Shown: in pieces, positions 1 through 64,000 of the stretch
Position numbering within the stretch: the stretch's first letter is position 1
Layout of the letters: every line of letters starts with the position of its first letter
Assembly: GCF_008727925.1 (NCBI RefSeq)
Contig: NZ_VTWT01000001.1
Span: 310,001 to 374,000 of the forward strand
DNA: 64,000 nucleotides
Source of the DNA: Adhaeribacter soli
GTDB taxonomy: Bacteria; Bacteroidota; Bacteroidia; Cytophagales; Hymenobacteraceae
Direction of reading: 5' to 3'
The notes under the pieces: generated by a model
Database searches by the model: none
The model's input: only the letters and a program-made list of their open reading frames with translations
Told to the model about the DNA's origin: nothing
Position numbers and translations under genes: made by a program

Positions 1-112
1 GCGTCTTATTTACGTAATGCTTTACAAGGGTAGGAAGGAACAGCCGGAAAATAACCAGCAACAGCACGATCGTCAGCAGGATTTTGGTGGTATTGCTTAG
101 CGTTTTAAACAT
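1..112 (-). CDS. AsmA/DUF748-like protein, N-terminal fragment
   Basis: Only the first 37 codons are present; the gene runs off the left edge. The start is an ATG read leftwards from position 112. The peptide opens with a short polar stretch and then one strong hydrophobic helix (ILLTIVLLLVIFRLFLP), followed by LVKHYVNKT. A single N-terminal anchor followed by a (V/L)K-x-YVNKTL motif is typical of DUF748/AsmA-like inner-membrane proteins that span the periplasm. This assignment is inferred from the N-terminus only. An alternative is any other N-terminally anchored envelope protein. Confidence 0.5.
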   Translation of the reverse strand, partial: MFKTLSNTTKILLTIVLLLVIFRLFLPTLVKHYVNKT

Positions 113-260
113 CGGAAACAGATGAATTAAATTAAAACCAGCATAAATGCAGTTCTATACGCGAAGCAGCGATAAATTGATTATGAAGGTAGTATTCCCG
201 CTGTTTAGCGAAGCGCAGCTTGCAGGAAGGAAATAAAAATCCCGCCAATTCCAAGGTTGA

Positions 261-384
261 TTCATTCTATCTAACGACTATCCCCTTGAGGGGATTATAG
301 GGGTGTTAAAACGTTATTTGATAAAATCAGCAGGTGTAAACACCCCTCATACTCCCCTCAAAGGGAGAATCAGCCAGAATGAAA
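261..384. repeat. Imperfect inverted-repeat element
   Basis: The 400-base gap 113-512 holds no convincing gene. At 261-384 it contains an imperfect inverted repeat bounded by TTCATTCT and AGAATGAA, with CCCCTTGAGGGG and AGGGGTGTT on one side and their complements (AACACCCCT, CCCCTCAAAGGG) on the other. A related element lies at 39637-39825. A degraded copy of the TTTAGCGAAGCGCA hairpin family lies at about 197-225. This looks like non-coding mobile or BIME-like intergenic DNA. Confidence 0.6.
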
Positions 385-512
385 TAGTCCTACCGCAAGT
401 CCGGGAATTACCAGAATTTGGGGATTTTAATTTAAAGAACCCTATCGGATGAAGATTTTTTACCGGAAAAACCTCGCATGCTGAAGCAGCTTTCCGTTTT
501 AAAGGCGGTAAA

Positions 513-875
513 CTATTTGGTGCCTTCCAGTTCAAACGTAACGCCTTCCACCGTTTTGGTTTGCTTTTCGATGGGTCGGTCTAAAATGATTTTCAGGCCC
601 TTGCGGGTTTGTTCCAGTTCCATGGAAGCATAGTTGCCGGAGGCGTCGGTAAAGCTGGTTTCGAAGAGCTGCGTGGTATCCTGCGGGCCGGCTAATTTGT
701 ACACGTAGCGGTATTTATCCAGACCCGTAAGGTACATTTCGTAAACCAGCGATTTGCCTTTTACTTCGGTAAGTACTTCGCTCCGGATCTTATCGGTTTT
801 CTCCAGTCCTTCGCAACCGGTTATCATCGAAAAAACAAAAGTAAGGAGCAGGAGGGATTTAAAGGTTTTCAGCAT
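513..875 (-). CDS. Small putative lipoprotein of unknown function
   Basis: A 120-residue protein starting MLKTFKSLLLLTFVFSMITGC. The N-terminal K, the hydrophobic core and the lipobox MITGC point to signal peptidase II cleavage with lipidation at Cys21, so a mature envelope lipoprotein of about 100 residues is expected. The mature part is polar with short beta-like strands (SLVYEMYLTGLDKYRYVYKL, GLKIILDRPI) and no catalytic motif that I recognise. It stands alone, with about 300 bases of empty DNA between it and the next gene on the opposite strand. No function is proposed. Confidence 0.72.
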   Translation of the reverse strand: MLKTFKSLLLLTFVFSMITGCEGLEKTDKIRSEVLTEVKGKSLVYEMYLTGLDKYRYVYKLAGPQDTTQLFETSFTDASGNYASMELEQTRKGLKIILDRPIEKQTKTVEGVTFELEGTK

Positions 876-1173
876 TGGTTTGGGTTTAATGAATATCCGT
901 ATTTTTCGTTTGGTGCATAAAGTTCTAATTTACCCAAAAAAGCCGGATTCTCCGGAAATGGTTGTCTTTTAATATGCAGAAGAAAGCGAACATTATATAC
1001 ATACCACCAGCCAGCTTTGCACCAGAACTTGTTCGGGGAGTTTTCACCCATAAATTGAAATTTAGGTCAACGCTAAGCAGAATCTGCCTAAATTAGGAGC
1101 CCGGTAGCTGGTTAAACTTTTCTAATAAATCAGCTCTTTACCCGTTTTAGTTTAAAAATCTTTGCTCTCATAA

Positions 1174-2469
1174 ATGGAAATTCTTATCCTGATCCTGCTT
1201 ACCATGCTGAACGGCTTTTTCGCCCTTTCCGAACTGGCCATTATCTCCGTTAACAAGAACAGGATCGCCCAGAAAGCAAAACAGGGCAGCAAAAGCGCGA
1301 ATACGATTGTAGAATTACTCCAGTCGCCGGAAAATTTTCTGTCGGCGATCCAGGTAGGCATCACCCTGATCGGGATTATTTCCGGTGCTTACGGCGGGGC
1401 CGCCCTTTCCGACGACATGGAGCAGTGGCTTTCCGGGAACAGCTATCTGGCGCCTTATGCCGGCACCCTTTCCATCGTACTGGTAATTGGCCTTATTACC
1501 TATTTTTCCATCGTGATCGGGGAGCTTATTCCCAAAACCATTGCCCTGAGCAATGCCGACAATATAGCCCTGGTTGTAGCGCCAACCATAAAAGTCTTCA
1601 CCAAATTTACCAAACCGCTGGTACGGCTGCTTTCCGGTTCTACCACGCTTTTTATTAAAGTAATAGGCATTAAAGAGCCAACGGAAGAAAAGATGTCGGA
1701 AGAGGAGTTGCGGCAGATCATTAAAACGGCCGGCAAGCAGGGACTGCTTGCCAACGAAGCGATCCAGTTACACCAGAACATTTTTACCTACGCCGAACAA
1801 CGGGCCAAGAATTTACGCACCCACCGCATGGACGTAGAATTTATTGACATTAACCAGCCGGTGGAGGAGATAAAAGAAATCATAAAACGAAGCGCGCATT
1901 CCAAATTTCCGGTAGGGGACGGGAGTTTCGACAACATCATCGGCATCCTGACGGCGAAGCGGTTTTATGAGTTTCTGGCGGAAGAAAGCGATAAGCCGCT
2001 CATGAGCATTTTGCAGGCGCCGATCTATATTCCCGAAACCATGCGCGCCAATGCCGTGCTGAACATTTTCCGGAACCAGAAGCAGTATTTAGGCATTGTG
2101 ATCGATGAATTCGGCTCCATAGAAGGCATTATTACCCTCCACGACATTCTGGAAGCCATTGTAGGCGACCTGCCGGACCTGGACGAACACGACGAGCCGG
2201 ACATTGTGGTCCGCGAAGACGGCTCGCTGCTGATTAACGGCACCATGGAAATTTACGAGCTGAACCGCCACCTGAAGCAGGAGGTTTTTCCGAGAGATTC
2301 CGATAATTACGTAACCATTGCCGGTTTTATTTCCTACACCCTGGGCAAGCTTCCGTCGGTGGGCGATAAACTGGTAATTAACGGTTATGCCCTGGAAATT
2401 ATGGATATGGACGCCCACCGGGTAGATAAGATTTTGCTGAAGCAAGTAGAAGAGGCGGAGGGGCAGTAA
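1174..2469 (+). CDS. CNNM/HlyC-CorC family membrane protein with CBS domains
   Basis: A 431-residue integral membrane protein. The N-terminal DUF21/CNNM module (about residues 1-180) begins MEILILILLTMLNGFFALSE and holds several membrane helices, including the SELAIIS signature and the VIGELIPKTIA stretch. A CBS pair follows (about 195-335, ending GSIEGIITLHDILEAIVGD), then a C-terminal CorC/HlyC domain (about 345-425, REDGSLLINGTMEIYELN). Family members are linked to Mg2+/Co2+ efflux or older 'hemolysin' annotations; the transported ion cannot be read from sequence. Length and domain order are normal. It is a single-gene unit followed by a hairpin repeat. Confidence 0.9.
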   Translation: MEILILILLTMLNGFFALSELAIISVNKNRIAQKAKQGSKSANTIVELLQSPENFLSAIQVGITLIGIISGAYGGAALSDDMEQWLSGNSYLAPYAGTLSIVLVIGLITYFSIVIGELIPKTIALSNADNIALVVAPTIKVFTKFTKPLVRLLSGSTTLFIKVIGIKEPTEEKMSEEELRQIIKTAGKQGLLANEAIQLHQNIFTYAEQRAKNLRTHRMDVEFIDINQPVEEIKEIIKRSAHSKFPVGDGSFDNIIGILTAKRFYEFLAEESDKPLMSILQAPIYIPETMRANAVLNIFRNQKQYLGIVIDEFGSIEGIITLHDILEAIVGDLPDLDEHDEPDIVVREDGSLLINGTMEIYELNRHLKQEVFPRDSDNYVTIAGFISYTLGKLPSVGDKLVINGYALEIMDMDAHRVDKILLKQVEEAEGQ

Positions 2470-2478
2470 CAAATCATC

Positions 2479-2510
2479 GCGCAAGTTTAGCGAAGCGCAA
2501 CTTGCGGGAT
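2479..2510. repeat. GCAAGTT hairpin repeat (AGCGAAGCGCAACTTGC family)
   Basis: A short palindrome with GCAAGTT and AACTTGC arms around a TAGCGAAGCGC loop, between two converging genes. Copies or variants occur at about 197-225, 4225-4254, 7141-7177, 7205-7234 and 7381-7410. This is a REP-like family concentrated in the first 8 kb. In this position it could end transcription from either side. Confidence 0.65.
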
Positions 2511-2538
2511 TTTAAACTGGAGAAAGTTTTACTTTCTA

Positions 2539-4008
2539 TTATTCTACAAGAGTAGCCGCAATATCGTCTGCCAGTTTCAGAGAATTATCGTAACTATTAT
2601 TCGACAGAACCACAATCGTTTTTTGCAGATCGGCAAATCGCATAATGATGCATAAATAGCCCGGCCAGCTTCCGGTATGATAGACAAGCCGCTCGGTTTT
2701 CTGCCCGTCATTTAAAATAAACCCATACCCGTAATAGGAAGGCTGACCATTATTAAGCCTGTGCGGGGTGAACGCTTTTGCTAAATTTTGTTTACTGATC
2801 AGCGTGGGTTTTAGTAATTCATTTTCCCAGAGAATTAGATCCCGCGTGCAGGAATTTACTGTTCCATCGCCGGTAATAGCATCCTGGTAGATTACCTGCT
2901 GAAATTCTTTGGTGCTGTCGGGTACCACGTACCTGTTCAAACTATTGGAATATACGTAACCATAAGCATAATTCTCGATTTTCTCATTTTTGGATCTTCG
3001 GGTGTTGTAAACCCGGGTATGCTCCATTCCGAGTGGTTTAAAGATGGCCGACTCTAAAAAGCCTGCATAGCTAAGTCCGGAAGCCTTTTCAATGATTACC
3101 GAAAGAACCAGATAACCGGTATTGCTATACATAAAGCTTTCATTGGGCTGCGCGAGCACTTTGGGTTTATGCTTTTTCAGGAGTTCAATTACATCGTAGT
3201 TGGTTGCGAATTTCGATTTATCCCAGACCTTTGAAAGGAGTTTATCATAATCCGGTAACCCGGAGGTATGCGTAAGCAGATTTTCTATGGTGATGTTTTT
3301 ATAAGGGAAATCAGGAATAAATTGCTGGACCGGATCCGTTAATTTTAGTTTTCCCTGTTGCTCAAGCAAAAGAATGGCTACTGCCGTGAATTGTTTGCTG
3401 CAGGAGGCCAGTTCATAAAGAGTGGTATCATTCAGGCTATTTTTTAAATGAAGATCGGAATAACCGAAATGCTTCTGATAAACCGACCGGCCGCTATCTA
3501 GCACCATTACGCTGCCGTTAAATTTATGGGTTTTACTTTTCCGGTACTTTTGCTTTACGAGGGAATCTATGCCAGCTTCCAGTAAAGCTGCACTTACAGG
3601 GTTAACCGGTCTTTTCTTTCGGTAGACAAATGGCGGAGAGGTAAAGCCCATGCCTTCAATTTTGCCCTTTTCATTAAAAAAGAAATACATAAACAGCCGC
3701 GCTGCAGGATCTTTTTCCATGCGCAACTTGGCGGTATACTCATATTTGGAGGAATAGGTAACCGTGTCGATTTCAGCCTTTCCGTATTTCTTGAACAAAG
3801 GCTCGAATTCATTCTTCAGGCTTTTTTCCGGAATAATCACTTTACCCAGCAGCATCCAGGGGGCTTTCATGGCTTTGTAGTTGTGGTTGTTATATCCGTC
3901 CAGCACCTGCCGGATAGCGCTTAACCGCACTTCCTTTTCATTCGTTTGAGCTTTAACCTTATAAAGGGAAAGAAAGAAAAACAGCGCCAGTAAAATAAAT
4001 TTTGCCAT
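2539..4008 (-). CDS. Secreted beta-lactamase-family serine hydrolase
   Basis: A 489-residue exported protein, taking the ATG at 4008 because it gives a clean signal peptide (MAKFILLALFFFLSLYKVKA, cut before QTNEK). An in-frame start 18 codons upstream would bury the signal. Residues of about 25-130 form an extra domain resembling DUF3887. The rest is a class-C beta-lactamase/DD-peptidase fold: SxxK motif at Ser202-Lys205 (SCSK), a YSN motif within FMYSNTGY, and a late HTGSWPG in place of KTG. Substrates of this family range from peptidoglycan peptides to esters, so the substrate is unknown. It is transcribed alone, convergent with the CNNM gene. Confidence 0.88.
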   Translation of the reverse strand: MAKFILLALFFFLSLYKVKAQTNEKEVRLSAIRQVLDGYNNHNYKAMKAPWMLLGKVIIPEKSLKNEFEPLFKKYGKAEIDTVTYSSKYEYTAKLRMEKDPAARLFMYFFFNEKGKIEGMGFTSPPFVYRKKRPVNPVSAALLEAGIDSLVKQKYRKSKTHKFNGSVMVLDSGRSVYQKHFGYSDLHLKNSLNDTTLYELASCSKQFTAVAILLLEQQGKLKLTDPVQQFIPDFPYKNITIENLLTHTSGLPDYDKLLSKVWDKSKFATNYDVIELLKKHKPKVLAQPNESFMYSNTGYLVLSVIIEKASGLSYAGFLESAIFKPLGMEHTRVYNTRRSKNEKIENYAYGYVYSNSLNRYVVPDSTKEFQQVIYQDAITGDGTVNSCTRDLILWENELLKPTLISKQNLAKAFTPHRLNNGQPSYYGYGFILNDGQKTERLVYHTGSWPGYLCIIMRFADLQKTIVVLSNNSYDNSLKLADDIAATLVE

Positions 4009-4459
4009 ATACCTGATTTGGATACAGGTAAAGCTAACATAATTCTCCGGATCTCCCAACAAGCTACAGCAGCGTGGTGGCTTGTTGGGTTTTTAGCCGG
4101 TTTGTAATGGCAGAAGCATTGGCTGGTTCAGGAAAGTGCGGAGCAGTTACACGGAGAGTGGCATTACCTGGCAGGCAGCTCTATTTGCCTTGCAGGCAAG
4201 GTATTTACAATCTTATTAAGGGGGGCATAAGTTGCGCTTCGCTGAACTTGCGGGATGGAAGCCACGTCCTTTAAACAGTAAACCAACTTATCTGATTAAA
4301 AGGCGTACCTTACATCAATACCAGAAATCCCTTCTCTAACGGCATCCTAAAAAATCCTTCGGAGCTGTTTTTCAGACCTCTTTCTGCCTTACTTCTTAAC
4401 CAAATTACTGTTTTGGCCGGTTGGTCAATCTCTGAACTTTCCTTTTTAAAAAAATACGT
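4009..4459. other. Gap with one arm of a 71-bp inverted repeat
   Basis: No convincing gene; the only open frame (about 4074-4274) has no family resemblance and runs through repeats. At 4185-4254 lies a composite: a TTGCCTTGCAGGCAAG palindrome, then GTATTTACAA, then a GTTGCGCTTCGCTGAACTTG hairpin. The same composite, inverted, is at 7205-7276 on the other side of the histidine-kinase gene. The promoter of that gene should lie in the AT-rich stretch 4390-4459, but no clear -7 element is visible. Confidence 0.6.
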
Positions 4460-7114
4460 ATGATCTTAACTCCCGAAAATTTAGTGCCCAACAAAGAAAA
4501 TGAAGGGAGATTCCAGAGCCTGATGGAAGCCAGTTTAGACCCTCTGGTTACCATTAGTTTAGACGGTAAGATCATGGATTTTAATGTAGCGCTGACCAAT
4601 ATTACCGGCGTAACCAGAGAGAATTTGACCGGCTCCGATTTCTTCGGCTATTTTATTGAACCGCTCAATGCCCGCGAAATTTACCAGAAGGTTTTTGCCG
4701 AAGGCTCCGTTACCGATTCTCCGCTTACCATCCGCCATACCGATGGCAAACTGACCGATGTGCTTTTTAACGGCGCCGTTTACCGCGACGACAAGGGCAC
4801 CGTACTGGGCGCCGTAATTGTAACCCGCGACATTGCCGAACAAAAATGGGCTACCGAATTACGCATTGTAAACAAAGAGCTGGCTTTTCAGAACAACGAA
4901 AAAGAAAAACGGGCTCAGGAATTAAGCATTGCCAATACGGAACTGGTCTTCCAGAACGAAGAAAAAGAAAAAAGAGCCGATGAATTAAGCATTGCCAACA
5001 AAGAACTTGCTTTTCAGAACGACGAAAAAGAAAAGCGCGCGGCCGAACTGGTAATTGCCAACAAGGAACTCGATTTTCAGAAAGGCGAAAAAATTAAAAG
5101 GGCCGCCGAACTTCGCGTAGCCAATTACGCGCGGGGCCTGATCGAAGCCAGCCGCGACCCTTTAATGACCATAAGCCCGGAAGGAAAAATTACCGACATG
5201 AACCAGGCTACGGCCAACGTGATCGGGATTGCGCGGCAAGACCTGATCGGTTCGGATTTCTTTAATTACTTTACCGAACCCGCCATGGCGCAACAGGTTT
5301 ACCTGGAAGTATTCGCCCAGGGGGCGGTAGCCGATCTGCCCTTAACGCTATGCCGCAACGACGGAAAACTGACCGATGTATTGTTCAACGGTTCGGTTTA
5401 TAAAAACGACGAAGGCAAGGTAATTGGCGTAGTGGTGGTGGCCCGCGACGTAACCGAACAAAAACGCATTGCCACCGAACTGGTAGAAGCCAAAACTGCC
5501 GCAGAACAGGCTTACAAAATTGCCGAAGAAGCCAAAGCCAAAGCGGAAGATGCGGTAAAAACCAAGCAGCAATTCCTTTCCAATATGAGCCACGAGATCC
5601 GGACGCCGATGAACGCCATTGTCGGGTTTACGAAAGTGGTTCTGAAAACCGAACTCACCGAAAAGCAGAAGGAATACTTAACTGCTATTAAAAATAGCGG
5701 CGACGCCCTGATCGTGCTCATAAACGACATCCTGGACCTGGCCAAAGTAGATGCCGGCAAAATGACCTTCGAGCAGATCCCGTTTAAATTGGCAACTTCG
5801 CTTTCTTCCATGCTGCATTTATTCGAAACCAAGATCCTGGAAAAGAATTTAAAGCTGGAAAAGCAATACGATCCGCGCATTCCGGAAGTGCTCATCGGCG
5901 ACCCGGTGCGTTTGCACCAGATCATTTTAAACCTGGTGAGCAACGCCGTGAAATTCACTTCCGAAGGGAAAATTACGGTGCAGGTAAAAATGGTATCGGA
6001 AGACGCCGAAAAAGCGACCGTTAAATTCTCCGTATCGGATACCGGCATTGGCATTAAAGCCGAAAAACTCGGTCATATTTTCGACGATTTTCAGCAGGCC
6101 ACCAGCGGCACTTCCCGCATATACGGCGGAACCGGCCTGGGCCTGGCCATTGTAAAGAACCTGGTAGAACCCCAGGGCGGCACCTTAACCGTAGAAAGCA
6201 AACCGGACGAGGGCTCTACCTTCAGTTTCGAGCTTACTTTCCAGAAAACCCAGGAAAAAGCGGAGCTCGAACTGATCCCGGAAATGGAACTGGAAGCCGA
6301 ATTTAAAGATGCGCGCATTCTGGTGGTGGAAGACATTGCCCTGAACCAGCTATTAATGAAAACGCTGCTCGAAGATTTCGGCTTTAAAATGGACGTAGCC
6401 GGAAACGGCCGTATCGCGCTGGAAATGCTGAAGGATTGCGATTACGACATTATTCTGATGGACCTGCAGATGCCGGAAATGAACGGTTTTGAAGCCACCG
6501 ACTATATCCGGAACACCCTGAATTGCCACGTGCCCATTATTGCCCTTACTGCCGACGTAACGACGGTAGACGTGGAAAAATGCAGGGCCGTGGGCATGAA
6601 CGATTACATCTCGAAACCGGTAGACGATAAACTGCTTTACAGCAAAATAGTTAAGTTTCTGAAGCAGGCGGGCAGGCAAAAGAAAGCGGGCATAACGTAC
6701 AAGGATGACCTGCCAACACAGCAGCCGAAATGCGTGAATTTCGATTACCTGAAACGGATCACCAAGAATAATACGCGCATGATGGAAATGATCGGATTGT
6801 ACCTGGAAGAAATTCCGCAACTGGTACAATCCATGCAGCAAGCCATTGCCGGTAAAGACTGGGAAAACCTGAAACTCGCCACCCACTCCCTCATTCCCAC
6901 GTTTGCAACCATGGGCATAAACCCGGAGTTCGAAGACATGGCCAAAGCCATTCAGGCGCTGGCCGGCAACCTGATCGCCGAAAATGCGGGGCAGGAGGTA
7001 AGCGACGAAACCATGGGCATGCTCACTTCTTTGTACCAGAAAATAGAAACAGTATGCCTGAAGGCCGCAAAAGAGCTGGAAGAAGAAATGCTGAAGCTGG
7101 CCGAATTGGTTTAA
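4460..7114 (+). CDS. Cytoplasmic PAS-PAS hybrid histidine kinase with receiver and HPt domains
   Basis: An 884-residue multi-step phosphorelay protein with no signal peptide or membrane helix. Order: PAS 1 (about 14-130), four 21-residue coiled-coil repeats (133-216), PAS 2 (about 220-330, nearly a copy of PAS 1, sharing LTDVLFNG), HisKA with phospho-acceptor His378 in SHEIRTPMNA, HATPase with NLVSNAVKFT, DTGIGI and GGTGLGLAI (about 556-564), a receiver with phospho-acceptor Asp668 in MDLQMPEMNG, and a C-terminal HPt with His809 in ATHSLIPTF. All catalytic residues are present. No separate response regulator with an output domain is adjacent, so the final phospho-target is unknown. The next gene encodes an RsbQ-like hydrolase. 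The signal is probably intracellular. Confidence 0.93.
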   Translation: MILTPENLVPNKENEGRFQSLMEASLDPLVTISLDGKIMDFNVALTNITGVTRENLTGSDFFGYFIEPLNAREIYQKVFAEGSVTDSPLTIRHTDGKLTDVLFNGAVYRDDKGTVLGAVIVTRDIAEQKWATELRIVNKELAFQNNEKEKRAQELSIANTELVFQNEEKEKRADELSIANKELAFQNDEKEKRAAELVIANKELDFQKGEKIKRAAELRVANYARGLIEASRDPLMTISPEGKITDMNQATANVIGIARQDLIGSDFFNYFTEPAMAQQVYLEVFAQGAVADLPLTLCRNDGKLTDVLFNGSVYKNDEGKVIGVVVVARDVTEQKRIATELVEAKTAAEQAYKIAEEAKAKAEDAVKTKQQFLSNMSHEIRTPMNAIVGFTKVVLKTELTEKQKEYLTAIKNSGDALIVLINDILDLAKVDAGKMTFEQIPFKLATSLSSMLHLFETKILEKNLKLEKQYDPRIPEVLIGDPVRLHQIILNLVSNAVKFTSEGKITVQVKMVSEDAEKATVKFSVSDTGIGIKAEKLGHIFDDFQQATSGTSRIYGGTGLGLAIVKNLVEPQGGTLTVESKPDEGSTFSFELTFQKTQEKAELELIPEMELEAEFKDARILVVEDIALNQLLMKTLLEDFGFKMDVAGNGRIALEMLKDCDYDIILMDLQMPEMNGFEATDYIRNTLNCHVPIIALTADVTTVDVEKCRAVGMNDYISKPVDDKLLYSKIVKFLKQAGRQKKAGITYKDDLPTQQPKCVNFDYLKRITKNNTRMMEMIGLYLEEIPQLVQSMQQAIAGKDWENLKLATHSLIPTFATMGINPEFEDMAKAIQALAGNLIAENAGQEVSDETMGMLTSLYQKIETVCLKAAKELEEEMLKLAELV
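4856..5107 (+). repeat. Four 63-bp tandem repeats encoding a coiled coil
   Basis: Four in-frame 63-bp units inside the histidine-kinase gene, each encoding 21 residues of the pattern ELxIANKELxFQNxEKEKRA (three heptads). A degenerate fifth unit begins at 5108 (ELRVANYARG). The repeats connect the two PAS domains as a helical signalling rod. The whole-heptad length would let copy number change without breaking coiled-coil phase. Confidence 0.9.
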
Positions 7115-7138
7115 AGCTGAAGGTACGTTAATAGTAAA

Positions 7139-7177
7139 ATCCCGCAAGTTCAGTTTCTGAAGTTGCGGGATTTTTTG
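7139..7177 (+). terminator. Rho-independent terminator of the histidine-kinase gene
   Basis: The stem AATCCCGCAAGTT / AGTTGCGGGATT is followed by a T-run (TTTTTTG), 24 bases after the kinase stop codon. The stem is a variant of the GCAAGTT REP-like family, so a repeat appears to have become the terminator. Confidence 0.75.
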
Positions 7178-7204
7178 TTTACTCATTTTATGATTCCCAG
7201 GAAT

Positions 7205-7276
7205 CCCGCAAGTTTAGCGAAGCGCAACTTGTGGGCCCCCTTCGGTAAGTTTGTAAATACCTTGCCTGCAAGGCAA
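7205..7276. repeat. Second, inverted arm of the 71-bp composite repeat
   Basis: This is the reverse complement (with a few changes) of 4185-4254, carrying the TTTAGCGAAGCGCAACTTG hairpin, TTGTAAATAC and CTTGCCTGCAAGGCAA. The pair brackets the histidine-kinase gene. The rest of the 7178-7567 gap holds another hairpin variant (7381-7410) and a 30-bp sequence at 7341-7370 (CAATGCTTCCGCCTTTACAA...) repeated directly at 8386-8415 after the next gene. No gene is seen in the gap. Confidence 0.7.
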
Positions 7277-7567
7277 ACAAACCGCTATCTATGAAATCGG
7301 TAGCTTTTTACACAAAAATACTGCTGGGTTTGTGCAGACGCAATGCTTCCGCCTTTACAAACTGGCTAAATAAAAATCCCATAAGTTGCGGCTGTTCCTA
7401 AACTTGCAGGAGGGGTACAAATAAGCCATTCTTAAGAAGAATAAGCCCGCCTAATTACAGGTTTTAAGTTGAAAAAACAGTTTTGCACCGGCATCAAAAA
7501 GTTTATTAGGAATATTGCTGTTAACTTGCACCGGGTTATAAACAGGTTTGCCTGAATTTTTGCGGAT

Positions 7568-8365
7568 ATGAATGTAAGGAAACGGAATAATATTTCGGTA
7601 AACGGAAAGGGGAAGCAGCCGATGCTGTTTGCGCATGGCTATGGCTGCGACCAGAATATGTGGCGTTTCATCACCCCGGCTTTCGAAGACGAATACAGGA
7701 TCGTGCTTTTCGACCATGTGGGCTTTGGTGAATCGGAAGCCGACGATTATGCTGCCGAAAAATACAATTCTTTGCAAGCGTATGCCGACGATGTATTGGA
7801 GATCTGTGAAGCGCTGGAATTGCAGGATGTTGTGTACGTAGGCCATTCGGTAAGCGCCATGATCGGCATGCTGGCTGCCATTAAGAGACCAGGTATCTTC
7901 AGCCAGTTAGTTTTAGTAGCTCCCTCGCCTTGCTACATTAACTACGACGGCTACCGGGGCGGTTTTTCAGAAGCCGAAATAACCGGTATGCTCGAAGCCC
8001 TCGACAGCGATTTCTTTAGCTGGTCCTCGAATATCGCGCCGCTTATAATGGGCAGTTCCGGTTTGCCTGAGCTTACCGATGAACTGACCGAGAGCTTTTG
8101 CCGAAGTAATCTCGCGATTGCGAAGAATTTTGCCCGCATCATGTTTCTGGCCGATAACCGCCGGGAACTAACCAACGTCCGGACGCCTTCGCTGATTTTG
8201 CAATGCTCCGAAGATGCGGTTGCTCCCTTGGAAGTAGGGGAGTACATGCACCGCAATATGCCCGCCAGCAAACTGCAGCTCCTGGCAATGAACGGCCACA
8301 GCCCCCACCTGACCGCCCCCCAGGAAACCATAACGGCCATAAAAGCTTTTTTGGAAAAAGGGTAG
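7568..8365 (+). CDS. RsbQ-like alpha/beta hydrolase (D14/KAI2 superfamily)
   Basis: A 265-residue cytoplasmic alpha/beta hydrolase very close in pattern to Bacillus RsbQ: LFAHGYGCDQNMWR at the oxyanion strand, GHSVSAMIGM with nucleophile Ser94, LVLVAPSPCY, SLILQCSED with Asp216, and NGHSPHL with His244, matching RsbQ residues 96/219/247 within a few positions. RsbQ works with the PAS-domain phosphatase RsbP in energy-stress sensing and is thought to process a small hydrophobic ligand; plant relatives sense strigolactone and karrikin. Here the neighbour is a PAS histidine kinase, which suggests that the hydrolase product feeds the PAS sensor. That link is inference. The genes are 450 bases apart and so not clearly co-transcribed. 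Confidence 0.85.
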   Translation: MNVRKRNNISVNGKGKQPMLFAHGYGCDQNMWRFITPAFEDEYRIVLFDHVGFGESEADDYAAEKYNSLQAYADDVLEICEALELQDVVYVGHSVSAMIGMLAAIKRPGIFSQLVLVAPSPCYINYDGYRGGFSEAEITGMLEALDSDFFSWSSNIAPLIMGSSGLPELTDELTESFCRSNLAIAKNFARIMFLADNRRELTNVRTPSLILQCSEDAVAPLEVGEYMHRNMPASKLQLLAMNGHSPHLTAPQETITAIKAFLEKG

Positions 8366-8646
8366 GGGTATATTAAAGAAAAGCGCCATGCTTCCGCTTT
8401 TACAAACCGGCTAAAACACCCTCCAGGTTAAAGTTGACTCCTGAATCCGGGCGTTAGAAACTTACCGGTTTAATTTCCAGGATTTGATTTTTAAATTTGT
8501 AAGCGTAAATTGTTTAATTAAATTTAACGATACTTTAAACAAAATCCGGGAAATTCCATTTATATAAAAAGAGCGGCAAGTAAGACCAGGGTAAGCCTCC
8601 GTACGACCGGACCAGTTTAAAAGGAAGTAAAGATTAATGTAATACC

Positions 8647-9087
8647 ATGTTGCATGACGCGGAGGAAATAATAGCAAAGCAGGCAGATGAGCTTTACCAG
8701 GACGGGGTAATTCTTATTCAGCTTTTCAAAGACCTGAACGTCCTGCAACTAACGTTTAAAGTTCAGCCAGATCCGGCTCAGTTCCGGCATGCCTATCAGC
8801 TTGCCATTGGTACTGCCATAGGAAAAGGCGTGAAAGGCTGGCTTACCGATGCGCGCCAAATTACCCGGATGCTTCCCGAAAACCAAGTTTGGCTGAAACA
8901 GCAAATGGCGCCCCTGCTGCAGGCCGGTTTACAGAAGTTTGCGATCCTGATGACCCCGGAATGTTTCGTAATGACCAATCCCGACAAAGTATACAACAAA
9001 CCAACTTCAGGTCCCGAGAATCCAACTGCCGATAAAATCAAAGTGCATTTCGATCGGGAAGAAGCCTTTAAGTGGTTGGTGCAGTAG
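8647..9087 (+). CDS. SpoIIAA/STAS-like small protein
   Basis: A 146-residue soluble protein. The pattern is beta-strand (LNVLQLTFKVQ), a helix, then GWLTDARQITRMLPENQVWL, a helix, then FAILMTPECFVM and a C-terminal DREEAFKWLVQ. The W-L-x-D-x-R, E-x-Q-x-W-L and final A-x-x-W-L positions are shared with the protein at 40975-41382, and together they resemble a Bacteroidota SpoIIAA/STAS-like family of unknown function. It follows the RsbQ-like gene on the same strand after 281 bases. STAS domains often act in partner-switching, so a regulatory role is possible but not shown. Confidence 0.6.
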   Translation: MLHDAEEIIAKQADELYQDGVILIQLFKDLNVLQLTFKVQPDPAQFRHAYQLAIGTAIGKGVKGWLTDARQITRMLPENQVWLKQQMAPLLQAGLQKFAILMTPECFVMTNPDKVYNKPTSGPENPTADKIKVHFDREEAFKWLVQ

Positions 9088-9309
9088 ATCCGTTCAACCT
9101 GCGCTTAAACTATGATTTTTATAACCAGCCGTAAGCACTATGATATCATTGGTTGCTACAGTTTAACAGAGTGATGTAGTGCCGAAACTTGGCTAGTTGG
9201 TTCTACCTGATTACAAGTCTGATTTAACAAATAAAGATATAAGATTAGATAGATTAACCAGCTATTTAAATTAGTCGTAGGAATGTAGAGAATTAATCAA
9301 TATTTCACA

Positions 9310-9780
9310 ATGGCTGATTATAAAGCTGAAAAAATAAAGGTTCCGAAATTTGAGGAAAGCCAAGGTTTCTATACTACAAAAGAGCGGAGTTTATTAATGG
9401 CTAAAATTAAGAGTAAAAACACTAAACCCGAATTAGCTTTAAGGAAAGGATTATGGAAAGCAGGTTTTCGTTATAGAATTAATTACTCAAAGCTGCCTGG
9501 AAAGCCTGATATAGCGAGTAAAAAATACAAAATTGCAATTTTCGTTGATGGGGAGTTTTGGCACGGCTATAATTGGCAAAAAGAGAAAGAAAGCATTAAA
9601 GCCAATAGCGGTTATTGGATTCCTAAGATTCAACGGAACATGCAGCGTGACCAAGAAAACAATGAAAAACTTAAATTGCTAGGGTATAAAGTATTTCGCT
9701 TTTGGGAGCATGAAATACGGATGAACCTTAATGGCTGCATAATTCAAATTGTCGATTTTATCCGGAAAGTAGATAAGTAA
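9310..9780 (+). CDS. vsr: Very short patch repair (Vsr) endonuclease
   Basis: A 156-residue Vsr-type nuclease. Family landmarks are MAKIKSKNTKPELALRKGLW near residue 30, GFRYRINYSKLPGKPDI with the catalytic Asp of the PD motif, IAIFVDGEFWHGY, and the distal YWIPKIQRNMQRD and VFRFWEHEI. Vsr nicks 5' of T:G mismatches made by deamination of 5-methylcytosine and is normally encoded beside the C5 methyltransferase that creates the risk. Here it converges on the putative restriction gene, with stop codons about 2 bases apart. Base composition and codon use are AT-richer than the flanking genes, consistent with acquisition as a cassette. Confidence 0.9.
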   Translation: MADYKAEKIKVPKFEESQGFYTTKERSLLMAKIKSKNTKPELALRKGLWKAGFRYRINYSKLPGKPDIASKKYKIAIFVDGEFWHGYNWQKEKESIKANSGYWIPKIQRNMQRDQENNEKLKLLGYKVFRFWEHEIRMNLNGCIIQIVDFIRKVDK

Positions 9781-9781
9781 T

Positions 9782-10714
9782 TTATTTCCCTGAAGCAATT
9801 TCAATTTTCAGGCTTGGGTCCGTTTCGTATTTATCAATTATAGAGTTGTAATTTTCAATCAGTTTTTCGATGTGAGCCTGCCGAGAATTCCTATCAAACC
9901 AGCTTCTCTCGTGGATATTAGACACAATGAACTGGTAAAAATCAATAATATCTATCCGGTCTTTGATGTTTAAGTCTTCGGCAATTCCTTCTGCAATCAG
10001 TACGCCGCTCTCTAAAGTTACGATCAAAGGCTTGCGATTGGCATTTAAGTTTTCGCGGCATTTTAGCATCAGGTTTTCAGTGGGCCTTGTCGTAACGTGA
10101 ATACTTACTTCTCCGATATCGAAATCGCCGGTTCTGCCAGCATCTTGGTCGTTATTGCTGGAGCAGTTATGAATTACTGTTTCATCTCCTTTAATAAGTT
10201 CTAGCTTAGCCCCAACCAAGTGTTGAAGCATTATACCCAAATACTTTACGCCCACAACCTGGCGTTGCCTTTCTATAGCCTGTGTAGTGAGGTTTTGGAT
10301 AATAGATTTAATGCTTTGTGAAGCATCCAGATTTAAGGAAAAAGGAGCAGCATCAAAATAATTCTGAACTTTTTCAACCCAAAATGCTTCTATTTCTTCC
10401 CAATTTATTTTATTGCCAGATTCGTGCGCCGCGTTCAGAAAAGCGATATAAGCCCTCATATTCTCAATGCTTCCTCTGCTGGTTCTGGCACCTTCGCTTG
10501 CTAAAATACGCTCTATACCTTGCTCTTTTAAAATCTTTTTTAAGTTCGGGCCGCCCAGTCCTTTAACCTGACCGCCTCTTTCGGTCAAAAAATCTTCAGC
10601 TTTTAATGGGAAATCTAGATTTTTAAACGCCTTAGTAAGTTGAACAGCAACGCTTAAAGGCCCCTTGGTATTAAAATTGTTGTTTTTATAAAATTCTTCA
10701 AGAAGCTCTTTCAT
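9782..10714 (-). CDS. Putative type II restriction endonuclease (DUF4928-like)
   Basis: A 310-residue protein whose start overlaps the end of the methyltransferase gene by 17 bases, the arrangement expected of a cognate restriction enzyme. I recognise no classical restriction family with certainty; it resembles DUF4928, proteins found beside C5 methyltransferases. The most conserved-looking block is GRTGDFDIGEVSIHVT (193-208), with acidic residues before beta-strands as in a degenerate PD-(D/E)xK core; LNANRKPLIVTLESG follows. The N-terminus (FLTERGGQVKGLGGPNLKKIL) is basic and may bind DNA. The recognition site cannot be deduced. Codon use is AT-rich like the rest of the cassette. Confidence 0.68.
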   Translation of the reverse strand: MKELLEEFYKNNNFNTKGPLSVAVQLTKAFKNLDFPLKAEDFLTERGGQVKGLGGPNLKKILKEQGIERILASEGARTSRGSIENMRAYIAFLNAAHESGNKINWEEIEAFWVEKVQNYFDAAPFSLNLDASQSIKSIIQNLTTQAIERQRQVVGVKYLGIMLQHLVGAKLELIKGDETVIHNCSSNNDQDAGRTGDFDIGEVSIHVTTRPTENLMLKCRENLNANRKPLIVTLESGVLIAEGIAEDLNIKDRIDIIDFYQFIVSNIHERSWFDRNSRQAHIEKLIENYNSIIDKYETDPSLKIEIASGK

Positions 10715-11900
10715 AGGATATTTGCGAATTAATTGTTCGTTCAGTATATGGGTTTGAAGTTGTATTATGCGCTAATATCCGCTCAAAAATTTTTTTGGAT
10801 AAATAATGCACTACCGGTACTGCCACGCCATCGCCTACAAGGTGGTATGCATCATTATATTTAATGGGAAGCTGATAAGTATCAGGCAGACCCATTAACC
10901 GTGCTCCTTCCCTCGGTGAAAGCAGCCTTGATCTAACCTGATTGCCTTCCACTAGCAATATTATCTGCCGTGAAGAGCCGCCGCCAGGAGTTCTCAAACA
11001 TCCGGAAACCTGGTCGAAACGAACTTCAGCTCTTTGCTGGCTTTTTCCGTATTTATCTTTGCGCGTTCTCCGGTAAATGCCTCCTACAGTTTTTTGGCCA
11101 GAAAACATAGCGTTTTTCACTTTGGCCAAATTCACTGGCGACATTAATTTTAGCAATGCTTGAGTTTCTTCGGGGGTATGCCAAGTGACGCCAATCGGTT
11201 CATCTTCAATTATATCAATAAAGTTTTTCTCCCGTTTTTCCGGATATGGAATATGCCACCAAACCCAGTTTTGTTTAATTGCAGATGGTAATTTTTTATA
11301 TGATGCAACCAAATTCTCAGGGTGCCATAAACCGTTAAAATAACTTGTAGCAAGTTCTTTCGGAATGACAATGTCTTCCCGAATACCAATGACAAAAAGC
11401 CGCTTTCGGGATTGTGGAACGAACAATTGAGCATCGATTACAATTGCCCCGAACTTGTAATTTAAGCTTGCAAATGCGGTGGCTATAGCAGTAAAATCGC
11501 TTCCTTTGTTTGATGTGATTGCGCCCGTAACGTTTTCTAAAACCACTATTTTAGGAGCACGATTTTCTGAGGCCAAGTTTGTCATTAAAGACCAAAAATG
11601 CCAAAATGTGCCAGACCTGGTTTTGGTTTCATTATCGGGTGTACCTATTCCGTTCCCGTTTCCGGCTAAAGAAAGATCTTGGCAAGGGGAAGATGCCCAG
11701 GAAAGATCAGCGCATCCAGGCAGTTGGCTAACATCAATATTCGCAATATCGCCAATTACCAGATCTTCACTGCCCCAATTCTGTTGATATGCTCTGCCTT
11801 TCATTTCATCGAAATCGTTCGCGAAACTACAATTCCAGGTATTTCCTAATCCTGCACGAGCCATACCGCCACCAGCGAAAAATTCATAGAAAGTAGGCAA
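10698..11900 (-). CDS. DNA (cytosine-5) methyltransferase
   Basis: A 400-residue C5 methyltransferase with all core motifs in order: motif I FYEFFAGGGMARAGLG (4-19), motif IV SSPCQDLS with nucleophile Cys73, motif VI ENV at 122-124, motif VIII VPQSRKR (161-167), motif IX RTPGGGSSRQI, and motif X GDGVAVPVVHYLS. Translation appears to start at TTG (11898-11900), because an in-frame stop lies three codons upstream and no ATG precedes motif I. Product: 5-methylcytosine in an unknown site. It is the first gene of a methyltransferase-nuclease operon with vsr converging on it. The cassette lies directly upstream of ccoS. Confidence 0.93.
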   Translation of the reverse strand: MPTFYEFFAGGGMARAGLGNTWNCSFANDFDEMKGRAYQQNWGSEDLVIGDIANIDVSQLPGCADLSWASSPCQDLSLAGNGNGIGTPDNETKTRSGTFWHFWSLMTNLASENRAPKIVVLENVTGAITSNKGSDFTAIATAFASLNYKFGAIVIDAQLFVPQSRKRLFVIGIREDIVIPKELATSYFNGLWHPENLVASYKKLPSAIKQNWVWWHIPYPEKREKNFIDIIEDEPIGVTWHTPEETQALLKLMSPVNLAKVKNAMFSGQKTVGGIYRRTRKDKYGKSQQRAEVRFDQVSGCLRTPGGGSSRQIILLVEGNQVRSRLLSPREGARLMGLPDTYQLPIKYNDAYHLVGDGVAVPVVHYLSKKIFERILAHNTTSNPYTERTINSQISYERAS

Positions 11901-12067
11901 AATCAGCTATTTTAAAGATAAATAAATTTAGTTTACTATATAGCTTAGCCTAGGAGTAGGCTTGCTATTATCTACGTAAATTTAAAAAGAGTTTTCCAAC
12001 TTGTCTACCTTCTAAGAATATTTAAAGCTATAAGCCTTTCCCCCCTGCAATCAATCACCCCCAAAAC

Positions 12068-12110
12068 TGACATCCGTCATATTTCCCCCCAAGGCCCTGA
12101 AGTAATTTTG
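12068..12110 (+). promoter_or_regulatory. cco operon promoter with FNR/CRP-like dyad
   Basis: A perfect dyad TGACATCCGTCA (12068-12079) is followed by a Bacteroidota -7 element TAATTTTG (12103-12110). If transcription begins about 5 bases after the element, near 12115, the dyad centre at 12073.5 lies at about -41.5, the class II activator position of FNR/CRP proteins. Oxygen-responsive activation of cbb3 oxidase genes by FNR-type regulators is well established in other bacteria. The rest of the 318-base gap 11901-12218 holds no gene. Confidence 0.6.
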
Positions 12111-12218
12111 TAATGTTAGCTGAAGGCTCCTCCGGGCCCGCAAAACGGTACTTACAAGTCCCGAAAAACCCCGGAAACAAGGCCCAGGCAGCAACGAACC
12201 ACAAAAACAGCTTCGGCC

Positions 12219-12425
12219 ATGAACATTATCTTTCTCTTAATCTGCGTCAGCTTAACGGTAGCGATCATTTTCCTGGTCGCGTTTCTGTGGGCCGTGCGCT
12301 CCGGCCAGTACGAAGACGATTACACGCCTTCCGTGCGCATGCTTTTCGATCAGGAATTAACCAAACGCAATACTACTATTAAAGCAACCTCTAACACTAA
12401 AGCAGACACCGCACATGTTAACTGA
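12219..12425 (+). CDS. ccoS: cbb3 oxidase assembly protein CcoS
   Basis: A 68-residue protein with one N-terminal membrane helix (MNIIFLLICVSLTVAIIFLV) followed by the CcoS signature FLWAVRSGQYEDDYTPS. CcoS is needed for cofactor insertion into CcoN in cbb3 oxidases. The C-terminal tail is low complexity. Its end overlaps the start of the ccoNO gene by 11 bases, indicating translational coupling. In many genomes the copper ATPase gene ccoI directly precedes ccoS; here that place is taken by a restriction-modification cassette. Confidence 0.9.
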   Translation: MNIIFLLICVSLTVAIIFLVAFLWAVRSGQYEDDYTPSVRMLFDQELTKRNTTIKATSNTKADTAHVN

Positions 12426-14607
12426 AGTTTTAAAACCCAAACCGGGGGTTTTAGGCGGCAAGATCGGAGACAAGATCAACACGCTCGAAACCTTCTATTA
12501 CGACAATAAGATTGTCCGTAATTTTGCCTGGGCCACCATATTCTGGGGCCTGGCCGGTATGCTCATCGGCGTGATCATTGCCTTCCAGCTCGCACGTCCG
12601 GAATTCAACATGGGCAACCAGTACACCACCTTCGGCCGGATCCGTCCGCTGCACACCAACGCCGTAATTTTCGCCTTCGTGGGGAACGGTATTTTCATGG
12701 GTGTTTACTACTCGCTGCAGCGTTTGCTGAAAGCCCGGATGTATTCCGATGTGCTGAGCAAGATCCACTTCTGGGGCTGGCAGCTGATCATCGTTGCGGC
12801 CGTAATTACCCTGCCGCTGGGCTTTACCAGTTCCAAAGAGTACGCGGAACTTGAGTGGCCTATCGATATTGCTATTACGCTTATTTGGGTGGTTTTCGGC
12901 TGGAACATGTTCGGTACCATTGCCAAACGCCGCGAGCGCCACATGTACGTAGGGGTTTGGTTTTACATCGCTACCTTCTTAACAGTTGCCGTTTTACACA
13001 TCGTTAACTCTTATGCCATTCCGGTTGACTTCCTGAAAAGCTACTCCGGTTACGCCGGGGTGCAGGATGCGCTGGTGCAGTGGTGGTATGGCCACAATGC
13101 GGTGGCGTTCTTCTTAACCACGCCGTACCTGGGCATGATGTACTACTTCCTGCCGAAAGCCGCTAACCGTCCGGTATATTCTTACCGCTTATCCATTATC
13201 CACTTCTGGTCGCTGATCTTCATCTACATCTGGGCTGGTCCGCACCACTTATTATACACCGCCTTGCCAGATTGGGCTCAAAGCTTAGGCGTAGTGTTCT
13301 CCGTAATGCTGATCGCTCCGAGCTGGGGTGGTATGATCAACGGACTGTTAACGCTGCGCGGCGCCTGGGATAGAGTTCGCGAAGAACCGGTGCTGAAGTT
13401 CATGGTAGTAGCGGTTACCGCTTACGGTATGGCTACCTTCGAAGGTCCGATGCTTTCCCTGAAAAACGTAAACGCCATTGCGCACTTTACCGACTGGATC
13501 GTAGCGCACGTACACGTTGGCGCCCTTGGCTGGAACGGTTTCTTAACCTTCGGGATCCTGTACTGGTTAGTACCGCGCATTTTCCAGACCAACCTGTACT
13601 CTAAAAAACTGGCGAACGCGCACTTCTGGTTAGGTACCCTGGGTATCATTTTCTACGCCGTGCCAATGTACTGGGCCGGTTTCACCCAGGGCTTAATGTG
13701 GAAACAGTTCGGCGAAGGCGGTATGCTGCAATACGCCAACTTCCTGGAAACCGTGCTGCAAATTGTACCGATGTATTACCTGCGTGGTATTGGCGGTATT
13801 CTGTACCTGAGCGGTGCGTTCCTGATGCTCTACAACATCTACAAAACTGCCAAAGCCGGTTCTTTAGTAGCCGACGAAGAAGCCGAAGCGGCACCGTTAA
13901 TGCCGGCCACCGTAGGCCAGCACCACGACAGCCACTGGCACCGCATCATCGAGCGCAAGCCGTTCAGAATGGCCGTTTGGGCCACCGTAGCCATCTTAAT
14001 TGGTGGTCTGGTAGAAATGGTGCCAACGTTCCTGATCGACTCTAACGTTCCGACCATTGCCAGCGTGAAGCCTTATACTTCCCTGGAATTACAGGGCCGC
14101 GACTTATACATCAAAGAAGGTTGCGTGAACTGCCACACCCAGATGATCCGTCCGTTCCGTTCCGAAACCGAGCGCTACGGCGAGTACTCTAAAGCAGGCG
14201 AATTCGTGTATGACCGTCCGTTCCTGTGGGGCTCTAAACGTACCGGGCCAGATTTGCACCGCGTAGGGCAGAAGTACCCGAACAGCTGGCACTACAACCA
14301 CATGCTCGATCCAACCAGCATGTCTCCAGGCTCTATCATGCCGGCTTACCCATGGTTGTTTGAGCAGGATCTGGACATTGAAGACACCCCGGCCAAGATC
14401 AAAGCCATGCAAAGTATGGGGGTTCCTTATCCGGAAGGTTACGCCGAAAAAGCCAACGATGACCTGATGAAGCAAGCCAAAGGCATTTCTGCGGACCTGG
14501 CCAAAGAAGGCATCGAAGTGAAACCGGAGAAAGAGATCGTAGCCCTGATCGCTTACCTGCAACGCCTGGGTACCGATATTAAAGTGAAAGAAGACCAAGT
14601 TCGATAG
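12415..14607 (+). CDS. ccoN: cbb3-type cytochrome c oxidase, fused subunits I and II (CcoNO)
   Basis: A 730-residue fusion. The CcoN part (about 1-490) has 12 or more membrane helices with the haem and copper histidines in RPLHTNAV (low-spin haem b), YGHNAV and AGPHHLLY (CuB), and VAHVHVGALGW (haems b3 and b). A linker and a helix (about 520-545) lead to the CcoO part, a membrane-anchored mono-haem cytochrome c with CVNCH at 570-574, MIRPFRSE and the distal MSPGSIMPAYPW methionine region. The complex reduces O2 to water with high affinity and pumps protons at the inner membrane. N-O fusion is seen in Bacteroidota. The operon order is S-NO-Q-P. Confidence 0.97.
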   Translation: MLTEVLKPKPGVLGGKIGDKINTLETFYYDNKIVRNFAWATIFWGLAGMLIGVIIAFQLARPEFNMGNQYTTFGRIRPLHTNAVIFAFVGNGIFMGVYYSLQRLLKARMYSDVLSKIHFWGWQLIIVAAVITLPLGFTSSKEYAELEWPIDIAITLIWVVFGWNMFGTIAKRRERHMYVGVWFYIATFLTVAVLHIVNSYAIPVDFLKSYSGYAGVQDALVQWWYGHNAVAFFLTTPYLGMMYYFLPKAANRPVYSYRLSIIHFWSLIFIYIWAGPHHLLYTALPDWAQSLGVVFSVMLIAPSWGGMINGLLTLRGAWDRVREEPVLKFMVVAVTAYGMATFEGPMLSLKNVNAIAHFTDWIVAHVHVGALGWNGFLTFGILYWLVPRIFQTNLYSKKLANAHFWLGTLGIIFYAVPMYWAGFTQGLMWKQFGEGGMLQYANFLETVLQIVPMYYLRGIGGILYLSGAFLMLYNIYKTAKAGSLVADEEAEAAPLMPATVGQHHDSHWHRIIERKPFRMAVWATVAILIGGLVEMVPTFLIDSNVPTIASVKPYTSLELQGRDLYIKEGCVNCHTQMIRPFRSETERYGEYSKAGEFVYDRPFLWGSKRTGPDLHRVGQKYPNSWHYNHMLDPTSMSPGSIMPAYPWLFEQDLDIEDTPAKIKAMQSMGVPYPEGYAEKANDDLMKQAKGISADLAKEGIEVKPEKEIVALIAYLQRLGTDIKVKEDQVR

Positions 14608-14616
14608 ATCGATTAT

Positions 14617-14793
14617 TCGATTGTTCGATACTCGATTGTTCGACAAAAGAAAAACTCCCCCGGTCTGTGCCCTCACAGACCAGAGCAGGGAAGCCCGAAA
14701 AAGGGTAGGGTTAAGCCCCAAAAAGTCGAACATACGAACCACGAAAATTCGAACATTCGAAAATAAAGTCGAACAATCGAATATCGAACAATC
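14617..14793. repeat. 177-bp inverted-repeat element inside the cco operon
   Basis: Arms at 14617-14643 (TCGATTGTTCGATACTCGAT...) and 14769-14793 (TCGAACAATCGAATATCGAA...) are complementary over about 25 bases with one mismatch. Between them are a GGTCTGTG/CACAGACC hairpin (14662-14681) and no coding sequence. The element separates ccoNO from ccoQ by 200 bases in an otherwise tightly packed operon, so it is probably an insertion that is transcribed with the operon. Confidence 0.75.
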
Positions 14794-14808
14794 TAAAAAT
14801 CCAAAAAA

Positions 14809-15003
14809 ATGTATAAAAACGTCTTACAGAGCATCACTGGTATCGAGATTTTTCCGGTGATCTCCTTTGTCATATTCTTCGCTTTTTTCCTGGGGTTGCT
14901 GCTCTACGTGGTATTCTCCGATAAAAAGCACCTGGCGGCCATGTCGGAGCTGCCCTTACGAAACGAAAACCAACCTCAACTGGCAAACGAACTACTCCAA
15001 TGA
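14809..15003 (+). CDS. ccoQ: Small CcoQ-like subunit
   Basis: A 64-residue protein with a single membrane helix (FPVISFVIFFAFFLGLLLYVVF) followed by a short cytoplasmic tail beginning SDKKHL, the usual form of CcoQ, which stabilises the CcoNOP core. Sequence conservation in this family is low, so the call leans on size, topology and position. Its stop overlaps the ATG of ccoP (ATGA at 15000-15003), so the two are translationally coupled. Confidence 0.85.
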   Translation: MYKNVLQSITGIEIFPVISFVIFFAFFLGLLLYVVFSDKKHLAAMSELPLRNENQPQLANELLQ

Positions 15004-16205
15004 AAACGTTAAAGAAATTACTTTTAGCAGCTGCCGCCGTAGCGTTTTTCGGAGCTTCCGAAGCCTGGGCCCAGCAGGTAGATGGCAAGGCCATTTTCGA
15101 AGCCAACTGTAAAGCCTGCCACAGCATTACCGAAGACGTGGTTGGTCCGGCCCTGAAAGACGTGGACAAGCGCCGCGACCAGAAGTGGATCAACAGCTTT
15201 GTGAAGAACTCCCAGAAAATGGTGCAGGCCGGCGATAAAGACGCGGTTGCCCTTTTCGAGAAATTCAACAAAGTGCCGATGCCGTCTTTCGAAAGCGCTT
15301 TGAAAGATGCCGACATAGAAGCGGTAGTAGCTTACATCAAAACTGAAAGCGAAGCCCCGGCTAAAGCGGAAGTAGTAGCCCCGCCAACCACGCCGGCCGA
15401 CCCTAAGACCGGTACCGGAAACGAGGTAAAAAGCGGCTTCAATTTTAAATCGCTGCCGGCCCACATTTTCATTGGAATCGTAATTGCGGTTTTCCTGCTT
15501 GCACTGGTAGTAATCGTCCTGATCATGACCTTTGTTTCTGCTTTACCGGTTCTGGGAAGCTTTTATAATCGTCCGGAAAACCAGAACCTGGCCATGGCCA
15601 AAGTTGTTGGCCTGTTGCGCGGAGAAACGAAATCTATTGTTGGCGAACACAAAGATATCCTGATCGAAGACCATAGCTACGACGGCATCCACGAATTCGA
15701 CAACGACCTGCCGCCTTGGTGGAAATACAGTTTCTACGCTACCATTATTTTCGGCATAGCTTACCTGCTGCACTACCACGTATTTTATACCGGTAAATTG
15801 CAGGATGCCGAATACCAGGTAGAAATGGAACAGGCTGCCCTGTTAAGTGCCAACGAAGTAAGCGATCCGAACGCCAAAACCGACTTCAAAGTGCTGACCG
15901 AAGCTTCTGCCATCGAAAGCGGTAAAACGATCTACGCCCAGAACTGCGCTGCCTGTCACGGCAAAGCCGGCGAAGGCACCGTAGGCCCGAACCTGACCGA
16001 CGAATTCTGGCTGCACGGCGGCGACGTGAACGACATTTTCCACACCATCAAGTTTGGAGTAACCAGTAAAGGCATGGTAGCCTGGGATAAGAAGCTGAAC
16101 AAAGACCAGATCCTGGAAGTTTCCAGCTACATCCTGAGCCTGCAGGGCAGCAAACCCGCCAACGGCAAAGCTCCGCAAGGCGAGAAATACGAACCGAAGA
16201 AGTAA
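15000..16205 (+). CDS. ccoP: Di-haem cbb3 oxidase subunit III (CcoP) with N-terminal cytochrome c domain
   Basis: A 401-residue protein. A signal peptide (1-24, cut after AWA) leads to a first cytochrome c domain with CKACH at 37-41, a proline/alanine linker, a membrane helix (about 154-180), the CcoP N-terminal module with DLPPWWKYSFY and a second helix (about 238-260), then a second cytochrome c domain with CAACH at 316-320 and a GMVAWDKKL methionine ligand. It passes electrons from soluble carriers to CcoO/CcoN. Classical CcoP carries both haems in tandem at the C-terminus; here one lies on each side of the membrane-anchor region. A strong terminator follows. Confidence 0.93.
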   Translation: MKTLKKLLLAAAAVAFFGASEAWAQQVDGKAIFEANCKACHSITEDVVGPALKDVDKRRDQKWINSFVKNSQKMVQAGDKDAVALFEKFNKVPMPSFESALKDADIEAVVAYIKTESEAPAKAEVVAPPTTPADPKTGTGNEVKSGFNFKSLPAHIFIGIVIAVFLLALVVIVLIMTFVSALPVLGSFYNRPENQNLAMAKVVGLLRGETKSIVGEHKDILIEDHSYDGIHEFDNDLPPWWKYSFYATIIFGIAYLLHYHVFYTGKLQDAEYQVEMEQAALLSANEVSDPNAKTDFKVLTEASAIESGKTIYAQNCAACHGKAGEGTVGPNLTDEFWLHGGDVNDIFHTIKFGVTSKGMVAWDKKLNKDQILEVSSYILSLQGSKPANGKAPQGEKYEPKK

Positions 16206-16241
16206 GTTTCGATTTGCGATTTAAGAATTACGATTTAGAAG

Positions 16242-16275
16242 AAAACTGCCAGATGGAAACGCCTGGCAGTTTTTT
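16242..16275 (+). terminator. Terminator after ccoP
   Basis: The hairpin AAAACTGCCAG ... CTGGCAGTTTTTT lies 37 bases after the ccoP stop, with a T-run on the plus strand. It should separate the structural ccoSNOQP unit from ccoG. Confidence 0.85.
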
Positions 16276-16376
16276 ATTTAAAAGACTCTGGAAGTGCGAA
16301 AAAAAATTCCCCTCCAAATGGGGACTAAAATTCCTGCAATTTGAAGTTACTCCTTAACGCTTCAAAAATTACGCTC

Positions 16377-16504
16377 TTTCGGATTTGTAATCCGAAAGTA
16401 AGGGGCAGCGGATTTGTAATCCGCATTCCTGGCAGGATGAAAAAGTCTATGTGAAGGCGGATTACAAATCCGCTGCTCAAAAGTTCCGGATTACAAATCC
16501 GGAA
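16377..16504. repeat. Cluster of four GGATTTGTAATCC palindromes
   Basis: Four palindromes of the same core occur at about 16377-16397, 16409-16424, 16457-16473 and 16485-16504; the first two read GGATTTGTAATCC and the last two GGATTACAAATCC, so the pairs are inverted to each other. Two more degenerate copies lie near 21410-21450. The rest of the 16276-16817 gap has no credible gene. Irregular spacing and lack of unique spacers rule out a CRISPR array. Confidence 0.75.
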
Positions 16505-16817
16505 CAGCAGTTAACAGCAGGAAATCCTCTTCCTAACCCTTCAAAACGGGACCCAAACCTGCCGCACCCATGTCTTCCAATCACCTCCATCAAAAACATG
16601 ACGAAAAGCATTTTTTCGATTGACCGGCAACATTCAATTTCCGGCTGAAGGATCAGAACTTTGTAAGGGAATCAGGTAAGTGATTGGTTAGCCAAAAGCA
16701 TTACTGAAAAAGGAAGTTTAATGGTTTTGCCAAAATAAAAGACTTCCGTGTCCTGATCCGAATTTCTCAGTTCTTAATTAAAAACTCGCTGCCGGCGCGC
16801 ACAACCGGAAAGTGATT

Positions 16818-18215
16818 ATGAGCAACCAGGTTAACGATACCGAAGCCTACCGCGACACGATCTCGACGGTAGACAAAGACGGAAAAAGGGTATGGGTTTA
16901 CCCTAAAAAACCGAAAGGCAAACTATACAATTACCGCAAGCTGGTGAGCTATGGCTTTCTGGCTTTGCTTTTTATTGGCCCCTTCCTGAAAATAAACGGT
17001 TTACCGGTACTCATGCTGAATCTGGTGGAGCGCAAGTTCATTATTTTCGGTATGATCTTCTGGCCCCAGGATTTCTTTATTCTGGTGCTGGGTTTCCTGG
17101 CCTTTGTAGTTTTTATCATTCTGTTTACCATTGTGTACGGACGCGTTTTTTGCGGCTGGATCTGCCCGCAAACCATTTTTCTGGAAATGGTTTTCCGCCG
17201 GATCGAATACTGGATTGAAGGCGACAACAACAAGCAAAAAGCGCTGAACCGCCAGGAGTGGAACTTCGAAAAGATCTGGAAGAAAACTGCCAAGCACAGC
17301 ATTTTCCTGGCTATTTCTTTCCTCATTGCAAACACCCTGCTTGCCTATATTATTGGCGTAGAAAAGCTGCAGCAGATCGTAACCGATAATCCGGCCAACC
17401 ACTTAGGTGGTTTAGCTTCCATGGCTGTTTTTACGGGTGTTTTTTATTGGGTTTTTGCCAGCTTTAGAGAGCAGGTTTGTACCATTGTGTGCCCTTATGG
17501 CCGTTTGCAGGGCGTGATGCTCGATAAGAAAAGCATTGTAGTAGCCTACGACTACGAACGCGGCGAACCGCGCGGCAAACTGCATAAAAACCAGGCCCGT
17601 ACCGAAGGCGATTGCATAGACTGCAACCAATGCGTACAAGTCTGCCCAACCGGCATCGACATCCGGAACGGTACCCAGCTGGAGTGTATCAACTGCACGG
17701 CCTGTATCGATGCGTGTAACAGTATTATGGACCTGATCAACAAGCCGCATGGTTTGATCCGCTACGCTTCGGAAGAAGAGATTGCCGAGAAAAAGAAATT
17801 CCAGTTTACTACCCGCATGCGCGCCTATACGGCTATTCTGGTAATTTTGATGGGCGCATTTGTAACGCTGCTGGTTACCCGTAAAAACATAGATGCCACC
17901 ATTCTGCGCACGCCGGGCATGATGTACCAGAAGACAGCCAACGGCAACATCAGCAACCTTTACAACATTTCGCTCATCAATAAAACGAACCAAGCTTATC
18001 CGGTTACCCTGAAATTGCTGGAGCCGCAAGGCGAAATCAGGATGGTGCGCAGCAGTCTAACCTTACCGGAACAGGGTATTACCGAAGGCGTTTTCTTTGC
18101 CGAAATTCCAAAAGGTGAACTGCACAAGATGAACACCGAGATCAAGATCGGTGTGTTCACCGGTGACCAGCTCATTACTACTAAGACTACTAAATTCCTG
18201 GGGCCGGGGAATTAA
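16818..18215 (+). CDS. ccoG: cbb3 oxidase accessory iron-sulfur protein CcoG
   Basis: A 465-residue RdxA/FixG family protein, using ATG at 16818 rather than the GTG two codons earlier. It has several membrane helices, a YGRVFCGWICPQ motif, a dicluster ferredoxin domain (CIDCNQCVQVCP from Cys266, then CINCTACIDAC from Cys290), and a C-terminal immunoglobulin-like FixG_C domain (about 370-465). CcoG is a cupric reductase/accessory factor in maturation of the CuB site of cbb3 oxidases. It lies between ccoP and ccoH, as is common. About 600 bases separate it from ccoP, so a separate promoter is likely. Confidence 0.95.
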   Translation: MSNQVNDTEAYRDTISTVDKDGKRVWVYPKKPKGKLYNYRKLVSYGFLALLFIGPFLKINGLPVLMLNLVERKFIIFGMIFWPQDFFILVLGFLAFVVFIILFTIVYGRVFCGWICPQTIFLEMVFRRIEYWIEGDNNKQKALNRQEWNFEKIWKKTAKHSIFLAISFLIANTLLAYIIGVEKLQQIVTDNPANHLGGLASMAVFTGVFYWVFASFREQVCTIVCPYGRLQGVMLDKKSIVVAYDYERGEPRGKLHKNQARTEGDCIDCNQCVQVCPTGIDIRNGTQLECINCTACIDACNSIMDLINKPHGLIRYASEEEIAEKKKFQFTTRMRAYTAILVILMGAFVTLLVTRKNIDATILRTPGMMYQKTANGNISNLYNISLINKTNQAYPVTLKLLEPQGEIRMVRSSLTLPEQGITEGVFFAEIPKGELHKMNTEIKIGVFTGDQLITTKTTKFLGPGN

Positions 18216-18287
18216 ATTGTTAAATGGCATAATGGTTAAATTGTTGATTGCTGATTGAGTTTTTGAAGGTTATAGCATAGCATTCTC

Positions 18288-18488
18288 TTTGTCTGAATCA
18301 GAATTTTCAGGATTTTGGAATTTTCAGAATTGATAGTGTTTAAGATTTTCTTGCTAATGCATGAAGTAAGATTTTAATTCTTCTCAATTGAATCAGATTA
18401 ATTGATGAAAGCGTGAATTCCATTAATTCAGATCAGTATATTCTGTTAATTCTTTAATTCTGAAAATTCTGATTCTGATTCAGACAAA
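18288..18488. repeat. 201-bp inverted-repeat element bounded by TTTGTCTGAA / TTCAGACAAA
   Basis: The left end TTTGTCTGAATCAGAATTTT is mirrored by the right end AAAATTCTGATTC...TTCAGACAAA, with AT-rich DNA between. Related full elements are at 39338-39568 and 48774-48876, and a lone right half is at about 25585-25629. The element fills the gap between ccoG and ccoH; no gene is seen in 18216-18636. It is non-coding and compatible with a MITE-like or BIME-like repeat. Confidence 0.7.
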
Positions 18489-18636
18489 TAATGACCAAAT
18501 GCACTATCCGGCCTGACCAATTCCATTTCCCGGCGAAGCTTTTCGTCGGAAATTTGTACCAGTTACAATTGCAGATTTCAATCAACAATGAATAATCAGC
18601 AATTAAAAAAATGACAATTCATTTAACCGCACAAAA

Positions 18637-19113
18637 ATGAATACCACACAAACATCTCCCAGTAAAACCAGCTGGTGGCCTAAGTTCATCATTCTGGGCT
18701 ACATTCTCTTCATTGCCTACATCGGCAACTTTGTAAGAATGGCCATGAGCTCCGACGTGGATCTGGTGAGCAAAGATTATTACAAACAGGAAATTGCCTA
18801 CCAGCAGCACATCAACACGGTTACCAATACCAAAGCAAATAACGCCGAAATTCAGGTTACTTTAGCCGAAGCGGCCGGGCAATTGGTAATTGCTTTTCCG
18901 GAATTTTACCAGGGCCGGAAGGTAAACGGCAAGGTCAGTTTTTTCCGTCCTTCCGATGCCAAACTCGATTTCGAAACAACCCTGAATTTAAACGAAGCCC
19001 GCCAGCAATTTCTCCCGGTAGATAAACTGGAACGCGGCCTCTGGAAAGTGCGGGTAAACAGCGAAGTGAACGGCAAAAACTACTTCACCGAACAAACCAT
19101 CACGCTGAAATAG
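18637..19113 (+). CDS. ccoH: FixH/CcoH family protein
   Basis: A 158-residue protein with one N-terminal membrane helix (about 16-36, FIILGYILFIAYIGNFVRMA) and a periplasmic beta-rich domain. The family hallmark DLVSKDYYKQEIAYQ follows the helix directly. FixH/CcoH is required for assembly or stability of cbb3 oxidase. It lies in order between ccoG and a SafE-type gene. Confidence 0.9.
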   Translation: MNTTQTSPSKTSWWPKFIILGYILFIAYIGNFVRMAMSSDVDLVSKDYYKQEIAYQQHINTVTNTKANNAEIQVTLAEAAGQLVIAFPEFYQGRKVNGKVSFFRPSDAKLDFETTLNLNEARQQFLPVDKLERGLWKVRVNSEVNGKNYFTEQTITLK

Positions 19114-19355
19114 GTAAGGCATTGGTATCTGGACATTAGTATCAGGACTAAATTAGGTAAGGTTCTTAAATCCGGCAGATTGCAGATTATAACTGGAACC
19201 ACCTTTCAAAATAGGAGGATATTCTCAGTCTTGATCCTCTAATACAGAAGTTTGAAAATTCCGGAGGAAATGAAATTCATCTTCAAATCTCCAAATCTTC
19301 AAATTTCCAAATCAAAGAACAGCACATTAGCACATTAAAAAATTAGCACATTAAA

Positions 19356-20072
19356 ATGATTTGGGCAGGATTTTTATTCGGCATTTTAGGAAGCTTCCAT
19401 TGCGTAGGGATGTGCGGCCCGATTGCGATGGCGTTGCCGATTGGCAGGGGTGCAGGCTGGCAGTTTATCGCCGGCCGCCTCCTGTACAATGGCGGCCGCA
19501 TTCTAACATATGCGCTCCTGGGCGGGCTGGCCGGTCTGTTCGGAAAGTCGCTGCAGGTGGCCGGTTTTCAGCAAACAATTTCCATCGTTTCCGGGTTACT
19601 GATTCTGGCGCTGGTGGTGCTGCCGCATTTCGGCGGAATTAAGTTTACCACCTTAATTGGTTTCGATAAAGTGCTGAAAAAAGTACAGGGTTTAATGGCC
19701 AGACAATTTCAGAAAAACAGCACCACTTCTATGGGCATTATTGGCATGCTGAACGGAATTTTACCTTGCGGTTTCGTGTACATTGCCCTGGCCGGTGCGG
19801 TAAGCGTGCCTTCGGTTGGCGGCAGCATGCTGTACATGGCTTTGTTCGGACTGGGAACGTTCCCGCTCATGTTCCTGCTTTCGCTATCCGGTAAACTGGT
19901 AAAACCGAACTTCCGGCATTTCTTCAAAAAAGCGGTTCCGTATGCTGCTACGTGTATGGCCGTGCTTTTTATTCTTCGGGGCCTGAATCTGGGAATTCCT
20001 TACCTGAGCCCGCAGGTGGTGAAGGCCGCCGGGAAAACCGAAATGGCCTGCTGCCACAAGCCCACAAAATAG
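19356..20072 (+). CDS. Sulfite exporter TauE/SafE-family membrane protein of the cco locus
   Basis: A 238-residue polytopic protein with about six helices. The first helix carries GILGSFHCVGMCGPIAMALP, whose conserved His and two Cys residues suggest metal handling; GMLNGILPCGFVYIAL begins the second half. The C-terminus ends AACCHKPTK-like (MACCHKP), another possible metal ligand group. In cbb3 gene clusters this family (annotated SafE, or CcoH-like) is regularly found next to ccoG/ccoH and is thought to help copper supply. Sulfite export is not supported by anything here. Confidence 0.85.
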   Translation: MIWAGFLFGILGSFHCVGMCGPIAMALPIGRGAGWQFIAGRLLYNGGRILTYALLGGLAGLFGKSLQVAGFQQTISIVSGLLILALVVLPHFGGIKFTTLIGFDKVLKKVQGLMARQFQKNSTTSMGIIGMLNGILPCGFVYIALAGAVSVPSVGGSMLYMALFGLGTFPLMFLLSLSGKLVKPNFRHFFKKAVPYAATCMAVLFILRGLNLGIPYLSPQVVKAAGKTEMACCHKPTK

Positions 20073-20142
20073 ATTAACCAAGCTCTTATTACTATTAACA
20101 AACTATCCTTAACAAACTACTGCAAATTTTTACTTCGTTCCT

Positions 20143-21018
20143 ATGAAAAAGCTGCTCATTCTCACCGACCTGTCCGACCAAAGCATTAACACGTACCGCT
20201 ACGGTCTGCAACTGGCCCAGGCTTCCGGCACCCAGATCATGTTGCTTTTCTGCACCGGCGAAACCTCGCTAACCACTACCGGGCAACTTACCTACCTGCA
20301 AAGATTACGCAGCTATGCCGACCGTTTTGCCAACCCAAGCGGCAGGCACATGAAATGCGAATACCAGATCGGCTGCACCGTTACGGCCGGCGAACCGGTT
20401 AAAGCCATCGGCAACCTGGTTGAGAACTGGCAACCCGACCTGCTGCTTGCCGATGACGGTTACCTGAAAAATCTGACTTCCCAGACGCCGGTACCGCTGC
20501 AAACCTTATTTCCGTGCCCGGCCATTCTGGTGCCGGCCGATGCTGTTTATAAAAAAATTAAGCAAGTAGTTTTTGCTACCGATTTTGGCGACCAGGATCC
20601 GGAAGTGGCGGAAGGCATTTGTAAGGTTGCCCGCAGCCTGGGCGCTCAGGTAACGTTCCTGCATTTTTATCCGAAAGCAGACCGCACGAAACTGGCAACC
20701 TTAACCCAACAGGCCGAAGCTTTAAAAGCGCAGCTAACCGACGTAAAAGTGCGGTTCCGCCTGATTGAAGAAGATGATCTGCTGGAAGGCCTGAACGAAT
20801 ATGCCGAAAATAACCGCGCCGATCTTTTTGTGCTGGCCACCCAGGATACGCATTTGCTGCAGCAGTATTTTCAGGTTACCTACCGCAAAACCCAGGCTTT
20901 TAACACCCGGGTTCCGCTTCTGAACCTGTACCAGGAACGGCAATCGCCTTGCTCGGCAGGCTGCAGTTTCTGCCACAGCCACGAAGAACACGAACAAAAG
21001 ACTGCCGTGGCGGTTTAA
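20143..21018 (+). CDS. Tandem universal stress protein
   Basis: A 291-residue protein with two Usp domains. The first (about 1-140) begins KKLLILTDLSDQSINTYRYG and the second (about 145-275) begins KIKQVVFATDFGDQDPEVAE. The usual ATP-binding glycine motif (G-2x-G-9x-G-S/T) is not clear in either half, so nucleotide binding is doubtful. The tail carries CSAGCSFCHSHEEHE, a Cys/His-rich stretch unusual for Usp proteins and a possible metal site. It is the last gene of the cco region and is followed by a strong terminator. Usp genes are often oxygen-controlled along with cbb3 oxidases. Confidence 0.88.
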   Translation: MKKLLILTDLSDQSINTYRYGLQLAQASGTQIMLLFCTGETSLTTTGQLTYLQRLRSYADRFANPSGRHMKCEYQIGCTVTAGEPVKAIGNLVENWQPDLLLADDGYLKNLTSQTPVPLQTLFPCPAILVPADAVYKKIKQVVFATDFGDQDPEVAEGICKVARSLGAQVTFLHFYPKADRTKLATLTQQAEALKAQLTDVKVRFRLIEEDDLLEGLNEYAENNRADLFVLATQDTHLLQQYFQVTYRKTQAFNTRVPLLNLYQERQSPCSAGCSFCHSHEEHEQKTAVAV

Positions 21019-21036
21019 ACAGCATAGAACAGAAGG

Positions 21037-21064
21037 AAAAAAGCCGGCAGCTGCCGGCTTTTTT
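21037..21064 (+). terminator. Terminator after the Usp gene
   Basis: A perfect GC-rich stem AAAAAAGCCGGCAG / CTGCCGGCTTTTTT followed by TG, 18 bases after the stop codon. It marks the end of the cco/Usp transcription region and is symmetrical enough to work in both directions. Confidence 0.93.
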
Positions 21065-21717
21065 GTTTTCCCGCTAATATGATTTTTCTTCTGGTTGAAA
21101 GCTTCTGGAGTTTTGTGTGCGTATTCAGGCTATGCTACTTTATTGCGTCATCCCGAACGAAGTTGAGGGAACTATCGCATACCGAACCCGAACAATAGAC
21201 ATTTATCTCTACGCTCAAATGCCATAGTAGTATGCAAAAGTTTAGCTCCGCTGAATCTTCAATTTCTTCGGCTTCGCTACCCATGACATAATTAGGATTG
21301 GCAGAAATAGTCACCCAGGTCTGTGGCGCACCGACCTGCGCACTGCTAGTGCTCGACCAAATTAATTATTAAAATTAGCTTGACGGGGATCTGCTTGACT
21401 GGATTTGTAATCCCGTCTTAACCGAGCCTTGGGATTTGTTATCCCACTTTCAAAAAGTTAACCTGGTAATGCACTGTTAGAAAAAGCAGGAATGGATACG
21501 GCAGGATGGTGTCCGGTGAGGACACCGGACACGGTAAACTTTTTATGTCATTTTCACTTTCAGAAATTTTAAACCAAAATTTTTCCCTACTCGCAATGAC
21601 AGCTCTTTCTCCAGGGGCTTCCAGTAATTGATGCTGGACATTTAAAAACATTTCACCGCATTTTTCCGGCGTTTCACCTAAAGTTTGATCACTTCAGCTG
21701 TAAATGTATAAAGTACC
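21065..21717. other. Repeat-littered gap without genes
   Basis: About 650 bases with no believable open frame. It holds a GTCATCCCGAACGAAGTTGA fragment at about 21148, two degenerate GGATTTGTAATCC-type palindromes at about 21410-21450, and a GTCCGGTGAGGACACCGGAC palindrome at about 21511-21530. It appears to be a graveyard of intergenic repeats. Confidence 0.6.
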
Positions 21718-21748
21718 TTGCTTTGCATAGTACCTAATATTACCTTTG
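21718..21748 (+). promoter_or_regulatory. Bacteroidota-type promoter of the TonB-receptor gene
   Basis: TTG (21718-21720), 20 bases, then TACCTTTG (21741-21748), a good match to the -33/-7 consensus TTG-N19-21-TAnnTTTG of Bacteroidota housekeeping sigma. It leaves a leader of about 70 bases before the ATG at 21823. The short direct repeats AAGTACC / ATAGTACC within the spacer could be an operator. Confidence 0.65.
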
Positions 21749-21822
21749 TGACTTTCAAAAAAAATGAGTTCTTATTCCGGAGGTCAGCTTTTGTTTGTCT
21801 AACCGCGTCTTAAATTTGCACT

Positions 21823-24273
21823 ATGAAAAAAATTAAACTCATCCTTTGCCTTTTTTCCTGCCTGGGAATAGCGTTTACCGGCTTTGCACAAAGCTCAACT
21901 CCGCAAACCGGAAGCCTGAAAGGCAAAATCCAGGAAAGCGGTACCAGAGAGCCGGTCAGTTTTGCGACGGTAGCTCTTTTAACCCTTCCTGACTCTGCCG
22001 CGGCCGGCGGTGTTTCGGCCGATGAGCAGGGGAATTTCATTTTTCCGAAATTACCCTACGGCAAATACATCCTGAAAATCTCCATGGTAGGCTATGCCAC
22101 TAAACGGATCCCGAACCTGCAGCTTTCCGAAAATAAACCGGCACTGGACTTGGGAACCATTCAGATGCTTTCCAATACCAAAACCCTTTCGGGTGTGGAA
22201 ATCGTCGGGCAGAAGAACCTGGTGGAATACGGCCTGGACAAGCAGGTGCTGAACGTGGCCAAAGACCTTTCTTCGGTAGGAGGGACCGCTTCGGATGCCC
22301 TGAAAAATGCGCCTTCTGTAGCCGTGGATATCGACGGGAACGTAAGTGTGCGCGGCAGTTCGAACATAACGGTATTGGTAGACGGTAAAAATACCGGCCA
22401 GAGCGCGCAGACCATTTTAAGCCAGACGCCGGCCAGTGCCATTGAAAGAATAGAAGTAATTACCAACCCTTCAGCCAAATACGACGCCGAAGGCATGGGC
22501 GGGATCATTAATATTATTCTGAAGAAAGACGGCAAAAAAGGCCTCAATGGCAACGCAGCCCTGAACCTGGGAACCTACGATAACCACAACGCCAGCCTGA
22601 ACCTGAATTATCGTTATAAGAAATTCAACTTCTTTACCGGCTACGACGGCATGCAGAACTCCCGCCGGGGTATTTACGAACTGGACCGCAGCACTACTTA
22701 CCAGGCTTCAGGTAGCACTACCGAAAGCACCACGTATTTAGAGCAACGCCAAAAAGGCCGTCGTCAGTCTCAGACGCATATTCCAAAGCTGGGCTTCGAT
22801 TATAATTTCTCCGAAAAAGAATCGATTACCCTGTCGGCTAAATTGTTCGGCAATTCCTGGAACGAGCGGGAAACCGTAAACAATTTCCTGCAGAATGATA
22901 CCCGGCCGGAAGATATTAGCTATACCCGTCTGGGAAACACTGAAAATGGCATAGATGTAATAGATTATGCGTTTAGCTACCGCCGGGCTTTCGCCCTGAA
23001 AGGGCAGGAGGTAACTGCCAGCGCCGTGTACACCACCATTAACGGCCATTTCGATCGTTTCTACCACCAATTCAATACCGATGCCAACTGGAACAATGTT
23101 GGAGGCGACAGCCGGGAAAATTTTCTGCAGGAATTTAACGTGAAGCCCTTCTTTGCGCAGGCCGATTATGTGCACCCGATCGGGGAGAAAGGCAAAGTGG
23201 AAACCGGGGCGAAGCGTTCGCAGCGGGTATTGAATACCGAATTCCGGGGCGAAGAATTTGACTATGATAAAAATGAATTCGTGCTGAACGAGCTCACTTC
23301 AAATAAATTCGGTTACTCCGAATTCGTGAACGCCGGTTATGTAAACTACGGCAATACCTGGAAAAAGCTTAGTTATCAGGTTGGGGTTCGGGCCGAACAA
23401 ACCGAAATAATTGTAACCGACAAAGGCAACGATAAGAAGTACAGGAACCCATATTTCAACCTGTTCCCAAGCGCTTTTCTGAGCCAGGAAATTAACGAAA
23501 ACCTGAAGCTGCAACTCAATTACAGCCGCCGCATAAACCGCCCGAATTACGAAGCCCTGAACCCGTTTGTAAACTACTCCGACCCTTTGAATATCTGGTA
23601 CGGCAACCCGTTCCTGAAACCGGAATACATCGATTCGTACGAAGGCAGTTACCTGAAATTCTGGAATTCGGGCTCGCTTACTGCCACCGGTTTTTACCGG
23701 CAGGTGCACAACGTGATCCAGCAGGTGCGCCAGGTGGTAAACGCCGATGTGGCCAACAATACCTACGTAAACCTGAACGACGGTTCTTCCTACGGCCTGG
23801 AAATGAGCGGTTCGCAGGCGCTGGCCAAATGGTTTAAACTCAGCGGCAATGCCTCGGCTTTTAATTACAAAGTTTCCGGAACGCCGCTCGGGGTGGAAGC
23901 CAACAGCAGCAAGTTCAGCTGGCTCGGTCGTCTGAATGCCAACGTTACGTTGCCGAAAAATATATCGGCCCAGGTTTCGGTGAATTACCGCAGTCCGCAG
24001 GCGTTAGCGCAGGGTACCCGGGCAGCCATTTACAACACCGATTTTTCGATTAAAAAAGATGTGCTGAACAAAAAAGGCTCCGTTACTTTCCGTGTAAGCG
24101 ACATTTTCAATACCCTTAAATGGGATACCAATATTAAAGGCAAAGGCCTGGTGTATGACCTGCACATGAAACGCCAGACCCGCATTGCTACTTTAGGTTT
24201 TGCGTACCGTTTCGGCGAACAGGAAAAACGCCGCCGCACCGAAGCCGGTAACTCCCTGGAAGGCATGTTCTAA
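21823..24273 (+). CDS. TonB-dependent receptor-like outer membrane beta-barrel protein
   Basis: An 816-residue outer-membrane protein. Signal peptide 1-22 (cut after FAQ/SS), a carboxypeptidase-regulatory-like beta-sandwich (about 30-115, GSLKGKIQESGTREPVSFAT), a plug domain (about 125-225, with ALKNAPSVAVDIDGNVSVRG and RIEVITNPSAKYDAEGMGG), and a C-terminal barrel of the 'outer membrane beta-barrel' type ending in an aromatic-containing last strand region (FRFGE-like). The ligand is unknown; no SusD partner, TonB or regulator is adjacent, so a polysaccharide locus is unlikely. It has its own promoter and a terminator 40 bases downstream. Confidence 0.92.
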   Translation: MKKIKLILCLFSCLGIAFTGFAQSSTPQTGSLKGKIQESGTREPVSFATVALLTLPDSAAAGGVSADEQGNFIFPKLPYGKYILKISMVGYATKRIPNLQLSENKPALDLGTIQMLSNTKTLSGVEIVGQKNLVEYGLDKQVLNVAKDLSSVGGTASDALKNAPSVAVDIDGNVSVRGSSNITVLVDGKNTGQSAQTILSQTPASAIERIEVITNPSAKYDAEGMGGIINIILKKDGKKGLNGNAALNLGTYDNHNASLNLNYRYKKFNFFTGYDGMQNSRRGIYELDRSTTYQASGSTTESTTYLEQRQKGRRQSQTHIPKLGFDYNFSEKESITLSAKLFGNSWNERETVNNFLQNDTRPEDISYTRLGNTENGIDVIDYAFSYRRAFALKGQEVTASAVYTTINGHFDRFYHQFNTDANWNNVGGDSRENFLQEFNVKPFFAQADYVHPIGEKGKVETGAKRSQRVLNTEFRGEEFDYDKNEFVLNELTSNKFGYSEFVNAGYVNYGNTWKKLSYQVGVRAEQTEIIVTDKGNDKKYRNPYFNLFPSAFLSQEINENLKLQLNYSRRINRPNYEALNPFVNYSDPLNIWYGNPFLKPEYIDSYEGSYLKFWNSGSLTATGFYRQVHNVIQQVRQVVNADVANNTYVNLNDGSSYGLEMSGSQALAKWFKLSGNASAFNYKVSGTPLGVEANSSKFSWLGRLNANVTLPKNISAQVSVNYRSPQALAQGTRAAIYNTDFSIKKDVLNKKGSVTFRVSDIFNTLKWDTNIKGKGLVYDLHMKRQTRIATLGFAYRFGEQEKRRRTEAGNSLEGMF

Positions 24274-24314
24274 GGCCGCACTTTTTAGCGCTAAAAAGCT
24301 ACTGTTATCAACTT

Positions 24315-24342
24315 AAAGCCCGGAAATCCTCCGGGCTTTTTT
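24315..24342 (+). terminator. Terminator after the TonB-receptor gene
   Basis: The stem AAAGCCCGGA / TCCGGGCTTT with a T-run ending TTTTTTG, 42 bases after the stop codon. The remainder of the gap 24343-24644 shows no gene. Confidence 0.92.
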
Positions 24343-24644
24343 GTTGGAGCTTCTTAACATCTGGTCTCATCCGGAAGATTTACCTGAAATTTTTCAGCGC
24401 TTTGGTTGTTAGTGAGAATATTTTTTAAAAGGCTTGTTTTCAACAGGTTAAATTGATAATTTAAAAACCTGATCCTATTCCTCCTTTAGATCCGGCAGTG
24501 TTTTTAAATTTCTGGCATCAGGTTTGAATACTCAGGAATAACAGCTTGAAATTTTTTTTTCGGACGGTATTAAACCTTTTGGTTCGGAAAACATCAAAGA
24601 GCTGAATTTCAAAAACAAACGAAGAAATTTTAAAGCAAAGCAAG

Positions 24645-25145
24645 ATGAAAAAGTTAGCATTAGCCCTGGTATTTGGAGCATTGTCGGTGGGTGCGGTTTC
24701 TGCCCAGACTACTGAGAAAAAAGCGAAGGTAAAAACCGAACGTAACGAAACGAAAATAAAACGGGAAGGCGCCGTTGCCGGTAAACACAACCGTGGCAAT
24801 AAAGAAATGAAATCGCCGGAAGAGCGGGCCGACCGCCAGACCAAGGTAATGGTTGAGAAATTAGGTTTAACCAACGACCAGGCTTCCAGAATTAAGGAAC
24901 TGAACCTCCGCAAAGCCCAGCAAATGCAGGCCCTGAAAGCCAAATATGGCGAACAGCGCAAAGGCATGGGAGCTGAAATGCAGGACATAAAAAATACCTG
25001 GCACCAGGACCTAAAAAATGTTTTATCGGCGGAACAATACGCAAAATTCCAGGCGCAGCAGGAAGAGCGCAAAGCTAAAATGAAGGCGCGCCGCGAAGCC
25101 GGTAAAGGCAAGAAGGAATTCAGAAAAGATTATCAGAAAAGTTAA
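24645..25145 (+). CDS. Periplasmic DUF4890-type helical protein
   Basis: A 166-residue exported protein: signal peptide MKKLALALVFGALSVGAVSA cut before QTTEK, then a very basic, highly charged helical body. The segment EERADRQTKVMVEKLGLTNDQ...LSAEQYAKFQAQ has two helices ending in LT/LS-x-x-Q turns, as in Spy/CpxP-like (LTxxQ) proteins and the Bacteroidota DUF4890 group. Spy-type proteins are ATP-independent periplasmic chaperones or envelope-stress sensors. That role is possible here but unproven. It is a single-gene unit with its own terminator. Confidence 0.82.
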   Translation: MKKLALALVFGALSVGAVSAQTTEKKAKVKTERNETKIKREGAVAGKHNRGNKEMKSPEERADRQTKVMVEKLGLTNDQASRIKELNLRKAQQMQALKAKYGEQRKGMGAEMQDIKNTWHQDLKNVLSAEQYAKFQAQQEERKAKMKARREAGKGKKEFRKDYQKS

Positions 25146-25179
25146 GTAGTAAAAGTTAATTATTATAGTGTTTAGGGTG

Positions 25180-25216
25180 AATAAACCTGGTCTTATGGGC
25201 TAGGTTTATTTTTTTT
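25180..25216 (+). terminator. Terminator after the DUF4890 gene
   Basis: The stem AATAAACCTGG / CTAGGTTTATT is followed by a run of eight T, 35 bases after the stop codon. Confidence 0.88.
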
Positions 25217-25678
25217 ATGATTATTAAGGCAAGCAATTTAATAAGTTTCTTGCCTACAGTATCATAACCCGTCATCTCGACGGCAGGAGAGATCTCATCA
25301 AGTTGGCAGTGCCGCGTGCTTTTGGGACTACAATTGCTACTGTTTTTTTTAAGGTAGTTGTCTGCCCTTTAACTTTTTTCAGTATGTTTTTATAGCACAC
25401 TTCTGGTTCTTTTCTACCTGGAATTGTAACGTTCTTCTAATTGATACAAAACCACCCCTGCCCTTCCTTGAAAAGGAGGGGAGCTATGTTCTGCAAACCC
25501 GTTAGCCGCTGAATCTCTGTATAAAAATTACTCCGATAGGTAATTTCTGCCCATTATAGATGAATATCCTTGATTTAAAACCCCAATCCTGAAAATTCTG
25601 TAAATTCTGTAAATCCTGATTCAGACAAAGACGCTAATCAAACCCGAAGGAAAAGCAGGAATTGAGCGGGTAAATGCC
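25217..25678. other. Gap with solo repeat halves
   Basis: No gene is seen. At about 25267-25302 lies a single arm (GTCATCTCGACGGCAGGAGA...) of the perfect palindrome found at 29578-29677. At about 25585-25629 lies a lone right half of the TTCAGACAAA element family. Both are solitary halves of elements that are paired elsewhere in the window. Confidence 0.65.
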
Positions 25679-25686
25679 TAATTTTG
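25679..25686 (+). promoter_or_regulatory. -7 element directly before the DUF4268 start
   Basis: TAATTTTG matches the TAnnTTTG -7 consensus exactly and ends 5 bases before the ATG at 25692. Transcription would then begin at or within a base or two of the start codon. A matching -33 TTG at the right spacing is not evident, so the site is tentative. Confidence 0.45.
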
Positions 25687-25691
25687 GTACG

Positions 25692-26153
25692 ATGTATACG
25701 AGAGAACAAGCTTCCCAGCTCCGGCAGGCCTTCTGGACCGCCTTTGGTCAGTACATGGCGCCGGTGCTTTCGGCCGAAGGGCTGAAGGTGAACTGGCCGA
25801 ATTACAAGACCGGTTTTAAAAATGTGTATTTCCGGATGCAGGCCGATAAAAAAACGGCTTCGATTGCTATTGAAATCACGCACCCGGACCCGGAATTGCA
25901 GGAAATGTTCTTTGAGCAGTTTCAGGCTTTGAAAACTCTTTTGCACGAAACCCTGGAAGAAGAATGGACCTGGGAATTACACGCCACCGACGAATACGGA
26001 AAAACGATCAGCCGCATTTACAAGGAAATTGGTCCGGTAAGCATTTTCAATAAGGAGGACTGGCCGCAACTGATCTCCTTTTTCAAGCCCCGCATTATTG
26101 CCCTGGATGCCTTCTGGACTGACGCGCAATACAGTTTCGAAGAACTCCGGTAG
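25692..26153 (+). CDS. DUF4268-type protein
   Basis: A 153-residue soluble protein. The start MYTREQASQLRQAFWTAFGQ was chosen over an ATG six codons upstream because relatives begin at this point and a TAATTTTG promoter element lies between the two ATGs. The fold looks alpha/beta with VNWPNYKTGFKNVYFRMQAD, ASIAIEITH and a C-terminal WPQLISFFKPRIIALDAFW. DUF4268 domains occur alone or fused to nuclease-like regions; the function of stand-alone forms is unknown. No operon partner. Confidence 0.8.
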   Translation: MYTREQASQLRQAFWTAFGQYMAPVLSAEGLKVNWPNYKTGFKNVYFRMQADKKTASIAIEITHPDPELQEMFFEQFQALKTLLHETLEEEWTWELHATDEYGKTISRIYKEIGPVSIFNKEDWPQLISFFKPRIIALDAFWTDAQYSFEELR

Positions 26154-26377
26154 CCGGCATAACCACCTTATTCTCAAAATTGCTGGTTTAAGTTTATAAC
26201 TTAAACCAATGATAACCTGAAGTTTTAAACTTCAGTGAGGCGATAGCCTCAAAGGAGTATTTTCTGCAAGGATTAACAATTTGCCAGAAGGAAGCGGCTC
26301 TGAAGTAGCAGGAATAATCTAACCGTTTAGTTTAACTTCGGAAAGTCGAAATCTGAAACGCCGTTATAAGAAGGTGC

Positions 26378-26704
26378 TCACCAGGTATCGGACGAACCAT
26401 TTTCGGAGGAACCAGGTTTGCGGAAGCCGGTGCGGGAATTGAAAGGGGTACCGCGGCCTTCGAGGTGGTTGTAAAGGTCCTGCTGAAATTTAAGCTGGTC
26501 TAAAGCAAGGAATTCCTTCCACAGCAGCTGATCCCGCTCCGACATGCGGTCGGTGAGCTGCTCCAGTTGCAGGCCCTTGGCTTCCTTTACCAGGTCCTGC
26601 AGGTAAGGGTCCGACTCGAGCATGGTTTTGATCTTTAAGCGGAAATAATCGTTCAGTTCCTGGTAGCGCGCTGCATCCCAAGGTATTTGCCCTGGATTTT
26701 CCAT
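26378..26704 (-). CDS. Hypothetical protein, 108 residues
   Basis: A predicted helical, charged, soluble protein (MENPGQIPWDAARYQELNDY...) with a long helix around residues 20-85 and a polar, glycine/serine-rich tail (GSSENGSSDTW). I do not recognise a family. The region 26160-26377 downstream has small palindromes (CTGAAGTTTTAAACTTCAG, GAGGCGATAGCCTC) that recur inverted at 39723-39757. It lies 39 bases downstream of the DUF3820-type gene on the same strand and may be co-transcribed with it. Confidence 0.6.
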   Translation of the reverse strand: MENPGQIPWDAARYQELNDYFRLKIKTMLESDPYLQDLVKEAKGLQLEQLTDRMSERDQLLWKEFLALDQLKFQQDLYNHLEGRGTPFNSRTGFRKPGSSENGSSDTW

Positions 26705-26743
26705 AGAATTTGCCGTGGTTTTCTGGTTGTACGGAAAAGGCGC

Positions 26744-26977
26744 TTATTTAGTCAGGAAATTGGCTTTTTTAAGCGGTTCCAGCAAAACAGTAAGGCCGTT
26801 GAGTTTAATTTCGTAAAGAGTGGCCAGTTGCATGCCCAGTTTTCCGGACGGGAAGCCTTTCCGCTGAAACCACTCCAGGTACGATACCGGCAGGTCGCAA
26901 AGCAGCACATCTTTGTATTTGCCGAAAGGCATTTTGTTCCGGACCAGCTGAAGCAGAATACCGGTATCGGGTTGCAT
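26744..26977 (-). CDS. DUF3820-type small protein
   Basis: A 77-residue protein (start MQPDTGILLQLVRNKMPFGK at 26977; an upstream in-frame start would add 14 residues without family support). The block MPFGKYKDVLLCDLPVSYLEWFQRKGFPSGKLG followed by EIKLNGL is the DUF3820 signature, sometimes annotated as a quorum-sensing-regulated virulence factor. A similar KYKG-x-x-I-x-x-L-P-x-x-Y-L-x-W motif occurs in exonuclease tails. The molecular function is unknown. Confidence 0.85.
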   Translation of the reverse strand: MQPDTGILLQLVRNKMPFGKYKDVLLCDLPVSYLEWFQRKGFPSGKLGMQLATLYEIKLNGLTVLLEPLKKANFLTK

Positions 26978-27114
26978 GCTACTCAAAGATTTAAGGGGTT
27001 TACTTTTTTGAATTACCAAACTTACCCGCGAATTCTTAAATTAGCAAACGGCCGGTTTTGTTAAGTTTTCAGGCCGGAAAATAAATCTGGATTTACCTTT
27101 CAGAAACTGAATTT

Positions 27115-28029
27115 ATGCTTGTGCCGCCCTCGCCGCTTTATTCCCGCATGATCGAAGGAAAGTCCTCGGTGGCTTTGCCGGTTAATTCCTCGCATATCAA
27201 CCATTCTACCAATACGGTTTTCCAGCGGCAAAATATTCATCAGGGCTATTGTTTGAAGTACGTGTGGTCGGGCCAGGAAAATTACCGGATAAACGGTAGC
27301 CAACATGCCGTAAAAACCGGTCAGTTTCTGGTAGTGGAACACGGCAGCGCGTGCGGGGTGGAAATTAAGGCCGATAAACCCGTAGAAGGTTTTTGCCTTT
27401 ACCTGAATACCGAGCTGGTGCGCGATGTCTGGACAACCTTGCACCGGAAGCCCGACCACCTGCCCGAAGGCAAGGACCTGATAGCATTGCCAGCCTTTTA
27501 CCAAAGCGTTTTCCAGACGGGCCATCATGTTCTGGGGGAGAAAATTGCCCAAATTGCGGGGTATATTAAGGCCGGAAAACTGCCTGCCGAGAACCTTACA
27601 GAGGAAATTTTTTATGAACTGGCATCGGGATTATGCGGGTTACAAAACGAGAAACTGCAGCAATTGAGCAACATTCCGGCCCGGAAGAAAGCCACCCGGG
27701 AGGAGCTTTACCGCCGCTTATTACTGGTGCGTGATTATGTGCACGATAACGCGGCAGCAGAATTAACCCTGGCTGAATTAGCCCACCTGGCCAGCCTTTC
27801 GGAATTTCATTTTTTGCGCACGTTCAAAGCAGTTTTCGGCGAATCGCCCTACCGTTATTTGTTGCGTTTGCGTCTGCAGCAAGCAAGAGAACAACTGCTC
27901 TCCAACAATTTAAGCGTAAGCGAAGTAGCCTTTCATTGCGGCTTTAAAGAAGTGCAGGCGTTCAGTAAGATTTTTCGGAAAATGTACGGCGTAAGTCCTT
28001 CGGCATTCAGGCAAAAATTAGCAATTTAA
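27115..28029 (+). CDS. AraC-family transcriptional regulator
   Basis: A 304-residue regulator. The C-terminal 100 residues hold two helix-turn-helix motifs: LTLAELAHLASLSEFHFLRTFK and LSVSEVAFHCGFKEVQAFSKIF, ending in the AraC signature YGVSPSAFRQ. The N-terminal part (about 20-130) looks like a cupin-type sensor (SGQENYRINGSQHAVKTGQF, VEHGSACGVEI), so the ligand is probably a small molecule. It is 51 bases upstream of the secreted PDZ-hydrolase gene on the same strand, its likely target or operon partner. Confidence 0.92.
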   Translation: MLVPPSPLYSRMIEGKSSVALPVNSSHINHSTNTVFQRQNIHQGYCLKYVWSGQENYRINGSQHAVKTGQFLVVEHGSACGVEIKADKPVEGFCLYLNTELVRDVWTTLHRKPDHLPEGKDLIALPAFYQSVFQTGHHVLGEKIAQIAGYIKAGKLPAENLTEEIFYELASGLCGLQNEKLQQLSNIPARKKATREELYRRLLLVRDYVHDNAAAELTLAELAHLASLSEFHFLRTFKAVFGESPYRYLLRLRLQQAREQLLSNNLSVSEVAFHCGFKEVQAFSKIFRKMYGVSPSAFRQKLAI

Positions 28030-28080
28030 TACCGTTCCGAATCCTTTTTATAGTTTAGGTTTATACCAAAATCCGCCTCT

Positions 28081-29469
28081 ATGAAAAAAAATATCCTTTA
28101 TCTTTTAGCTGCTGCCGGCATTTTGTTTTCAACCGAAGCCTCTGCTCAGATTTTAAAGCGGCGCGCGTTTTTAGGCGTGCAGGTTTCTGGCGTTTCCGAT
28201 TCCCTTGCCAAAGCTCATAAACTGAAAAACGCCCATGGGGCACTTGTCCGGGGCGTAATTCCCAATTCTACCGCGGAAGCGTTAAAGCTTCAGCCCAACG
28301 ATGTGATCCTGCAGGTAAATAAAACTGATATCCAGAACTTTATGGATGTGCCGCGGTTGGCCAAAGCCTTTCAGCCCGGCGATGCAGTTGCCCTCACGCT
28401 GAACCGCAAAGGCAAAACCGTGAAAGTGAAAGGCAAGGTGCAGCCCATGCCGTACGAAACGGCCCCAGCCAACGCCGAAGTGCGCTACGGCGAAGTGCCG
28501 CTGGCGAATAACGGTTATGCCCGCTCCATTGTGAAGAAGCCGAAAGGCAGCGGCAAATTCCCGACCGTATTTTTCATTCAGGGCTATAGCTGCAGCAGCC
28601 TCGATAACCTGCCGGAAAAAGACACGCAACGGCAGCTGATGGATGCCCTTGTGGCGCGCGGGTATGCTGTTTACCGCATGGAAAAACCCGGCATCGGCGA
28701 CTCCAAGGGCGTGAAACCCTGTACCGAAATTGGCTACAAAGAAGAACTGGCGGCTTTTGCTTCCGGCCTCGACCAGCTGAAACGCTACGATTTTGTAGAC
28801 CGCGACAACGTATTTCTGTTCGGCCATTCTTTAGGGGCCAATACGGCTCCGATAATTGCCGCCAACGATAAAGTGAAAGGCATTATTACCTACGGCGCGG
28901 CCGGCAAACCCTGGCTCGAATACCTGATAGAAGTTTTCCGCGACCAAAGACCCATTACGGGAACCGATTACGTGGAAGTGGATGAAGACATGAAAACCCT
29001 CTTGCCGCTGGTGTACGAATTCATGGTGCTGAAAAAAACGCCAACCGAATTGTCCCAGAACCCGGTTTACAGAGAATACTTGGAAAAGCACCTGGATTAC
29101 GACGGCAAAGACCACCTTTTCGGCCGGCATTATACCTTTCTGCAGGAACTGCACGACATTCCGGGCAATAAATCCTGGAAAGATGCGGCGGCTCATACCC
29201 TGGCCATTTACGGCGAGGCAGACGTGCAGGCCATAAACGAGGTCGGCGCAAAAATGATAGCTGACGTGGTTAACAGCTATTATCCGGGCAAAGGTACCTA
29301 CGAGTTCCTGCCCCGAACCGATCACGGGTTTGTGGAAGTAGGCACCAAAAAGGACTATCAGCAGATCATGGCCGGGGGTAAAGCTTCCGCCTACGCGGCC
29401 TCCCATTTCAACATGAAACTCGTTGACCTGATCGATAACTGGATGAAAGAAAAAATGCGAAAGTCGTAG
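28081..29469 (+). CDS. Secreted PDZ-alpha/beta hydrolase fusion
   Basis: A 462-residue exported enzyme. Signal peptide 1-22 (cut after ASA), PDZ domain (about 28-120, FLGVQVSGVSDSLAKAHKL, GVIPNSTAEALKLQPNDVIL), then an alpha/beta hydrolase with oxyanion strand FFIQGYSCSS, nucleophile Ser250 in GHSLGA, Asp381 in YGEADVQ and His415 in RTDHGF. The catalytic triad is complete. The hydrolase resembles peptidase S9/dienelactone-type esterases; substrate unknown. PDZ domains usually bind peptide C-termini, so the fusion may tether the esterase to an envelope partner or gate it. It follows an AraC regulator. Confidence 0.88.
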   Translation: MKKNILYLLAAAGILFSTEASAQILKRRAFLGVQVSGVSDSLAKAHKLKNAHGALVRGVIPNSTAEALKLQPNDVILQVNKTDIQNFMDVPRLAKAFQPGDAVALTLNRKGKTVKVKGKVQPMPYETAPANAEVRYGEVPLANNGYARSIVKKPKGSGKFPTVFFIQGYSCSSLDNLPEKDTQRQLMDALVARGYAVYRMEKPGIGDSKGVKPCTEIGYKEELAAFASGLDQLKRYDFVDRDNVFLFGHSLGANTAPIIAANDKVKGIITYGAAGKPWLEYLIEVFRDQRPITGTDYVEVDEDMKTLLPLVYEFMVLKKTPTELSQNPVYREYLEKHLDYDGKDHLFGRHYTFLQELHDIPGNKSWKDAAAHTLAIYGEADVQAINEVGAKMIADVVNSYYPGKGTYEFLPRTDHGFVEVGTKKDYQQIMAGGKASAYAASHFNMKLVDLIDNWMKEKMRKS

Positions 29470-29577
29470 GTTTTTTTTGCCATCTCTTTTCAGGTTAAAA
29501 GTCGATTGGTATAATTTAACAATTGGTTATTGCATTTCCCTCATGGAGCTCATACTGTAGAGAATAATCTTTTATTC

Positions 29578-29677
29578 GGTCATCTCGACGCCAGGAGAGA
29601 TCTCAGGAATAAGGTAGTAAAGCCAGAATTAAAGGTACTACCATCTTGATGAGATCTCTCCTGGCGTCGAGATGACC
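29578..29677. repeat. 100-bp palindromic element with perfect 28-bp arms
   Basis: The left arm (29578-29605, GGTCATCTCGACGCCAGGAG...) and the right arm (29650-29677) are exact reverse complements over 28 bases. An inner GGTAGTA/TACTACC stem lies between them. A solo arm is at about 25267-25302. The rest of the gap 29470-29928 shows no gene. The element lies between converging genes and would fold into a very stable hairpin in RNA from either strand. Confidence 0.85.
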
Positions 29678-29928
29678 AATAAAGAGGTTAGGATCATTTT
29701 ATATACGGGTTCAGGCTATAATGCAACCTGCAGTTTTCTCTGCAAGATTAGCCCATTAGAAATGCCAGAGGTGTGTTTGTAACCGGATGAGGAAAGTAGA
29801 CGCAATTTTATTCGTTTACGCCTTCTTGAAATTACTAACTTCAGTTCAAAGGTAAGTCCAAGTTGAAAACTTAGACCAGCATTTGACCAGCTAAAAGGAT
29901 AATGAAACAAACCTGTCCTAAACCGTTT

Positions 29929-30867
29929 TCAGTCTCCCAGTTCCCGGAAAATTTCTTCTTCCTTGCGCTCCATTTCCTGCATTTCCGGCGCAAGTGGTTG
30001 AGCCAAGGCTTCCTGCAGGTCTTTTTCCTCGATCTGCTGCTGCACTTCACGGGCCTGTTTTACCAGTTCCTGAAAAAGCCGCCGTTGCTCGGCGCGTTGC
30101 GGCAGGAATTCCGGATGCCACTGCACCCCGATAATGTAATCCTGGTTTACGTTCTCGATTGCCTGTACCACCTTGTTGTGTTCCGTGGCTACGATCTCGA
30201 TATTTTTTCCGGGTTCTTTTACCGCCTGGTGGTGCAGGGCATTCACTTTAAGTTGCTGCATGCCCAGGATCTCGGCTAGTTTGCTGCCGGGTTTTATGTT
30301 CACGGTTTTCACTGGAAACACGCTGGATGGGTTCGGGTCTTCGAGGTAAAAGGTGTTTATGTCCTGGTAAAGCGAACCCCGGAAATAAACGTTCAGCAGT
30401 TGGGCACCGCGGCAGATTCCCATTACCGGCAGGTCTTTTTTTACTGCCTGGTCAATTAATTGAAATTCCAGGTGGTCGCGGTCGCGGTCTATGGTCCAGA
30501 CTTTTTTCCGGCTGAAGGCTTTGCGCACGAAAAACAAAACCGGAAAGTAAAGCCAGCGGGTAAAACGGCTGATGCGCTGGAAAAGGTTCTTTTTCGGGTT
30601 CTTCAGGGTTTTGTTCAGGTATTCCTCCAACACGTGCGATTGCTGGTAGGTGGTAGGGTCTACGTCCGCGCCGCCGCCTATAATGAGCGCCTGCAGGCCG
30701 TCGGCGATGCGGGGGCGGGAAGGGGTGATGCGCACGGGTTTGCCGCCGGCCAGCCGGACCGCCAGCGCCGTAAAAAGCCAGGCAATCGTGCCGCCCCGGT
30801 CCGGTCCGGTTACGCCGATGGTGGGTTTCTCCCGGTCTATTCGTATTTCCTTTTTTAAGAAAGCCAC
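29929..30867 (-). CDS. Peptidase C26/PuuD-like class I glutamine amidotransferase
   Basis: A 312-residue class I glutamine amidotransferase-like hydrolase. PTIGVTGPDRGG at the N-terminus, then LIIGGGADVDPTTY (66-ish), nucleophile Cys152 in VMGICRGAQLLNV, and the catalytic pair His251/Glu253 in GVQWHPEFLP. This is the gamma-glutamyl-gamma-aminobutyrate hydrolase (PuuD) group, which cleaves gamma-glutamyl amide bonds. A long insertion (about 80-125, basic) and a charged helical C-terminal tail are unusual. The start overlaps the end of the amidoligase gene by 13 bases, so the two form an operon with coupled translation. Confidence 0.9.
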   Translation of the reverse strand: MAFLKKEIRIDREKPTIGVTGPDRGGTIAWLFTALAVRLAGGKPVRITPSRPRIADGLQALIIGGGADVDPTTYQQSHVLEEYLNKTLKNPKKNLFQRISRFTRWLYFPVLFFVRKAFSRKKVWTIDRDRDHLEFQLIDQAVKKDLPVMGICRGAQLLNVYFRGSLYQDINTFYLEDPNPSSVFPVKTVNIKPGSKLAEILGMQQLKVNALHHQAVKEPGKNIEIVATEHNKVVQAIENVNQDYIIGVQWHPEFLPQRAEQRRLFQELVKQAREVQQQIEEKDLQEALAQPLAPEMQEMERKEEEIFRELGD

Positions 30868-31865
30868 TGTGCTGTTTGTTTAGCCCATTTATGTTCAAAC
30901 CCGATCAGGGTATCATCTTTCATTTTCCGGTAAGCATTACGCATTTCTGCCAGCAAGGCCGGGTTATTTGCCAGTTCTTCAATTACCACCCAGTTGTTCC
31001 ATTCCAGAGCCAACGACCAGTCGGGCTGGGAAATCCGGCAGTTGGGTAAGCGGTAATGAAAGGTTCTACGGGGTTTTACTTTCCCAAGATTTGCGTACCG
31101 CTTTATTAACTCCGGTTTTAAGGCGGCAAAAAGCGGGTAAAGGTCCAGCGGGCGGTTCCGGTCGGGATTGTAGCGGTGGTAATCTGAGATCAGGGTATCC
31201 AGCTCTGGTTGGTAGTCGGGGTGGAGCACGTGCCGCACATATTCTTCCGGAAAAGGATTGATGAAAGCCGTTAACTTCTGCCGCATAAAATCGGTATGGC
31301 CAACTTCGAGTAGCCAGGGGTAAAGCACCAGGAATGCCTGCAGGTACCGGCGAATGGTTTCGGCATCGGTATCGGGTACTTCCACGTTAATGTGCGTACC
31401 GAAGGCGTTGGTTGGGAACGCTTCGGTGCCCTCGGCGTGGTGCTCGAACAAGGCTTCCCGTAGCGGTTCGAACTGGGCAATGTCGGTAATGGAAATGGGC
31501 GGGGAGGCAACTTCGTACGGAAAGAATTTGGTCATCAGGTTTTCGAGCACGGTTTCCAGAATGGCTTCCAGGTTCGTGTTGCCGAAGTGAATGTCTTCCA
31601 GTTTCAGGCCGAGTTTTTCGAAGAAGTGCCGGTAGGTTTTATTCGTTAAAAGCTGAAGGTCTATTTCCACGTTAAAATCGCCCAGGCGGGTTCCCACCAC
31701 GCGTTGAGAAAACCGCTGTTCCACTTCCCGGCGGCCGCCGTAAAGCTCCTGAATTATCCCGGCCGACTCTTCGATTCCGACGTGGGCAAATTCCAGTTCG
31801 AAACCAACCTTCCGCAATTCTCCCTGGGCATTCTGAAGAACCGGCGGCTGTTTAAAGTGCGTCAT
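30855..31865 (-). CDS. Putative amidoligase enzyme
   Basis: A 336-residue protein of the putative amidoligase family (glutamine-synthetase/GCS-like fold). Landmarks: KVGFELEFAHVGIEE near residue 18, with acidic metal/ATP-binding residues; FNVEIDLQLL; and FGTHINVEVPDTDAET with a conserved His-x-Asn. Such enzymes are predicted to form amide or peptide bonds with ATP, often on gamma-glutamyl or protein substrates. It is the first gene of a two-gene operon whose second gene is a PuuD-like gamma-glutamyl hydrolase, suggesting a make-and-break cycle on an unknown gamma-glutamyl compound. No aminotransferase or polyamine gene is nearby. Confidence 0.88.
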   Translation of the reverse strand: MTHFKQPPVLQNAQGELRKVGFELEFAHVGIEESAGIIQELYGGRREVEQRFSQRVVGTRLGDFNVEIDLQLLTNKTYRHFFEKLGLKLEDIHFGNTNLEAILETVLENLMTKFFPYEVASPPISITDIAQFEPLREALFEHHAEGTEAFPTNAFGTHINVEVPDTDAETIRRYLQAFLVLYPWLLEVGHTDFMRQKLTAFINPFPEEYVRHVLHPDYQPELDTLISDYHRYNPDRNRPLDLYPLFAALKPELIKRYANLGKVKPRRTFHYRLPNCRISQPDWSLALEWNNWVVIEELANNPALLAEMRNAYRKMKDDTLIGFEHKWAKQTAQWLS

Positions 31866-32532
31866 AAAAAGTATCCGTTTTAGCAGGAACCAATGGGAAC
31901 GTTAGACAAGAAAATAGAACGGGAAATTGGTAACGACGTTGCCGCGGAGCCCCGGTTGTTTCTACGGATTTTTCTGGCTGAACCTGAAAGTTTCCGCATA
32001 GTAGGTACTATTTCCTTTTCATACTTTTTTATGGTAGCGTTATAGTGTTTACTGACGTTAAGCAAAAAATTAAAAGGCTATGGTTTCAGCCAAAAAACTA
32101 CCGGGGCCAGGCTTTTGCTTTCCAACTTTCATTGCCGGTTCCGTCAGCTAAAGCAGACGGCAATGAATTAAATTAAAATCTTATGTAATCTCAGTTATCA
32201 GGAGTTATTCTATAAATACACCTGTCATCCTGAGCGCCAGCGAAGGACCTTGTTGGCCAACAGCAGAGAAGCAAAATGTAACAGGATTGCTTCCCGCCAA
32301 CTAGTTGTTTCAGAGCTACGATCGCAACTTTCGCGCTCCCTCGCGCTCACTTGTGCTCAACATGACAGCTATTTTTGAGTTTGCTTCTAAGCATCGGGCA
32401 AATTCAACTTAAAACAATGCGATTGTTACTCTTTAAGAAACTTATGGGTTAAAAGTACTGAAATCACAAGGTTCTTCCGCAATGACAGAAAAGAGATGGC
32501 TATAGTTAGAAAAACTAACCTTGTCCACTTAG
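31866..32532. other. Repeat-rich gap without genes
   Basis: No credible gene in 667 bases. It contains GGCTATGGTTTCAGCC followed by CCGTCAGCTAAAGCAGACGG (32141-32160, the unit found as an inverted pair at 41803-41946), and at about 32221-32370 a decayed pair of CTGTCATCCTGAGC... and ...CATGACAGCT arms like the better-preserved element at 51551-51713. Confidence 0.65.
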
Positions 32533-34200
32533 TTAATTCTTAGCATCCTTAAACGCAACAGCGGCCTGGTACAAGTTTAAAAAATCATTTTTAGAGCGTT
32601 CGGCCGTTTCATCATTCCAACCCAATTTTTCCTGAAAAATGGAAAGTACGTCCGGCAATATGCCTTCGATTTTTTCCCTTTCAAAGTATAGCATTCCGGT
32701 GCGGCGGATCAGGAAGTCGGCTAAATTGGTAGCGCCTTCGGCAGTAACGGCGTACCAGATCTCGGCTTTGAGTAGCGCAATTTCAGTGTTTGCTCCCTGA
32801 CTTTTAAATTTCCGGGCTTTCTCTAAAACCAGGTTGGTATTGGAGCCATAGTTCTGAATAAGTATGGGAATTCTTTCAGGTGGTAGTCCGTTTGTATTAG
32901 CCAGTTGCAGGCAGGTTGCTTCAAATTGCTTCATCTCTTTTAAATTGTGAAAGTCTCCGCCGGATAGTGTCAGGTTTTTGGTTTGTGACTTTTTCTTAAG
33001 CTGAGGGAATTTTAAGGCACGGGCTTTGTCTACTACATTTTCGGCCAGGTGGCGGTAGCCGGTCAGTTTGCCGCCAGCAACGGAGATCAGGCCGGATGCA
33101 GAAACGTAGATCTCATCTTTGCGGGAAATTTCCGAAGGTTTTTTGCCAGGATCGTAGAGCAAAGCTCTTACGCCGGCCCAGCTGGAAACCACGTCGCTTA
33201 GGTTAAGGTTGGCTTTCGGGAACATCTGGTTGATGGCCTGTAACACGTAAGCGGCATCTTCGCGGTTTACTTCCGGTTGTTCCAGGTTTCCGGTGAACGG
33301 CGTATCGGTAGTGCCCAGGTAGGTAATTTGGTTCCGGGGAACTGCAAACAGCATACGGCCGCCGGGAATATCGAAGTACACGGATTGATGCAAGGGCAAT
33401 CGGTTTCTGGGAACTACCAGGTGGATGCCTTTGGTATGATATAAACCGGGACCTTTCACGGCCTGGTCCTGGGCCATGAGTTCCGTAACCCAGGGACCGG
33501 TGGCGTTGATAAAACAGGTGGCATTTACCGCATAGGTTTGTCCCGAAAGCTGGTCCTGTAAAATGGCGCCGTTCAGTTGTTTATCTGTATTGTAGGAAAA
33601 GGAAGTTAGCGCCGTATAATTCAGGCAGGTAGCCCCGTGGGCTTGGGCCGTTTTCAGCACTTCCAGGGTAAGCCGGGCATCGTCGGTGCGGTACTCGTAG
33701 AAGTAACCGGCACCTTTTAGATATTCCGGGTTCAGTAAGGGTTCCAGTTGCAGCGTTTCTTTTTTACCCAGCATCCGGTGGCGTTCAGTGGGAGAGACTT
33801 TTCCCAGGAAATCATAAAGACTGAGCCCTAAGGCGGTAGCCAGGTACCCGTAAGATGTATTTTTGAGCACGGGAAGCAGCATGGGCTCCGGCGTAACCAG
33901 GTGCGGGGCATTGTGGTGCAGGATCTTCCGTTCGCGGGCAACGGAACGAACCAGGCCGAATTCAAAATTCTTCAGGTAGCGAAGGCCACCGTGGATCAGT
34001 TTGGTGGAGCGGCTGCTGGTTCCGGCGGCAAAATCCTGCTTTTCTACCAACAGCACTTTCAGGTTCCGGGAAGCAGCATCCAGAGCAATACCTGCCCCCA
34101 TAATGCCGCCTCCAATCACGATCACATCGAATTTTTCGGCAGGTAATTCCTGAAGAATTTGATTCCGGTTCAGGGTGGAAATGCCGGGAGGTTGTTGCAT
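32533..34200 (-). CDS. glpD: Glycerol-3-phosphate dehydrogenase/oxidase
   Basis: A 555-residue FAD enzyme; ATG at 34200 gives the expected N-terminus (MQQPPGISTLNRNQ). The dinucleotide-binding motif VIVIGGGIMGAGIALDAASR, then KQDFAAGTSSRSTKLIHGGLRYL, is diagnostic of GlpD. It oxidises sn-glycerol-3-phosphate to dihydroxyacetone phosphate at the membrane and passes electrons to quinone. The C-terminal domain (about 400-540) is present, with typical length. No glpK or glpF is adjacent, so it is probably for housekeeping phospholipid-glycerol turnover rather than a glycerol operon. Confidence 0.95.
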   Translation of the reverse strand: MQQPPGISTLNRNQILQELPAEKFDVIVIGGGIMGAGIALDAASRNLKVLLVEKQDFAAGTSSRSTKLIHGGLRYLKNFEFGLVRSVARERKILHHNAPHLVTPEPMLLPVLKNTSYGYLATALGLSLYDFLGKVSPTERHRMLGKKETLQLEPLLNPEYLKGAGYFYEYRTDDARLTLEVLKTAQAHGATCLNYTALTSFSYNTDKQLNGAILQDQLSGQTYAVNATCFINATGPWVTELMAQDQAVKGPGLYHTKGIHLVVPRNRLPLHQSVYFDIPGGRMLFAVPRNQITYLGTTDTPFTGNLEQPEVNREDAAYVLQAINQMFPKANLNLSDVVSSWAGVRALLYDPGKKPSEISRKDEIYVSASGLISVAGGKLTGYRHLAENVVDKARALKFPQLKKKSQTKNLTLSGGDFHNLKEMKQFEATCLQLANTNGLPPERIPILIQNYGSNTNLVLEKARKFKSQGANTEIALLKAEIWYAVTAEGATNLADFLIRRTGMLYFEREKIEGILPDVLSIFQEKLGWNDETAERSKNDFLNLYQAAVAFKDAKN

Positions 34201-34228
34201 AAACGCTTTTAAAAAGTCCTTAAAAAGC

Positions 34229-34256
34229 AAGAGAGGAAGTTGTAGCTTCCTCTCTT
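34229..34256 (-). terminator. Hairpin between the small membrane-protein gene and glpD
   Basis: A perfect stem AAGAGAGGAAG / CTTCCTCTCTT with a TTGTA loop. On the minus strand it is followed by GCTTTTTAAG, so it can end transcription of the 34279-34578 gene before glpD. Confidence 0.75.
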
Positions 34257-34278
34257 TGTAAATAGTATGCAGGCAATA

Positions 34279-34578
34279 TTATCTGCCCCCGCGCGGACCT
34301 CTGTCGGTTTTATCGTGGCCTTCCAACTTAACCAGTTTGTTGTAGAGGCCCAGCAGTAAGAACGGTGCCGGCCACTGGCCTACAAATAAAGCCTCTTCAT
34401 CTTTTTTCATGATCTTTAAAGTGGCAGAAATAGCCATGGAACCTAATGCTGCCCATAAAAACAGGTCGGACGGTAACTTAGCCGTATAATGCTCGATCGT
34501 TGCCGCTACCGGTCCTTCTTTGTGCTCAGGGTTCATGCTATCCGCCTGGTTCTTTAAATCGTTAACAGAGTTTGCCAT
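34279..34578 (-). CDS. Small conserved membrane protein, 99 residues
   Basis: A short protein with a polar N-terminus (MANSVNDLKNQADSMNPEHK), two adjacent hydrophobic stretches (about 36-53, SDLFLWAALGSMAISATLKI; and about 65-85, EALFVGQWPAPFLLLGLYNK) and a basic tail ending RGPRGGR. The turn between the helices carries KKDEE. I recognise a pattern seen in many Bacteroidota small proteins, but no function. It is separated from glpD by a hairpin. Confidence 0.72.
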   Translation of the reverse strand: MANSVNDLKNQADSMNPEHKEGPVAATIEHYTAKLPSDLFLWAALGSMAISATLKIMKKDEEALFVGQWPAPFLLLGLYNKLVKLEGHDKTDRGPRGGR

Positions 34579-34750
34579 ATTTTTTCAGGTTAATGTTAAA
34601 CACTCCTGCAATACGGCGGGGTAGGTGTTATTGTTTTCTGAATTGTCTGATCCGCGGAAAAAATTTGATTAATCTTTACAAGGTGGTTGGACTATGGTTT
34701 ATCGGGGGTGATCTGTTAGTAGGGGCTGGTAGTAAAAGTTTTTCTGGAAA

Positions 34751-34960
34751 ATTCTGGCGCAAGTGTTAAGAGAAAGCGTCACCTAGGCTTAAGAACAGAA
34801 GGAAGTCTCCAGACTTCCGTGCCTTGGACCCCACCCAACAGCTAAAGCAGGGGAGGGCTTTTTTGATAAGTGAATTTATTATTCAGTTTACGCCAGTCTG
34901 GAGACTGGCTTTTGTCTTTTAAGCGCAAGTGTCGCTTTCGCATAACACTTGCGCCAGAAT
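34751..34960. repeat. 210-bp inverted-repeat element with ATTCTGGCGCAAGTGTTA ends
   Basis: Left arm 34751-34778 and right arm 34933-34960 are reverse complements with two or three mismatches (ATTCTGGCGCAAGTGTTA ... AAAGCG). Inside lie an AGTCTCCAGACT palindrome and its counterpart AGTCTGGAGACT, and a C/T-rich hairpin ending CTTTTTT. No gene is seen in the 34579-35148 gap. It is non-coding and MITE-like. Confidence 0.75.
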
Positions 34961-35148
34961 ACCGGAAATAGAAATTTATTCAATATTTTTTTCCACTTCC
35001 TAAACTAAGTAGAAGGACTTAAATAACGGCATAACTGAAAGGTTAGAGTAAATTGTGTAACAAGTAAATCTGCTCACTTACTTATTCTGAATTATAGCTT
35101 TCTGCATATTTTTAATCCAGATACTAATATCCAGATACTAATGTCTTC

Positions 35149-35913
35149 TTAAATCAGGAAGTTATTCAGGGCCCGGTTAAAGCGTTCGGCTTGTTCGGTT
35201 TGGGGGTAGTGGCCGCACCGGTTAAAAAGCTGAAGTTGGGCATTGGGTAATTGGGCAGTGCCGGATCTGGCAATGGCTGCAGGGGTGGTGTGGTGTAGAT
35301 ACCGGTTTGGAATGAAGGGGTCCTGTTCGCCGAAAATTACCAGGGAATCGGTATGGATCTGGGGCAAAAAGTCGAAGACCGGTTCCGCCAACATGCCGCT
35401 TACCGATTTTCGCTGGGCGTTATTATCGGATGAGCCGGCGCCACCAACGTTCAAGGTGTGGCCGTAACTGGCGCTTAATTCCAGGAGCTGCCTTTCGTGG
35501 GCGGTAAATTGCTCAAAACCGGCCGGCGCTACTAATACCATTTTTTCCATGACGGCAGCTAGCCGAAGGGCCAGAATGATCCCGATCTGACCACCCATGG
35601 AGTGTCCTATCAACGAAAACGTCCGGATCTTCAGTAAGCTGAGGAAATCTGAAAGGATGGTGGCGTAATCGTGCATCCGGTAATTGAACGGGTGCACGTT
35701 GCTCTGTCCGTGGCCAGGCAGATCGGGAGCGATGCACCGGAAGGTTGGGCTCAGGGCCGGAATGGTTTGGGACCAGATCAGGGCATTATCGCCGAGGCCA
35801 TGCAGAAATAGCAGTACCGGGGCGTTGGTGGGGCCGGAATCGAGGTAGGAAATGCAGGAATTGCCCGATAAGGTAGCAAGACGGTAGGCAGGAGTGTTTT
35901 TGAAACCGGGCAT
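35149..35913 (-). CDS. Alpha/beta hydrolase
   Basis: A 254-residue soluble hydrolase with FLHGLGDNALIWSQT (oxyanion strand), DLPGHGQS, nucleophile serine in IGHSMGGQIG (about residue 103), an acidic residue in IFGEQDPFIP, and a late FNRCGHYPQTEQ histidine. A complete triad with usual length for the MhpC/BioH-like group. Substrate unknown. It lies downstream of phaC on the same strand but is separated from it by a 161-bp palindrome, so it is probably not part of the PHA operon. A depolymerase-like role is conceivable but unsupported. Confidence 0.87.
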   Translation of the reverse strand: MPGFKNTPAYRLATLSGNSCISYLDSGPTNAPVLLFLHGLGDNALIWSQTIPALSPTFRCIAPDLPGHGQSNVHPFNYRMHDYATILSDFLSLLKIRTFSLIGHSMGGQIGIILALRLAAVMEKMVLVAPAGFEQFTAHERQLLELSASYGHTLNVGGAGSSDNNAQRKSVSGMLAEPVFDFLPQIHTDSLVIFGEQDPFIPNRYLHHTTPAAIARSGTAQLPNAQLQLFNRCGHYPQTEQAERFNRALNNFLI

Positions 35914-36013
35914 AGGGTTAGATAAAGCAAAGAGCCTTAACCAAAATGATCAAGGCTCTCCAAAGTTATTACACTTTTAAGTTAAAGAACAATTGCGGAA
36001 GGTTTTATTGTAA

Positions 36014-36174
36014 GAGCGTGTTTAAAATTCATCCCTTGCGCTGCAAATTTCCATTACCGGAACCTGCGTTCGTCTTTTTCTCGCACCATAGCGCTGCTAT
36101 GCTGCTCCAAAAAGCTTTCTTCAGAACCCGGTACTGAAAACTTTCGCTTGCAAAAATGAAATTTAAACATGCTC
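36014..36174. repeat. 161-bp imperfect palindrome downstream of phaC
   Basis: The whole stretch is one long imperfect inverted repeat from GAGCGTGTTTAAA to TTTAAACATGCTC, centred on CATAGCGCTGCTATG. Paired blocks include TTGCGCTGCAAAT, ACCGGAACCTGCG and their counterparts. RNA from either strand would fold into a long rod, so it may end or protect the phaEC transcript. It is very similar in form to repeats seen between genes in other Cytophagales genomes (recollection, unchecked). Confidence 0.8.
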
Positions 36175-36203
36175 CAGGTTGGCAGGAAGGAATATCTGAA
36201 AAA

Positions 36204-37265
36204 TTACTTTTTATCGCGCTCTTTCAGCCAGGTGGCAACGGCCGGCGCCAGCTCTTTCTGGGACCGCGACCCTACAAAGACCCCGATGTGGCCGCCTTTG
36301 AATTTGTACAGCGTGGCATCTTTGGAGCCGATCAGGTCGTTCAGCGGGATAGAAGCTGCCGGCGGCACCAGGTTATCTTCTTCGGCATAAATGTTAAGCA
36401 CCGGCATGGTAATGTTCTTCAGGTTAACGGTGTACCCGCCGATCTGTAAGGTGCCTTTTATCAGTTTATTCTGCTGATAAAGATCCTTCAGGAACTGGCG
36501 GTAGCATTCCCCGGCCTGGTCCGGACTGTCGGAGATCCATTTTTCCATGCGCAGGAAGTTCAGGATCTTTTCTTCGTTGTCCATCAGGTTAATGGCGGAA
36601 ATAAATTTGGCATTCCGGCTCATAGGTTTCAGCTGGGCAAAACCGGAATTCAGGAAATCGCCGGGAACGTTGCCGTAGGTATCCACGATCTTGTCGATGT
36701 CCATATCCTTGGCCCAGCGGAAAAGCAGGCCGTCGTTCGTAGAGAAATCTACCGGCGTTACCAGCGTGATCAGGTTTTTAACTTTTTCCGGGTAAATGGC
36801 AGAATAGATCAGGCTTAAAGTGCCGCCCTGGCAAATGCCCATCAGGTTTACTTTCGGCTGACCGCTTTGCTCACAAACAAAATCCACGGCTTCGTTCATG
36901 TACCCGTTCACGTAATCGTCCAGGGTCAGGTATTTGTCCGCAGCAGTCGGGTAACCCCAGTCGATCATGTAGATATCCAGGCCAAGGTCCAGCAGGTTTT
37001 TAATGTAGCTGCGGTCCGGCTGAATGTCCATCATATCCTGGCGGTTTACGAGCGCATACGTTACCAGCACCGGCGTTTTGATAGTAGCCGGTTCGTTGCG
37101 GGAGTATCGGTAGATCTGCACCTTGTCCTGTTTCCAGACCAGTTCTTTGGGCGTGGTAGCTACGTCTATCTGTTCAATATTCTGGAGCGTTTCGTAGCCT
37201 TTGGCCAGCTTGGTTGCCATTTCGGCGTACTCGCGAACGGCGTTAGAATGGTTTACCTTTATCAT
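36204..37265 (-). CDS. phaC: Class III polyhydroxyalkanoate synthase subunit PhaC
   Basis: A 353-residue catalytic subunit. The lipase-like box GICQGG holds nucleophile Cys145; Asp297 lies in YAEEDNLVPP and His326 in FKGGHIGVF, matching the C149/D302/H331 triad of the class III enzyme of Allochromatium within a few positions. It polymerises (R)-3-hydroxyacyl-CoA into polyester storage granules and needs PhaE for activity. The length (about 350) is that of class III rather than the 600-residue class I/II forms. phaE is 26 bases upstream in the same operon. Confidence 0.95.
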   Translation of the reverse strand: MIKVNHSNAVREYAEMATKLAKGYETLQNIEQIDVATTPKELVWKQDKVQIYRYSRNEPATIKTPVLVTYALVNRQDMMDIQPDRSYIKNLLDLGLDIYMIDWGYPTAADKYLTLDDYVNGYMNEAVDFVCEQSGQPKVNLMGICQGGTLSLIYSAIYPEKVKNLITLVTPVDFSTNDGLLFRWAKDMDIDKIVDTYGNVPGDFLNSGFAQLKPMSRNAKFISAINLMDNEEKILNFLRMEKWISDSPDQAGECYRQFLKDLYQQNKLIKGTLQIGGYTVNLKNITMPVLNIYAEEDNLVPPAASIPLNDLIGSKDATLYKFKGGHIGVFVGSRSQKELAPAVATWLKERDKK

Positions 37266-37291
37266 GATGTTAGCTTTTTATATAGTGAACC

Positions 37292-38668
37292 TTATTTCCT
37301 GGCAGTAGCTTTGGCGGCTTTGTGGTGCTCCGTTGTTTCTTCGGTCTCCACTTTTTTCTGCAATTCCTTTACTGTTTTCTGCAGCGCCCGAAGTTCTTTG
37401 CGTAATTCATAGTTGTTACGGTACACTTCTTCCAGCTGGGAGCGCAATACCACCGGGTAAGGTTCCAGCATGGCTTCCATCTGGTTTTCAAACCCTTTTC
37501 TCAGGTCCAGGCTCAGCGAGATCAGTTCACCCTGCAGGCGCGAAAATTCGTCGGTAGCAAATAATTCAATAAATATCTTTTCGTTTACAGCCGACCAGTC
37601 GCCGTAGAATTCCTGGAAATTGGCGTATTCCTTATTTTCTTCGTGGCGGGTGCGCAGCAATTCCATTACCTCGTTCCAGGCTTTGCCGGCATTGGTGTAG
37701 ATCAGGTATTGCATTTCGGTTTGCTTCACGCCGAAGTTCACCAGCTTTTCCTGGATCTCGAACATAGCGTCGAGCTGCTGCTGTTCGTTGCCCGGCGCCG
37801 ACATGCGTACCAGAGGCAACATGTACTGGCGGAAGTTGTTGTAAAAGCTCCGGTACATTTCGGTTGTATAGCCGGTTCCGGAAGGCATCAGGCCTTCCAG
37901 CAGGTCGCGTTCCTTGCCGAAAGCATTCAGGAAAGAATCGCCCATCTGGCGGTTGGTGTGGTACCAGTTGGTTATGTATTTGGCCGATTGTTCGAATAAT
38001 TGGGTCAGGTTCTGAGCAGGGGCGAAGCCGAACATCTGGTCAATCACGGCCTTATATGCCGCCGGATCGAACATTTTTGTCATATTTTCGGCATCGAAAC
38101 CCGGCTTATTTATCTGCTGAAAGAAAGGCTGCCACATCTGGTACAGGCGGTTGTATAATTCGGTGCTTTGCAGCATGCTTTCGAACGCGCCTTTTGCCGT
38201 GCCCGGATTCATAAACTTTGGCAGGTCTGCCATTGATCTGGTTAATCCGCTAAAGAAGTTGCCGTAAGCATTCATCCAGTTCTGCGGGCCTTGACCGTTG
38301 GAATGTTCCGTGGTAAAGCTGTTCTGGGTTTTCAGGAAGTTCTCGTACAGGCTGCGGGAAGTTTCCATCATGCGCATGGCCACTTCGTTCTGCATCTTAA
38401 ACCAGTTCTGGAAAAAGCTGCTGGCCGAAGTATTGTTTGCGGCGTTTTTGTCTTCCCGGCCATCGGCAGGAGTTACCGGCTGGCCCATGAAGGTGTTCAG
38501 GAGGTTTTTCTGATTTTCGAGCCACTCTTTGTAGAGTTCGCTGCCTTTTTCCATCATTTCGCCGCCGAGCATTGTGCCCTGCATTTTTTCGTTCAACTCC
38601 GTCCAGTTCTTGGTCATTTTGGTCTGCGCTTCCATCCAATTGTCGAAGAATGTATTCTTATTTTCCAT
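37292..38668 (-). CDS. phaE: Class III polyhydroxyalkanoate synthase subunit PhaE
   Basis: A 458-residue protein without signal or membrane helix. It is Met/Gln/Asn-rich and helical, with WMEAQTKMTKNWTELNEKMQ at the N-terminus, MYRSFYNNFRQYM-like segments, and the PhaE/PhaC-associated block PVVLRSQLEEVYRNNYELRKEL followed by a coiled coil and a basic tail (HHKAAKATARK), perhaps for granule or DNA contact. It activates PhaC. It is longer than the roughly 360-residue Allochromatium PhaE. First gene of the phaE-phaC operon; a possible -7 element TACCTTTG on the minus strand is at 38728-38735. Confidence 0.9.
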   Translation of the reverse strand: MENKNTFFDNWMEAQTKMTKNWTELNEKMQGTMLGGEMMEKGSELYKEWLENQKNLLNTFMGQPVTPADGREDKNAANNTSASSFFQNWFKMQNEVAMRMMETSRSLYENFLKTQNSFTTEHSNGQGPQNWMNAYGNFFSGLTRSMADLPKFMNPGTAKGAFESMLQSTELYNRLYQMWQPFFQQINKPGFDAENMTKMFDPAAYKAVIDQMFGFAPAQNLTQLFEQSAKYITNWYHTNRQMGDSFLNAFGKERDLLEGLMPSGTGYTTEMYRSFYNNFRQYMLPLVRMSAPGNEQQQLDAMFEIQEKLVNFGVKQTEMQYLIYTNAGKAWNEVMELLRTRHEENKEYANFQEFYGDWSAVNEKIFIELFATDEFSRLQGELISLSLDLRKGFENQMEAMLEPYPVVLRSQLEEVYRNNYELRKELRALQKTVKELQKKVETEETTEHHKAAKATARK

Positions 38669-38901
38669 ATGATTTTGGTAAATGATTTATGCGGTTTTAA
38701 AAGAAAAACCAACTCAGATTGTTATGGCAAAGGTAAAGATAATTGCCCGCATAAGATCCTGTAAAACATGCAGTTCACTAAGCTATAGCGTATGTTCGCC
38801 AATTTCCTAACATCTTTCTGAAGCGAAAAGGCTAACATAGGGTTGTGAAAAGGAAGCAAGGTAAGTGCCTGGTTTCAAATGAACTCCTAACCAAAGCCAT
38901 T

Positions 38902-39333
38902 ATGATTCAAGAGTTAACCAAAGTAAAGGTTGAGCCCGGAGCGGTTTACACCCATATTCTTTCTTTCAGTCAGCACGACGTGAACCGTTTTGCCGAAGTT
39001 ACCGGCGACCGGAACCCGATTCACCTGGACGCGGAGTATGCGGCCGGTACCATGTTCAAACGCCCGATCATGCACGGTTTTCTGGGCAGCAGCGTTTTCT
39101 CAAAAGTTTTCGGGACTTTATTTCCCGGAGAAGGTACCGTTTACCTGAAGCAAAGCATGGCCTTTGTGAAACCGATGTTCGTGGATACGCTCTACGAAGC
39201 GGTATTTACCGTGAAAGAGGTGCAGGGCGAGAAGCACCGGGCAATTATTGAAACGGTAGTAGTAGAGAAAAAATCGGGCGAGGCTACTATTAAGGGCGAA
39301 GCACTGGTGATGAACCTTGCTGCCATTAATTAA
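38902..39333 (+). CDS. phaJ: MaoC-family (R)-enoyl-CoA hydratase, PhaJ-like
   Basis: A 143-residue hot-dog fold protein, with start MIQELTKVKVEPG at 38902 (an upstream GTG would add 19 residues with no family match). The catalytic motif AEVTGDRNPIHLDAEYA contains the Asp/His pair of (R)-hydratases, followed by IMHGFLGSSVFSKVFGT. PhaJ converts beta-oxidation enoyl-CoA to (R)-3-hydroxyacyl-CoA, the substrate of PhaC. It diverges from phaE across a 233-base shared promoter region, so substrate supply and polymerisation are likely co-regulated. Confidence 0.87.
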   Translation: MIQELTKVKVEPGAVYTHILSFSQHDVNRFAEVTGDRNPIHLDAEYAAGTMFKRPIMHGFLGSSVFSKVFGTLFPGEGTVYLKQSMAFVKPMFVDTLYEAVFTVKEVQGEKHRAIIETVVVEKKSGEATIKGEALVMNLAAIN

Positions 39334-39337
39334 GGAT

Positions 39338-39568
39338 TTTGTCTGAACTATGATTTATAGGATTAATATGATTTTTCGCTGGTAGTATTACTCCGTCGGC
39401 GGAGCGGATTAAAGAAAGGGAAGTTGCCGGTTAGCTGAAACTGCTACTACAAGTGTATTTTCTTTTTCTTTTAACCATAGATCCCGTTTCGCCTGAAATC
39501 GCTTTAATGCTTTTTCGAAATAAAAATCCTGTCCTTCCTATAAATCCCAAAAATCGTGTTCAGACAAA
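39338..39568. repeat. TTTGTCTGAA-bounded inverted-repeat element, copy 2
   Basis: It begins TTTGTCTGAACTATGATTTA five bases after the phaJ stop and ends ...ATCGTGTTCAGACAAA. It belongs to the same family as 18288-18488 and 48774-48876. The body differs between copies; only the ends are conserved, as expected of a non-autonomous element or paired REPs. Confidence 0.68.
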
Positions 39569-39636
39569 CGGACTTGGGTCAGACCAATTAATAATTAATG
39601 TTACGCAAGCAGAGAAAAGTCCCCCTCCAAAGGGTA

Positions 39637-39825
39637 GGGCCATTTCATTCTACAGGATTCTCCCCTTGAGGGGAGCTAGAGGGGTGTTAACTACCGGTTC
39701 TTCCTTGTAGAAACAGCCCTACTGAGGCTGTCGCCTCACTGAAGTTACAAACTTCAGGCTATTTGTAGGTCCAAGTTACCGCTTCGCTTAAACTTGAACC
39801 AGTATTTTTGAGAATGAAATGGCCC
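39637..39825. repeat. Inverted-repeat element with GGGCCATTTCATTCT ends
   Basis: GGGCCATTTCATTCT (39637-39651) is mirrored by AGAATGAAATGGCCC (39811-39825), a perfect 15-bp terminal inverted repeat. Inside are CCCCTTGAGGGGAGCTAGAGGGGTGTT (related to 261-384), the GAGGCTGTCGCCTC and CTGAAGTTACAAACTTCAG palindromes (related inverted to 26217-26249), and a GCTTCGCTTAAACTTG fragment. It is a mosaic of families. No gene is seen between 39334 and 39959. Confidence 0.75.
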
Positions 39826-39872
39826 TGCTCCAAAGGGGGACCACAAAAAACTTGGGTAAGACCAATAAATAA

Positions 39873-39907
39873 TAAAGACGCTGCCGGGAAACCGGCGGCG
39901 TTTTTAT
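39873..39907 (-). terminator. Terminator hairpin after the 39960-40304 gene
   Basis: The stem AAAGACGCTGCCGG / CCGGCGGCGTTTTT (one mismatch) carries T-runs on both strands. It is placed to end the leftward 39960-40304 transcript. Confidence 0.8.
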
Positions 39908-39959
39908 TTAAGGCATGGGAATAGGCTTTGGGAATTTACCGTAGCTCACCCGGAAAGGC

Positions 39960-40304
39960 TTACTCGTAAAAATATTCGGAATGGCCCTGGTCTTTTAATC
40001 GCTGCAGCACCTGCTTTTGCATTTCCTGGAGGTCTTTGGTTAAAAAGGCATCTTTAGGAAGCATAAAGCTTGGGATCTCGTTTACCAGGTTGCTTAGTTT
40101 TCCCAGGTACACGTACATTTGCTGGTTCAGGAACCGGGTTGCTTCCTTTTCCAGCAGTTCACTGTCTTCCACTACTTTTATTTCCAGGGAAGTTACCCTT
40201 TTCAATTCGTTTTCGGTAAGCCGGTGCATATCCTCTAACGTATTTTTATAACTTTCCAGGGTTGCCGTAAATGTTTCCAGATTAAGCACTTTGCCGTTAG
40301 CCAT
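39960..40304 (-). CDS. Hypothetical helical protein, 114 residues
   Basis: A soluble, highly helical protein (NLETFTATLESYKNTLEDMH, ENELKRVTSLEIKVVEDSEL) with probable coiled coil over residues 10-60 and a second helical part (FLTKDLQEMQKQVLQRLKDQ). I do not recognise a family. It is first in a leftward-facing group of small genes ending at a strong hairpin. It has good codon structure and a clear ATG, so it is likely real. Confidence 0.65.
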   Translation of the reverse strand: MANGKVLNLETFTATLESYKNTLEDMHRLTENELKRVTSLEIKVVEDSELLEKEATRFLNQQMYVYLGKLSNLVNEIPSFMLPKDAFLTKDLQEMQKQVLQRLKDQGHSEYFYE

Positions 40305-40434
40305 CGTTTGCTGATTTTTTTTGTGTGTAACCCGGGTACTCCCGAACGCTGTCTGCTGAACTGAAAACGTAGCCGGTTTTGCTCAAATGCCGGTAGATCG
40401 GGAAGAGCTTGCCTGCAGGTTTTAGAGGGTTTTC

Positions 40435-40842
40435 TTACAGTACTGTTTTTTCCAGCAGTAGGTTTAAATTAAACTGTTTCAGGGCCTTTGCAATTAAATT
40501 ACCCGTAGTTACCGGTTCAAAACTCCTGGCCGGGCCGTAATAAAGGATCACTTCATTTTTGCCGGAAACAGGTTTAAGGTCCCGGAGCCTGCCTTTCAGC
40601 ATGAGGGTACCTTCGTATACGCCGAAACTTAATTTTATGCTGACCCTTTTTACCGGCCTCCGGGATTTCTGCATGGCCAGTACAACCGGTTCAATGATGA
40701 AAGATTGGACTTCCTGGCTGCCGGCAGCATTTTTGGCGACAATTTCATGCTCGAAAAGCTTTTCCACTTCCCGGATCAGGCGGAAATTATAATGGTTTAT
40801 AAATCTGGCTTCGTAAGGTTTGGTAGGGAATTGCGTTAACAT
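40435..40842 (-). CDS. Hypothetical protein, 135 residues
   Basis: A soluble alpha/beta protein with RFINHYNFRLIREVEKLFEH at the N-terminus and a beta-rich middle (VKRVSIKLSFGVYEGTLMLK, KNEVILYYGPARSF). The C-terminus is helical (NLIAKALKQFNLNLLLEKTV). No recognised family. It is in the same orientation as its neighbours, with gaps of about 130 bases on both sides, which argues for separate transcription. Confidence 0.6.
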   Translation of the reverse strand: MLTQFPTKPYEARFINHYNFRLIREVEKLFEHEIVAKNAAGSQEVQSFIIEPVVLAMQKSRRPVKRVSIKLSFGVYEGTLMLKGRLRDLKPVSGKNEVILYYGPARSFEPVTTGNLIAKALKQFNLNLLLEKTVL

Positions 40843-40974
40843 CGGCTCAGGATTTGGTCCTATAATACAACCAATTAAAGCCTTACAGGTTTCAGGTTCC
40901 TTCCAGGTTTTTATCCATTTCGGGTACCATTTATAATTTAAACGGAAAGCCGGAATAATTCCCTATGGCTTTAG

Positions 40975-41382
40975 TTATACTTCATTCAGCCAGGCCGAAG
41001 CGGTTTCTATGTCGATAAAAAGTAATACCTGAATATCCAGACCGGTAAATTGCAGGCTATCGAGCACCGTATGCTGGGTTTCCAGGTTTGGCGAAAGCAC
41101 CCAGGCCAGGTATTTGCAGCCATGAGCAATCAGGTCTTCAACGTATTCGTCCCGGATCCATTCCGGGGTTTCGGGCCAGGCGCCGGTAACGTGGGTGTTG
41201 TCGTTCAGGATCTTATAGCAGTGGACCTCGTTCAGGGCAAGCAATACTTTCGCACAGCCGTCTATCAGGTAATCGCGGTTTATGTAACCGATCCAGTCCA
41301 CATACAGCCGGTCGTTTTCCGAATCGAATTCGATCTTTATATAAGGTTCGGAAAATAATATTTTGCTGGCCACATTATCCAT
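40975..41382 (-). CDS. SpoIIAA/STAS-like small protein (second family member)
   Basis: A 135-residue soluble protein (start MDNVASKILFSEPYIKIEFD at 41382; four more residues are possible upstream). YVDWIGYINRDYLIDGC, YKILNDNTHVTGAWPETPEWI, CKYLAWVLSP and the C-terminal IETASAWLNEV match position by position the landmarks of the 8647-9087 protein: a strand, a D-x-R/T after a strand, P-E-x-x-W-I/L, a G-x-K strand and a final A-x-x-W-L. It belongs to a Bacteroidota SpoIIAA/STAS-like group. Function unknown. Confidence 0.6.
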   Translation of the reverse strand: MDNVASKILFSEPYIKIEFDSENDRLYVDWIGYINRDYLIDGCAKVLLALNEVHCYKILNDNTHVTGAWPETPEWIRDEYVEDLIAHGCKYLAWVLSPNLETQHTVLDSLQFTGLDIQVLLFIDIETASAWLNEV

Positions 41383-41802
41383 AATTCTGATCAAAAATTA
41401 CTGCCCGGTAAGTTCCCTTTCCCTTTTTTAAGGGCAATTACCTGTTTGTACGTTTGTTTGTATATGCTATGTTTAGTTATACGGTAGTTTGCCGATTTCT
41501 ACTGTAATTATAAGGTGGAAAGAAGGGAAGCCTGGAAATCAGCAATGCTTAAAATCTTACAATAGGCTTTCCTGGATACAAAGAGCCCGGGAAATTTAGT
41601 AATAAGCTAGTTGAACAACAAGCCCGTAACAGTCGATGGGAAGCTGATAAGAAAGAACAGGGAACGGTTTAAAAAGAAAAGTAAAAGTTGGAAAAAAGGG
41701 AAGCAGTAGCGCTTTATAGATACCGCCGCAAACCTGCCAACTGAGGCTCCGCAAAAATTGAAAGGCTATGATTTCAGCCAGAAAAACTATCTGGTACAAG
41801 CT

Positions 41803-41946
41803 TTATTCATTGACGTCTGCTTTAGCTGACGGCTTAAAGGAATTTTAATTGCGGCTTTAGCCAAACCTTTTACTTCCAACCTTAGGTTGAATCCATTTAA
41901 GAGGCTTCCCTGCTATCCGTCAGCTAAAGCAGACGGCAATGAATAA
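41803..41946. repeat. 144-bp inverted-repeat element (CCGTCAGCTAAAGCAGACG family)
   Basis: The left arm 41803-41832 and the right arm 41917-41946 are complementary over 30 bases with one mismatch (TTATTCATTGACGTCTGCTT...). A solo copy is at 32141-32169. Upstream, GGCTATGATTTCAGCC (about 41764) is also shared with the solo locus (32082). The rest of 41383-42170 holds no gene. Confidence 0.8.
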
Positions 41947-42170
41947 GGATCTGCAAACGGTAAGCACAGCGCTGAAAACCTGAAATGATCGAGATTTCGG
42001 AGCAAATAAGCGCAATACGCCCACTTCCTGACTTGATCGCATTCAAACTGAAGGTTTAAGAATTAGGTAAAAAAGCTATTTCCTTGGCAAAATTAGCTCA
42101 TTTCCATATTTCCATATTTTCAAATCAAAGAAACAGCACATTAGCACATTAAAAAAAATCAGCACATTAA

Positions 42171-42512
42171 TCAGTCCTCATCCTCGTAATCGAGCCCTTT
42201 AAATTTATTATACGCCTGCTGCAATTCCGAAAAAGCGTGCATATTTCCTTCCTGCCGGGAAATTTTTAAACCCTTCTGGTAAACTTCTTCGGCTTTTTCC
42301 GGTAAACCCAGGTCGTTGTACAGCTTTGCCGCGTGGTAATACGTACCAACGTAATTCGGATGTTCGGCCAGCAACAGCTCGTAATATCTCCGCGATTCGT
42401 TCATGTCCAGCTTCAGGTATTCGGTAGCCAGAGCATAAATTGTGAAGGCATCGGCCGGATCTTCCCGGTAAAATTCCAAAAGTTGCGTTAAACGGCTGGC
42501 GTTCATTTCCAT
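42171..42512 (-). CDS. Small tetratricopeptide-repeat protein
   Basis: A 113-residue soluble protein with two to three TPR units: ADAFTIYALATEYLKLDMNE, SRRYYELLLAEHPNYVGTYY, HAAKLYNDLGLPEKAEEVYQ. It ends in an acidic tail (GLDYEDED). TPRs act as protein-binding scaffolds. No fused catalytic domain. It diverges from etfB across 61 bases, so the two share a short regulatory region. Confidence 0.87.
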   Translation of the reverse strand: MEMNASRLTQLLEFYREDPADAFTIYALATEYLKLDMNESRRYYELLLAEHPNYVGTYYHAAKLYNDLGLPEKAEEVYQKGLKISRQEGNMHAFSELQQAYNKFKGLDYEDED

Positions 42513-42573
42513 TTTTTTAAATAATTACTAACTTCGCCCCAAAGTTAAACCTTATAAGCAAATAGATCGAAAA

Positions 42574-43311
42574 ATGAAGATTTTAGTTTGCATCAGCAAC
42601 GTTCCGGATACTACCACTAAAATAACCTTCACGCCCGACAATAAGCAGTTCAACACTGCCGGCGTGCAGTTTGTAATAAACCCTTACGACGAATACGCGT
42701 TAACCCGTGCTATTGAGCTGAAAGAAGCCCAAGGCGGCACAGTTACCGTGCTCAACGTAGGCGAAGCCGATACCGAAGCCAACATCCGCAAGGCGCTGGC
42801 AATCGGCGCCGACGACGCCATCCGCGTAAACGCCAAACCAACCGACGCTTTCTTTGTTGCTACTCAGATAGCTAACATTGCCAAACAGGAAAACTACGAC
42901 CTGATCCTGATGGGGAAAGAATCGGTAGACTATAACGGTTTCCAGGTACACGGCATGGTAGCCGAAATGCTGGGTATTCCGTCTATTACGCCGGGCGTAA
43001 AGCTTGATGTAAATGGCAATACGGCTACGGTTCAGCGGGAAATTGAAGGCGGGCATGAGATCATCGATGCGCAATTACCGATCGTGGTTTCGGCGCAGCA
43101 GCCTATGTGCGAGCCCCGCATCCCGAACATGCGCGGCATTATGACGGCCCGTACCAAGCCGTTGAAAGTAGTTGAGCCAACCGGCAGCGCTACCAAAACT
43201 GAGATCGACGCGTTCTCGCTGCCGCCGCAGAAAACCGGCGTGAAGATGATTTCTCCGGAAAATGCCGGCGAATTAATTACCTTATTAAGAAACGAAGCTA
43301 AAGTTATATAA
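42574..43311 (+). CDS. etfB: Electron transfer flavoprotein beta subunit
   Basis: A 245-residue EtfB (MKILVCISNVPDTTTKITFT, then NPYDEYALTRAIELKE, GKESVDYNGFQVHGMVAEML). It binds AMP and, with EtfA, accepts electrons from acyl-CoA dehydrogenases and passes them to ETF-quinone oxidoreductase. It is three bases upstream of etfA. ETF supports beta-oxidation, in keeping with the PHA genes earlier in the window, although the loci are separate. Confidence 0.95.
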   Translation: MKILVCISNVPDTTTKITFTPDNKQFNTAGVQFVINPYDEYALTRAIELKEAQGGTVTVLNVGEADTEANIRKALAIGADDAIRVNAKPTDAFFVATQIANIAKQENYDLILMGKESVDYNGFQVHGMVAEMLGIPSITPGVKLDVNGNTATVQREIEGGHEIIDAQLPIVVSAQQPMCEPRIPNMRGIMTARTKPLKVVEPTGSATKTEIDAFSLPPQKTGVKMISPENAGELITLLRNEAKVI

Positions 43312-43314
43312 TAT

Positions 43315-44283
43315 ATGTCAGTTTTAGTTGTAATTGAATGTGCGAACGGCGAAGTTAAAAAGTCGAGCTTAGAGGCGGCCACCTACGGCAGCAAAGTAGC
43401 ACAGCAGATGGGAACCACGGCTACTGCTATAGCCATTGGCGATATTTCCGAAGAAAACCTGAAGCACTTAGGCGCGCAGGGCATTAAAAAAGTACTTTTC
43501 GATAACGATGCCCGCCTGAAGAATTTTGTGAACCTGGCCTACGTAAAAGTAATTGCTGCAGCCGCACAAAAAGAAGATTCCAAAGTAATTATCCTTTCCA
43601 ATACCAATATCGGGGCGGCCATCGGTTCGCGCCTGGCGGTACGTTTAGAGGCCAGCCTGGCTACGAACGTAGTGGCGTTGCCAGAAATTTCCGGCAGCAC
43701 CTTTAAAGTGAAGCGCGGCGTTTATTCCGGTAAAGCGTTTGCCGAAGTAAACCTGACTTCCGACCGTAAAATTATTGCCGTTAAGAAAAATACGATTGAA
43801 GTAGGCCACGAAGCCGGCGAAGCTTCGGTAGAGAATTTCTCTGCCTCGCTTACCGATGCCGATTTTGCTGCCGCTCCGAAAGAAGTGATCCAGCAGACCG
43901 GTGATATTTTATTACCGGAAGCCGACATCGTAGTGTCAGGTGGCCGTGGTCTGAAAGGCCCGGAAAACTGGCACCTGGTAGAAGACCTGGCGAAGGCTTT
44001 GGGCGCTGCTACAGCCTGCTCCAAGCCGGTTGCCGACGTAGACTGGCGTCCGCACCACGAGCACGTAGGCCAGACCGGTATCACCGTTTCTCCGAACCTT
44101 TATATCGCCATCGGCATTTCGGGCGCCATTCAGCACCTGGCCGGGGTTAACTCTTCTAAAGTAATTGTCGTTATTAACAAAGATCCGGAAGCGCCGTTCT
44201 TTAAGGCTGCCGATTACGGTATCGTGGGCGATGCCTTCGAGGTGGTTCCGAAGTTAATTGAAGCGGCTAAACAATTACATTAG
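43315..44283 (+). CDS. etfA: Electron transfer flavoprotein alpha subunit
   Basis: A 322-residue EtfA. The FAD-binding C-terminal half shows VVSGGRGLKGPENWHLVEDL, CSKPVADVDWRPHHEHVGQT and the ISGAIQHLAGVNSSKVIVVI signature. The N-terminal half is the variable scaffold domain. It is translated just after etfB. The bifunctional-nuclease gene follows after 22 bases and is probably co-transcribed. Confidence 0.96.
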   Translation: MSVLVVIECANGEVKKSSLEAATYGSKVAQQMGTTATAIAIGDISEENLKHLGAQGIKKVLFDNDARLKNFVNLAYVKVIAAAAQKEDSKVIILSNTNIGAAIGSRLAVRLEASLATNVVALPEISGSTFKVKRGVYSGKAFAEVNLTSDRKIIAVKKNTIEVGHEAGEASVENFSASLTDADFAAAPKEVIQQTGDILLPEADIVVSGGRGLKGPENWHLVEDLAKALGAATACSKPVADVDWRPHHEHVGQTGITVSPNLYIAIGISGAIQHLAGVNSSKVIVVINKDPEAPFFKAADYGIVGDAFEVVPKLIEAAKQLH

Positions 44284-44305
44284 TAGAAGCGAATAAAGAA
44301 AAACT

Positions 44306-44911
44306 GTGAAAAAAATTCAGCTGGAAATTTTAGGCCTTTCGTCGAGCCAGAGTCAATCGGGTTCGTTTGCCTTGGTGTTGGGAGAAAAAGACGGAAACCG
44401 CCGGTTACCGATCATTATCGGCATGTTTGAAGCGCAAAGCATTGCCATTCAGATAGAGAAAATAAACCCGAACCGGCCGCTCACCCACGATCTGTTCAAG
44501 TCTTTTGCCGAGCAAGTAGGGGTAGTGGTTCAGGAAGTTATGATCTCGGACCTGAAAGAAGGGGTGTTTTATTCGAAGATCGTGTGCACCGACGGTGTAA
44601 AGCAATTCGACCTCGATGCCCGCCCTTCCGACGCCATTGCCATTGGTTTACGTTTTAACGTGCCTATTTACACGGTAGAAAGCGTACTTTCCGAAGCCGG
44701 CATTATCCTGAGCGACCTGGAAGACGAAGACGAGGAAACGGGAGAGGAAAGCACCGAAACCAAAGCGGAATCGAAACCTGCTTCAAGCAAGAAGGAAAAG
44801 ATAAACGAAGTTTCGGTAGAAGATCTGAACAAGATGCTGACCGACGCCTTGGAAAAGGAAGACTACGAACGCGCCGCCAAGATCCGCGACGAGCTGAATA
44901 AACGCGGTTAA
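44306..44911 (+). CDS. Bifunctional nuclease-family (DUF151) protein with UVR motif
   Basis: A 201-residue protein starting at GTG (44306). DUF151 domain at 1-130 (LPIIIGMFEAQSIAIQIEKI, FDLDARPSDAIAIGLRFNVP), an acidic linker (EDEDEETGEESTETKAES), then a UvrB/UvrC-type UVR motif (LNKMLTDALEKEDYERAAKI RDEL region, 170-201). DUF151 proteins have been described as RNase/DNase in plants; the bacterial role is unclear, while the UVR motif usually binds Uvr or Clp proteins. The 3' part of this gene is duplicated at 46822-47157. Confidence 0.9.
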   Translation: MKKIQLEILGLSSSQSQSGSFALVLGEKDGNRRLPIIIGMFEAQSIAIQIEKINPNRPLTHDLFKSFAEQVGVVVQEVMISDLKEGVFYSKIVCTDGVKQFDLDARPSDAIAIGLRFNVPIYTVESVLSEAGIILSDLEDEDEETGEESTETKAESKPASSKKEKINEVSVEDLNKMLTDALEKEDYERAAKIRDELNKRG

Positions 44912-44934
44912 TTTATCGCTATTGAATTGATATG

Positions 44935-44965
44935 AAAAAGTCAGGCTGTATAGCCTGACTTTTTT
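44935..44965 (+). terminator. GTCAGG-family terminator 1
   Basis: The stem GAAAAAGTCAGGCT / AGCCTGACTTTTTT with a GTAT loop, 24 bases after the bifunctional-nuclease stop. First of eight hairpins of this family between 44.9 and 53.05 kb. The preceding ATTGAATTGATAT is also part of the repeated unit. Confidence 0.92.
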
Positions 44966-45165
44966 GTTTGAGAAAGGATTAGGGCCAGAAATGAATAGAA
45001 TAGTATGCTATAAGTATCTGGACAGAAATAACCGCATAATTTGAAAAGAACTTTTATTGTGTAATCTTCTGAAATAAAGCTGTTTATATTTTTTTAATCC
45101 AGGTACTAATATCCAGATACCAATGTCTTTTTACTTAGTATAGCAGGATATGCATTTTGCCTCTA

Positions 45166-46575
45166 TTATTCCAGCACAATTTTTTTGGTAAATACCTGTC
45201 CCGAAGTGCTATTTAATTTAAGGAGGTAGATGCCTTTATTCAGACCGGAAGTTGAAAGCGTAGTTTTGGGCTGATCTAAAGCTATTTCCTGAACTAATTT
45301 GCCCTGTACGTTATACAGTTTCGCTTTAGCATTACGGTAGGTTGGGAAATCGATGGTTATTTGCCCCCTTGCCGGATTTGGATAGATGGAAACAGGCAGG
45401 CTTTCGGAGTCGTTTTTAACGCTTAAGGCAATGCTGCAAAGGTTGGTTAACAGTATAGGAGAGGAAGCATTAGCGGTTGTACCATTTCCCAATTGCCCGC
45501 TGCCATTAAAACCGCAGGCACTGATTGTGCCATCTGCTTTTAAGAAAAGGGAATGATCCCAGCCTGATTCTATTGCAACAACATTCGTTAAGCCGGGTAC
45601 CTGCACAGCGGTGGTTTTTTGCACGGTAGTGCCATCGCCTAATTGTCCGGATGCATTGTTGCCGACCGCCCAGGCGTTTCCGTTGTTTTTAAGGAAAAGC
45701 GAATGCTGGCGGCCGGCATTAATTTTTATGATACCGGTTAAACCGCTTACCTGTACTGGCGTATTGCGTTGCGTAGTGCTGCCATCTCCTAACTGACCGT
45801 TGGAATTGGTGCCGCAACCCCAAACGGTGCCATTGCTTTTCAGAAATAGGGAATGTGTGAGAATGCCTACTGAACCCGGGCTGGCCGAAATAGCCGTAAT
45901 ACCGCTTAAGGATGTAACCTGAACCGGAGTCCTTCTTTTAACCGTGGTACCATCGCCTAACTCTCCGTAAATATTACTACCACATGCCCAAACCGTACCG
46001 TCGTTCTTTAAAAACAGCGAATGAAGACCGCCGGCTGCAATGGCTGTAATACCGCTTAAGGAAGGAATCTGAAAAGGAGTTGTTTTATCTGTTGTGGTAC
46101 CATCGCCCAGCGCTCCGTTGCCATTGTCGCCGCAGGCCCATACTGTGCCATCGTTTTTCAGGAATAGCGAATGGGATAAGCCAGCCGAAATAGCTACCAC
46201 GCCGGTAAGCGTACTAACCTGGGCCAGCGTTTTGCGATTGGTGGTTGTGCCATCGCCTAACTGGCCGTCTAAATTGCGCCCGGTACCCCAAACTGTACCA
46301 TCGCCTTTTAAATATAGCGTAAAATCATCGGAGGCGGCTGCTGCTATCACGTTACTTATGCCGCTTACAGTAATGGGGGTAGAAGTAGTGTTGGGAGTTG
46401 GCCCCACCCCAAATTGCCCGGAACCATTATTGCCGGTGGCTACAGGTACTTTATTATTGCAAACGTATATCGTATGTCCTGACCCCGCTGCTATGGACTG
46501 GGCATTTGTCCGGAAACTTACGCTTATAAATGTTAGACCTGAAAGTAATAAGGAATTGTATAACGTTATTCTCAT
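45166..46575 (-). CDS. RCC1-repeat protein with type IX secretion sorting domain
   Basis: A 469-residue exported protein; ATG at 46575 gives a signal peptide (MRITLYNSLLLSGLTFISVS, cut near NAQS). Seven RCC1-type repeats of about 50 residues follow (AAGxxHSLFLKNDGTVWACG, QLGDGTTxxxxTPVQV), enough for one seven-bladed propeller. The C-terminal 80 residues are a type A T9SS sorting domain (SIYPNPARGQITIDF ... GIYLLKLNSTSGQVFTKKIV). It is therefore secreted or anchored on the cell surface. RCC1 propellers bind proteins; the target is unknown. It lies between the intact and truncated copies of the DUF151 gene. Confidence 0.9.
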   Translation of the reverse strand: MRITLYNSLLLSGLTFISVSFRTNAQSIAAGSGHTIYVCNNKVPVATGNNGSGQFGVGPTPNTTSTPITVSGISNVIAAAASDDFTLYLKGDGTVWGTGRNLDGQLGDGTTTNRKTLAQVSTLTGVVAISAGLSHSLFLKNDGTVWACGDNGNGALGDGTTTDKTTPFQIPSLSGITAIAAGGLHSLFLKNDGTVWACGSNIYGELGDGTTVKRRTPVQVTSLSGITAISASPGSVGILTHSLFLKSNGTVWGCGTNSNGQLGDGSTTQRNTPVQVSGLTGIIKINAGRQHSLFLKNNGNAWAVGNNASGQLGDGTTVQKTTAVQVPGLTNVVAIESGWDHSLFLKADGTISACGFNGSGQLGNGTTANASSPILLTNLCSIALSVKNDSESLPVSIYPNPARGQITIDFPTYRNAKAKLYNVQGKLVQEIALDQPKTTLSTSGLNKGIYLLKLNSTSGQVFTKKIVLE

Positions 46576-46770
46576 AAGGGTAGGGGTTAGGATATGGTCA
46601 AATAACAAGCTATCAGGTATGAATTTTGCCAGTTGGCAAACTTTACTCCCAATGGAAAAGAGCGTTTATGCAGGTTAATTTACATATTATGTTTTAATTC
46701 TACAAAAACTAACCACATATTAGTATTGAAATAAATAAACCAGGTTATTAAAGCCCTGTCGAATTGATAT

Positions 46771-46804
46771 AAAAAATCAGGCTATTTCCCCAACCTGGCT
46801 TTTT
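46771..46804 (+). terminator. GTCAGG-family terminator 2 (degenerate)
   Basis: AAAAAATCAGGCT ... AACCTGGCTTTTTG, preceded by GAATTGATAT exactly as in hairpins 1 and 3. It lies upstream of the truncated DUF151 copy, consistent with a duplicated unit that carries its own terminator. Confidence 0.75.
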
Positions 46805-46821
46805 GTATGAACACGATATTA

Positions 46822-47157
46822 AGAATCGTTTGCAGATGCGGCGTAAAGCAATTCGACCTCGATGCCCGCCCTTCCGACGCCATTGCCATTAATTTACGCT
46901 TTAACGTGCCTAATTACACAGTAGAGAGCGTACTTTCCGAAGCCGGCATTATCCTGAGCGATCTGGAGGATGAAGACGAGGAAACGGGAGAGGAAAGCAC
47001 CGAAACCAAAGCGGAATCGAAACCGGCTTCAAGCAAGAAGGAAAAAATAATCGAGGTTTCGGTAGAAGATCTGAACAAGATGCTGACCGATGCCTTGGAA
47101 AAGGAAGACTACGAACGCGCCGCCAAGATCCGCGACGAGCTGAATAAACGCGGTTAA
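46822..47157 (+). pseudogene. 5'-truncated duplicate of the DUF151/UVR gene
   Basis: This segment repeats the 3' half of the gene at 44306-44911 at near identity, from about the KQFDLDARPSDAIAI block to the stop and beyond into the terminator. The first half, including the start of the DUF151 domain, is missing. The frame is still open from an ATG at 46807 (116 residues), with a few substitutions (IGLRFNVPIY to INLRFNVPNY; KINEV to KIIEV). The acidic linker and UVR motif are intact. It is most likely a pseudogene from partial duplication. A translated UVR-only peptide cannot be excluded. Confidence 0.85.
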
Positions 47158-47179
47158 TTAATCGTTATTGAATTGATAT

Positions 47180-47211
47180 AAAAAAGTCAGGCTGCAAGGC
47201 CTGACTTTTTT
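47180..47211 (+). terminator. GTCAGG-family terminator 3
   Basis: The stem AAAAAAGTCAGGC(T) / GCCTGACTTTTTT after ATTGAATTGATAT, 22 bases past the truncated copy and 16 bases before the end of the leftward SLATT gene. It can serve both, and forms the left border of the AT-rich TIR-SLATT island. Confidence 0.92.
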
Positions 47212-47227
47212 GGTTAGTTTTTTTGAA

Positions 47228-48109
47228 TTATCTTCTTTGAGCACACCATAAAGTATGTTCTCTTGAAATTGCATTCTCTGAATCTAATACAAATTCAGAA
47301 AGCTTTTCCTCTGTATTAACCCTACCAAAAGAAACTAATATAAAATTTAATTCTTGTGCAGCAGTAGTATAAGCCTGTTTTAACTCTTGATGTTGTTTTA
47401 ATTGTAACCAACTTAAAGCTGATGCAGAAACGGTTGTAAAAAAACCAACAAGGTTCCAATTGCTTCCAGGATATTTAATTAAGAAAGCAACACAAATTAA
47501 TGAAATTGCTTGGCAGGAGATAATTAAAATAAACCATCTATTATATCGTAATTTATTAAATTCTGCTTTTTCAGCATACCAATTCCTTTGATCCTCTATT
47601 CTATTTTTAACATAATATTGTTTTCTCTCAAGCATATTAAGACGCCTGATTTCCATCATTTTATCTGTCACAACTGGCAATGTAATAACTTTAGCGTTTA
47701 GGTTTTCATTTAAATCCTTAAATTCTGAACTTAAATCCTTTATTCGTTTTACGAAAACCTCTTTAGCTTTTTCGTCTTCTAAAGCAATTTCAAAACTTTC
47801 AGAACATGTAATGAACCTCCAAGTTAAAGTTTTACAGGATTCAGCCAAAGCCCTTCCTTGGTACCAAATATCTTCGTATTTCTTCGTTCGAATTATTAAA
47901 GTTAAAATAAGGCCAATTAAAAGGAATAACCCTGAAATGGTATATGTAATTAATTTAGGTTGAATAGATTGGTAATTATAAACTGCTAAGGAAGCAGCAA
48001 TAATCATTGTAATTAAATCAAAAGCAATAATATTCTTATATGTTGATTGAGAATCTAACGATGCTTTATCAGAGGCTTGATATAGGCCAGGAAAATCTTT
48101 TAATTCCAT
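47228..48109 (-). CDS. SLATT-type (DUF4231-like) four-helix membrane protein, putative pore effector
   Basis: A 293-residue protein with two hairpins of membrane helices: about 28-48 and 54-75 (LITMIIAASLAVYNY, LITYTISGLFLLIGLILTL), then about 190-211 and 216-237 (WFILIISCQAISLICVAFL, WNLVGFFTTVSASALSWL). A long helical cytoplasmic segment lies between them (DEKAKEVFVKRIKDLSSEFK), and YKNIIAF, YAEKAEFNKLRYNRW and QEL-rich tails flank the pairs. This double 2TM layout fits the SLATT superfamily, predicted pore-forming effectors in nucleotide-signal immune systems. It is 3 bases downstream of a TIR-like gene, so they form one operon. Strikingly AT-rich codon use compared with neighbouring genes indicates recent transfer. 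Confidence 0.75.
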   Translation of the reverse strand: MELKDFPGLYQASDKASLDSQSTYKNIIAFDLITMIIAASLAVYNYQSIQPKLITYTISGLFLLIGLILTLIIRTKKYEDIWYQGRALAESCKTLTWRFITCSESFEIALEDEKAKEVFVKRIKDLSSEFKDLNENLNAKVITLPVVTDKMMEIRRLNMLERKQYYVKNRIEDQRNWYAEKAEFNKLRYNRWFILIISCQAISLICVAFLIKYPGSNWNLVGFFTTVSASALSWLQLKQHQELKQAYTTAAQELNFILVSFGRVNTEEKLSEFVLDSENAISREHTLWCAQRR

Positions 48110-48112
48110 TTG

Positions 48113-48622
48113 TTAATTTAATCCCAATGATTGATAAACACTTTCCGGATATATTCTACCACCATTTGATGAATTTGATTTTTTGCCTTTAAATTCTTTT
48201 GGAAAATTATCAAGTGCATATTTGATAATTTTCATTTTGAAAGGAATATGAACCGTATAAGTGTCCCTAATAATTGGTGGGCAAGTCTTATTATTTTGCA
48301 GCTTACTTCCATCCAAATTCACAGCAATAATTGGAAGTCCTAAATCTTGCGCTACCTCAATTTCCCATCGCACATATTTATATAAATTTTTTGTAGACTC
48401 ACCTATTAATACAACTACTTGACAAGCATTGGCAAAACGTTTTTTTAATTTTCCTTTAATATAGTATTCATTATTAGCATTGCTTGTAAGTGTATATTCT
48501 GAATGGGCGTCTTCAAAATTGAAATCAATATGTTCAAGAGCCTTCCAACCTTTCATCCGTGCATATGCCCATTTATCTTTGTCTCCATCAAAAATTATGT
48601 AAGTTTTATCTTTATAGCTCAT
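48113..48622 (-). CDS. ThsB/MTH538-like TIR-domain protein
   Basis: A 169-residue protein; start MSYKDKTYIIFDGDKDKWAY at ATG 48622 (a TTG at 48667 could add 15 residues). The pattern is that of the MTH538 TIR-like group that includes Thoeris ThsB: first strand TYIIFDGDKDKWAYARMKGW, FNFEDAHSEYTLTS, YYIKGKLKKRFANACQVVVL IGE, then KYVRWEIEVAQDLGLPIIAV. The Glu residues of RWEIE are candidates for the catalytic glutamate of NAD-processing TIRs. In Thoeris, such TIR proteins make a cyclic ADP-ribose-like signal that fires an effector. Here the next gene encodes a SLATT membrane protein instead of ThsA. The gene is AT-rich and probably foreign. Confidence 0.8.
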   Translation of the reverse strand: MSYKDKTYIIFDGDKDKWAYARMKGWKALEHIDFNFEDAHSEYTLTSNANNEYYIKGKLKKRFANACQVVVLIGESTKNLYKYVRWEIEVAQDLGLPIIAVNLDGSKLQNNKTCPPIIRDTYTVHIPFKMKIIKYALDNFPKEFKGKKSNSSNGGRIYPESVYQSLGLN

Positions 48623-48739
48623 ATTATTTATGAATTGTTCTGATGCTTGCTTTATTAATTTTGGCAATATAATAAAAAGTATATGGAATTTATGTTTAAT
48701 GTTAAGTGGTTTTACGCATTAAAACGAGGCAAACCCAAC

Positions 48740-48776
48740 AAAAAAAGTCAGGCCGATAACCCAGCCTGACTTTTTT
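48740..48776. terminator. GTCAGG-family terminator 4
   Basis: AAAAAAAGTCAGGC ... GCCTGACTTTTTTG, upstream of the TIR gene and at the right border of the AT-rich island. No gene ends here, so the hairpin appears to have come with the repeats rather than with a transcript. It abuts the 48774-48876 element. Confidence 0.85.
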
Positions 48777-48876
48777 GCCTGAACACGATTTTTTTGATTT
48801 TAAGGATATGAATCAATTTGAAATTTAAATAAAATCTTGTCTATCGTTTAAATCCTTAAAATCGTGTTCAGACAAA
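48774..48876. repeat. Compact TGAACACGATT / AATCGTGTTCA inverted element
   Basis: TTTGCCTGAACACGATTTTT is mirrored by AAAATCGTGTTCAGACAAA, with AT-rich DNA between, a short member (103 bp) of the TTTGTCTGAA family (18288-18488, 39338-39568). The remainder of the 48623-48983 gap holds hairpins 4 and 5 and no gene. Confidence 0.7.
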
Positions 48877-48895
48877 AACGTTACCCAGACCCAAT

Positions 48896-48931
48896 AAAAA
48901 AGTCAGGCCGGAAACCCAGCCTGACTTTTTT
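48896..48931 (-). terminator. GTCAGG-family terminator 5
   Basis: AAAAAAGTCAGGC ... GCCTGACTTTTTT, 52 bases beyond the stop of the leftward lipoprotein gene at 48984-49457, with a T-run on both strands. Confidence 0.9.
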
Positions 48932-48983
48932 ACTTCAAACCATAGCGTTTTAATCTACAGATTTGCCGGGACAATATTTGAAA

Positions 48984-49457
48984 TCAGTTCCTGCTTAATA
49001 CCAGGACAGGTGTTCTGGCGTAAACAAACTGCCCCTTTTTGCTTTTTAATCTGATGCCTAAATCTATTTCTTTATTAGGGAGTTCGTTAATAATATTACT
49101 GGATTGCACTAATTGGTAAGATAAAGATGGGGTTGAGGCCATTAATAGGGAATTTGCTACGGCTGTGTTATCGGTTATATTAAATAATTCTAATTCAGCA
49201 GTATCCCCAACAACCTCTGTCGCCATTGCACTGTACAATTTAATAGAGGTCAAACCGGAATAATTGGTTTTATTAAATTTTATGAGATGAGTATATTTTG
49301 GGCTAAGTTCAAATTGGGTTTTGTTGGATGGCCAATACTCAAAAGGGAAATTTAACCGAACCTCTTTGTCCAGATTCGGGATAACTTCTTCATTTTTGCA
49401 TGAAGACATTAAAACTGATACGCCAATACATAGAAAAAGGCCAATTTTTTTAATCAT
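48984..49457 (-). CDS. Hypothetical lipoprotein, 157 residues
   Basis: The N-terminus MIKKIGLFLCIGVSVLMSSC has a typical lipobox (LMSSC, lipid on Cys20). The mature part is beta-rich and polar (VRLNFPFEYWPSNKTQFELS, LVQSSNIINELPNKEIDLGI) and ends in a strand (RTPVLVLSRN). It looks like an outer-envelope lipoprotein. No family recognised. It is AT-rich like the TIR-SLATT pair and could belong to the same acquired block. Confidence 0.7.
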   Translation of the reverse strand: MIKKIGLFLCIGVSVLMSSCKNEEVIPNLDKEVRLNFPFEYWPSNKTQFELSPKYTHLIKFNKTNYSGLTSIKLYSAMATEVVGDTAELELFNITDNTAVANSLLMASTPSLSYQLVQSSNIINELPNKEIDLGIRLKSKKGQFVYARTPVLVLSRN

Positions 49458-49628
49458 AGAGTTAAATTTAAAAGGTTATGCTGTTTTAGAATTTTGGTGA
49501 AAAATGATCAATCGGAATTATAAGTTAAAAGCCAAATCTGCGAAACAAGGGTAGCACTACTAAAACTATTTAACAGAGGATCTTTCATAATATTGTTCAA
49601 CCTGAATATAATGACCATTTTTTTTAAC

Positions 49629-49663
49629 AAAAAAGTCAGGCCACTTCCGCAACCTGACTTTTT
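49629..49663 (-). terminator. GTCAGG-family terminator 6
   Basis: CAAAAAAGTCAGGCC ... ACCTGACTTTTT, about 58 bases past the stop of the leftward lipoprotein-esterase gene. Confidence 0.88.
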
Positions 49664-49720
49664 ACCTCAAAATAATAGGGTTTTTAGGAAGAACTGACAA
49701 AACCTTTTCTTCCCAATTAT

Positions 49721-50485
49721 TTACTTCTGCAACCACTTCACCAACTCATCAAGCACCTGGTTGTTTATCTGGTGGCCCATTTCAAATTCATGATACGTAG
49801 GCTGAATTCCTAAACTTTGAATATACGCAGAAGCTTCGCGGGCATAGTGTACAGGCAACGTGCCATCCTGTTTGCCGTGGGCAATAAACACTTTCAGGTT
49901 TTTCAGCTCTTTGCCGGGTTTAACCGAAGGCCGTATTTCCGTTAGCAGGCGGCCGCTCAGGGAAATGATGCCGGTAACTTCGGTAGGGTGGGTCAGTCCG
50001 ATGCTGTAGCTCATGATGCCGCCCTGGCTGAAACCGCCCAGATATACTTCGTCCAGCTTGTATTTCTGCTTTACCTGCCGGACAAATTGCAGGATCAGTT
50101 CGCGGCTTTGGGCTTCCTGGCTGGCATTGAATACCGGTTTGCCGGTAGAAAAATCGACTTCGTACCAGGCGTAACGGCCGGCGCCTAACGAAAACGGACC
50201 GCGCGGAGAAATTACCAGCAGGTCGTCAGGGAGGTGCGGGGCTAAACCGAAAAGGTCCTGTTCGTTGCTGCCTACGCCGTGCAAAAGAATGAGCGCCCGG
50301 CGTTTCCCGGATTCCTTTTTAGCCGGCCGTTCCAGGTAATGCAAAGCCAGTTTTTCTTCGGCTTGTGAAGGGGCTGAAGGTTGTTCGTTTAGGGAGGTCA
50401 TAGCAGTTTCTGGTTTCACCTGACAGCTGAAAACGGTCAGGAGTAATAATAATAAGGTCGTCATATAAAAGTTGTTCCGGCGCAT
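49721..50485 (-). CDS. Lipoprotein phospholipase/carboxylesterase-type hydrolase
   Basis: A 254-residue envelope lipoprotein: MRRNNFYMTTLLLLLLTVFSC with lipid on Cys21. The enzyme domain (about 45-250) has ALILLHGVGSNEQDLFGLAP, GRYAWYEVDF, nucleophile Ser in LGGFSQGGIMSYSIG, Asp in HGKQDGTLPVHYA and His in EFEMGHQINNQ, the complete triad of the carboxylesterase/phospholipase YpfH-like family. It lies 4 bases after the exported DODA-type dioxygenase gene in one operon. Joint action on an ester-linked aromatic is an inference. Confidence 0.9.
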   Translation of the reverse strand: MRRNNFYMTTLLLLLLTVFSCQVKPETAMTSLNEQPSAPSQAEEKLALHYLERPAKKESGKRRALILLHGVGSNEQDLFGLAPHLPDDLLVISPRGPFSLGAGRYAWYEVDFSTGKPVFNASQEAQSRELILQFVRQVKQKYKLDEVYLGGFSQGGIMSYSIGLTHPTEVTGIISLSGRLLTEIRPSVKPGKELKNLKVFIAHGKQDGTLPVHYAREASAYIQSLGIQPTYHEFEMGHQINNQVLDELVKWLQK

Positions 50486-50489
50486 ACGT

Positions 50490-51371
50490 TTACCCGATCT
50501 TTACCGAAGTCATGGTAAGCGAGCCGCCCACGGCTTTATCGTTGAAGAACGAAATATCGTCTTTGCTGCCTTGTAAACCTAAGGTGTAAAGCAGCGGCCA
50601 GTAATGTTCCGGAGTTGGAATGGCCAGCAGCGCTTCCTTGCCCAGGCTTTCGTATTTGATCAGCTTGTCGTGGTGGCCTTTGCGGATGAGGTCTTTGAAG
50701 GTGCCGTTAATTTGTTTGGCCCAATCGTACCCGTATTCCGCATCGTTCAGCCGGTCCCAGGCAACCATGCCCAGGTTATGCACCATATTACCGCTACCCA
50801 CAATCAGTACACCTTTCTTCCGGAGCCCATAAAGTTCTTTAGCCAGGTCGTAATGGTATTGCGGGCCTTTGGTATAGTCGATGCTGAGCTGGAGCACCGG
50901 AATATTGGCTTTCGGGTACATGTGCCGGATCACCGTCCAGGCGCCGTGGTCCAGGCCCCAGTCGTGGTCTTCCACAACTTGGGTAGATTTTATAAGCGAA
51001 GCCGTTTCTTTGGCAATGCTAGGGCTACCCGGTGCCGGATATTGCACGGCAAATAATTCCTTCGGGAAACCGCCGAAATCGTGAATGGTTTTCGGGAAAT
51101 CCATGGCCGTAATGCGGGTGCCTTTGCTTAACCAATGCGCCGAAACGACCAATACGGCTTTGGGCGTAGGAATTTCTTTCCCTAACTGGGTCCATTTTCG
51201 GCTGAATTCGGTGTCTTCAATCCCGTTCATAGGCGAACCGTGACCGATGAACAAGACCGGCATCAGGCTTTCCTGTTCCGATAAAACCGAGGTGAATTTA
51301 TTGAAAGCTGAAAGCGTAGTAATGCCCATTGCGCCAACCGCCAGACTGCTGATGAATTTTCTCCGTTCCAT
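50490..51371 (-). CDS. Exported DODA-type extradiol dioxygenase family protein
   Basis: A 293-residue protein of the 4,5-DOPA dioxygenase/LigB-type family (YgiD). Metal-binding histidines are seen in LFIGHGSPMNG, SAHWLSKG, WGLDHGAWTVI and GSGNMVHNLG. Unusually, it begins MERRKFISSLAVGAMGITTL, a twin-arginine-like signal, whereas most YgiD-type proteins are cytoplasmic. A metal enzyme loaded in the cytoplasm before export fits the Tat route. Substrate unknown. It is first gene of an operon with a lipoprotein esterase. Confidence 0.87.
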   Translation of the reverse strand: MERRKFISSLAVGAMGITTLSAFNKFTSVLSEQESLMPVLFIGHGSPMNGIEDTEFSRKWTQLGKEIPTPKAVLVVSAHWLSKGTRITAMDFPKTIHDFGGFPKELFAVQYPAPGSPSIAKETASLIKSTQVVEDHDWGLDHGAWTVIRHMYPKANIPVLQLSIDYTKGPQYHYDLAKELYGLRKKGVLIVGSGNMVHNLGMVAWDRLNDAEYGYDWAKQINGTFKDLIRKGHHDKLIKYESLGKEALLAIPTPEHYWPLLYTLGLQGSKDDISFFNDKAVGGSLTMTSVKIG

Positions 51372-51550
51372 AATTTTATTCCTTTAAGGTTGAATTACAA
51401 ATCTGATCTTCAACTGGTTAATTGGTTATAAAATACACCAAGTTGCAGCTCTGAAATTCGTAATGTTACAAAGTTACCTTATTAAAAAAGGAATCGGATT
51501 GACAAATGATAAGAAATTGAGGCGTAATTATGAGCAGGTATTGTAAAAAA

Positions 51551-51713
51551 AGTTGTCATCCTGAGCAACAGCGAAGGACCTCGTCGGCGTTAAGTAGAAA
51601 TGAAAATTCTGGCACCAGTTTTTGGTCCTTAGAGGGTATTGTTTTGGTACGGTGTAGTTAGTATTTCTGCTAAAAGCCAACGAGGTCCTTCGCTCGCGCT
51701 CAGGATGACAGCT
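51551..51713. repeat. Inverted-repeat element with TGTCATCCTGAGC ends
   Basis: AGTTGTCATCCTGAGCAACA... (51551-51590) is mirrored by ...GCGCTCAGGATGACAGCT (51676-51713); AGCGAAGGACCT and AGGTCCTTCGCT pair inside. A decayed relative is at 32221-32370. The 51372-51759 gap otherwise has no gene. Confidence 0.75.
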
Positions 51714-51759
51714 GTAATTAGATGACAGGTGTAATTATTAGTTGCAAGCAGCTTTAGGT

Positions 51760-52335
51760 TTAAGAAGCGATCTGTTTACGGATGCGACTTAAGGTTTCCG
51801 GCGTAACGCCAAGGTAAGAGGCAATGAGTTGCAATGGCATGCGGTGTAACAAGGCCGGGTATTGCTCTAATAGCCGACGATATTTTTCTTCGGCGGTCAG
51901 GCCGATGGTGCTTTCCAGACGGCGTTGCAGGGCGATGTAGGCGTTCTGGTATAAAAGGCGGGTGTAGGTTTCGTACTTGGGTAACGTGGCTAATAATTGC
52001 TGGTGGCTGTTCCGGTCAATAAGCAGGAGCTGGCAATCTTCCAGGGCTTCGATGGTAAGTTTAGAGGGTTCCTGGGTAAAAAAGCTGTACAGATCCGCGA
52101 TCCACCAGCCTTCAAAAGCGAACTGGATCACGTTTTGTGCGCCTTTGGCCGTGGTGCTGTACGAAAACAAAGCGCCTTTTTCGACAAAGGCCAGCCGGTT
52201 GCAAACTTCTCCTTCCCGGAGCAGAAATTGTTTCTTCTTAAGCTCTCCGGGAACAAAGAAGCGCCGGCAGATTTCCAGTTCTGCTTCGTCAGCACTTACT
52301 TTTTCCCGGAAAGATCTTAAAAGCAATTCAGCCAT
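51760..52335 (-). CDS. Crp/Fnr-family transcriptional regulator
   Basis: A 191-residue protein using ATG at 52335 (MAELLLRSFREKVSADEAEL). Cyclic-nucleotide-type beta-roll (about 30-125, FVPGELKKKQFLLREGEVCN, LAFVEKGALFSYST) and a short C-terminal helix-turn-helix (LTAEEKYRRLLEQYP, MPLQLIASYLGVTPETLSRI). No N-terminal cysteine cluster, so it is not an Fe-S oxygen sensor like FNR. This Bacteroidota type usually has no known ligand. It could control its neighbours, but no matching dyad is seen there; it is not linked to the cco promoter by position. Confidence 0.9.
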   Translation of the reverse strand: MAELLLRSFREKVSADEAELEICRRFFVPGELKKKQFLLREGEVCNRLAFVEKGALFSYSTTAKGAQNVIQFAFEGWWIADLYSFFTQEPSKLTIEALEDCQLLLIDRNSHQQLLATLPKYETYTRLLYQNAYIALQRRLESTIGLTAEEKYRRLLEQYPALLHRMPLQLIASYLGVTPETLSRIRKQIAS

Positions 52336-52391
52336 AACCAAATTTAGAACGTGTAAGTTAACAATTCGGGCAAACGCTACCAAAATCACAC

Positions 52392-52425
52392 AAAAAAGTC
52401 AGGCCCTTTCCAGAACCTGACTTTT
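52392..52425 (-). terminator. GTCAGG-family terminator 7
   Basis: CAAAAAAGTCAGGCC ... ACCTGACTTTTC, just beyond the leftward VOC gene stop at 52448. Confidence 0.87.
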
Positions 52426-52447
52426 CTGCCTAAAATTATATCGTTTT

Positions 52448-52864
52448 CTACTGCTGGGGCAGCTTGCTCATATCCATAAAAAGCGCATTCCAGCGGTGGC
52501 CGTCCGGGTCGGCAAAGCCGCAACCATACATCCAGCCCTGGTGCTCGGCCGGCTGACCGAAAATGGTGCCGCCTGCTTCTCTGGCTTTGCGGGCAATTTC
52601 ATCAACTTCTTCGCGGCTTTCGGCATCAAACGAAAGCAGGATCTCAGAACCTCTGGCCGTATCAGCAACCTCATGACCGGTAAAAGCCCGGAAGTTCGGC
52701 TCGGTAAAAAGCATTACCATCATTTTCTTTTCCCCGATAATCAATCCGGCTGCCTGGTCACTGTCGCCGTGGCGCGGATCGAAGGTAAAGCCCAAAGCGG
52801 TAAAAAATGCTTTGGAGCGATTAATGTCTTTTACCGGCAGGTTTATCCAGAGTTCTTTTGTCAT
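52448..52864 (-). CDS. VOC (glyoxalase/bleomycin-resistance) family protein
   Basis: A 138-residue protein of the vicinal-oxygen-chelate fold: ELWINLPVKDINRSKAFFTALGF in the first beta-alpha-beta-beta-beta unit, GTIFGQPAEHQGWMYGCGFADPDGHRWNALFMD in the second. The DPDGHRWN motif is typical of the glyoxalase-like 'lactoylglutathione lyase' group annotated generically as VOC. Metal ligands cannot be confirmed from motif alone. Reaction unknown. Single-gene unit ending at a GTCAGG hairpin. Confidence 0.9.
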   Translation of the reverse strand: MTKELWINLPVKDINRSKAFFTALGFTFDPRHGDSDQAAGLIIGEKKMMVMLFTEPNFRAFTGHEVADTARGSEILLSFDAESREEVDEIARKAREAGGTIFGQPAEHQGWMYGCGFADPDGHRWNALFMDMSKLPQQ

Positions 52865-53014
52865 CGTGTTTATGTTAATTTTATGAGTTCAGGTGCGCAA
52901 TAATGCAGCCTGTTTTTTTAGCTTAAGTATTTCAGCGCTCAATTTAAGAATTAGTTTTTAGCGCGGCATGAAATATTTCCGAATCTTCAAGCCTGAAACG
53001 CTATACCAGCAAGC

Positions 53015-53048
53015 AAAAAAGTCAGGCTGCTTTCACCACCTGACTTTC
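53015..53048 (-). terminator. GTCAGG-family terminator 8
   Basis: CAAAAAAGTCAGGCTG ... ACCTGACTTTCTC, past the leftward Mla-type ATPase gene stop at 53076. It is the last member of the family in the window. Confidence 0.87.
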
Positions 53049-53075
53049 TCCGCTAAAAAGATACCGATTTAAAAC

Positions 53076-53858
53076 CTACAGCTTATCGATATCGCCGCCT
53101 TCTTCTTCAATCCGTTTGGCCGCGCGCATTAAACTGTTGGCGAAAATAAAGTCGTTCAGTTCTTTTACGTTGGTGTCCATAATGTTGTCTTTCGTGCCTT
53201 CCCAGAGCTTTAATCCGTTGTGCAGGAACATGATGTGGTCGCCAATTTCGATTACCGAGTTCATGTCGTGGGTTACGATGATAGTAGTAATGTTGTACTC
53301 CTTGGTGATCTCGTAGATGAGTTCGTCGATCTTAATAGAAGTTAGCGGGTCGAGTCCGGAGTTGGGTTCGTCGCAGAAAAGGTAGGTACAATTGGGTGCG
53401 ATGGCGCGGGCAATACCCACCCGTTTCTTCATACCCCCCGAAAGCTCCGAAGGCATTTTCTTGTGTGCCGCTTCCAGACCAACCCGTTTCAGGCAGAACT
53501 CCACCCGATCCAGGCGCTCTTCCTTGGTCATATCCGGTGTAAGCATTTTCAGGGGGAATTCCACGTTTTCCTGCACGTTCATGGAGTCGAACAGGGCGCT
53601 GCCCTGAAAAAGCATCCCGATCTTCCGGCGGATCTCCTGCTTCAAATCGAGGCGGTTGTTGGTGAAAACTTTACCATCGTAGGTTATGCTTCCCAGGTCG
53701 GGCTTTACTAACCCTACAATGCATTGTAAAAGCACGCTTTTTCCGGTTCCGGAAGCGCCAAGCAGGAGGGTGGTTTTTCCGGTTTCAAAAACCCCGTCAA
53801 TGCCCTTCAGTACTTGCACTCCGTTAAAAGATTTATGAATATTATGTATTTCGATCAT
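53076..53858 (-). CDS. MlaF-type ABC transporter ATPase
   Basis: A 260-residue ATPase: Walker A LLGASGTGKS (about 34-43), Q-loop FQGSALFDSMNV, signature ELSGGMKKRVGIARAI, Walker B CTYLFCDEPNSGLDP and switch VTHD. The SGGM-KKR signature and the P-N-S-G-L-D-P loop are typical of MlaF/Ttg2A lipid-transport ATPases. With the MlaE-like permease it would move phospholipids across the envelope. The permease gene is 101 bases upstream. No MlaD substrate protein gene is adjacent. An AT-rich inverted repeat lies between the two genes. Confidence 0.93.
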   Translation of the reverse strand: MIEIHNIHKSFNGVQVLKGIDGVFETGKTTLLLGASGTGKSVLLQCIVGLVKPDLGSITYDGKVFTNNRLDLKQEIRRKIGMLFQGSALFDSMNVQENVEFPLKMLTPDMTKEERLDRVEFCLKRVGLEAAHKKMPSELSGGMKKRVGIARAIAPNCTYLFCDEPNSGLDPLTSIKIDELIYEITKEYNITTIIVTHDMNSVIEIGDHIMFLHNGLKLWEGTKDNIMDTNVKELNDFIFANSLMRAAKRIEEEGGDIDKL

Positions 53859-53864
53859 TTTTAG

Positions 53865-53962
53865 TAATTAGTGATTAATGATTAGTGATTAGTATTTCTA
53901 GATCAATGATTTAAAGTGGGGTTCCGGAGAACTATTCACTAATCATTAATCACTAATCACTA
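53865..53962. repeat. TTAGTGATTAATGATTAGTG inverted-repeat element, copy 1
   Basis: Left arm 53865-53892 and right arm 53937-53962 are near-perfect complements of a 7-mer-like tandem (TAGTGAT / TAATGAT). The right arm includes the stop codon of the permease gene. A second copy is at 58206-58360, also between an ABC ATPase and its permease, but in an unrelated operon. Confidence 0.8.
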
Positions 53963-54688
53963 AAGTAAAACTTGCGCGCATACGTAGTCGGCCAGTAAGA
54001 TAGCGATGATGCTGTTGGTTACGGCTTTCGTACTGGCTTCGCCTACTTCTAACGCACCTCCCCGGGTATAAAATCCCTGATAGGAAGAAATAGAAGAGAT
54101 CAGGAAGGCAAATACCACCGATTTGATCAGGGCAAAAGTGATATTGTAGGGAATAAAAGCGTCGCGAAGGCCTTCGATGTATTCCTGGGGAGTAAGCGCA
54201 TTGGTAAACGTTCCGGCCACGTAACCGCCCAGAATGGAAAGCGTCATGGCTAAAATTACAAGCAGCGGGAACATGGCTATGGCCGCCAGAATTTTCGGGA
54301 ATACCAGGTAAGAAGTTGAGTTGATCCCCATAACTTCCAGGGCATCTATTTGTTCGGTAATGCGCATGGTGCCCAGGCCGCCGGCAATGTTGGAGCCCAC
54401 TTTTCCGGCCAGTACAATGGAGGTAATGGTTGGCGCCAGTTCCAGGATCGTCATTTCGCGCACCATAAAGCCGATGGTGGAGCGGGGAATGAGCGCATTG
54501 GTCAGGTTATAGGCGATCTGCACGCAGGTTACCGCCCCGATAAACGTCGAAACGATGGCCACAATAGAAACCGAACTGATGCCGATCAGTACGGCTTCGT
54601 CGATAAAACGGCGGGAAAGTATTTTGATCGATTCGCTACGGATGAACTGGGAAGAAAGAAATAATAAATAATTACCGAGGGTCTTCAT
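53960..54688 (-). CDS. MlaE-type ABC transporter permease
   Basis: A 242-residue polytopic permease: FIDEAVLIGISSVSIVAIVS, FIGAVTCVQIAYNLTNALIP, EMTILELAPTITSIVLAGKVGSNIA region, GGLGTMRITEQIDALEVMG, followed by three more helices, the MlaE/DUF140 signature. It partners the ATPase encoded immediately downstream, in a presumed lipid-transport system. Upstream gap of 80 bases separates it from a divergent SDR gene. Confidence 0.94.
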   Translation of the reverse strand: MKTLGNYLLFLSSQFIRSESIKILSRRFIDEAVLIGISSVSIVAIVSTFIGAVTCVQIAYNLTNALIPRSTIGFMVREMTILELAPTITSIVLAGKVGSNIAGGLGTMRITEQIDALEVMGINSTSYLVFPKILAAIAMFPLLVILAMTLSILGGYVAGTFTNALTPQEYIEGLRDAFIPYNITFALIKSVVFAFLISSISSYQGFYTRGGALEVGEASTKAVTNSIIAILLADYVCAQVLL

Positions 54689-54769
54689 TTAGAAGTGAAT
54701 TGCTGTGTTAAAATATTGTATTCTAAGAAATGCCTATATTACGGTGAAAATTGGTAAAACAGTTTAAAT

Positions 54770-55480
54770 ATGCAAAAATATATATTGGTTACCGGCGGCA
54801 CGAAAGGCATTGGCCGCGCCATCATCGAAAAATTTGCAGCCGAAGGCTTCCATATAATCACCTGTGCCCGCGGTGAACAGGACCTGGAAGACCTTAAAAT
54901 CGCCATCGAGCGGGACCATACTTTTTCAAAAGTGCATTACCTGCCGGCCGATCTGGGCAAAGCCGCCGACCGTGGTAAATTCCTGAAGTACGTTCAGAAA
55001 CTAAACGTAAAGGTAGAGGTTCTGGTAAACAATACCGGCATTTTTATTCCGGGCAAAATTTACGAGGAAGCTCCTGATGTGTTGCCCGCTATGATGGAAA
55101 CCAACCTCTACAGTGCGTACTACATTACCAAAGGGCTGGTGCCGGACATGATTCGGAGGAAAAGCGGCCATATTTTCAATATTTGCTCTACGGCCAGCAT
55201 CATGGCTTACCCCAATGGCGGCTCCTACAGCATCACCAAATTCGCCATGTACGGCATGACTAAATGCCTCCGGGAAGAATTAAAAGAGTTCGGAATTAAG
55301 GTTACCGCCGTACTGCCGGGGGCCACCTTAACTGCCAGCTGGGAAGGGGTAGACTTACCGCCGGAACGCTTCATGCGCTCCGAAGACATCGGCGATCTGA
55401 TCTATTCAGCTTACTGTCTGTCGAAGAATTCGGTAGTGGAAGAACTCCTGATCAGGCCCCAATTAGGCGATATAAATTAA
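54770..55480 (+). CDS. Short-chain dehydrogenase/reductase
   Basis: A 236-residue classical SDR. NAD(P)-binding YILVTGGTKGIGRAIIEKFA, the LVNNTGIF (NNAG-like) motif, catalytic SIMAYPNGGSYSITKFAMYG with Tyr/Lys of YxxxK, and the PGATLTASWEG segment. Substrate cannot be read from sequence. It is single-gene, divergent from the MlaE gene. Another SDR of similar size is at 56452-57156. Confidence 0.92.
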   Translation: MQKYILVTGGTKGIGRAIIEKFAAEGFHIITCARGEQDLEDLKIAIERDHTFSKVHYLPADLGKAADRGKFLKYVQKLNVKVEVLVNNTGIFIPGKIYEEAPDVLPAMMETNLYSAYYITKGLVPDMIRRKSGHIFNICSTASIMAYPNGGSYSITKFAMYGMTKCLREELKEFGIKVTAVLPGATLTASWEGVDLPPERFMRSEDIGDLIYSAYCLSKNSVVEELLIRPQLGDIN

Positions 55481-55626
55481 AAATAAGCTTTAAGTTTGAT
55501 CTTAGGTAAGGTGCGGTAAACGGCTGATTTAAAATGGTTAATGGTAGTTAATTGGAAGTAAAAATGAAAGCCTAATATTTTTAGCATTTCGTTTTGCTAA
55601 CCGAAAAGCTACCGTTTGCCTTCTCT

Positions 55627-56367
55627 TCAATTAGCTTTCAATATTTTACCTTTGCCCTCACCGGACCGGTAGATTTCCGCCGGCTGGTTCAGGTAGTAAA
55701 CGTTGCCGTTACTTTCGATGTTGGCAGAAAGTCTTACGCTGGCCTGTACTTTTGCATACCCATTTCCGCCCATTTGCAGGCTGACAGTCTGGCATTTCAG
55801 TTCGGCAGCTTCCAGTTTTCCCAGGCTCATTACGTAACCGTTTAAATGTTGGTTAGCGCCTTTTAAGCTGATGTTGCCGTATTCGTACATGTCCAGCCAG
55901 ACGCTCGTGGAATTAAGGGTAAGATCCAGGTCGCCGGCACCGGTCAGGTGCAGAAAAATGGTGTCGGCGGGTAAGGTGTTTTCAGAGCTTACGGTTGCCT
56001 CCCCGTCGTGAAAAACGTTGAGCAGGCTCTTTACGTGCACCCGGACTTCCAGGGGTTTGTGGTAGCTTCTTACCCAGTTGCATTTGTTTATATTGCTTAA
56101 CCAGAGCTCCCCGTCTTTTACTTCGGTCAGAATATTTTTCTGCAGGTTGTCACCGGCCTTTACCTCTGCATAATGAACCGTATCGGCCACGATGGTTACT
56201 TTCAGGTTATCGAAAACTTTAATGGTGCGGAAAGAAGAAAGGGGACGGGTTTCGGTAACAATGCGGCCGGTACTTTTCAGGCAATCGAAGGCATTTTCTT
56301 TCTGGCAACCGCCCAGAGAAACGGTAGCAAAAAGGTACGAAAAAGCAAAAAGCTTCCGGAAATCCAT
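55627..56367 (-). CDS. DUF2807 head-GIN domain lipoprotein
   Basis: A 246-residue lipoprotein (MDFRKLFAFSYLFATVSLGGC, lipid on Cys21). The mature part is a beta-solenoid of the DUF2807 type: SFRTIKVFDNLKVTIVADTV, GELWLSNINKCNW, LEVRVHVKSLLNVFHDGEAT, LTGAGDLDLTLNSTSVWLDM, SLGKLEAAELKCQTVSLQMG. These proteins are common in Bacteroidota envelopes, and some are adhesin-like. Function unknown. Convergent with the upstream SDR gene and divergent from the next. Confidence 0.88.
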   Translation of the reverse strand: MDFRKLFAFSYLFATVSLGGCQKENAFDCLKSTGRIVTETRPLSSFRTIKVFDNLKVTIVADTVHYAEVKAGDNLQKNILTEVKDGELWLSNINKCNWVRSYHKPLEVRVHVKSLLNVFHDGEATVSSENTLPADTIFLHLTGAGDLDLTLNSTSVWLDMYEYGNISLKGANQHLNGYVMSLGKLEAAELKCQTVSLQMGGNGYAKVQASVRLSANIESNGNVYYLNQPAEIYRSGEGKGKILKAN

Positions 56368-56451
56368 AGAAGATGTACTATATAATGCAGCGCTATTTTT
56401 TTTATCCTGCCTGAGTTTCTAACTTCACCCCAAATTTAAGCAGATAAAAAT

Positions 56452-57156
56452 ATGGAACTGGAAGGAAAGTTAATCATAATAACCGGCGTGAGCAAAGGCA
56501 TTGGGTTGGCAACGGCCCAAACGCTGCTGGAAAACGGCGCCGTGGTAGCAGGATGGGGCCGAAACAAACCCCAGTTCGAACACCCCAATTTTCACTTTTT
56601 TCAAACCAATGTACAAAGCCAGGAATCGGTAGAGAACGCTTTTCAGGAAACCACCGCCAGATTGGGATCTGAAATTGCCGGCCTCATTAATAATGCCGGA
56701 TTTGGCATTGCCGGAAAATTTGAAGAGCAAAAAGTAGAAGACTGGCAGGCCATGTTCCGTACGAACGTAGACGGCATTTTCTTTTGCACGCGGCTGGTTT
56801 TGCCAGGCATGAAAAAACAAGGCTACGGCCACATTATCAATATTTCTTCCATTGCCGGCACTACTGGTATCGAGGAAATGAGCGGGTATTGTGCCACTAA
56901 GCACGCTGTACGGGGTATTTCCCAGAGTTTGTACAAAGAAGTCCGCAATTATGGGGTGAAGGTTACCTGCATTTATCCGGGTTCGGTGCAAACCAATTTC
57001 TTCGATAACATCGACTCGGTAACGGCCAACGAGAATATGATGCAACCATCCGATATCGCCTCTACTATTCTGCACGTGCTGCAATCGCCGCCCAATTACC
57101 ATCACGTAGATATCGAAGTGCGTCCCCTGATGCCCAAAGGCCGGCAAAAACAGTAG
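56452..57156 (+). CDS. Short-chain dehydrogenase/reductase
   Basis: A 234-residue classical SDR: IIITGVSKGIGLATAQTLLE, LINNAGFGIAGKF, SSIAGTTGIEEMSGYCATKHAVRGIS with the YxxxK pair, and CIYPGSVQTNFFDNI. The sequence resembles 3-ketoacyl reductase-like/NADP SDRs; substrate unknown. It precedes the gldA gene by 139 bases and is unlikely to be in its operon. Confidence 0.92.
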   Translation: MELEGKLIIITGVSKGIGLATAQTLLENGAVVAGWGRNKPQFEHPNFHFFQTNVQSQESVENAFQETTARLGSEIAGLINNAGFGIAGKFEEQKVEDWQAMFRTNVDGIFFCTRLVLPGMKKQGYGHIINISSIAGTTGIEEMSGYCATKHAVRGISQSLYKEVRNYGVKVTCIYPGSVQTNFFDNIDSVTANENMMQPSDIASTILHVLQSPPNYHHVDIEVRPLMPKGRQKQ

Positions 57157-57295
57157 GGAAAACCGCCGGAAAACTCGTAATTTCGCTTTTTGAATGATGG
57201 GTTACAGGTTCCGAATACTGGAAACCGTAATCCGGCGTTTCAAGCATAGATTTAGAAAATTTCTAATTCTTAATTTCTAATTTTTAATTAGTTAA

Positions 57296-58207
57296 GTGTC
57301 TGTTGAAGTAAAAAATCTGACCAAAATATACGGTACCCAACGCGCCGTAGATGATATCAGTTTCACTGTGAAAAGTGGAGAAATTGTCGGCTTTCTGGGG
57401 CCGAACGGAGCGGGTAAATCCACTACCATGAAGATCGCCACCTGCTACGTGCCGCCGACTTCCGGCCTGGTAAAAGTGAGCGGTTTCGATGTAGAAGAGA
57501 ACCCGGTGGAAGTGCGTAAACACGTAGGCTACCTGCCCGAGCATAACCCGCTTTACCTGGACATGTACGTGCCCGAATACCTCGAATTTATCGGTTCCCT
57601 GCATAATCTGAGCGGCTCGGCTTTAAATAACCGTATAAAGGAGATGATCGGCCTGGTAGGATTGGAGCGCGAAAGAACCAAAAAGATCGGCGCTTTATCG
57701 AAAGGTTACCGGCAGCGGGTAGGTCTGGCACAAGCCCTCATCCACAACCCCGATGTACTTATTCTGGACGAACCCACTACCGGCCTTGACCCGAACCAGA
57801 TCCAGGAGATCCGCAACGTGATCCGGAATGTAGGCCGTGAAAAAACGGTAATCTTTTCCACGCACATCATGCAGGAAGTAGCCGCCATTTGCGACCGCGT
57901 GGTGATCATTAACCGCGGAAAACTGGTAGCCGACAGCCAGGTAGCTGACCTCGAAGCCAACACCAAAGGCCAGCGCGTAACCATTGCCGAATTCGAAAAC
58001 CCGGCCGACGAACGCCTGCTGAAAAACCTTCCTCAGGTAAAAGAAGTGAAAAAGCTCGAAGGCAACAGTTACCGCATCGTTTCCGACCAGAAAGACGATC
58101 CGCGTTCCGCCATTTCCCGACTCGCCCTTGAACAGAACTGGGGCCTCATCGGCCTCCGCCAGGAAGAAAACTCCCTCGAAAAGATCTTCCAGCAACTTAC
58201 GAAATAG
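57296..58207 (+). CDS. gldA: Gliding-motility-type ABC transporter ATPase GldA
   Basis: A 303-residue ATPase starting at GTG (57296). Walker A FLGPNGAGKSTTMKI, signature LSKGYRQRVGLAQALIHNPD, Walker B LILDEPTTGLDPNQ, switch STHIMQEV, then a C-terminal regulatory extension (VADLEANTKGQRVTIAEFE). With GldF and GldG it forms an ABC transporter that is needed for gliding in Flavobacterium; the transported substrate is unknown and the genes also occur in non-gliding members. Followed by an AT-rich repeat, then gldF. Confidence 0.93.
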   Translation: MSVEVKNLTKIYGTQRAVDDISFTVKSGEIVGFLGPNGAGKSTTMKIATCYVPPTSGLVKVSGFDVEENPVEVRKHVGYLPEHNPLYLDMYVPEYLEFIGSLHNLSGSALNNRIKEMIGLVGLERERTKKIGALSKGYRQRVGLAQALIHNPDVLILDEPTTGLDPNQIQEIRNVIRNVGREKTVIFSTHIMQEVAAICDRVVIINRGKLVADSQVADLEANTKGQRVTIAEFENPADERLLKNLPQVKEVKKLEGNSYRIVSDQKDDPRSAISRLALEQNWGLIGLRQEENSLEKIFQQLTK

Positions 58208-58360
58208 TGATTAGTGATTAAGGATTAGTGATTAGTAATCACTAATTTTTAAAATCACGGATCGCTCTTGATTTAAATTTAAAAAGTAAAAAGATGATAA
58301 GTTTTAAGAAAAGGCCTTGAGGAATTTACTAATCACTAATCATTAATCACTAATCACTAA
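58206..58360. repeat. TTAGTGATTAATGATTAGTG inverted-repeat element, copy 2
   Basis: Left arm 58206-58235 (AGTGATTAGTGATTAAGGAT...) overlaps the last two bases of gldA; right arm 58328-58360 is complementary and ends 7 bases before the gldF start. It is the same family as 53865-53962. It occupies the whole spacer between two genes expected to be co-transcribed. Confidence 0.82.
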
Positions 58361-58367
58361 ACAGTTA

Positions 58368-59096
58368 ATGTTTTCAATCCTTCGTAAAGAAATAAACAGC
58401 TTTCTGAATTCGCTGATCGCCTATATCGTGATCGGGGTGTTTCTGGTGGTTACCGGGCTGTACATGTGGTTCTTTCCGCAAAGCAACGTGCTCGATTACG
58501 GGTACGCCGACCTGCAGCCGCTTTTCAGCATTGCGCCCTGGGTGTTCCTGTTTTTGATCCCGGCCATTACCATGCGGTCTTTTGCCGAAGAGCGCAAGGC
58601 CGGCACCATCGAGTTGCTGTTAACCCGTCCGCTTACCGACTTGCAGATCATTCTGGGTAAATATTTTGCCTGTTTGCTGCTGGTTATTTTCGCCCTTTTG
58701 CCTACGCTTATTTATTACGTTTCGGTTTATTTTCTGGGCGATCCGGAAGGCAACATCGATTCAGCGGGCGTAGCCGGTTCCTACATCGGCCTGGTTTTCC
58801 TGGCGGCGGTGTTTACTTCTATCGGTATTTTCGCCTCCAGCATCAGCAAAGACCAGATCATTTCTTTTATCGTGGCCGTGCTGCTTTGCTTTATTGTGTA
58901 CACCGGTTTCGATATGCTCGCTTCCATCGATGTATGGGGCAAGCTTTCTTACTTTATTTCGTACCTCGGCATCCAGTTTCATTACGAAACCATCAGCAAA
59001 GGCCTCATCGATTCGCGCGATGTACTGTACTTTGTAAGCGTGAGCGCCCTGATGATCTTAGCCACTAAACTTGTATTGGAGAGCAGAAAATGGTAG
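58368..59096 (+). CDS. gldF: ABC transporter permease GldF
   Basis: A 242-residue permease with six helices: FSILRKEINSFLNSLIAYIV, FFPQSNVLDYGYADLQPLFS, WVFLFLIPAITMRSFAEERK (conserved EERKxGTIELLLTRPLTD), and three more. It is of the ABC-2 type, like other GldF. Its stop overlaps the start of gldG (7 bases: ATGGTAG). Partner of GldA and GldG. Confidence 0.94.
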   Translation: MFSILRKEINSFLNSLIAYIVIGVFLVVTGLYMWFFPQSNVLDYGYADLQPLFSIAPWVFLFLIPAITMRSFAEERKAGTIELLLTRPLTDLQIILGKYFACLLLVIFALLPTLIYYVSVYFLGDPEGNIDSAGVAGSYIGLVFLAAVFTSIGIFASSISKDQIISFIVAVLLCFIVYTGFDMLASIDVWGKLSYFISYLGIQFHYETISKGLIDSRDVLYFVSVSALMILATKLVLESRKW

Positions 59097-60793
59097 GGGA
59101 GAATCCAAAAAAAGTACGCAACCGGAAATGGCACGAGATCGTGCGTTTCCTCATTTTAGCCGGCATCGTTATTTTCCTGAACGTGCTGGCTTCCCAGTTT
59201 TTCTTCCGCCTGGACTTAACCGAAGATAAACGTTACAGCATTGCCCCGGCCACCAAAAAACTGCTGAGCAACCTCGACGATGTGGTGTTCGTGGAAGTTT
59301 ACCTGGAAGGTGAATTCCCGGCGGGTTTTAAACGGCTGCAAAGCGCCATTAAAGAAAAGCTGGATGAATTCCGGATCTATTCCGGTCAGAACATCCAGTA
59401 CAAATTCACCAACCCGAGCGCCAATCCCGACCAGAAAGCCCGCAACGAGTTTTACCTGCAGCTGGCTAAAAAAGGCCTGCAGCCAACCAACCTGAACGCC
59501 GTGGAAGGCGACAAGCGCGTGGAGAAGATCATTTTCCCGGGTGCCATCGTTTCGTTCCGGGGCAAGGAAATTCCGGTACTGTTGTTAAAAGGCAACCAGG
59601 CCGCAAGCCCGGAGCAGCGCCTGAACCAGTCGGTGGAAGGGGTGGAGTATGAGCTTGCTTCGGCTATCCGGAAACTGACGGTGAAAGACCAGAAAAAGAT
59701 CGCTTTCCTGGAAGGCCACGGCGAACTGAACGTGCTGGAAGTTTCGGACATGATGAACGCCCTGAGCGAATACTACGATGTGGACCGGGTAGACCTGACC
59801 CAGCGGAATTCCCTGGACGGCTACGATGCCATTGTCCTGGCCCGGCCAACCCAGCGTTTCGGCGAACCCGATAAATTCAAGATCGATCAGTTTATTGTAA
59901 AAGGCGGTAAAGCCTTGTTTTTAATTGATCAGATGCAGGTTAACCTGGACAGCATCGGCGAGAAAGGCACTTTTTCCTTTCCTTACAATACCAACCTCGA
60001 TGACCTGTTCTTCCGTTTTGGTTTCCGCGTAAATGCCGACTTAATTCAGGATATGAATTCCGGTTACATCCCTATGGTGGTTGGTATTGTAGGCGATAAG
60101 CCGCAAACCCAGATGATGCCGTGGCGGTACTTCCCGCTCATCAACAACTTCAGCAAAAGCCCGATCACCAAAAACCTAGATGCCATTTACACAAAATTCG
60201 TAAGTACCATCGATACGGTGAAAGCACCTGGTATTCAGAAAGTGCCCCTCATGTACACTTCGCGGTATTCGCGGGTTTTGCCGGCGCCGGTTCGCCTGAA
60301 TTTTAACGAGGCCCGCCTGGAAGTAAACCCGAGATTGTTCAATAAAGAAAATATTCCGGTAGCCTATTTACTGGAAGGCTCTTTCCGTTCGTTATACAAA
60401 AACCGCCTGGCACCGGAAAAACAGCAGCAGGTTGGCTTCGTGGAAACTGGCAAACCGGGCAAGATCGTGGTGGTTTCCGACGGCGACCTGATCCGCAACG
60501 AGGTGAACAAAAAGACCAATACGCCTTATGAACTCGGATACGACCGCTTTGCCGGGGTGAAATTTGCCAACAAAGAGTTTGCCCTCAATGCCATGGATTA
60601 TATGCTCGACGAAAGCGGCCTGATCTCGGTCCGCACCAAGGAGATCGTGCTGCGTCCGCTGGACCGTTTGCAGCTGAAAGAAGAGCGCACCCGCTGGCAA
60701 TTGATCAACATCGTGCTGCCGCTGGTGGCCTTAGTGCTTTATGGCTTAACCCGTTTTTACCTGCGCAAGCGGAAATACGAAAAATCAGTTTAA
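59090..60793 (+). CDS. gldG: Gliding-motility-associated ABC transporter protein GldG
   Basis: A 567-residue membrane-anchored protein: an N-terminal helix (about 17-37, IVRFLILAGIVIFLNVLASQF), then FRLDLTEDKRYSIAPATKKLL, the hallmark of GldG/ABC_transp_aux proteins, a large extracytoplasmic body (KKIAFLEGHGELNVLEVSDM, NLDDLFFRFGFRVNADLIQD) and a C-terminal helix (about 542-558, INIVLPLVALVLYGLTRFYL). It completes the GldAFG transporter. Coupled to gldF by overlap and followed by a DUF4340 gene after 6 bases. Confidence 0.94.
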   Translation: MVGENPKKVRNRKWHEIVRFLILAGIVIFLNVLASQFFFRLDLTEDKRYSIAPATKKLLSNLDDVVFVEVYLEGEFPAGFKRLQSAIKEKLDEFRIYSGQNIQYKFTNPSANPDQKARNEFYLQLAKKGLQPTNLNAVEGDKRVEKIIFPGAIVSFRGKEIPVLLLKGNQAASPEQRLNQSVEGVEYELASAIRKLTVKDQKKIAFLEGHGELNVLEVSDMMNALSEYYDVDRVDLTQRNSLDGYDAIVLARPTQRFGEPDKFKIDQFIVKGGKALFLIDQMQVNLDSIGEKGTFSFPYNTNLDDLFFRFGFRVNADLIQDMNSGYIPMVVGIVGDKPQTQMMPWRYFPLINNFSKSPITKNLDAIYTKFVSTIDTVKAPGIQKVPLMYTSRYSRVLPAPVRLNFNEARLEVNPRLFNKENIPVAYLLEGSFRSLYKNRLAPEKQQQVGFVETGKPGKIVVVSDGDLIRNEVNKKTNTPYELGYDRFAGVKFANKEFALNAMDYMLDESGLISVRTKEIVLRPLDRLQLKEERTRWQLINIVLPLVALVLYGLTRFYLRKRKYEKSV

Positions 60794-60799
60794 TTTTTT

Positions 60800-61756
60800 A
60801 TGAGATCCCGGAATACCCTTTTATTAGTAGTACTGTTGGTTTTAGTTGGCGCCGCCGCGTATTTTTTCTCCAACAAAGGCAGCGATAAATCTACCCTGAA
60901 TGTTGAAGAATCGGATTTTTCGGTTTCCGATACGGCTTCGGTTGATAAAATTTTTATTTCTTATAAAAGCGGCGAAAACCACCTGCTGGAAAGAAAACCG
61001 GATAATACCTGGATACTCGATAAAAAGTTTGAAACCCAGAAAAGACAGGTGAACATCTTGCTGGAAACCCTGAAGCGGATGGAAGTAAAACGCCCGGCCG
61101 ACAAAGCTTCCCGCAACAATGTGATCCGCGATTTTGCCACCTTAGGCCGTAAAGTGGAAATTTACCAGCACGGCAAACTGGCCAAGACTTTTTATGTGGG
61201 GCAGAATACCGATAACGACCTGGGAACATATTTCATTATGGCAGGTTCAGAAGACCCTTACGTGCTTCATATTCCCGGCTTTAATGGTTTTATTAGCTCC
61301 CGCTTCGATATTTCGGAGCTGTACTGGCGCAGTGTGCCGGTTTTCCGGAGCACCCCGCAAACCCTGCAGGAACTTTCTATTGAATACACCGGCAGTGCCG
61401 CCGATAACCTGAACATCCGCAAGGAGGGAAACCAGTTCGCTGTTGCTGGCCTGCAACAACCAAACCAGGAAGACGTAAAAGCCTATCTGGAAAATTTTAA
61501 GTTCGTGAACGGCGAATATTATATTCCGGACCCGATGAAGAAATTAGCCGATTCGCTGGCCCTGAAAACCCCGGTGGCAAAAATTATGGTTAAGGATGCG
61601 GTACCGGCCCATTCACGTTCCTTCAGTTTATTTTTAAGGCCGGATGAAATAGACCGTTTTGTAGCCTTGGATGACCGTTCACGCGATATTATATCCGTTC
61701 AAACCTACGTTTTCGACCGTTTACTTATTAGACGGGAAGCTTTTGGAAAAAAATAG
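60800..61756 (+). CDS. DUF4340 protein of the gldFG operon
   Basis: A 318-residue protein with an N-terminal membrane anchor (NTLLLVVLLVLVGAAAYFFS) and a beta-rich extracytoplasmic domain: VDKIFISYKSGENHLLERKP, DNTWILDKKFETQKRQVNIL, LAKTFYVGQNTDNDLGTYFI, VDGIELYW-like regions. DUF4340 genes lie beside ABC_transp_aux/GldG genes across many bacteria, so it is probably an accessory part of the transporter. Its own role is unknown. It ends 41 bases before the dnaN promoter. Confidence 0.9.
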   Translation: MRSRNTLLLVVLLVLVGAAAYFFSNKGSDKSTLNVEESDFSVSDTASVDKIFISYKSGENHLLERKPDNTWILDKKFETQKRQVNILLETLKRMEVKRPADKASRNNVIRDFATLGRKVEIYQHGKLAKTFYVGQNTDNDLGTYFIMAGSEDPYVLHIPGFNGFISSRFDISELYWRSVPVFRSTPQTLQELSIEYTGSAADNLNIRKEGNQFAVAGLQQPNQEDVKAYLENFKFVNGEYYIPDPMKKLADSLALKTPVAKIMVKDAVPAHSRSFSLFLRPDEIDRFVALDDRSRDIISVQTYVFDRLLIRREAFGKK

Positions 61757-61797
61757 GTTTTAACTGTAAATTCGGTAGGAAAAAAGGCTTTTCTTCC

Positions 61798-61805
61798 TAA
61801 CTTTG
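61798..61805 (+). promoter_or_regulatory. -7 element of the dnaN promoter
   Basis: TAACTTTG is an exact match to TAnnTTTG, 25 bases before the dnaN ATG, giving a leader of about 20 bases. A weak TTCGG about 20 bases upstream may stand in for the -33 element. Confidence 0.55.
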
Positions 61806-61830
61806 CTTTAACTAAGATAAGACCCAGGGA

Positions 61831-62955
61831 ATGAAATTTATTGTATCTTCTTCAGCTTTACTTAAGCAGCTACAGAGTATAAACGGCGTAGTGGCTAATA
61901 ATCCGGTAGTTCCCATTCTGGAAAACTTCCTTTTCGATGTAACCGACGGTTTGCTTACCATTACGGCCTCCGACCTGGAAACATCCATGATCACGGAAAT
62001 TCCCGTAGAAGCCAAAGAAAATGGCCGCATAGCTGCTCCCGCCCGCATTCTGCTCGATACCCTTAAGAACCTGCCCGACCAGCCGGTTACTTTCACCATC
62101 GATGAAGAAACCTACACCATAGAGATCAGCTCTTCGAACGGCCGCTACAAGCTTTCCGGCGAAAATGCTACCGATTTCCCGAAAGTGCCGGTGGTGCGCG
62201 GCGGCAACGCCATCGAAATTCCTTCGAACGCCCTGGCCCGCGCTATTAACAAAACCATCTTTGCGGTGAGCACTGATGAGCTTCGTCCGGCCATGACGGG
62301 TATTTTCGTACAACTGAACGAAGGCAACATTACGTTTGTAGCCACCGACGGTCACCGCTTGCTGCGCTACCGCCGCAACGATGTTTCTACCGGCGAGCAG
62401 ACTTCCATCATTGTGCCGCGAAAAGCCTTTAACTTACTCAAAGCTACGCTGCCGGCCGAGCCAACCTCGGTAAAAGTGGAGTTCAACAATTCCAATGCGT
62501 TCTTCAGCTTCGATAATATCCGGATGATCTGCCGCCTGATCGATGAGCGTTTCCCGGACTACGAAAACGTAATTCCGCAGCACAACCCGAACAAGTTATT
62601 GATCGATCGTTATGACCTGCTGAGCTCCGTAAAACGTATTTCCATCTATTCAAACAAAACCACGCACCAGGTACGCCTGAAAATCACCGGTTCCGAACTG
62701 GTAATTTCTGCCGAAGATCTGGACTTCTCGAACGAAGCAAGCGAGCGTTTAAGCTGTCAGTACGAAGGAGAAGACATGGAGATCGGTTTCAATGCCAAGT
62801 TCCTCATCGAAATGCTGAACAACATTGATTCCGACGAAGTAAGCATGGAGCTTTCCACGCCAAACCGCGCCGGCCTCCTAATGCCAGCCGGTATGGATGA
62901 CAACGAAAACATCCTGATGCTGGTAATGCCGGTAATGCTGAACAACTACGTATAA
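61831..62955 (+). CDS. dnaN: DNA polymerase III subunit beta (sliding clamp)
   Basis: A 374-residue clamp with the three-domain repeat: MKFIVSSSALLKQLQSINGV, then NPVVPILENFLFDVTDGLLTITASDLET, DGHRLLRYRR in domain 2, and the C-terminal MLVMPVMLNNYV (family end MPVRL-type). It encircles DNA and holds polymerase III. It is not next to dnaA here, as is usual in Bacteroidota. Own promoter and terminator. Confidence 0.97.
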   Translation: MKFIVSSSALLKQLQSINGVVANNPVVPILENFLFDVTDGLLTITASDLETSMITEIPVEAKENGRIAAPARILLDTLKNLPDQPVTFTIDEETYTIEISSSNGRYKLSGENATDFPKVPVVRGGNAIEIPSNALARAINKTIFAVSTDELRPAMTGIFVQLNEGNITFVATDGHRLLRYRRNDVSTGEQTSIIVPRKAFNLLKATLPAEPTSVKVEFNNSNAFFSFDNIRMICRLIDERFPDYENVIPQHNPNKLLIDRYDLLSSVKRISIYSNKTTHQVRLKITGSELVISAEDLDFSNEASERLSCQYEGEDMEIGFNAKFLIEMLNNIDSDEVSMELSTPNRAGLLMPAGMDDNENILMLVMPVMLNNYV

Positions 62956-62975
62956 AAACGGTAGGTTTAGAATAT

Positions 62976-63011
62976 AAAAAAGGCCTTTGGAGAAATCCAA
63001 AGGCCTTTTTT
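62976..63011 (+). terminator. Terminator after dnaN
   Basis: The stem AAAAAAGGCCTTTGG / CCAAAGGCCTTTTTT with an AGAAAT loop, 21 bases after dnaN. T-runs on both strands. Confidence 0.93.
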
Positions 63012-63037
63012 GTTTGCGGTAATGTAGGATCGGAAAT

Positions 63038-63066
63038 GTAGAGACGCCCAAATTGGGCGTCTCTAC
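63038..63066. repeat. GTAGAGACGCCC palindrome
   Basis: GTAGAGACGCCCAA / TTGGGCGTCTCTAC with a one-base centre, a perfect 14-bp-armed palindrome between converging dnaN and the TRIC gene. It resembles a common intergenic GTAGAGACGC repeat type of Bacteroidota and other bacteria. Confidence 0.8.
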
Positions 63067-63116
63067 GGTATTGGTACGGTATTGATACGGCATCGCGATT
63101 TCCCAATTCACGCATT

Positions 63117-63764
63117 TCAACGGTGCGTATCCGCATCCGTTTTATCATCTCCGGGCGTAGGCAGGTTCCAATGATAACGAAGCGCTAAAATGCGTAAAGT
63201 AAAACTTACCGTTAATGCAATGATCGCCACCCAGCCGCCGGTCCCCCAATTAAAATGATCTCCCAAAACTACTATAAGAGACCCCAAAAGCGCCGCCGAG
63301 GCATAAATCTCTTTTTCCAGAATAAAAGGGACCCTGGTAAGCAGGATATCGCGCATCACGCCGCCGCCTACGGCAGTGGTAATACCTAAAAGAATGGCTA
63401 CTTCGGCATTATAGCCATACGCCAGCGCCTTTTGGGCTCCCGTTACCGCAAACATCGATAAACCAACGGCATCGAAAAGCAATACCGGGCGTTTAAGCCG
63501 CTGTACTACAGAATAGAAACCTACCGTTAAACCGGCAGCGCTTATGGCCACAACCAGGTATTGCCAGTTCGTTAAACCTGCAGGGGGAATTACCCCAATA
63601 CAAAGATCACGAATGATCCCTCCACCGCAGGCCACCACAAAAGCAACGGCACAGATGCCGAACAGGTCCAGGTTGCGTCTTCTGGCGGCCGTGGCCCCGC
63701 TAATGGCAAAGGCAAAAGTACCGGACATTTCCAAAACGAAATACAGGGAATGTAGCTTTTCCAT
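63117..63764 (-). CDS. TRIC-type (UPF0126) cation channel protein
   Basis: A 215-residue protein with about seven helices in two related halves: LEMSGTFAFAISGATAARRRNLDLFGICAV with GGIIRDLCIG in the first, and FDAVGLSMFAVTGAQKALAYGYN with GGVMRDILLTRVPFIL in the second. GG-(I/V)-x-RD repeats are the hallmark of bacterial TRIC/UPF0126 proteins, trimeric K+-permeable channels. Also annotated YadS-like. Standard length; single gene. Confidence 0.93.
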   Translation of the reverse strand: MEKLHSLYFVLEMSGTFAFAISGATAARRRNLDLFGICAVAFVVACGGGIIRDLCIGVIPPAGLTNWQYLVVAISAAGLTVGFYSVVQRLKRPVLLFDAVGLSMFAVTGAQKALAYGYNAEVAILLGITTAVGGGVMRDILLTRVPFILEKEIYASAALLGSLIVVLGDHFNWGTGGWVAIIALTVSFTLRILALRYHWNLPTPGDDKTDADTHR

Positions 63765-63783
63765 TCAGATAACCAGAAACAAT

Positions 63784-64000
63784 TTAATCGAACCAGGCGG
63801 CAGCAGCGGTAAGCATGGCCTGCAAGCCGGTTTTTAAGGTCGGGTGTAATACCGGGGCGAATTTAGGGGAATGATTGCTGGGAATAGAATTTAGTTTGTT
63901 ATTCTTTATGGCTTCCCGGTATGTTTCGGGGTCCGTTCCGCCCACAAACCAGAATACGTAGGGCACCTGCCAGTTCCGGCCAAATATGCTGAAGTCTTCG
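63784..64000 (-). CDS. M20-family amidohydrolase, C-terminal fragment
   Basis: The last 71 codons of a gene that continues past the right edge. EDFSIFGRNWQVPYVFWFVGG, then NSIPSNHSPKFAPVLHPTLK and a C-terminal AMLTAAAAWFD are the end of the M20D amidohydrolase/aminoacylase family: the EDF(S) metal-site glutamate, the VPxxFWF strand and the NHSPxFAP histidine motif. Substrates are N-acyl amino acids or peptides such as hippurate; not further resolved. Confidence 0.9.
   Translation of the reverse strand, partial: EDFSIFGRNWQVPYVFWFVGGTDPETYREAIKNNKLNSIPSNHSPKFAPVLHPTLKTGLQAMLTAAAAWFD

Follow-up and report, generated by a model that had tools for sequence, protein, structure and literature searches.

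The window analysed here, a 64,000-nucleotide stretch of the Adhaeribacter soli genome, contains a full-length bfn gene followed by an RCC1-repeat gene, a truncated second copy of the bfn 3' end, and a pair of genes for a SLATT protein and a TIR protein (Table 1). The full bfn is an ordinary BFN/DUF151 plus UVR gene. Like other bacterial genes of this kind (PF02577, PF02151), it has both domains (Pfam: BFN_dom, 1.1e-40; UVR, 3.1e-07), and its product is 90% identical to the protein of Adhaeribacter terrigena, the species with which this genome groups and the only other Adhaeribacter in the genome set that we searched. Upstream of bfn lie etfA (Pfam) and a gene that is, judging from its sequence, presumably etfB. 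The short copy differs from the bacterial genes in that it retains 41 residues of the BFN end together with the UVR motif, and in that invariant residues have been changed.

Table 1. Features of the bfn region, with positions in the window
Feature	Position	Strand	Basis
bfn, full-length (BFN/DUF151 domain + UVR motif), beside etfA; intact copy	44306..44911	+	Pfam
Terminator 1, symmetric hairpin, T-runs on both strands	44935..44964	.	
RCC1-repeat protein with secretion tail (Por_Secre_tail)	45166..46608	-	
Third bfn end, decayed, with a weak AATAAAC..GGTT.. part, GAATTGATAT, and a hairpin that is weak	46734..46804	+	
22-bp stub, arm of a dispersed palindromic repeat, 3 mismatches to consensus GTCTGAACACGATTTTAAGGAT; join to bfn at ~46825-46826	46805..46826	+	
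Truncated bfn 3' half, invariant sites replaced, probable pseudogene, with a 116-aa frame open over 46807-47157	46825..47157	+	
Copied downstream stretch with GAATTGATAT + terminator 2, also facing the SLATT gene end	47158..47215	+	
Effector-like SLATT protein with two transmembrane segments (SLATT_3 + SLATT_1); GC low	47228..48109	-	Pfam
ThsB-like TIR protein	48113..48667	-	Pfam ThsB_TIR 7.5e-18; PADLOC ThsB 4.7e-58

A sequence-only reading of this stretch had claimed that the 3' half of bfn, its stop codon, the downstream GAATTGATAT, and the terminator recur further along, and had called for a pairwise alignment. The alignment bears this out: positions 44579-44969 and 46825-47215 match over 391 bp without a gap and with 27 differences (93% identity; BLAST E 5.2e-167), and 307 of 327 bases are identical in the coding part. 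Homology runs from 44579/46825, not from 44570 as first proposed. It stops at 44969/47215, beyond the terminators, where RCC1 adjoins one copy and SLATT adjoins the other. The same reading described the remnant as a 116-residue, UVR-only frame. The frame is indeed open, but it is not UVR-only, as Pfam finds 41 BFN residues in it; the match is confined to positions 72-110 of the 112-position BFN profile, and a complete BFN domain with its conserved residues is not present.

At its 5' edge, the short copy abruptly gives way to an arm of a dispersed palindromic repeat. The stub upstream of the copy reads GTATGAACACGATATTAAGAAT, three mismatches away from GTCTGAACACGATTTTAAGGAT, and in a comparison with a 26-arm consensus, the window tracks the repeat from 46803 to approximately 46826 and then turns into bfn. 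Two bases at the join, 46825-46826, are common to the repeat arm and bfn. Using an arm pattern that allowed at most one mismatch, with an N at each of the three sites where the stub deviates, we found 43 matches in this genome (the window stub included) and 43 in A. terrigena, compared to 0 for the reversed control. Paired, facing arms (at most two mismatches) are present in 6 of 20 fetched stretches and span 192-404 bp; a seventh stretch (L161) has a second arm with four mismatches, and the other 13 have a single arm at up to six mismatches. Judged by this architecture, the dispersed repeat looks like a MITE-type palindromic element.

Directly before the stub lies what remains of a third bfn end. 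That a third GAATTGATAT-plus-hairpin precedes the short copy had been noticed earlier, and the score of the whole end was matched by 0 of 500 shuffles. Positions 46761-46782 read GAATTGATATAAAAAATCAGGC, one base short of the version at the two bfn ends. Taken alone, the similarity 5' of GAATTGATAT is weak: its score is reached by 9 of 500 shuffles in comparison with the second copy and by 28 of 500 in comparison with the first. A search of the genome with the full-length end pattern returned, besides the two bfn ends, one further match with three mismatches; the third element, owing to its deletion, escapes this search. It also has a weaker hairpin than the bfn ends (-10.6 versus -20.4 and -22.4 kcal/mol), and the right half of this hairpin is similar to another terminator of the island, at approximately 49630-49663.

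We then considered the genes beside the two copies. GC content is ~0.29-0.31 in the SLATT-TIR genes, 0.46-0.51 in RCC1, and mostly 0.46-0.55 in the flanks. The RCC1 protein has no match in A. terrigena at E 1e-30, and the SLATT protein has no match in PADLOC. Since a ThsB-like TIR gene adjoins a SLATT effector-like gene, an arrangement that we count as Thoeris-like, positions 47228-48667 likely encode a putative Thoeris-like defence pair. Two other genomes among the 204 family genomes searched have a SLATT match, and in both of them a TIR gene lies next to it (two TIR genes in G178, locus L176; one in G132, locus L177). TIR-SLATT gene neighbourhoods have already been described, and in the part of the source used here (PMC9503650) they belong to Firmicutes phages; the adjoining TIR and SLATT genes are what the two settings share, whereas ours sits in a chromosomal island, and such neighbourhoods are not the cause of the copy. 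For RCC1 and SLATT, the 204 family genomes contain only distant relatives, the best match being 53% for RCC1 and 37% for SLATT, and a plasmid search with positions 44966-46824 gave no match.

To place the duplication among relatives, we surveyed bfn itself. There is a single match per genome in all 36 other family genomes searched; in an order-level set of 22 genomes, three (G040, G046, and G056) have a second, distant match at 29-44% identity and four have none. Among 80 named loci, searched at E 1e-6 with flanks of up to 10 kb (78 extend more than 5 kb past bfn, none more than 10 kb), no second match used the same part of bfn. The sequence-only reading had set its proposal against relatives carrying two full, adjacent bfn genes, and this arrangement was seen in none of the 36 family genomes or the 80 loci.

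A comparison of 42 loci, namely the window and 41 named loci picked from the 80, revealed an insertion spot in the gap behind bfn, which is empty in three other Adhaeribacter species and carries a cargo that differs between species. A permease gene (cluster c2) lies 3' of bfn in 42 of 42 loci, as does an ABC-ATPase cluster (c0) that includes a second ATPase gene as well; in L043, L048, and L055, a frame on the opposite strand was taken by the frame picker where the first ATPase lies. In A. aquaticus, A. aerolatus, and A. rhizoryzae (L060, L061, and L066, respectively), the end of the opposite-strand ABC-ATPase gene is 66-143 bp past bfn, and in L054 and L104 the ATPase gene ends ~0.4 kb past it. 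A gene of cluster c5, mostly ~430-460 residues long, stands between bfn and the ATPase in 32 of the 42 loci. In our window, ~8.1 kb separates bfn from the end of the ABC-ATPase gene, and the corresponding distance in A. terrigena is 7.0 kb. At the same spot, both loci carry a common block of genes (window positions 49721-52864) for abhydrolase, LigB, cNMP-binding, and glyoxalase proteins; among the 42 loci, the clusters of this block are confined to these two. Beside bfn, the inserts are unlike each other. The window has RCC1, followed by the partial copy, SLATT, and TIR, and in A. terrigena, which has a single bfn and no partial copy, there is a defence-like AAA_15 ATPase gene with AriA/GajA-like PADLOC matches (L044, 10695-12524). 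We suggest that the gap after bfn is a site where Adhaeribacter acquires defence-like genes.

We next asked in what state the short copy is. It has N in place of G and N in place of I at sites that are invariant in 41 of 41 rows of a comparison, and C at a site where 38 of the 41 rows have D; at least three genomes enter this comparison twice. In the tree, the two copies are sisters (support 0.95), and nearly all divergence falls on the short copy (branch length 0.085, versus ~0 for the full-copy tip). Seventeen codons differ between the copies, 12 of them synonymously. The state shared with A. terrigena is found in the full copy at 9 of the 17 and in the short copy at 3, with 5 ambiguous, so that with A. 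terrigena as the reference, 9 codons are derived in the short copy and 3 in the full copy. By lineage, six synonymous changes belong to the short copy and three to the full copy, and the three amino acid changes with an assigned lineage are all on the short copy. Changes on both lineages, with amino acid changes on the short copy only, are what is expected if the short copy was first a working allele and was displaced later.

In simulations of neutral decay with 14 changes on the short copy, 9.5-10.6 amino-acid-changing codons are expected and 5 are observed (P 0.0005-0.0095), and with all 20 differences on the short copy, 5 or fewer arose in 0 of 4,000 runs; these P values overstate the case because three of the five amino-acid-changing codons carry two changes each. 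In a count of nucleotides, the short copy has an excess of third-position changes that is not significant for 14 changes (P ~0.14-0.15), with P 0.001-0.004 for 20. Recombination and tandem duplication are not told apart by the substitution pattern. Nor is the open 116-residue frame evidence for a gene, as simulated neutral copies with 14 or 20 changes were free of stop codons in 45-81% of runs. The short copy is a probable displaced and non-functional remnant of the bfn 3' end, and the protein fragment probably has no present role.

A working small UVR protein, maintained under selection, would be a different outcome of the same sequence, and we regard it as improbable. Of the 79 codons in the linker plus UVR part, 10 differ, 9 of them synonymously, and one amino acid change or fewer is reached in 0.2-1.3% of neutral runs with six changes, for a part that was chosen post hoc. 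However, the contrast between the BFN stub and the rest is not significant (Fisher 0.08-0.10), and a working parental allele would give an identical pattern. The start codon lies inside the repeat stub, directly after a hairpin, and no Bacteroidota-type promoter pattern is found near this start; the pattern has three matches in the window, none near the copy and with no excess over chance. Among the relatives compared, we saw no second copy of bfn. It is equally hard to credit that the copy has been retained as a source of such a protein, or that the gene end and terminator form a portable homology handle that moves SLATT-TIR cassettes between strains.

Most likely, the copy is a scar from foreign genes, including the putative virus-defence pair, that were spliced in beside bfn. 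As to the mechanism, we give about an even chance to an illegitimate, one-sided recombination that involved two versions of the bfn locus. The bfn spot would take up foreign genes, and close relatives would have carried two parental versions, bfn-terminator-RCC1 and bfn-terminator-SLATT-TIR. Recombination between them would have been homologous at one end and, at the other, illegitimate, with the join at the repeat arm near 46825, leaving in series the full bfn, RCC1, the repeat stub, the resident bfn end, and SLATT-TIR; a homologous crossover on the other side would leave no mark. We prefer this account because one event accounts for how the genes are ordered, for the sharp edge, and for the fact that the two terminators are followed by different genes. 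The decayed third end is beyond the reach of a single-event explanation, and more than one event must therefore have occurred in any case. No parental arrangement was seen around the RCC1 and SLATT matches fetched from the 204 family genomes: the 21 loci (2 SLATT and 19 of the RCC1 matches, with ~1.5 kb on each side) contain no bfn match.

The sequence-only reading had instead proposed a tandem duplication followed by an insertion or deletion. Its partial end copy with RCC1 in between stands, but the tandem duplication does not follow, given the join to a dispersed repeat and the SLATT-TIR genes beyond. In a fuller form, in which the bfn 3' half and terminator were duplicated in tandem and a later insertion or replacement left RCC1 between the copies and SLATT-TIR behind them, this remains a serious contender that we nevertheless hold to be somewhat less probable. 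It fits the sister position of the copies, the 9-to-3 asymmetry of derived codons, of a kind that would arise if one copy evolved neutrally and the other under constraint, and the third end, which shows that several partial ends can form in the region; were the copy a local duplicate in decay, the tree would likewise place nearly all of the divergence on it. On the other hand, it requires at least two events, the 5' edge of the copy is joined to a dispersed repeat, and there are fewer amino-acid-changing codons than under neutral decay, with the overstated P values given above. The sequences after the terminators diverge almost immediately, and we found neither the same sequence after both copies nor a common unit boundary, which a later replacement could have hidden. 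The order of full copy, insert, and truncated copy also recalls integrase-mediated insertion at a gene 3' end, in which the gene is restored and a partial copy left behind, as in tRNA-gene islands. We reject this as very unlikely, since just two frames between the copies reach 80 residues, RCC1 and, on its antisense strand, one of 194 residues, and since 391 bp at 93% identity is unlike a short identical att core. Least credible of all is an assembly artefact: the genome is a draft of 16 contigs, but 27 of 391 sites differ, the flanks are distinct, and the region lies inside an 898-kb contig. The copy is real and can be explained, and no counterpart turned up among the relatives that we compared; it looks like an ordinary recombination scar beside a defence-type island.

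One-sided illegitimate recombination has precedents. Homology-facilitated illegitimate recombination has been measured in E. coli conjugation, where, in the part of the source used here, it is rare (PMC3240628). A process akin to it has been suggested for the shifted-back 3' gene ends of the Vibrio cholerae T6SS (PMC5361080, in the excerpt drawn on here). The immunity-gene arrays of that system, with their displaced 3' ends and orphan immunity genes, are alike in that a module enters with one homologous side and the older 3' end is pushed downstream. The same excerpt differs from our case in that the retained parts are immunity genes, whereas the displaced part here looks dead; in its quoted example, just one arrangement of the series is said to be still unseen among extant strains, whereas no intermediate was found here. 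The well-preserved join suggests how the end of a core gene can anchor the uptake of defence-like genes.

The part of the copy that may still matter is its terminator. Terminator 2 forms a strong symmetric hairpin (-22.4 kcal/mol) and ends ~17 bp from the SLATT stop codon, a proximity suggesting that it may serve the SLATT operon; once kept, it may still end the SLATT transcript. Further along, positions 48743-48929 contain two near-identical terminators around a short palindromic repeat element (arms at 48777 and 48852), and this segment folds far better than shuffled sequences (z -10.4).
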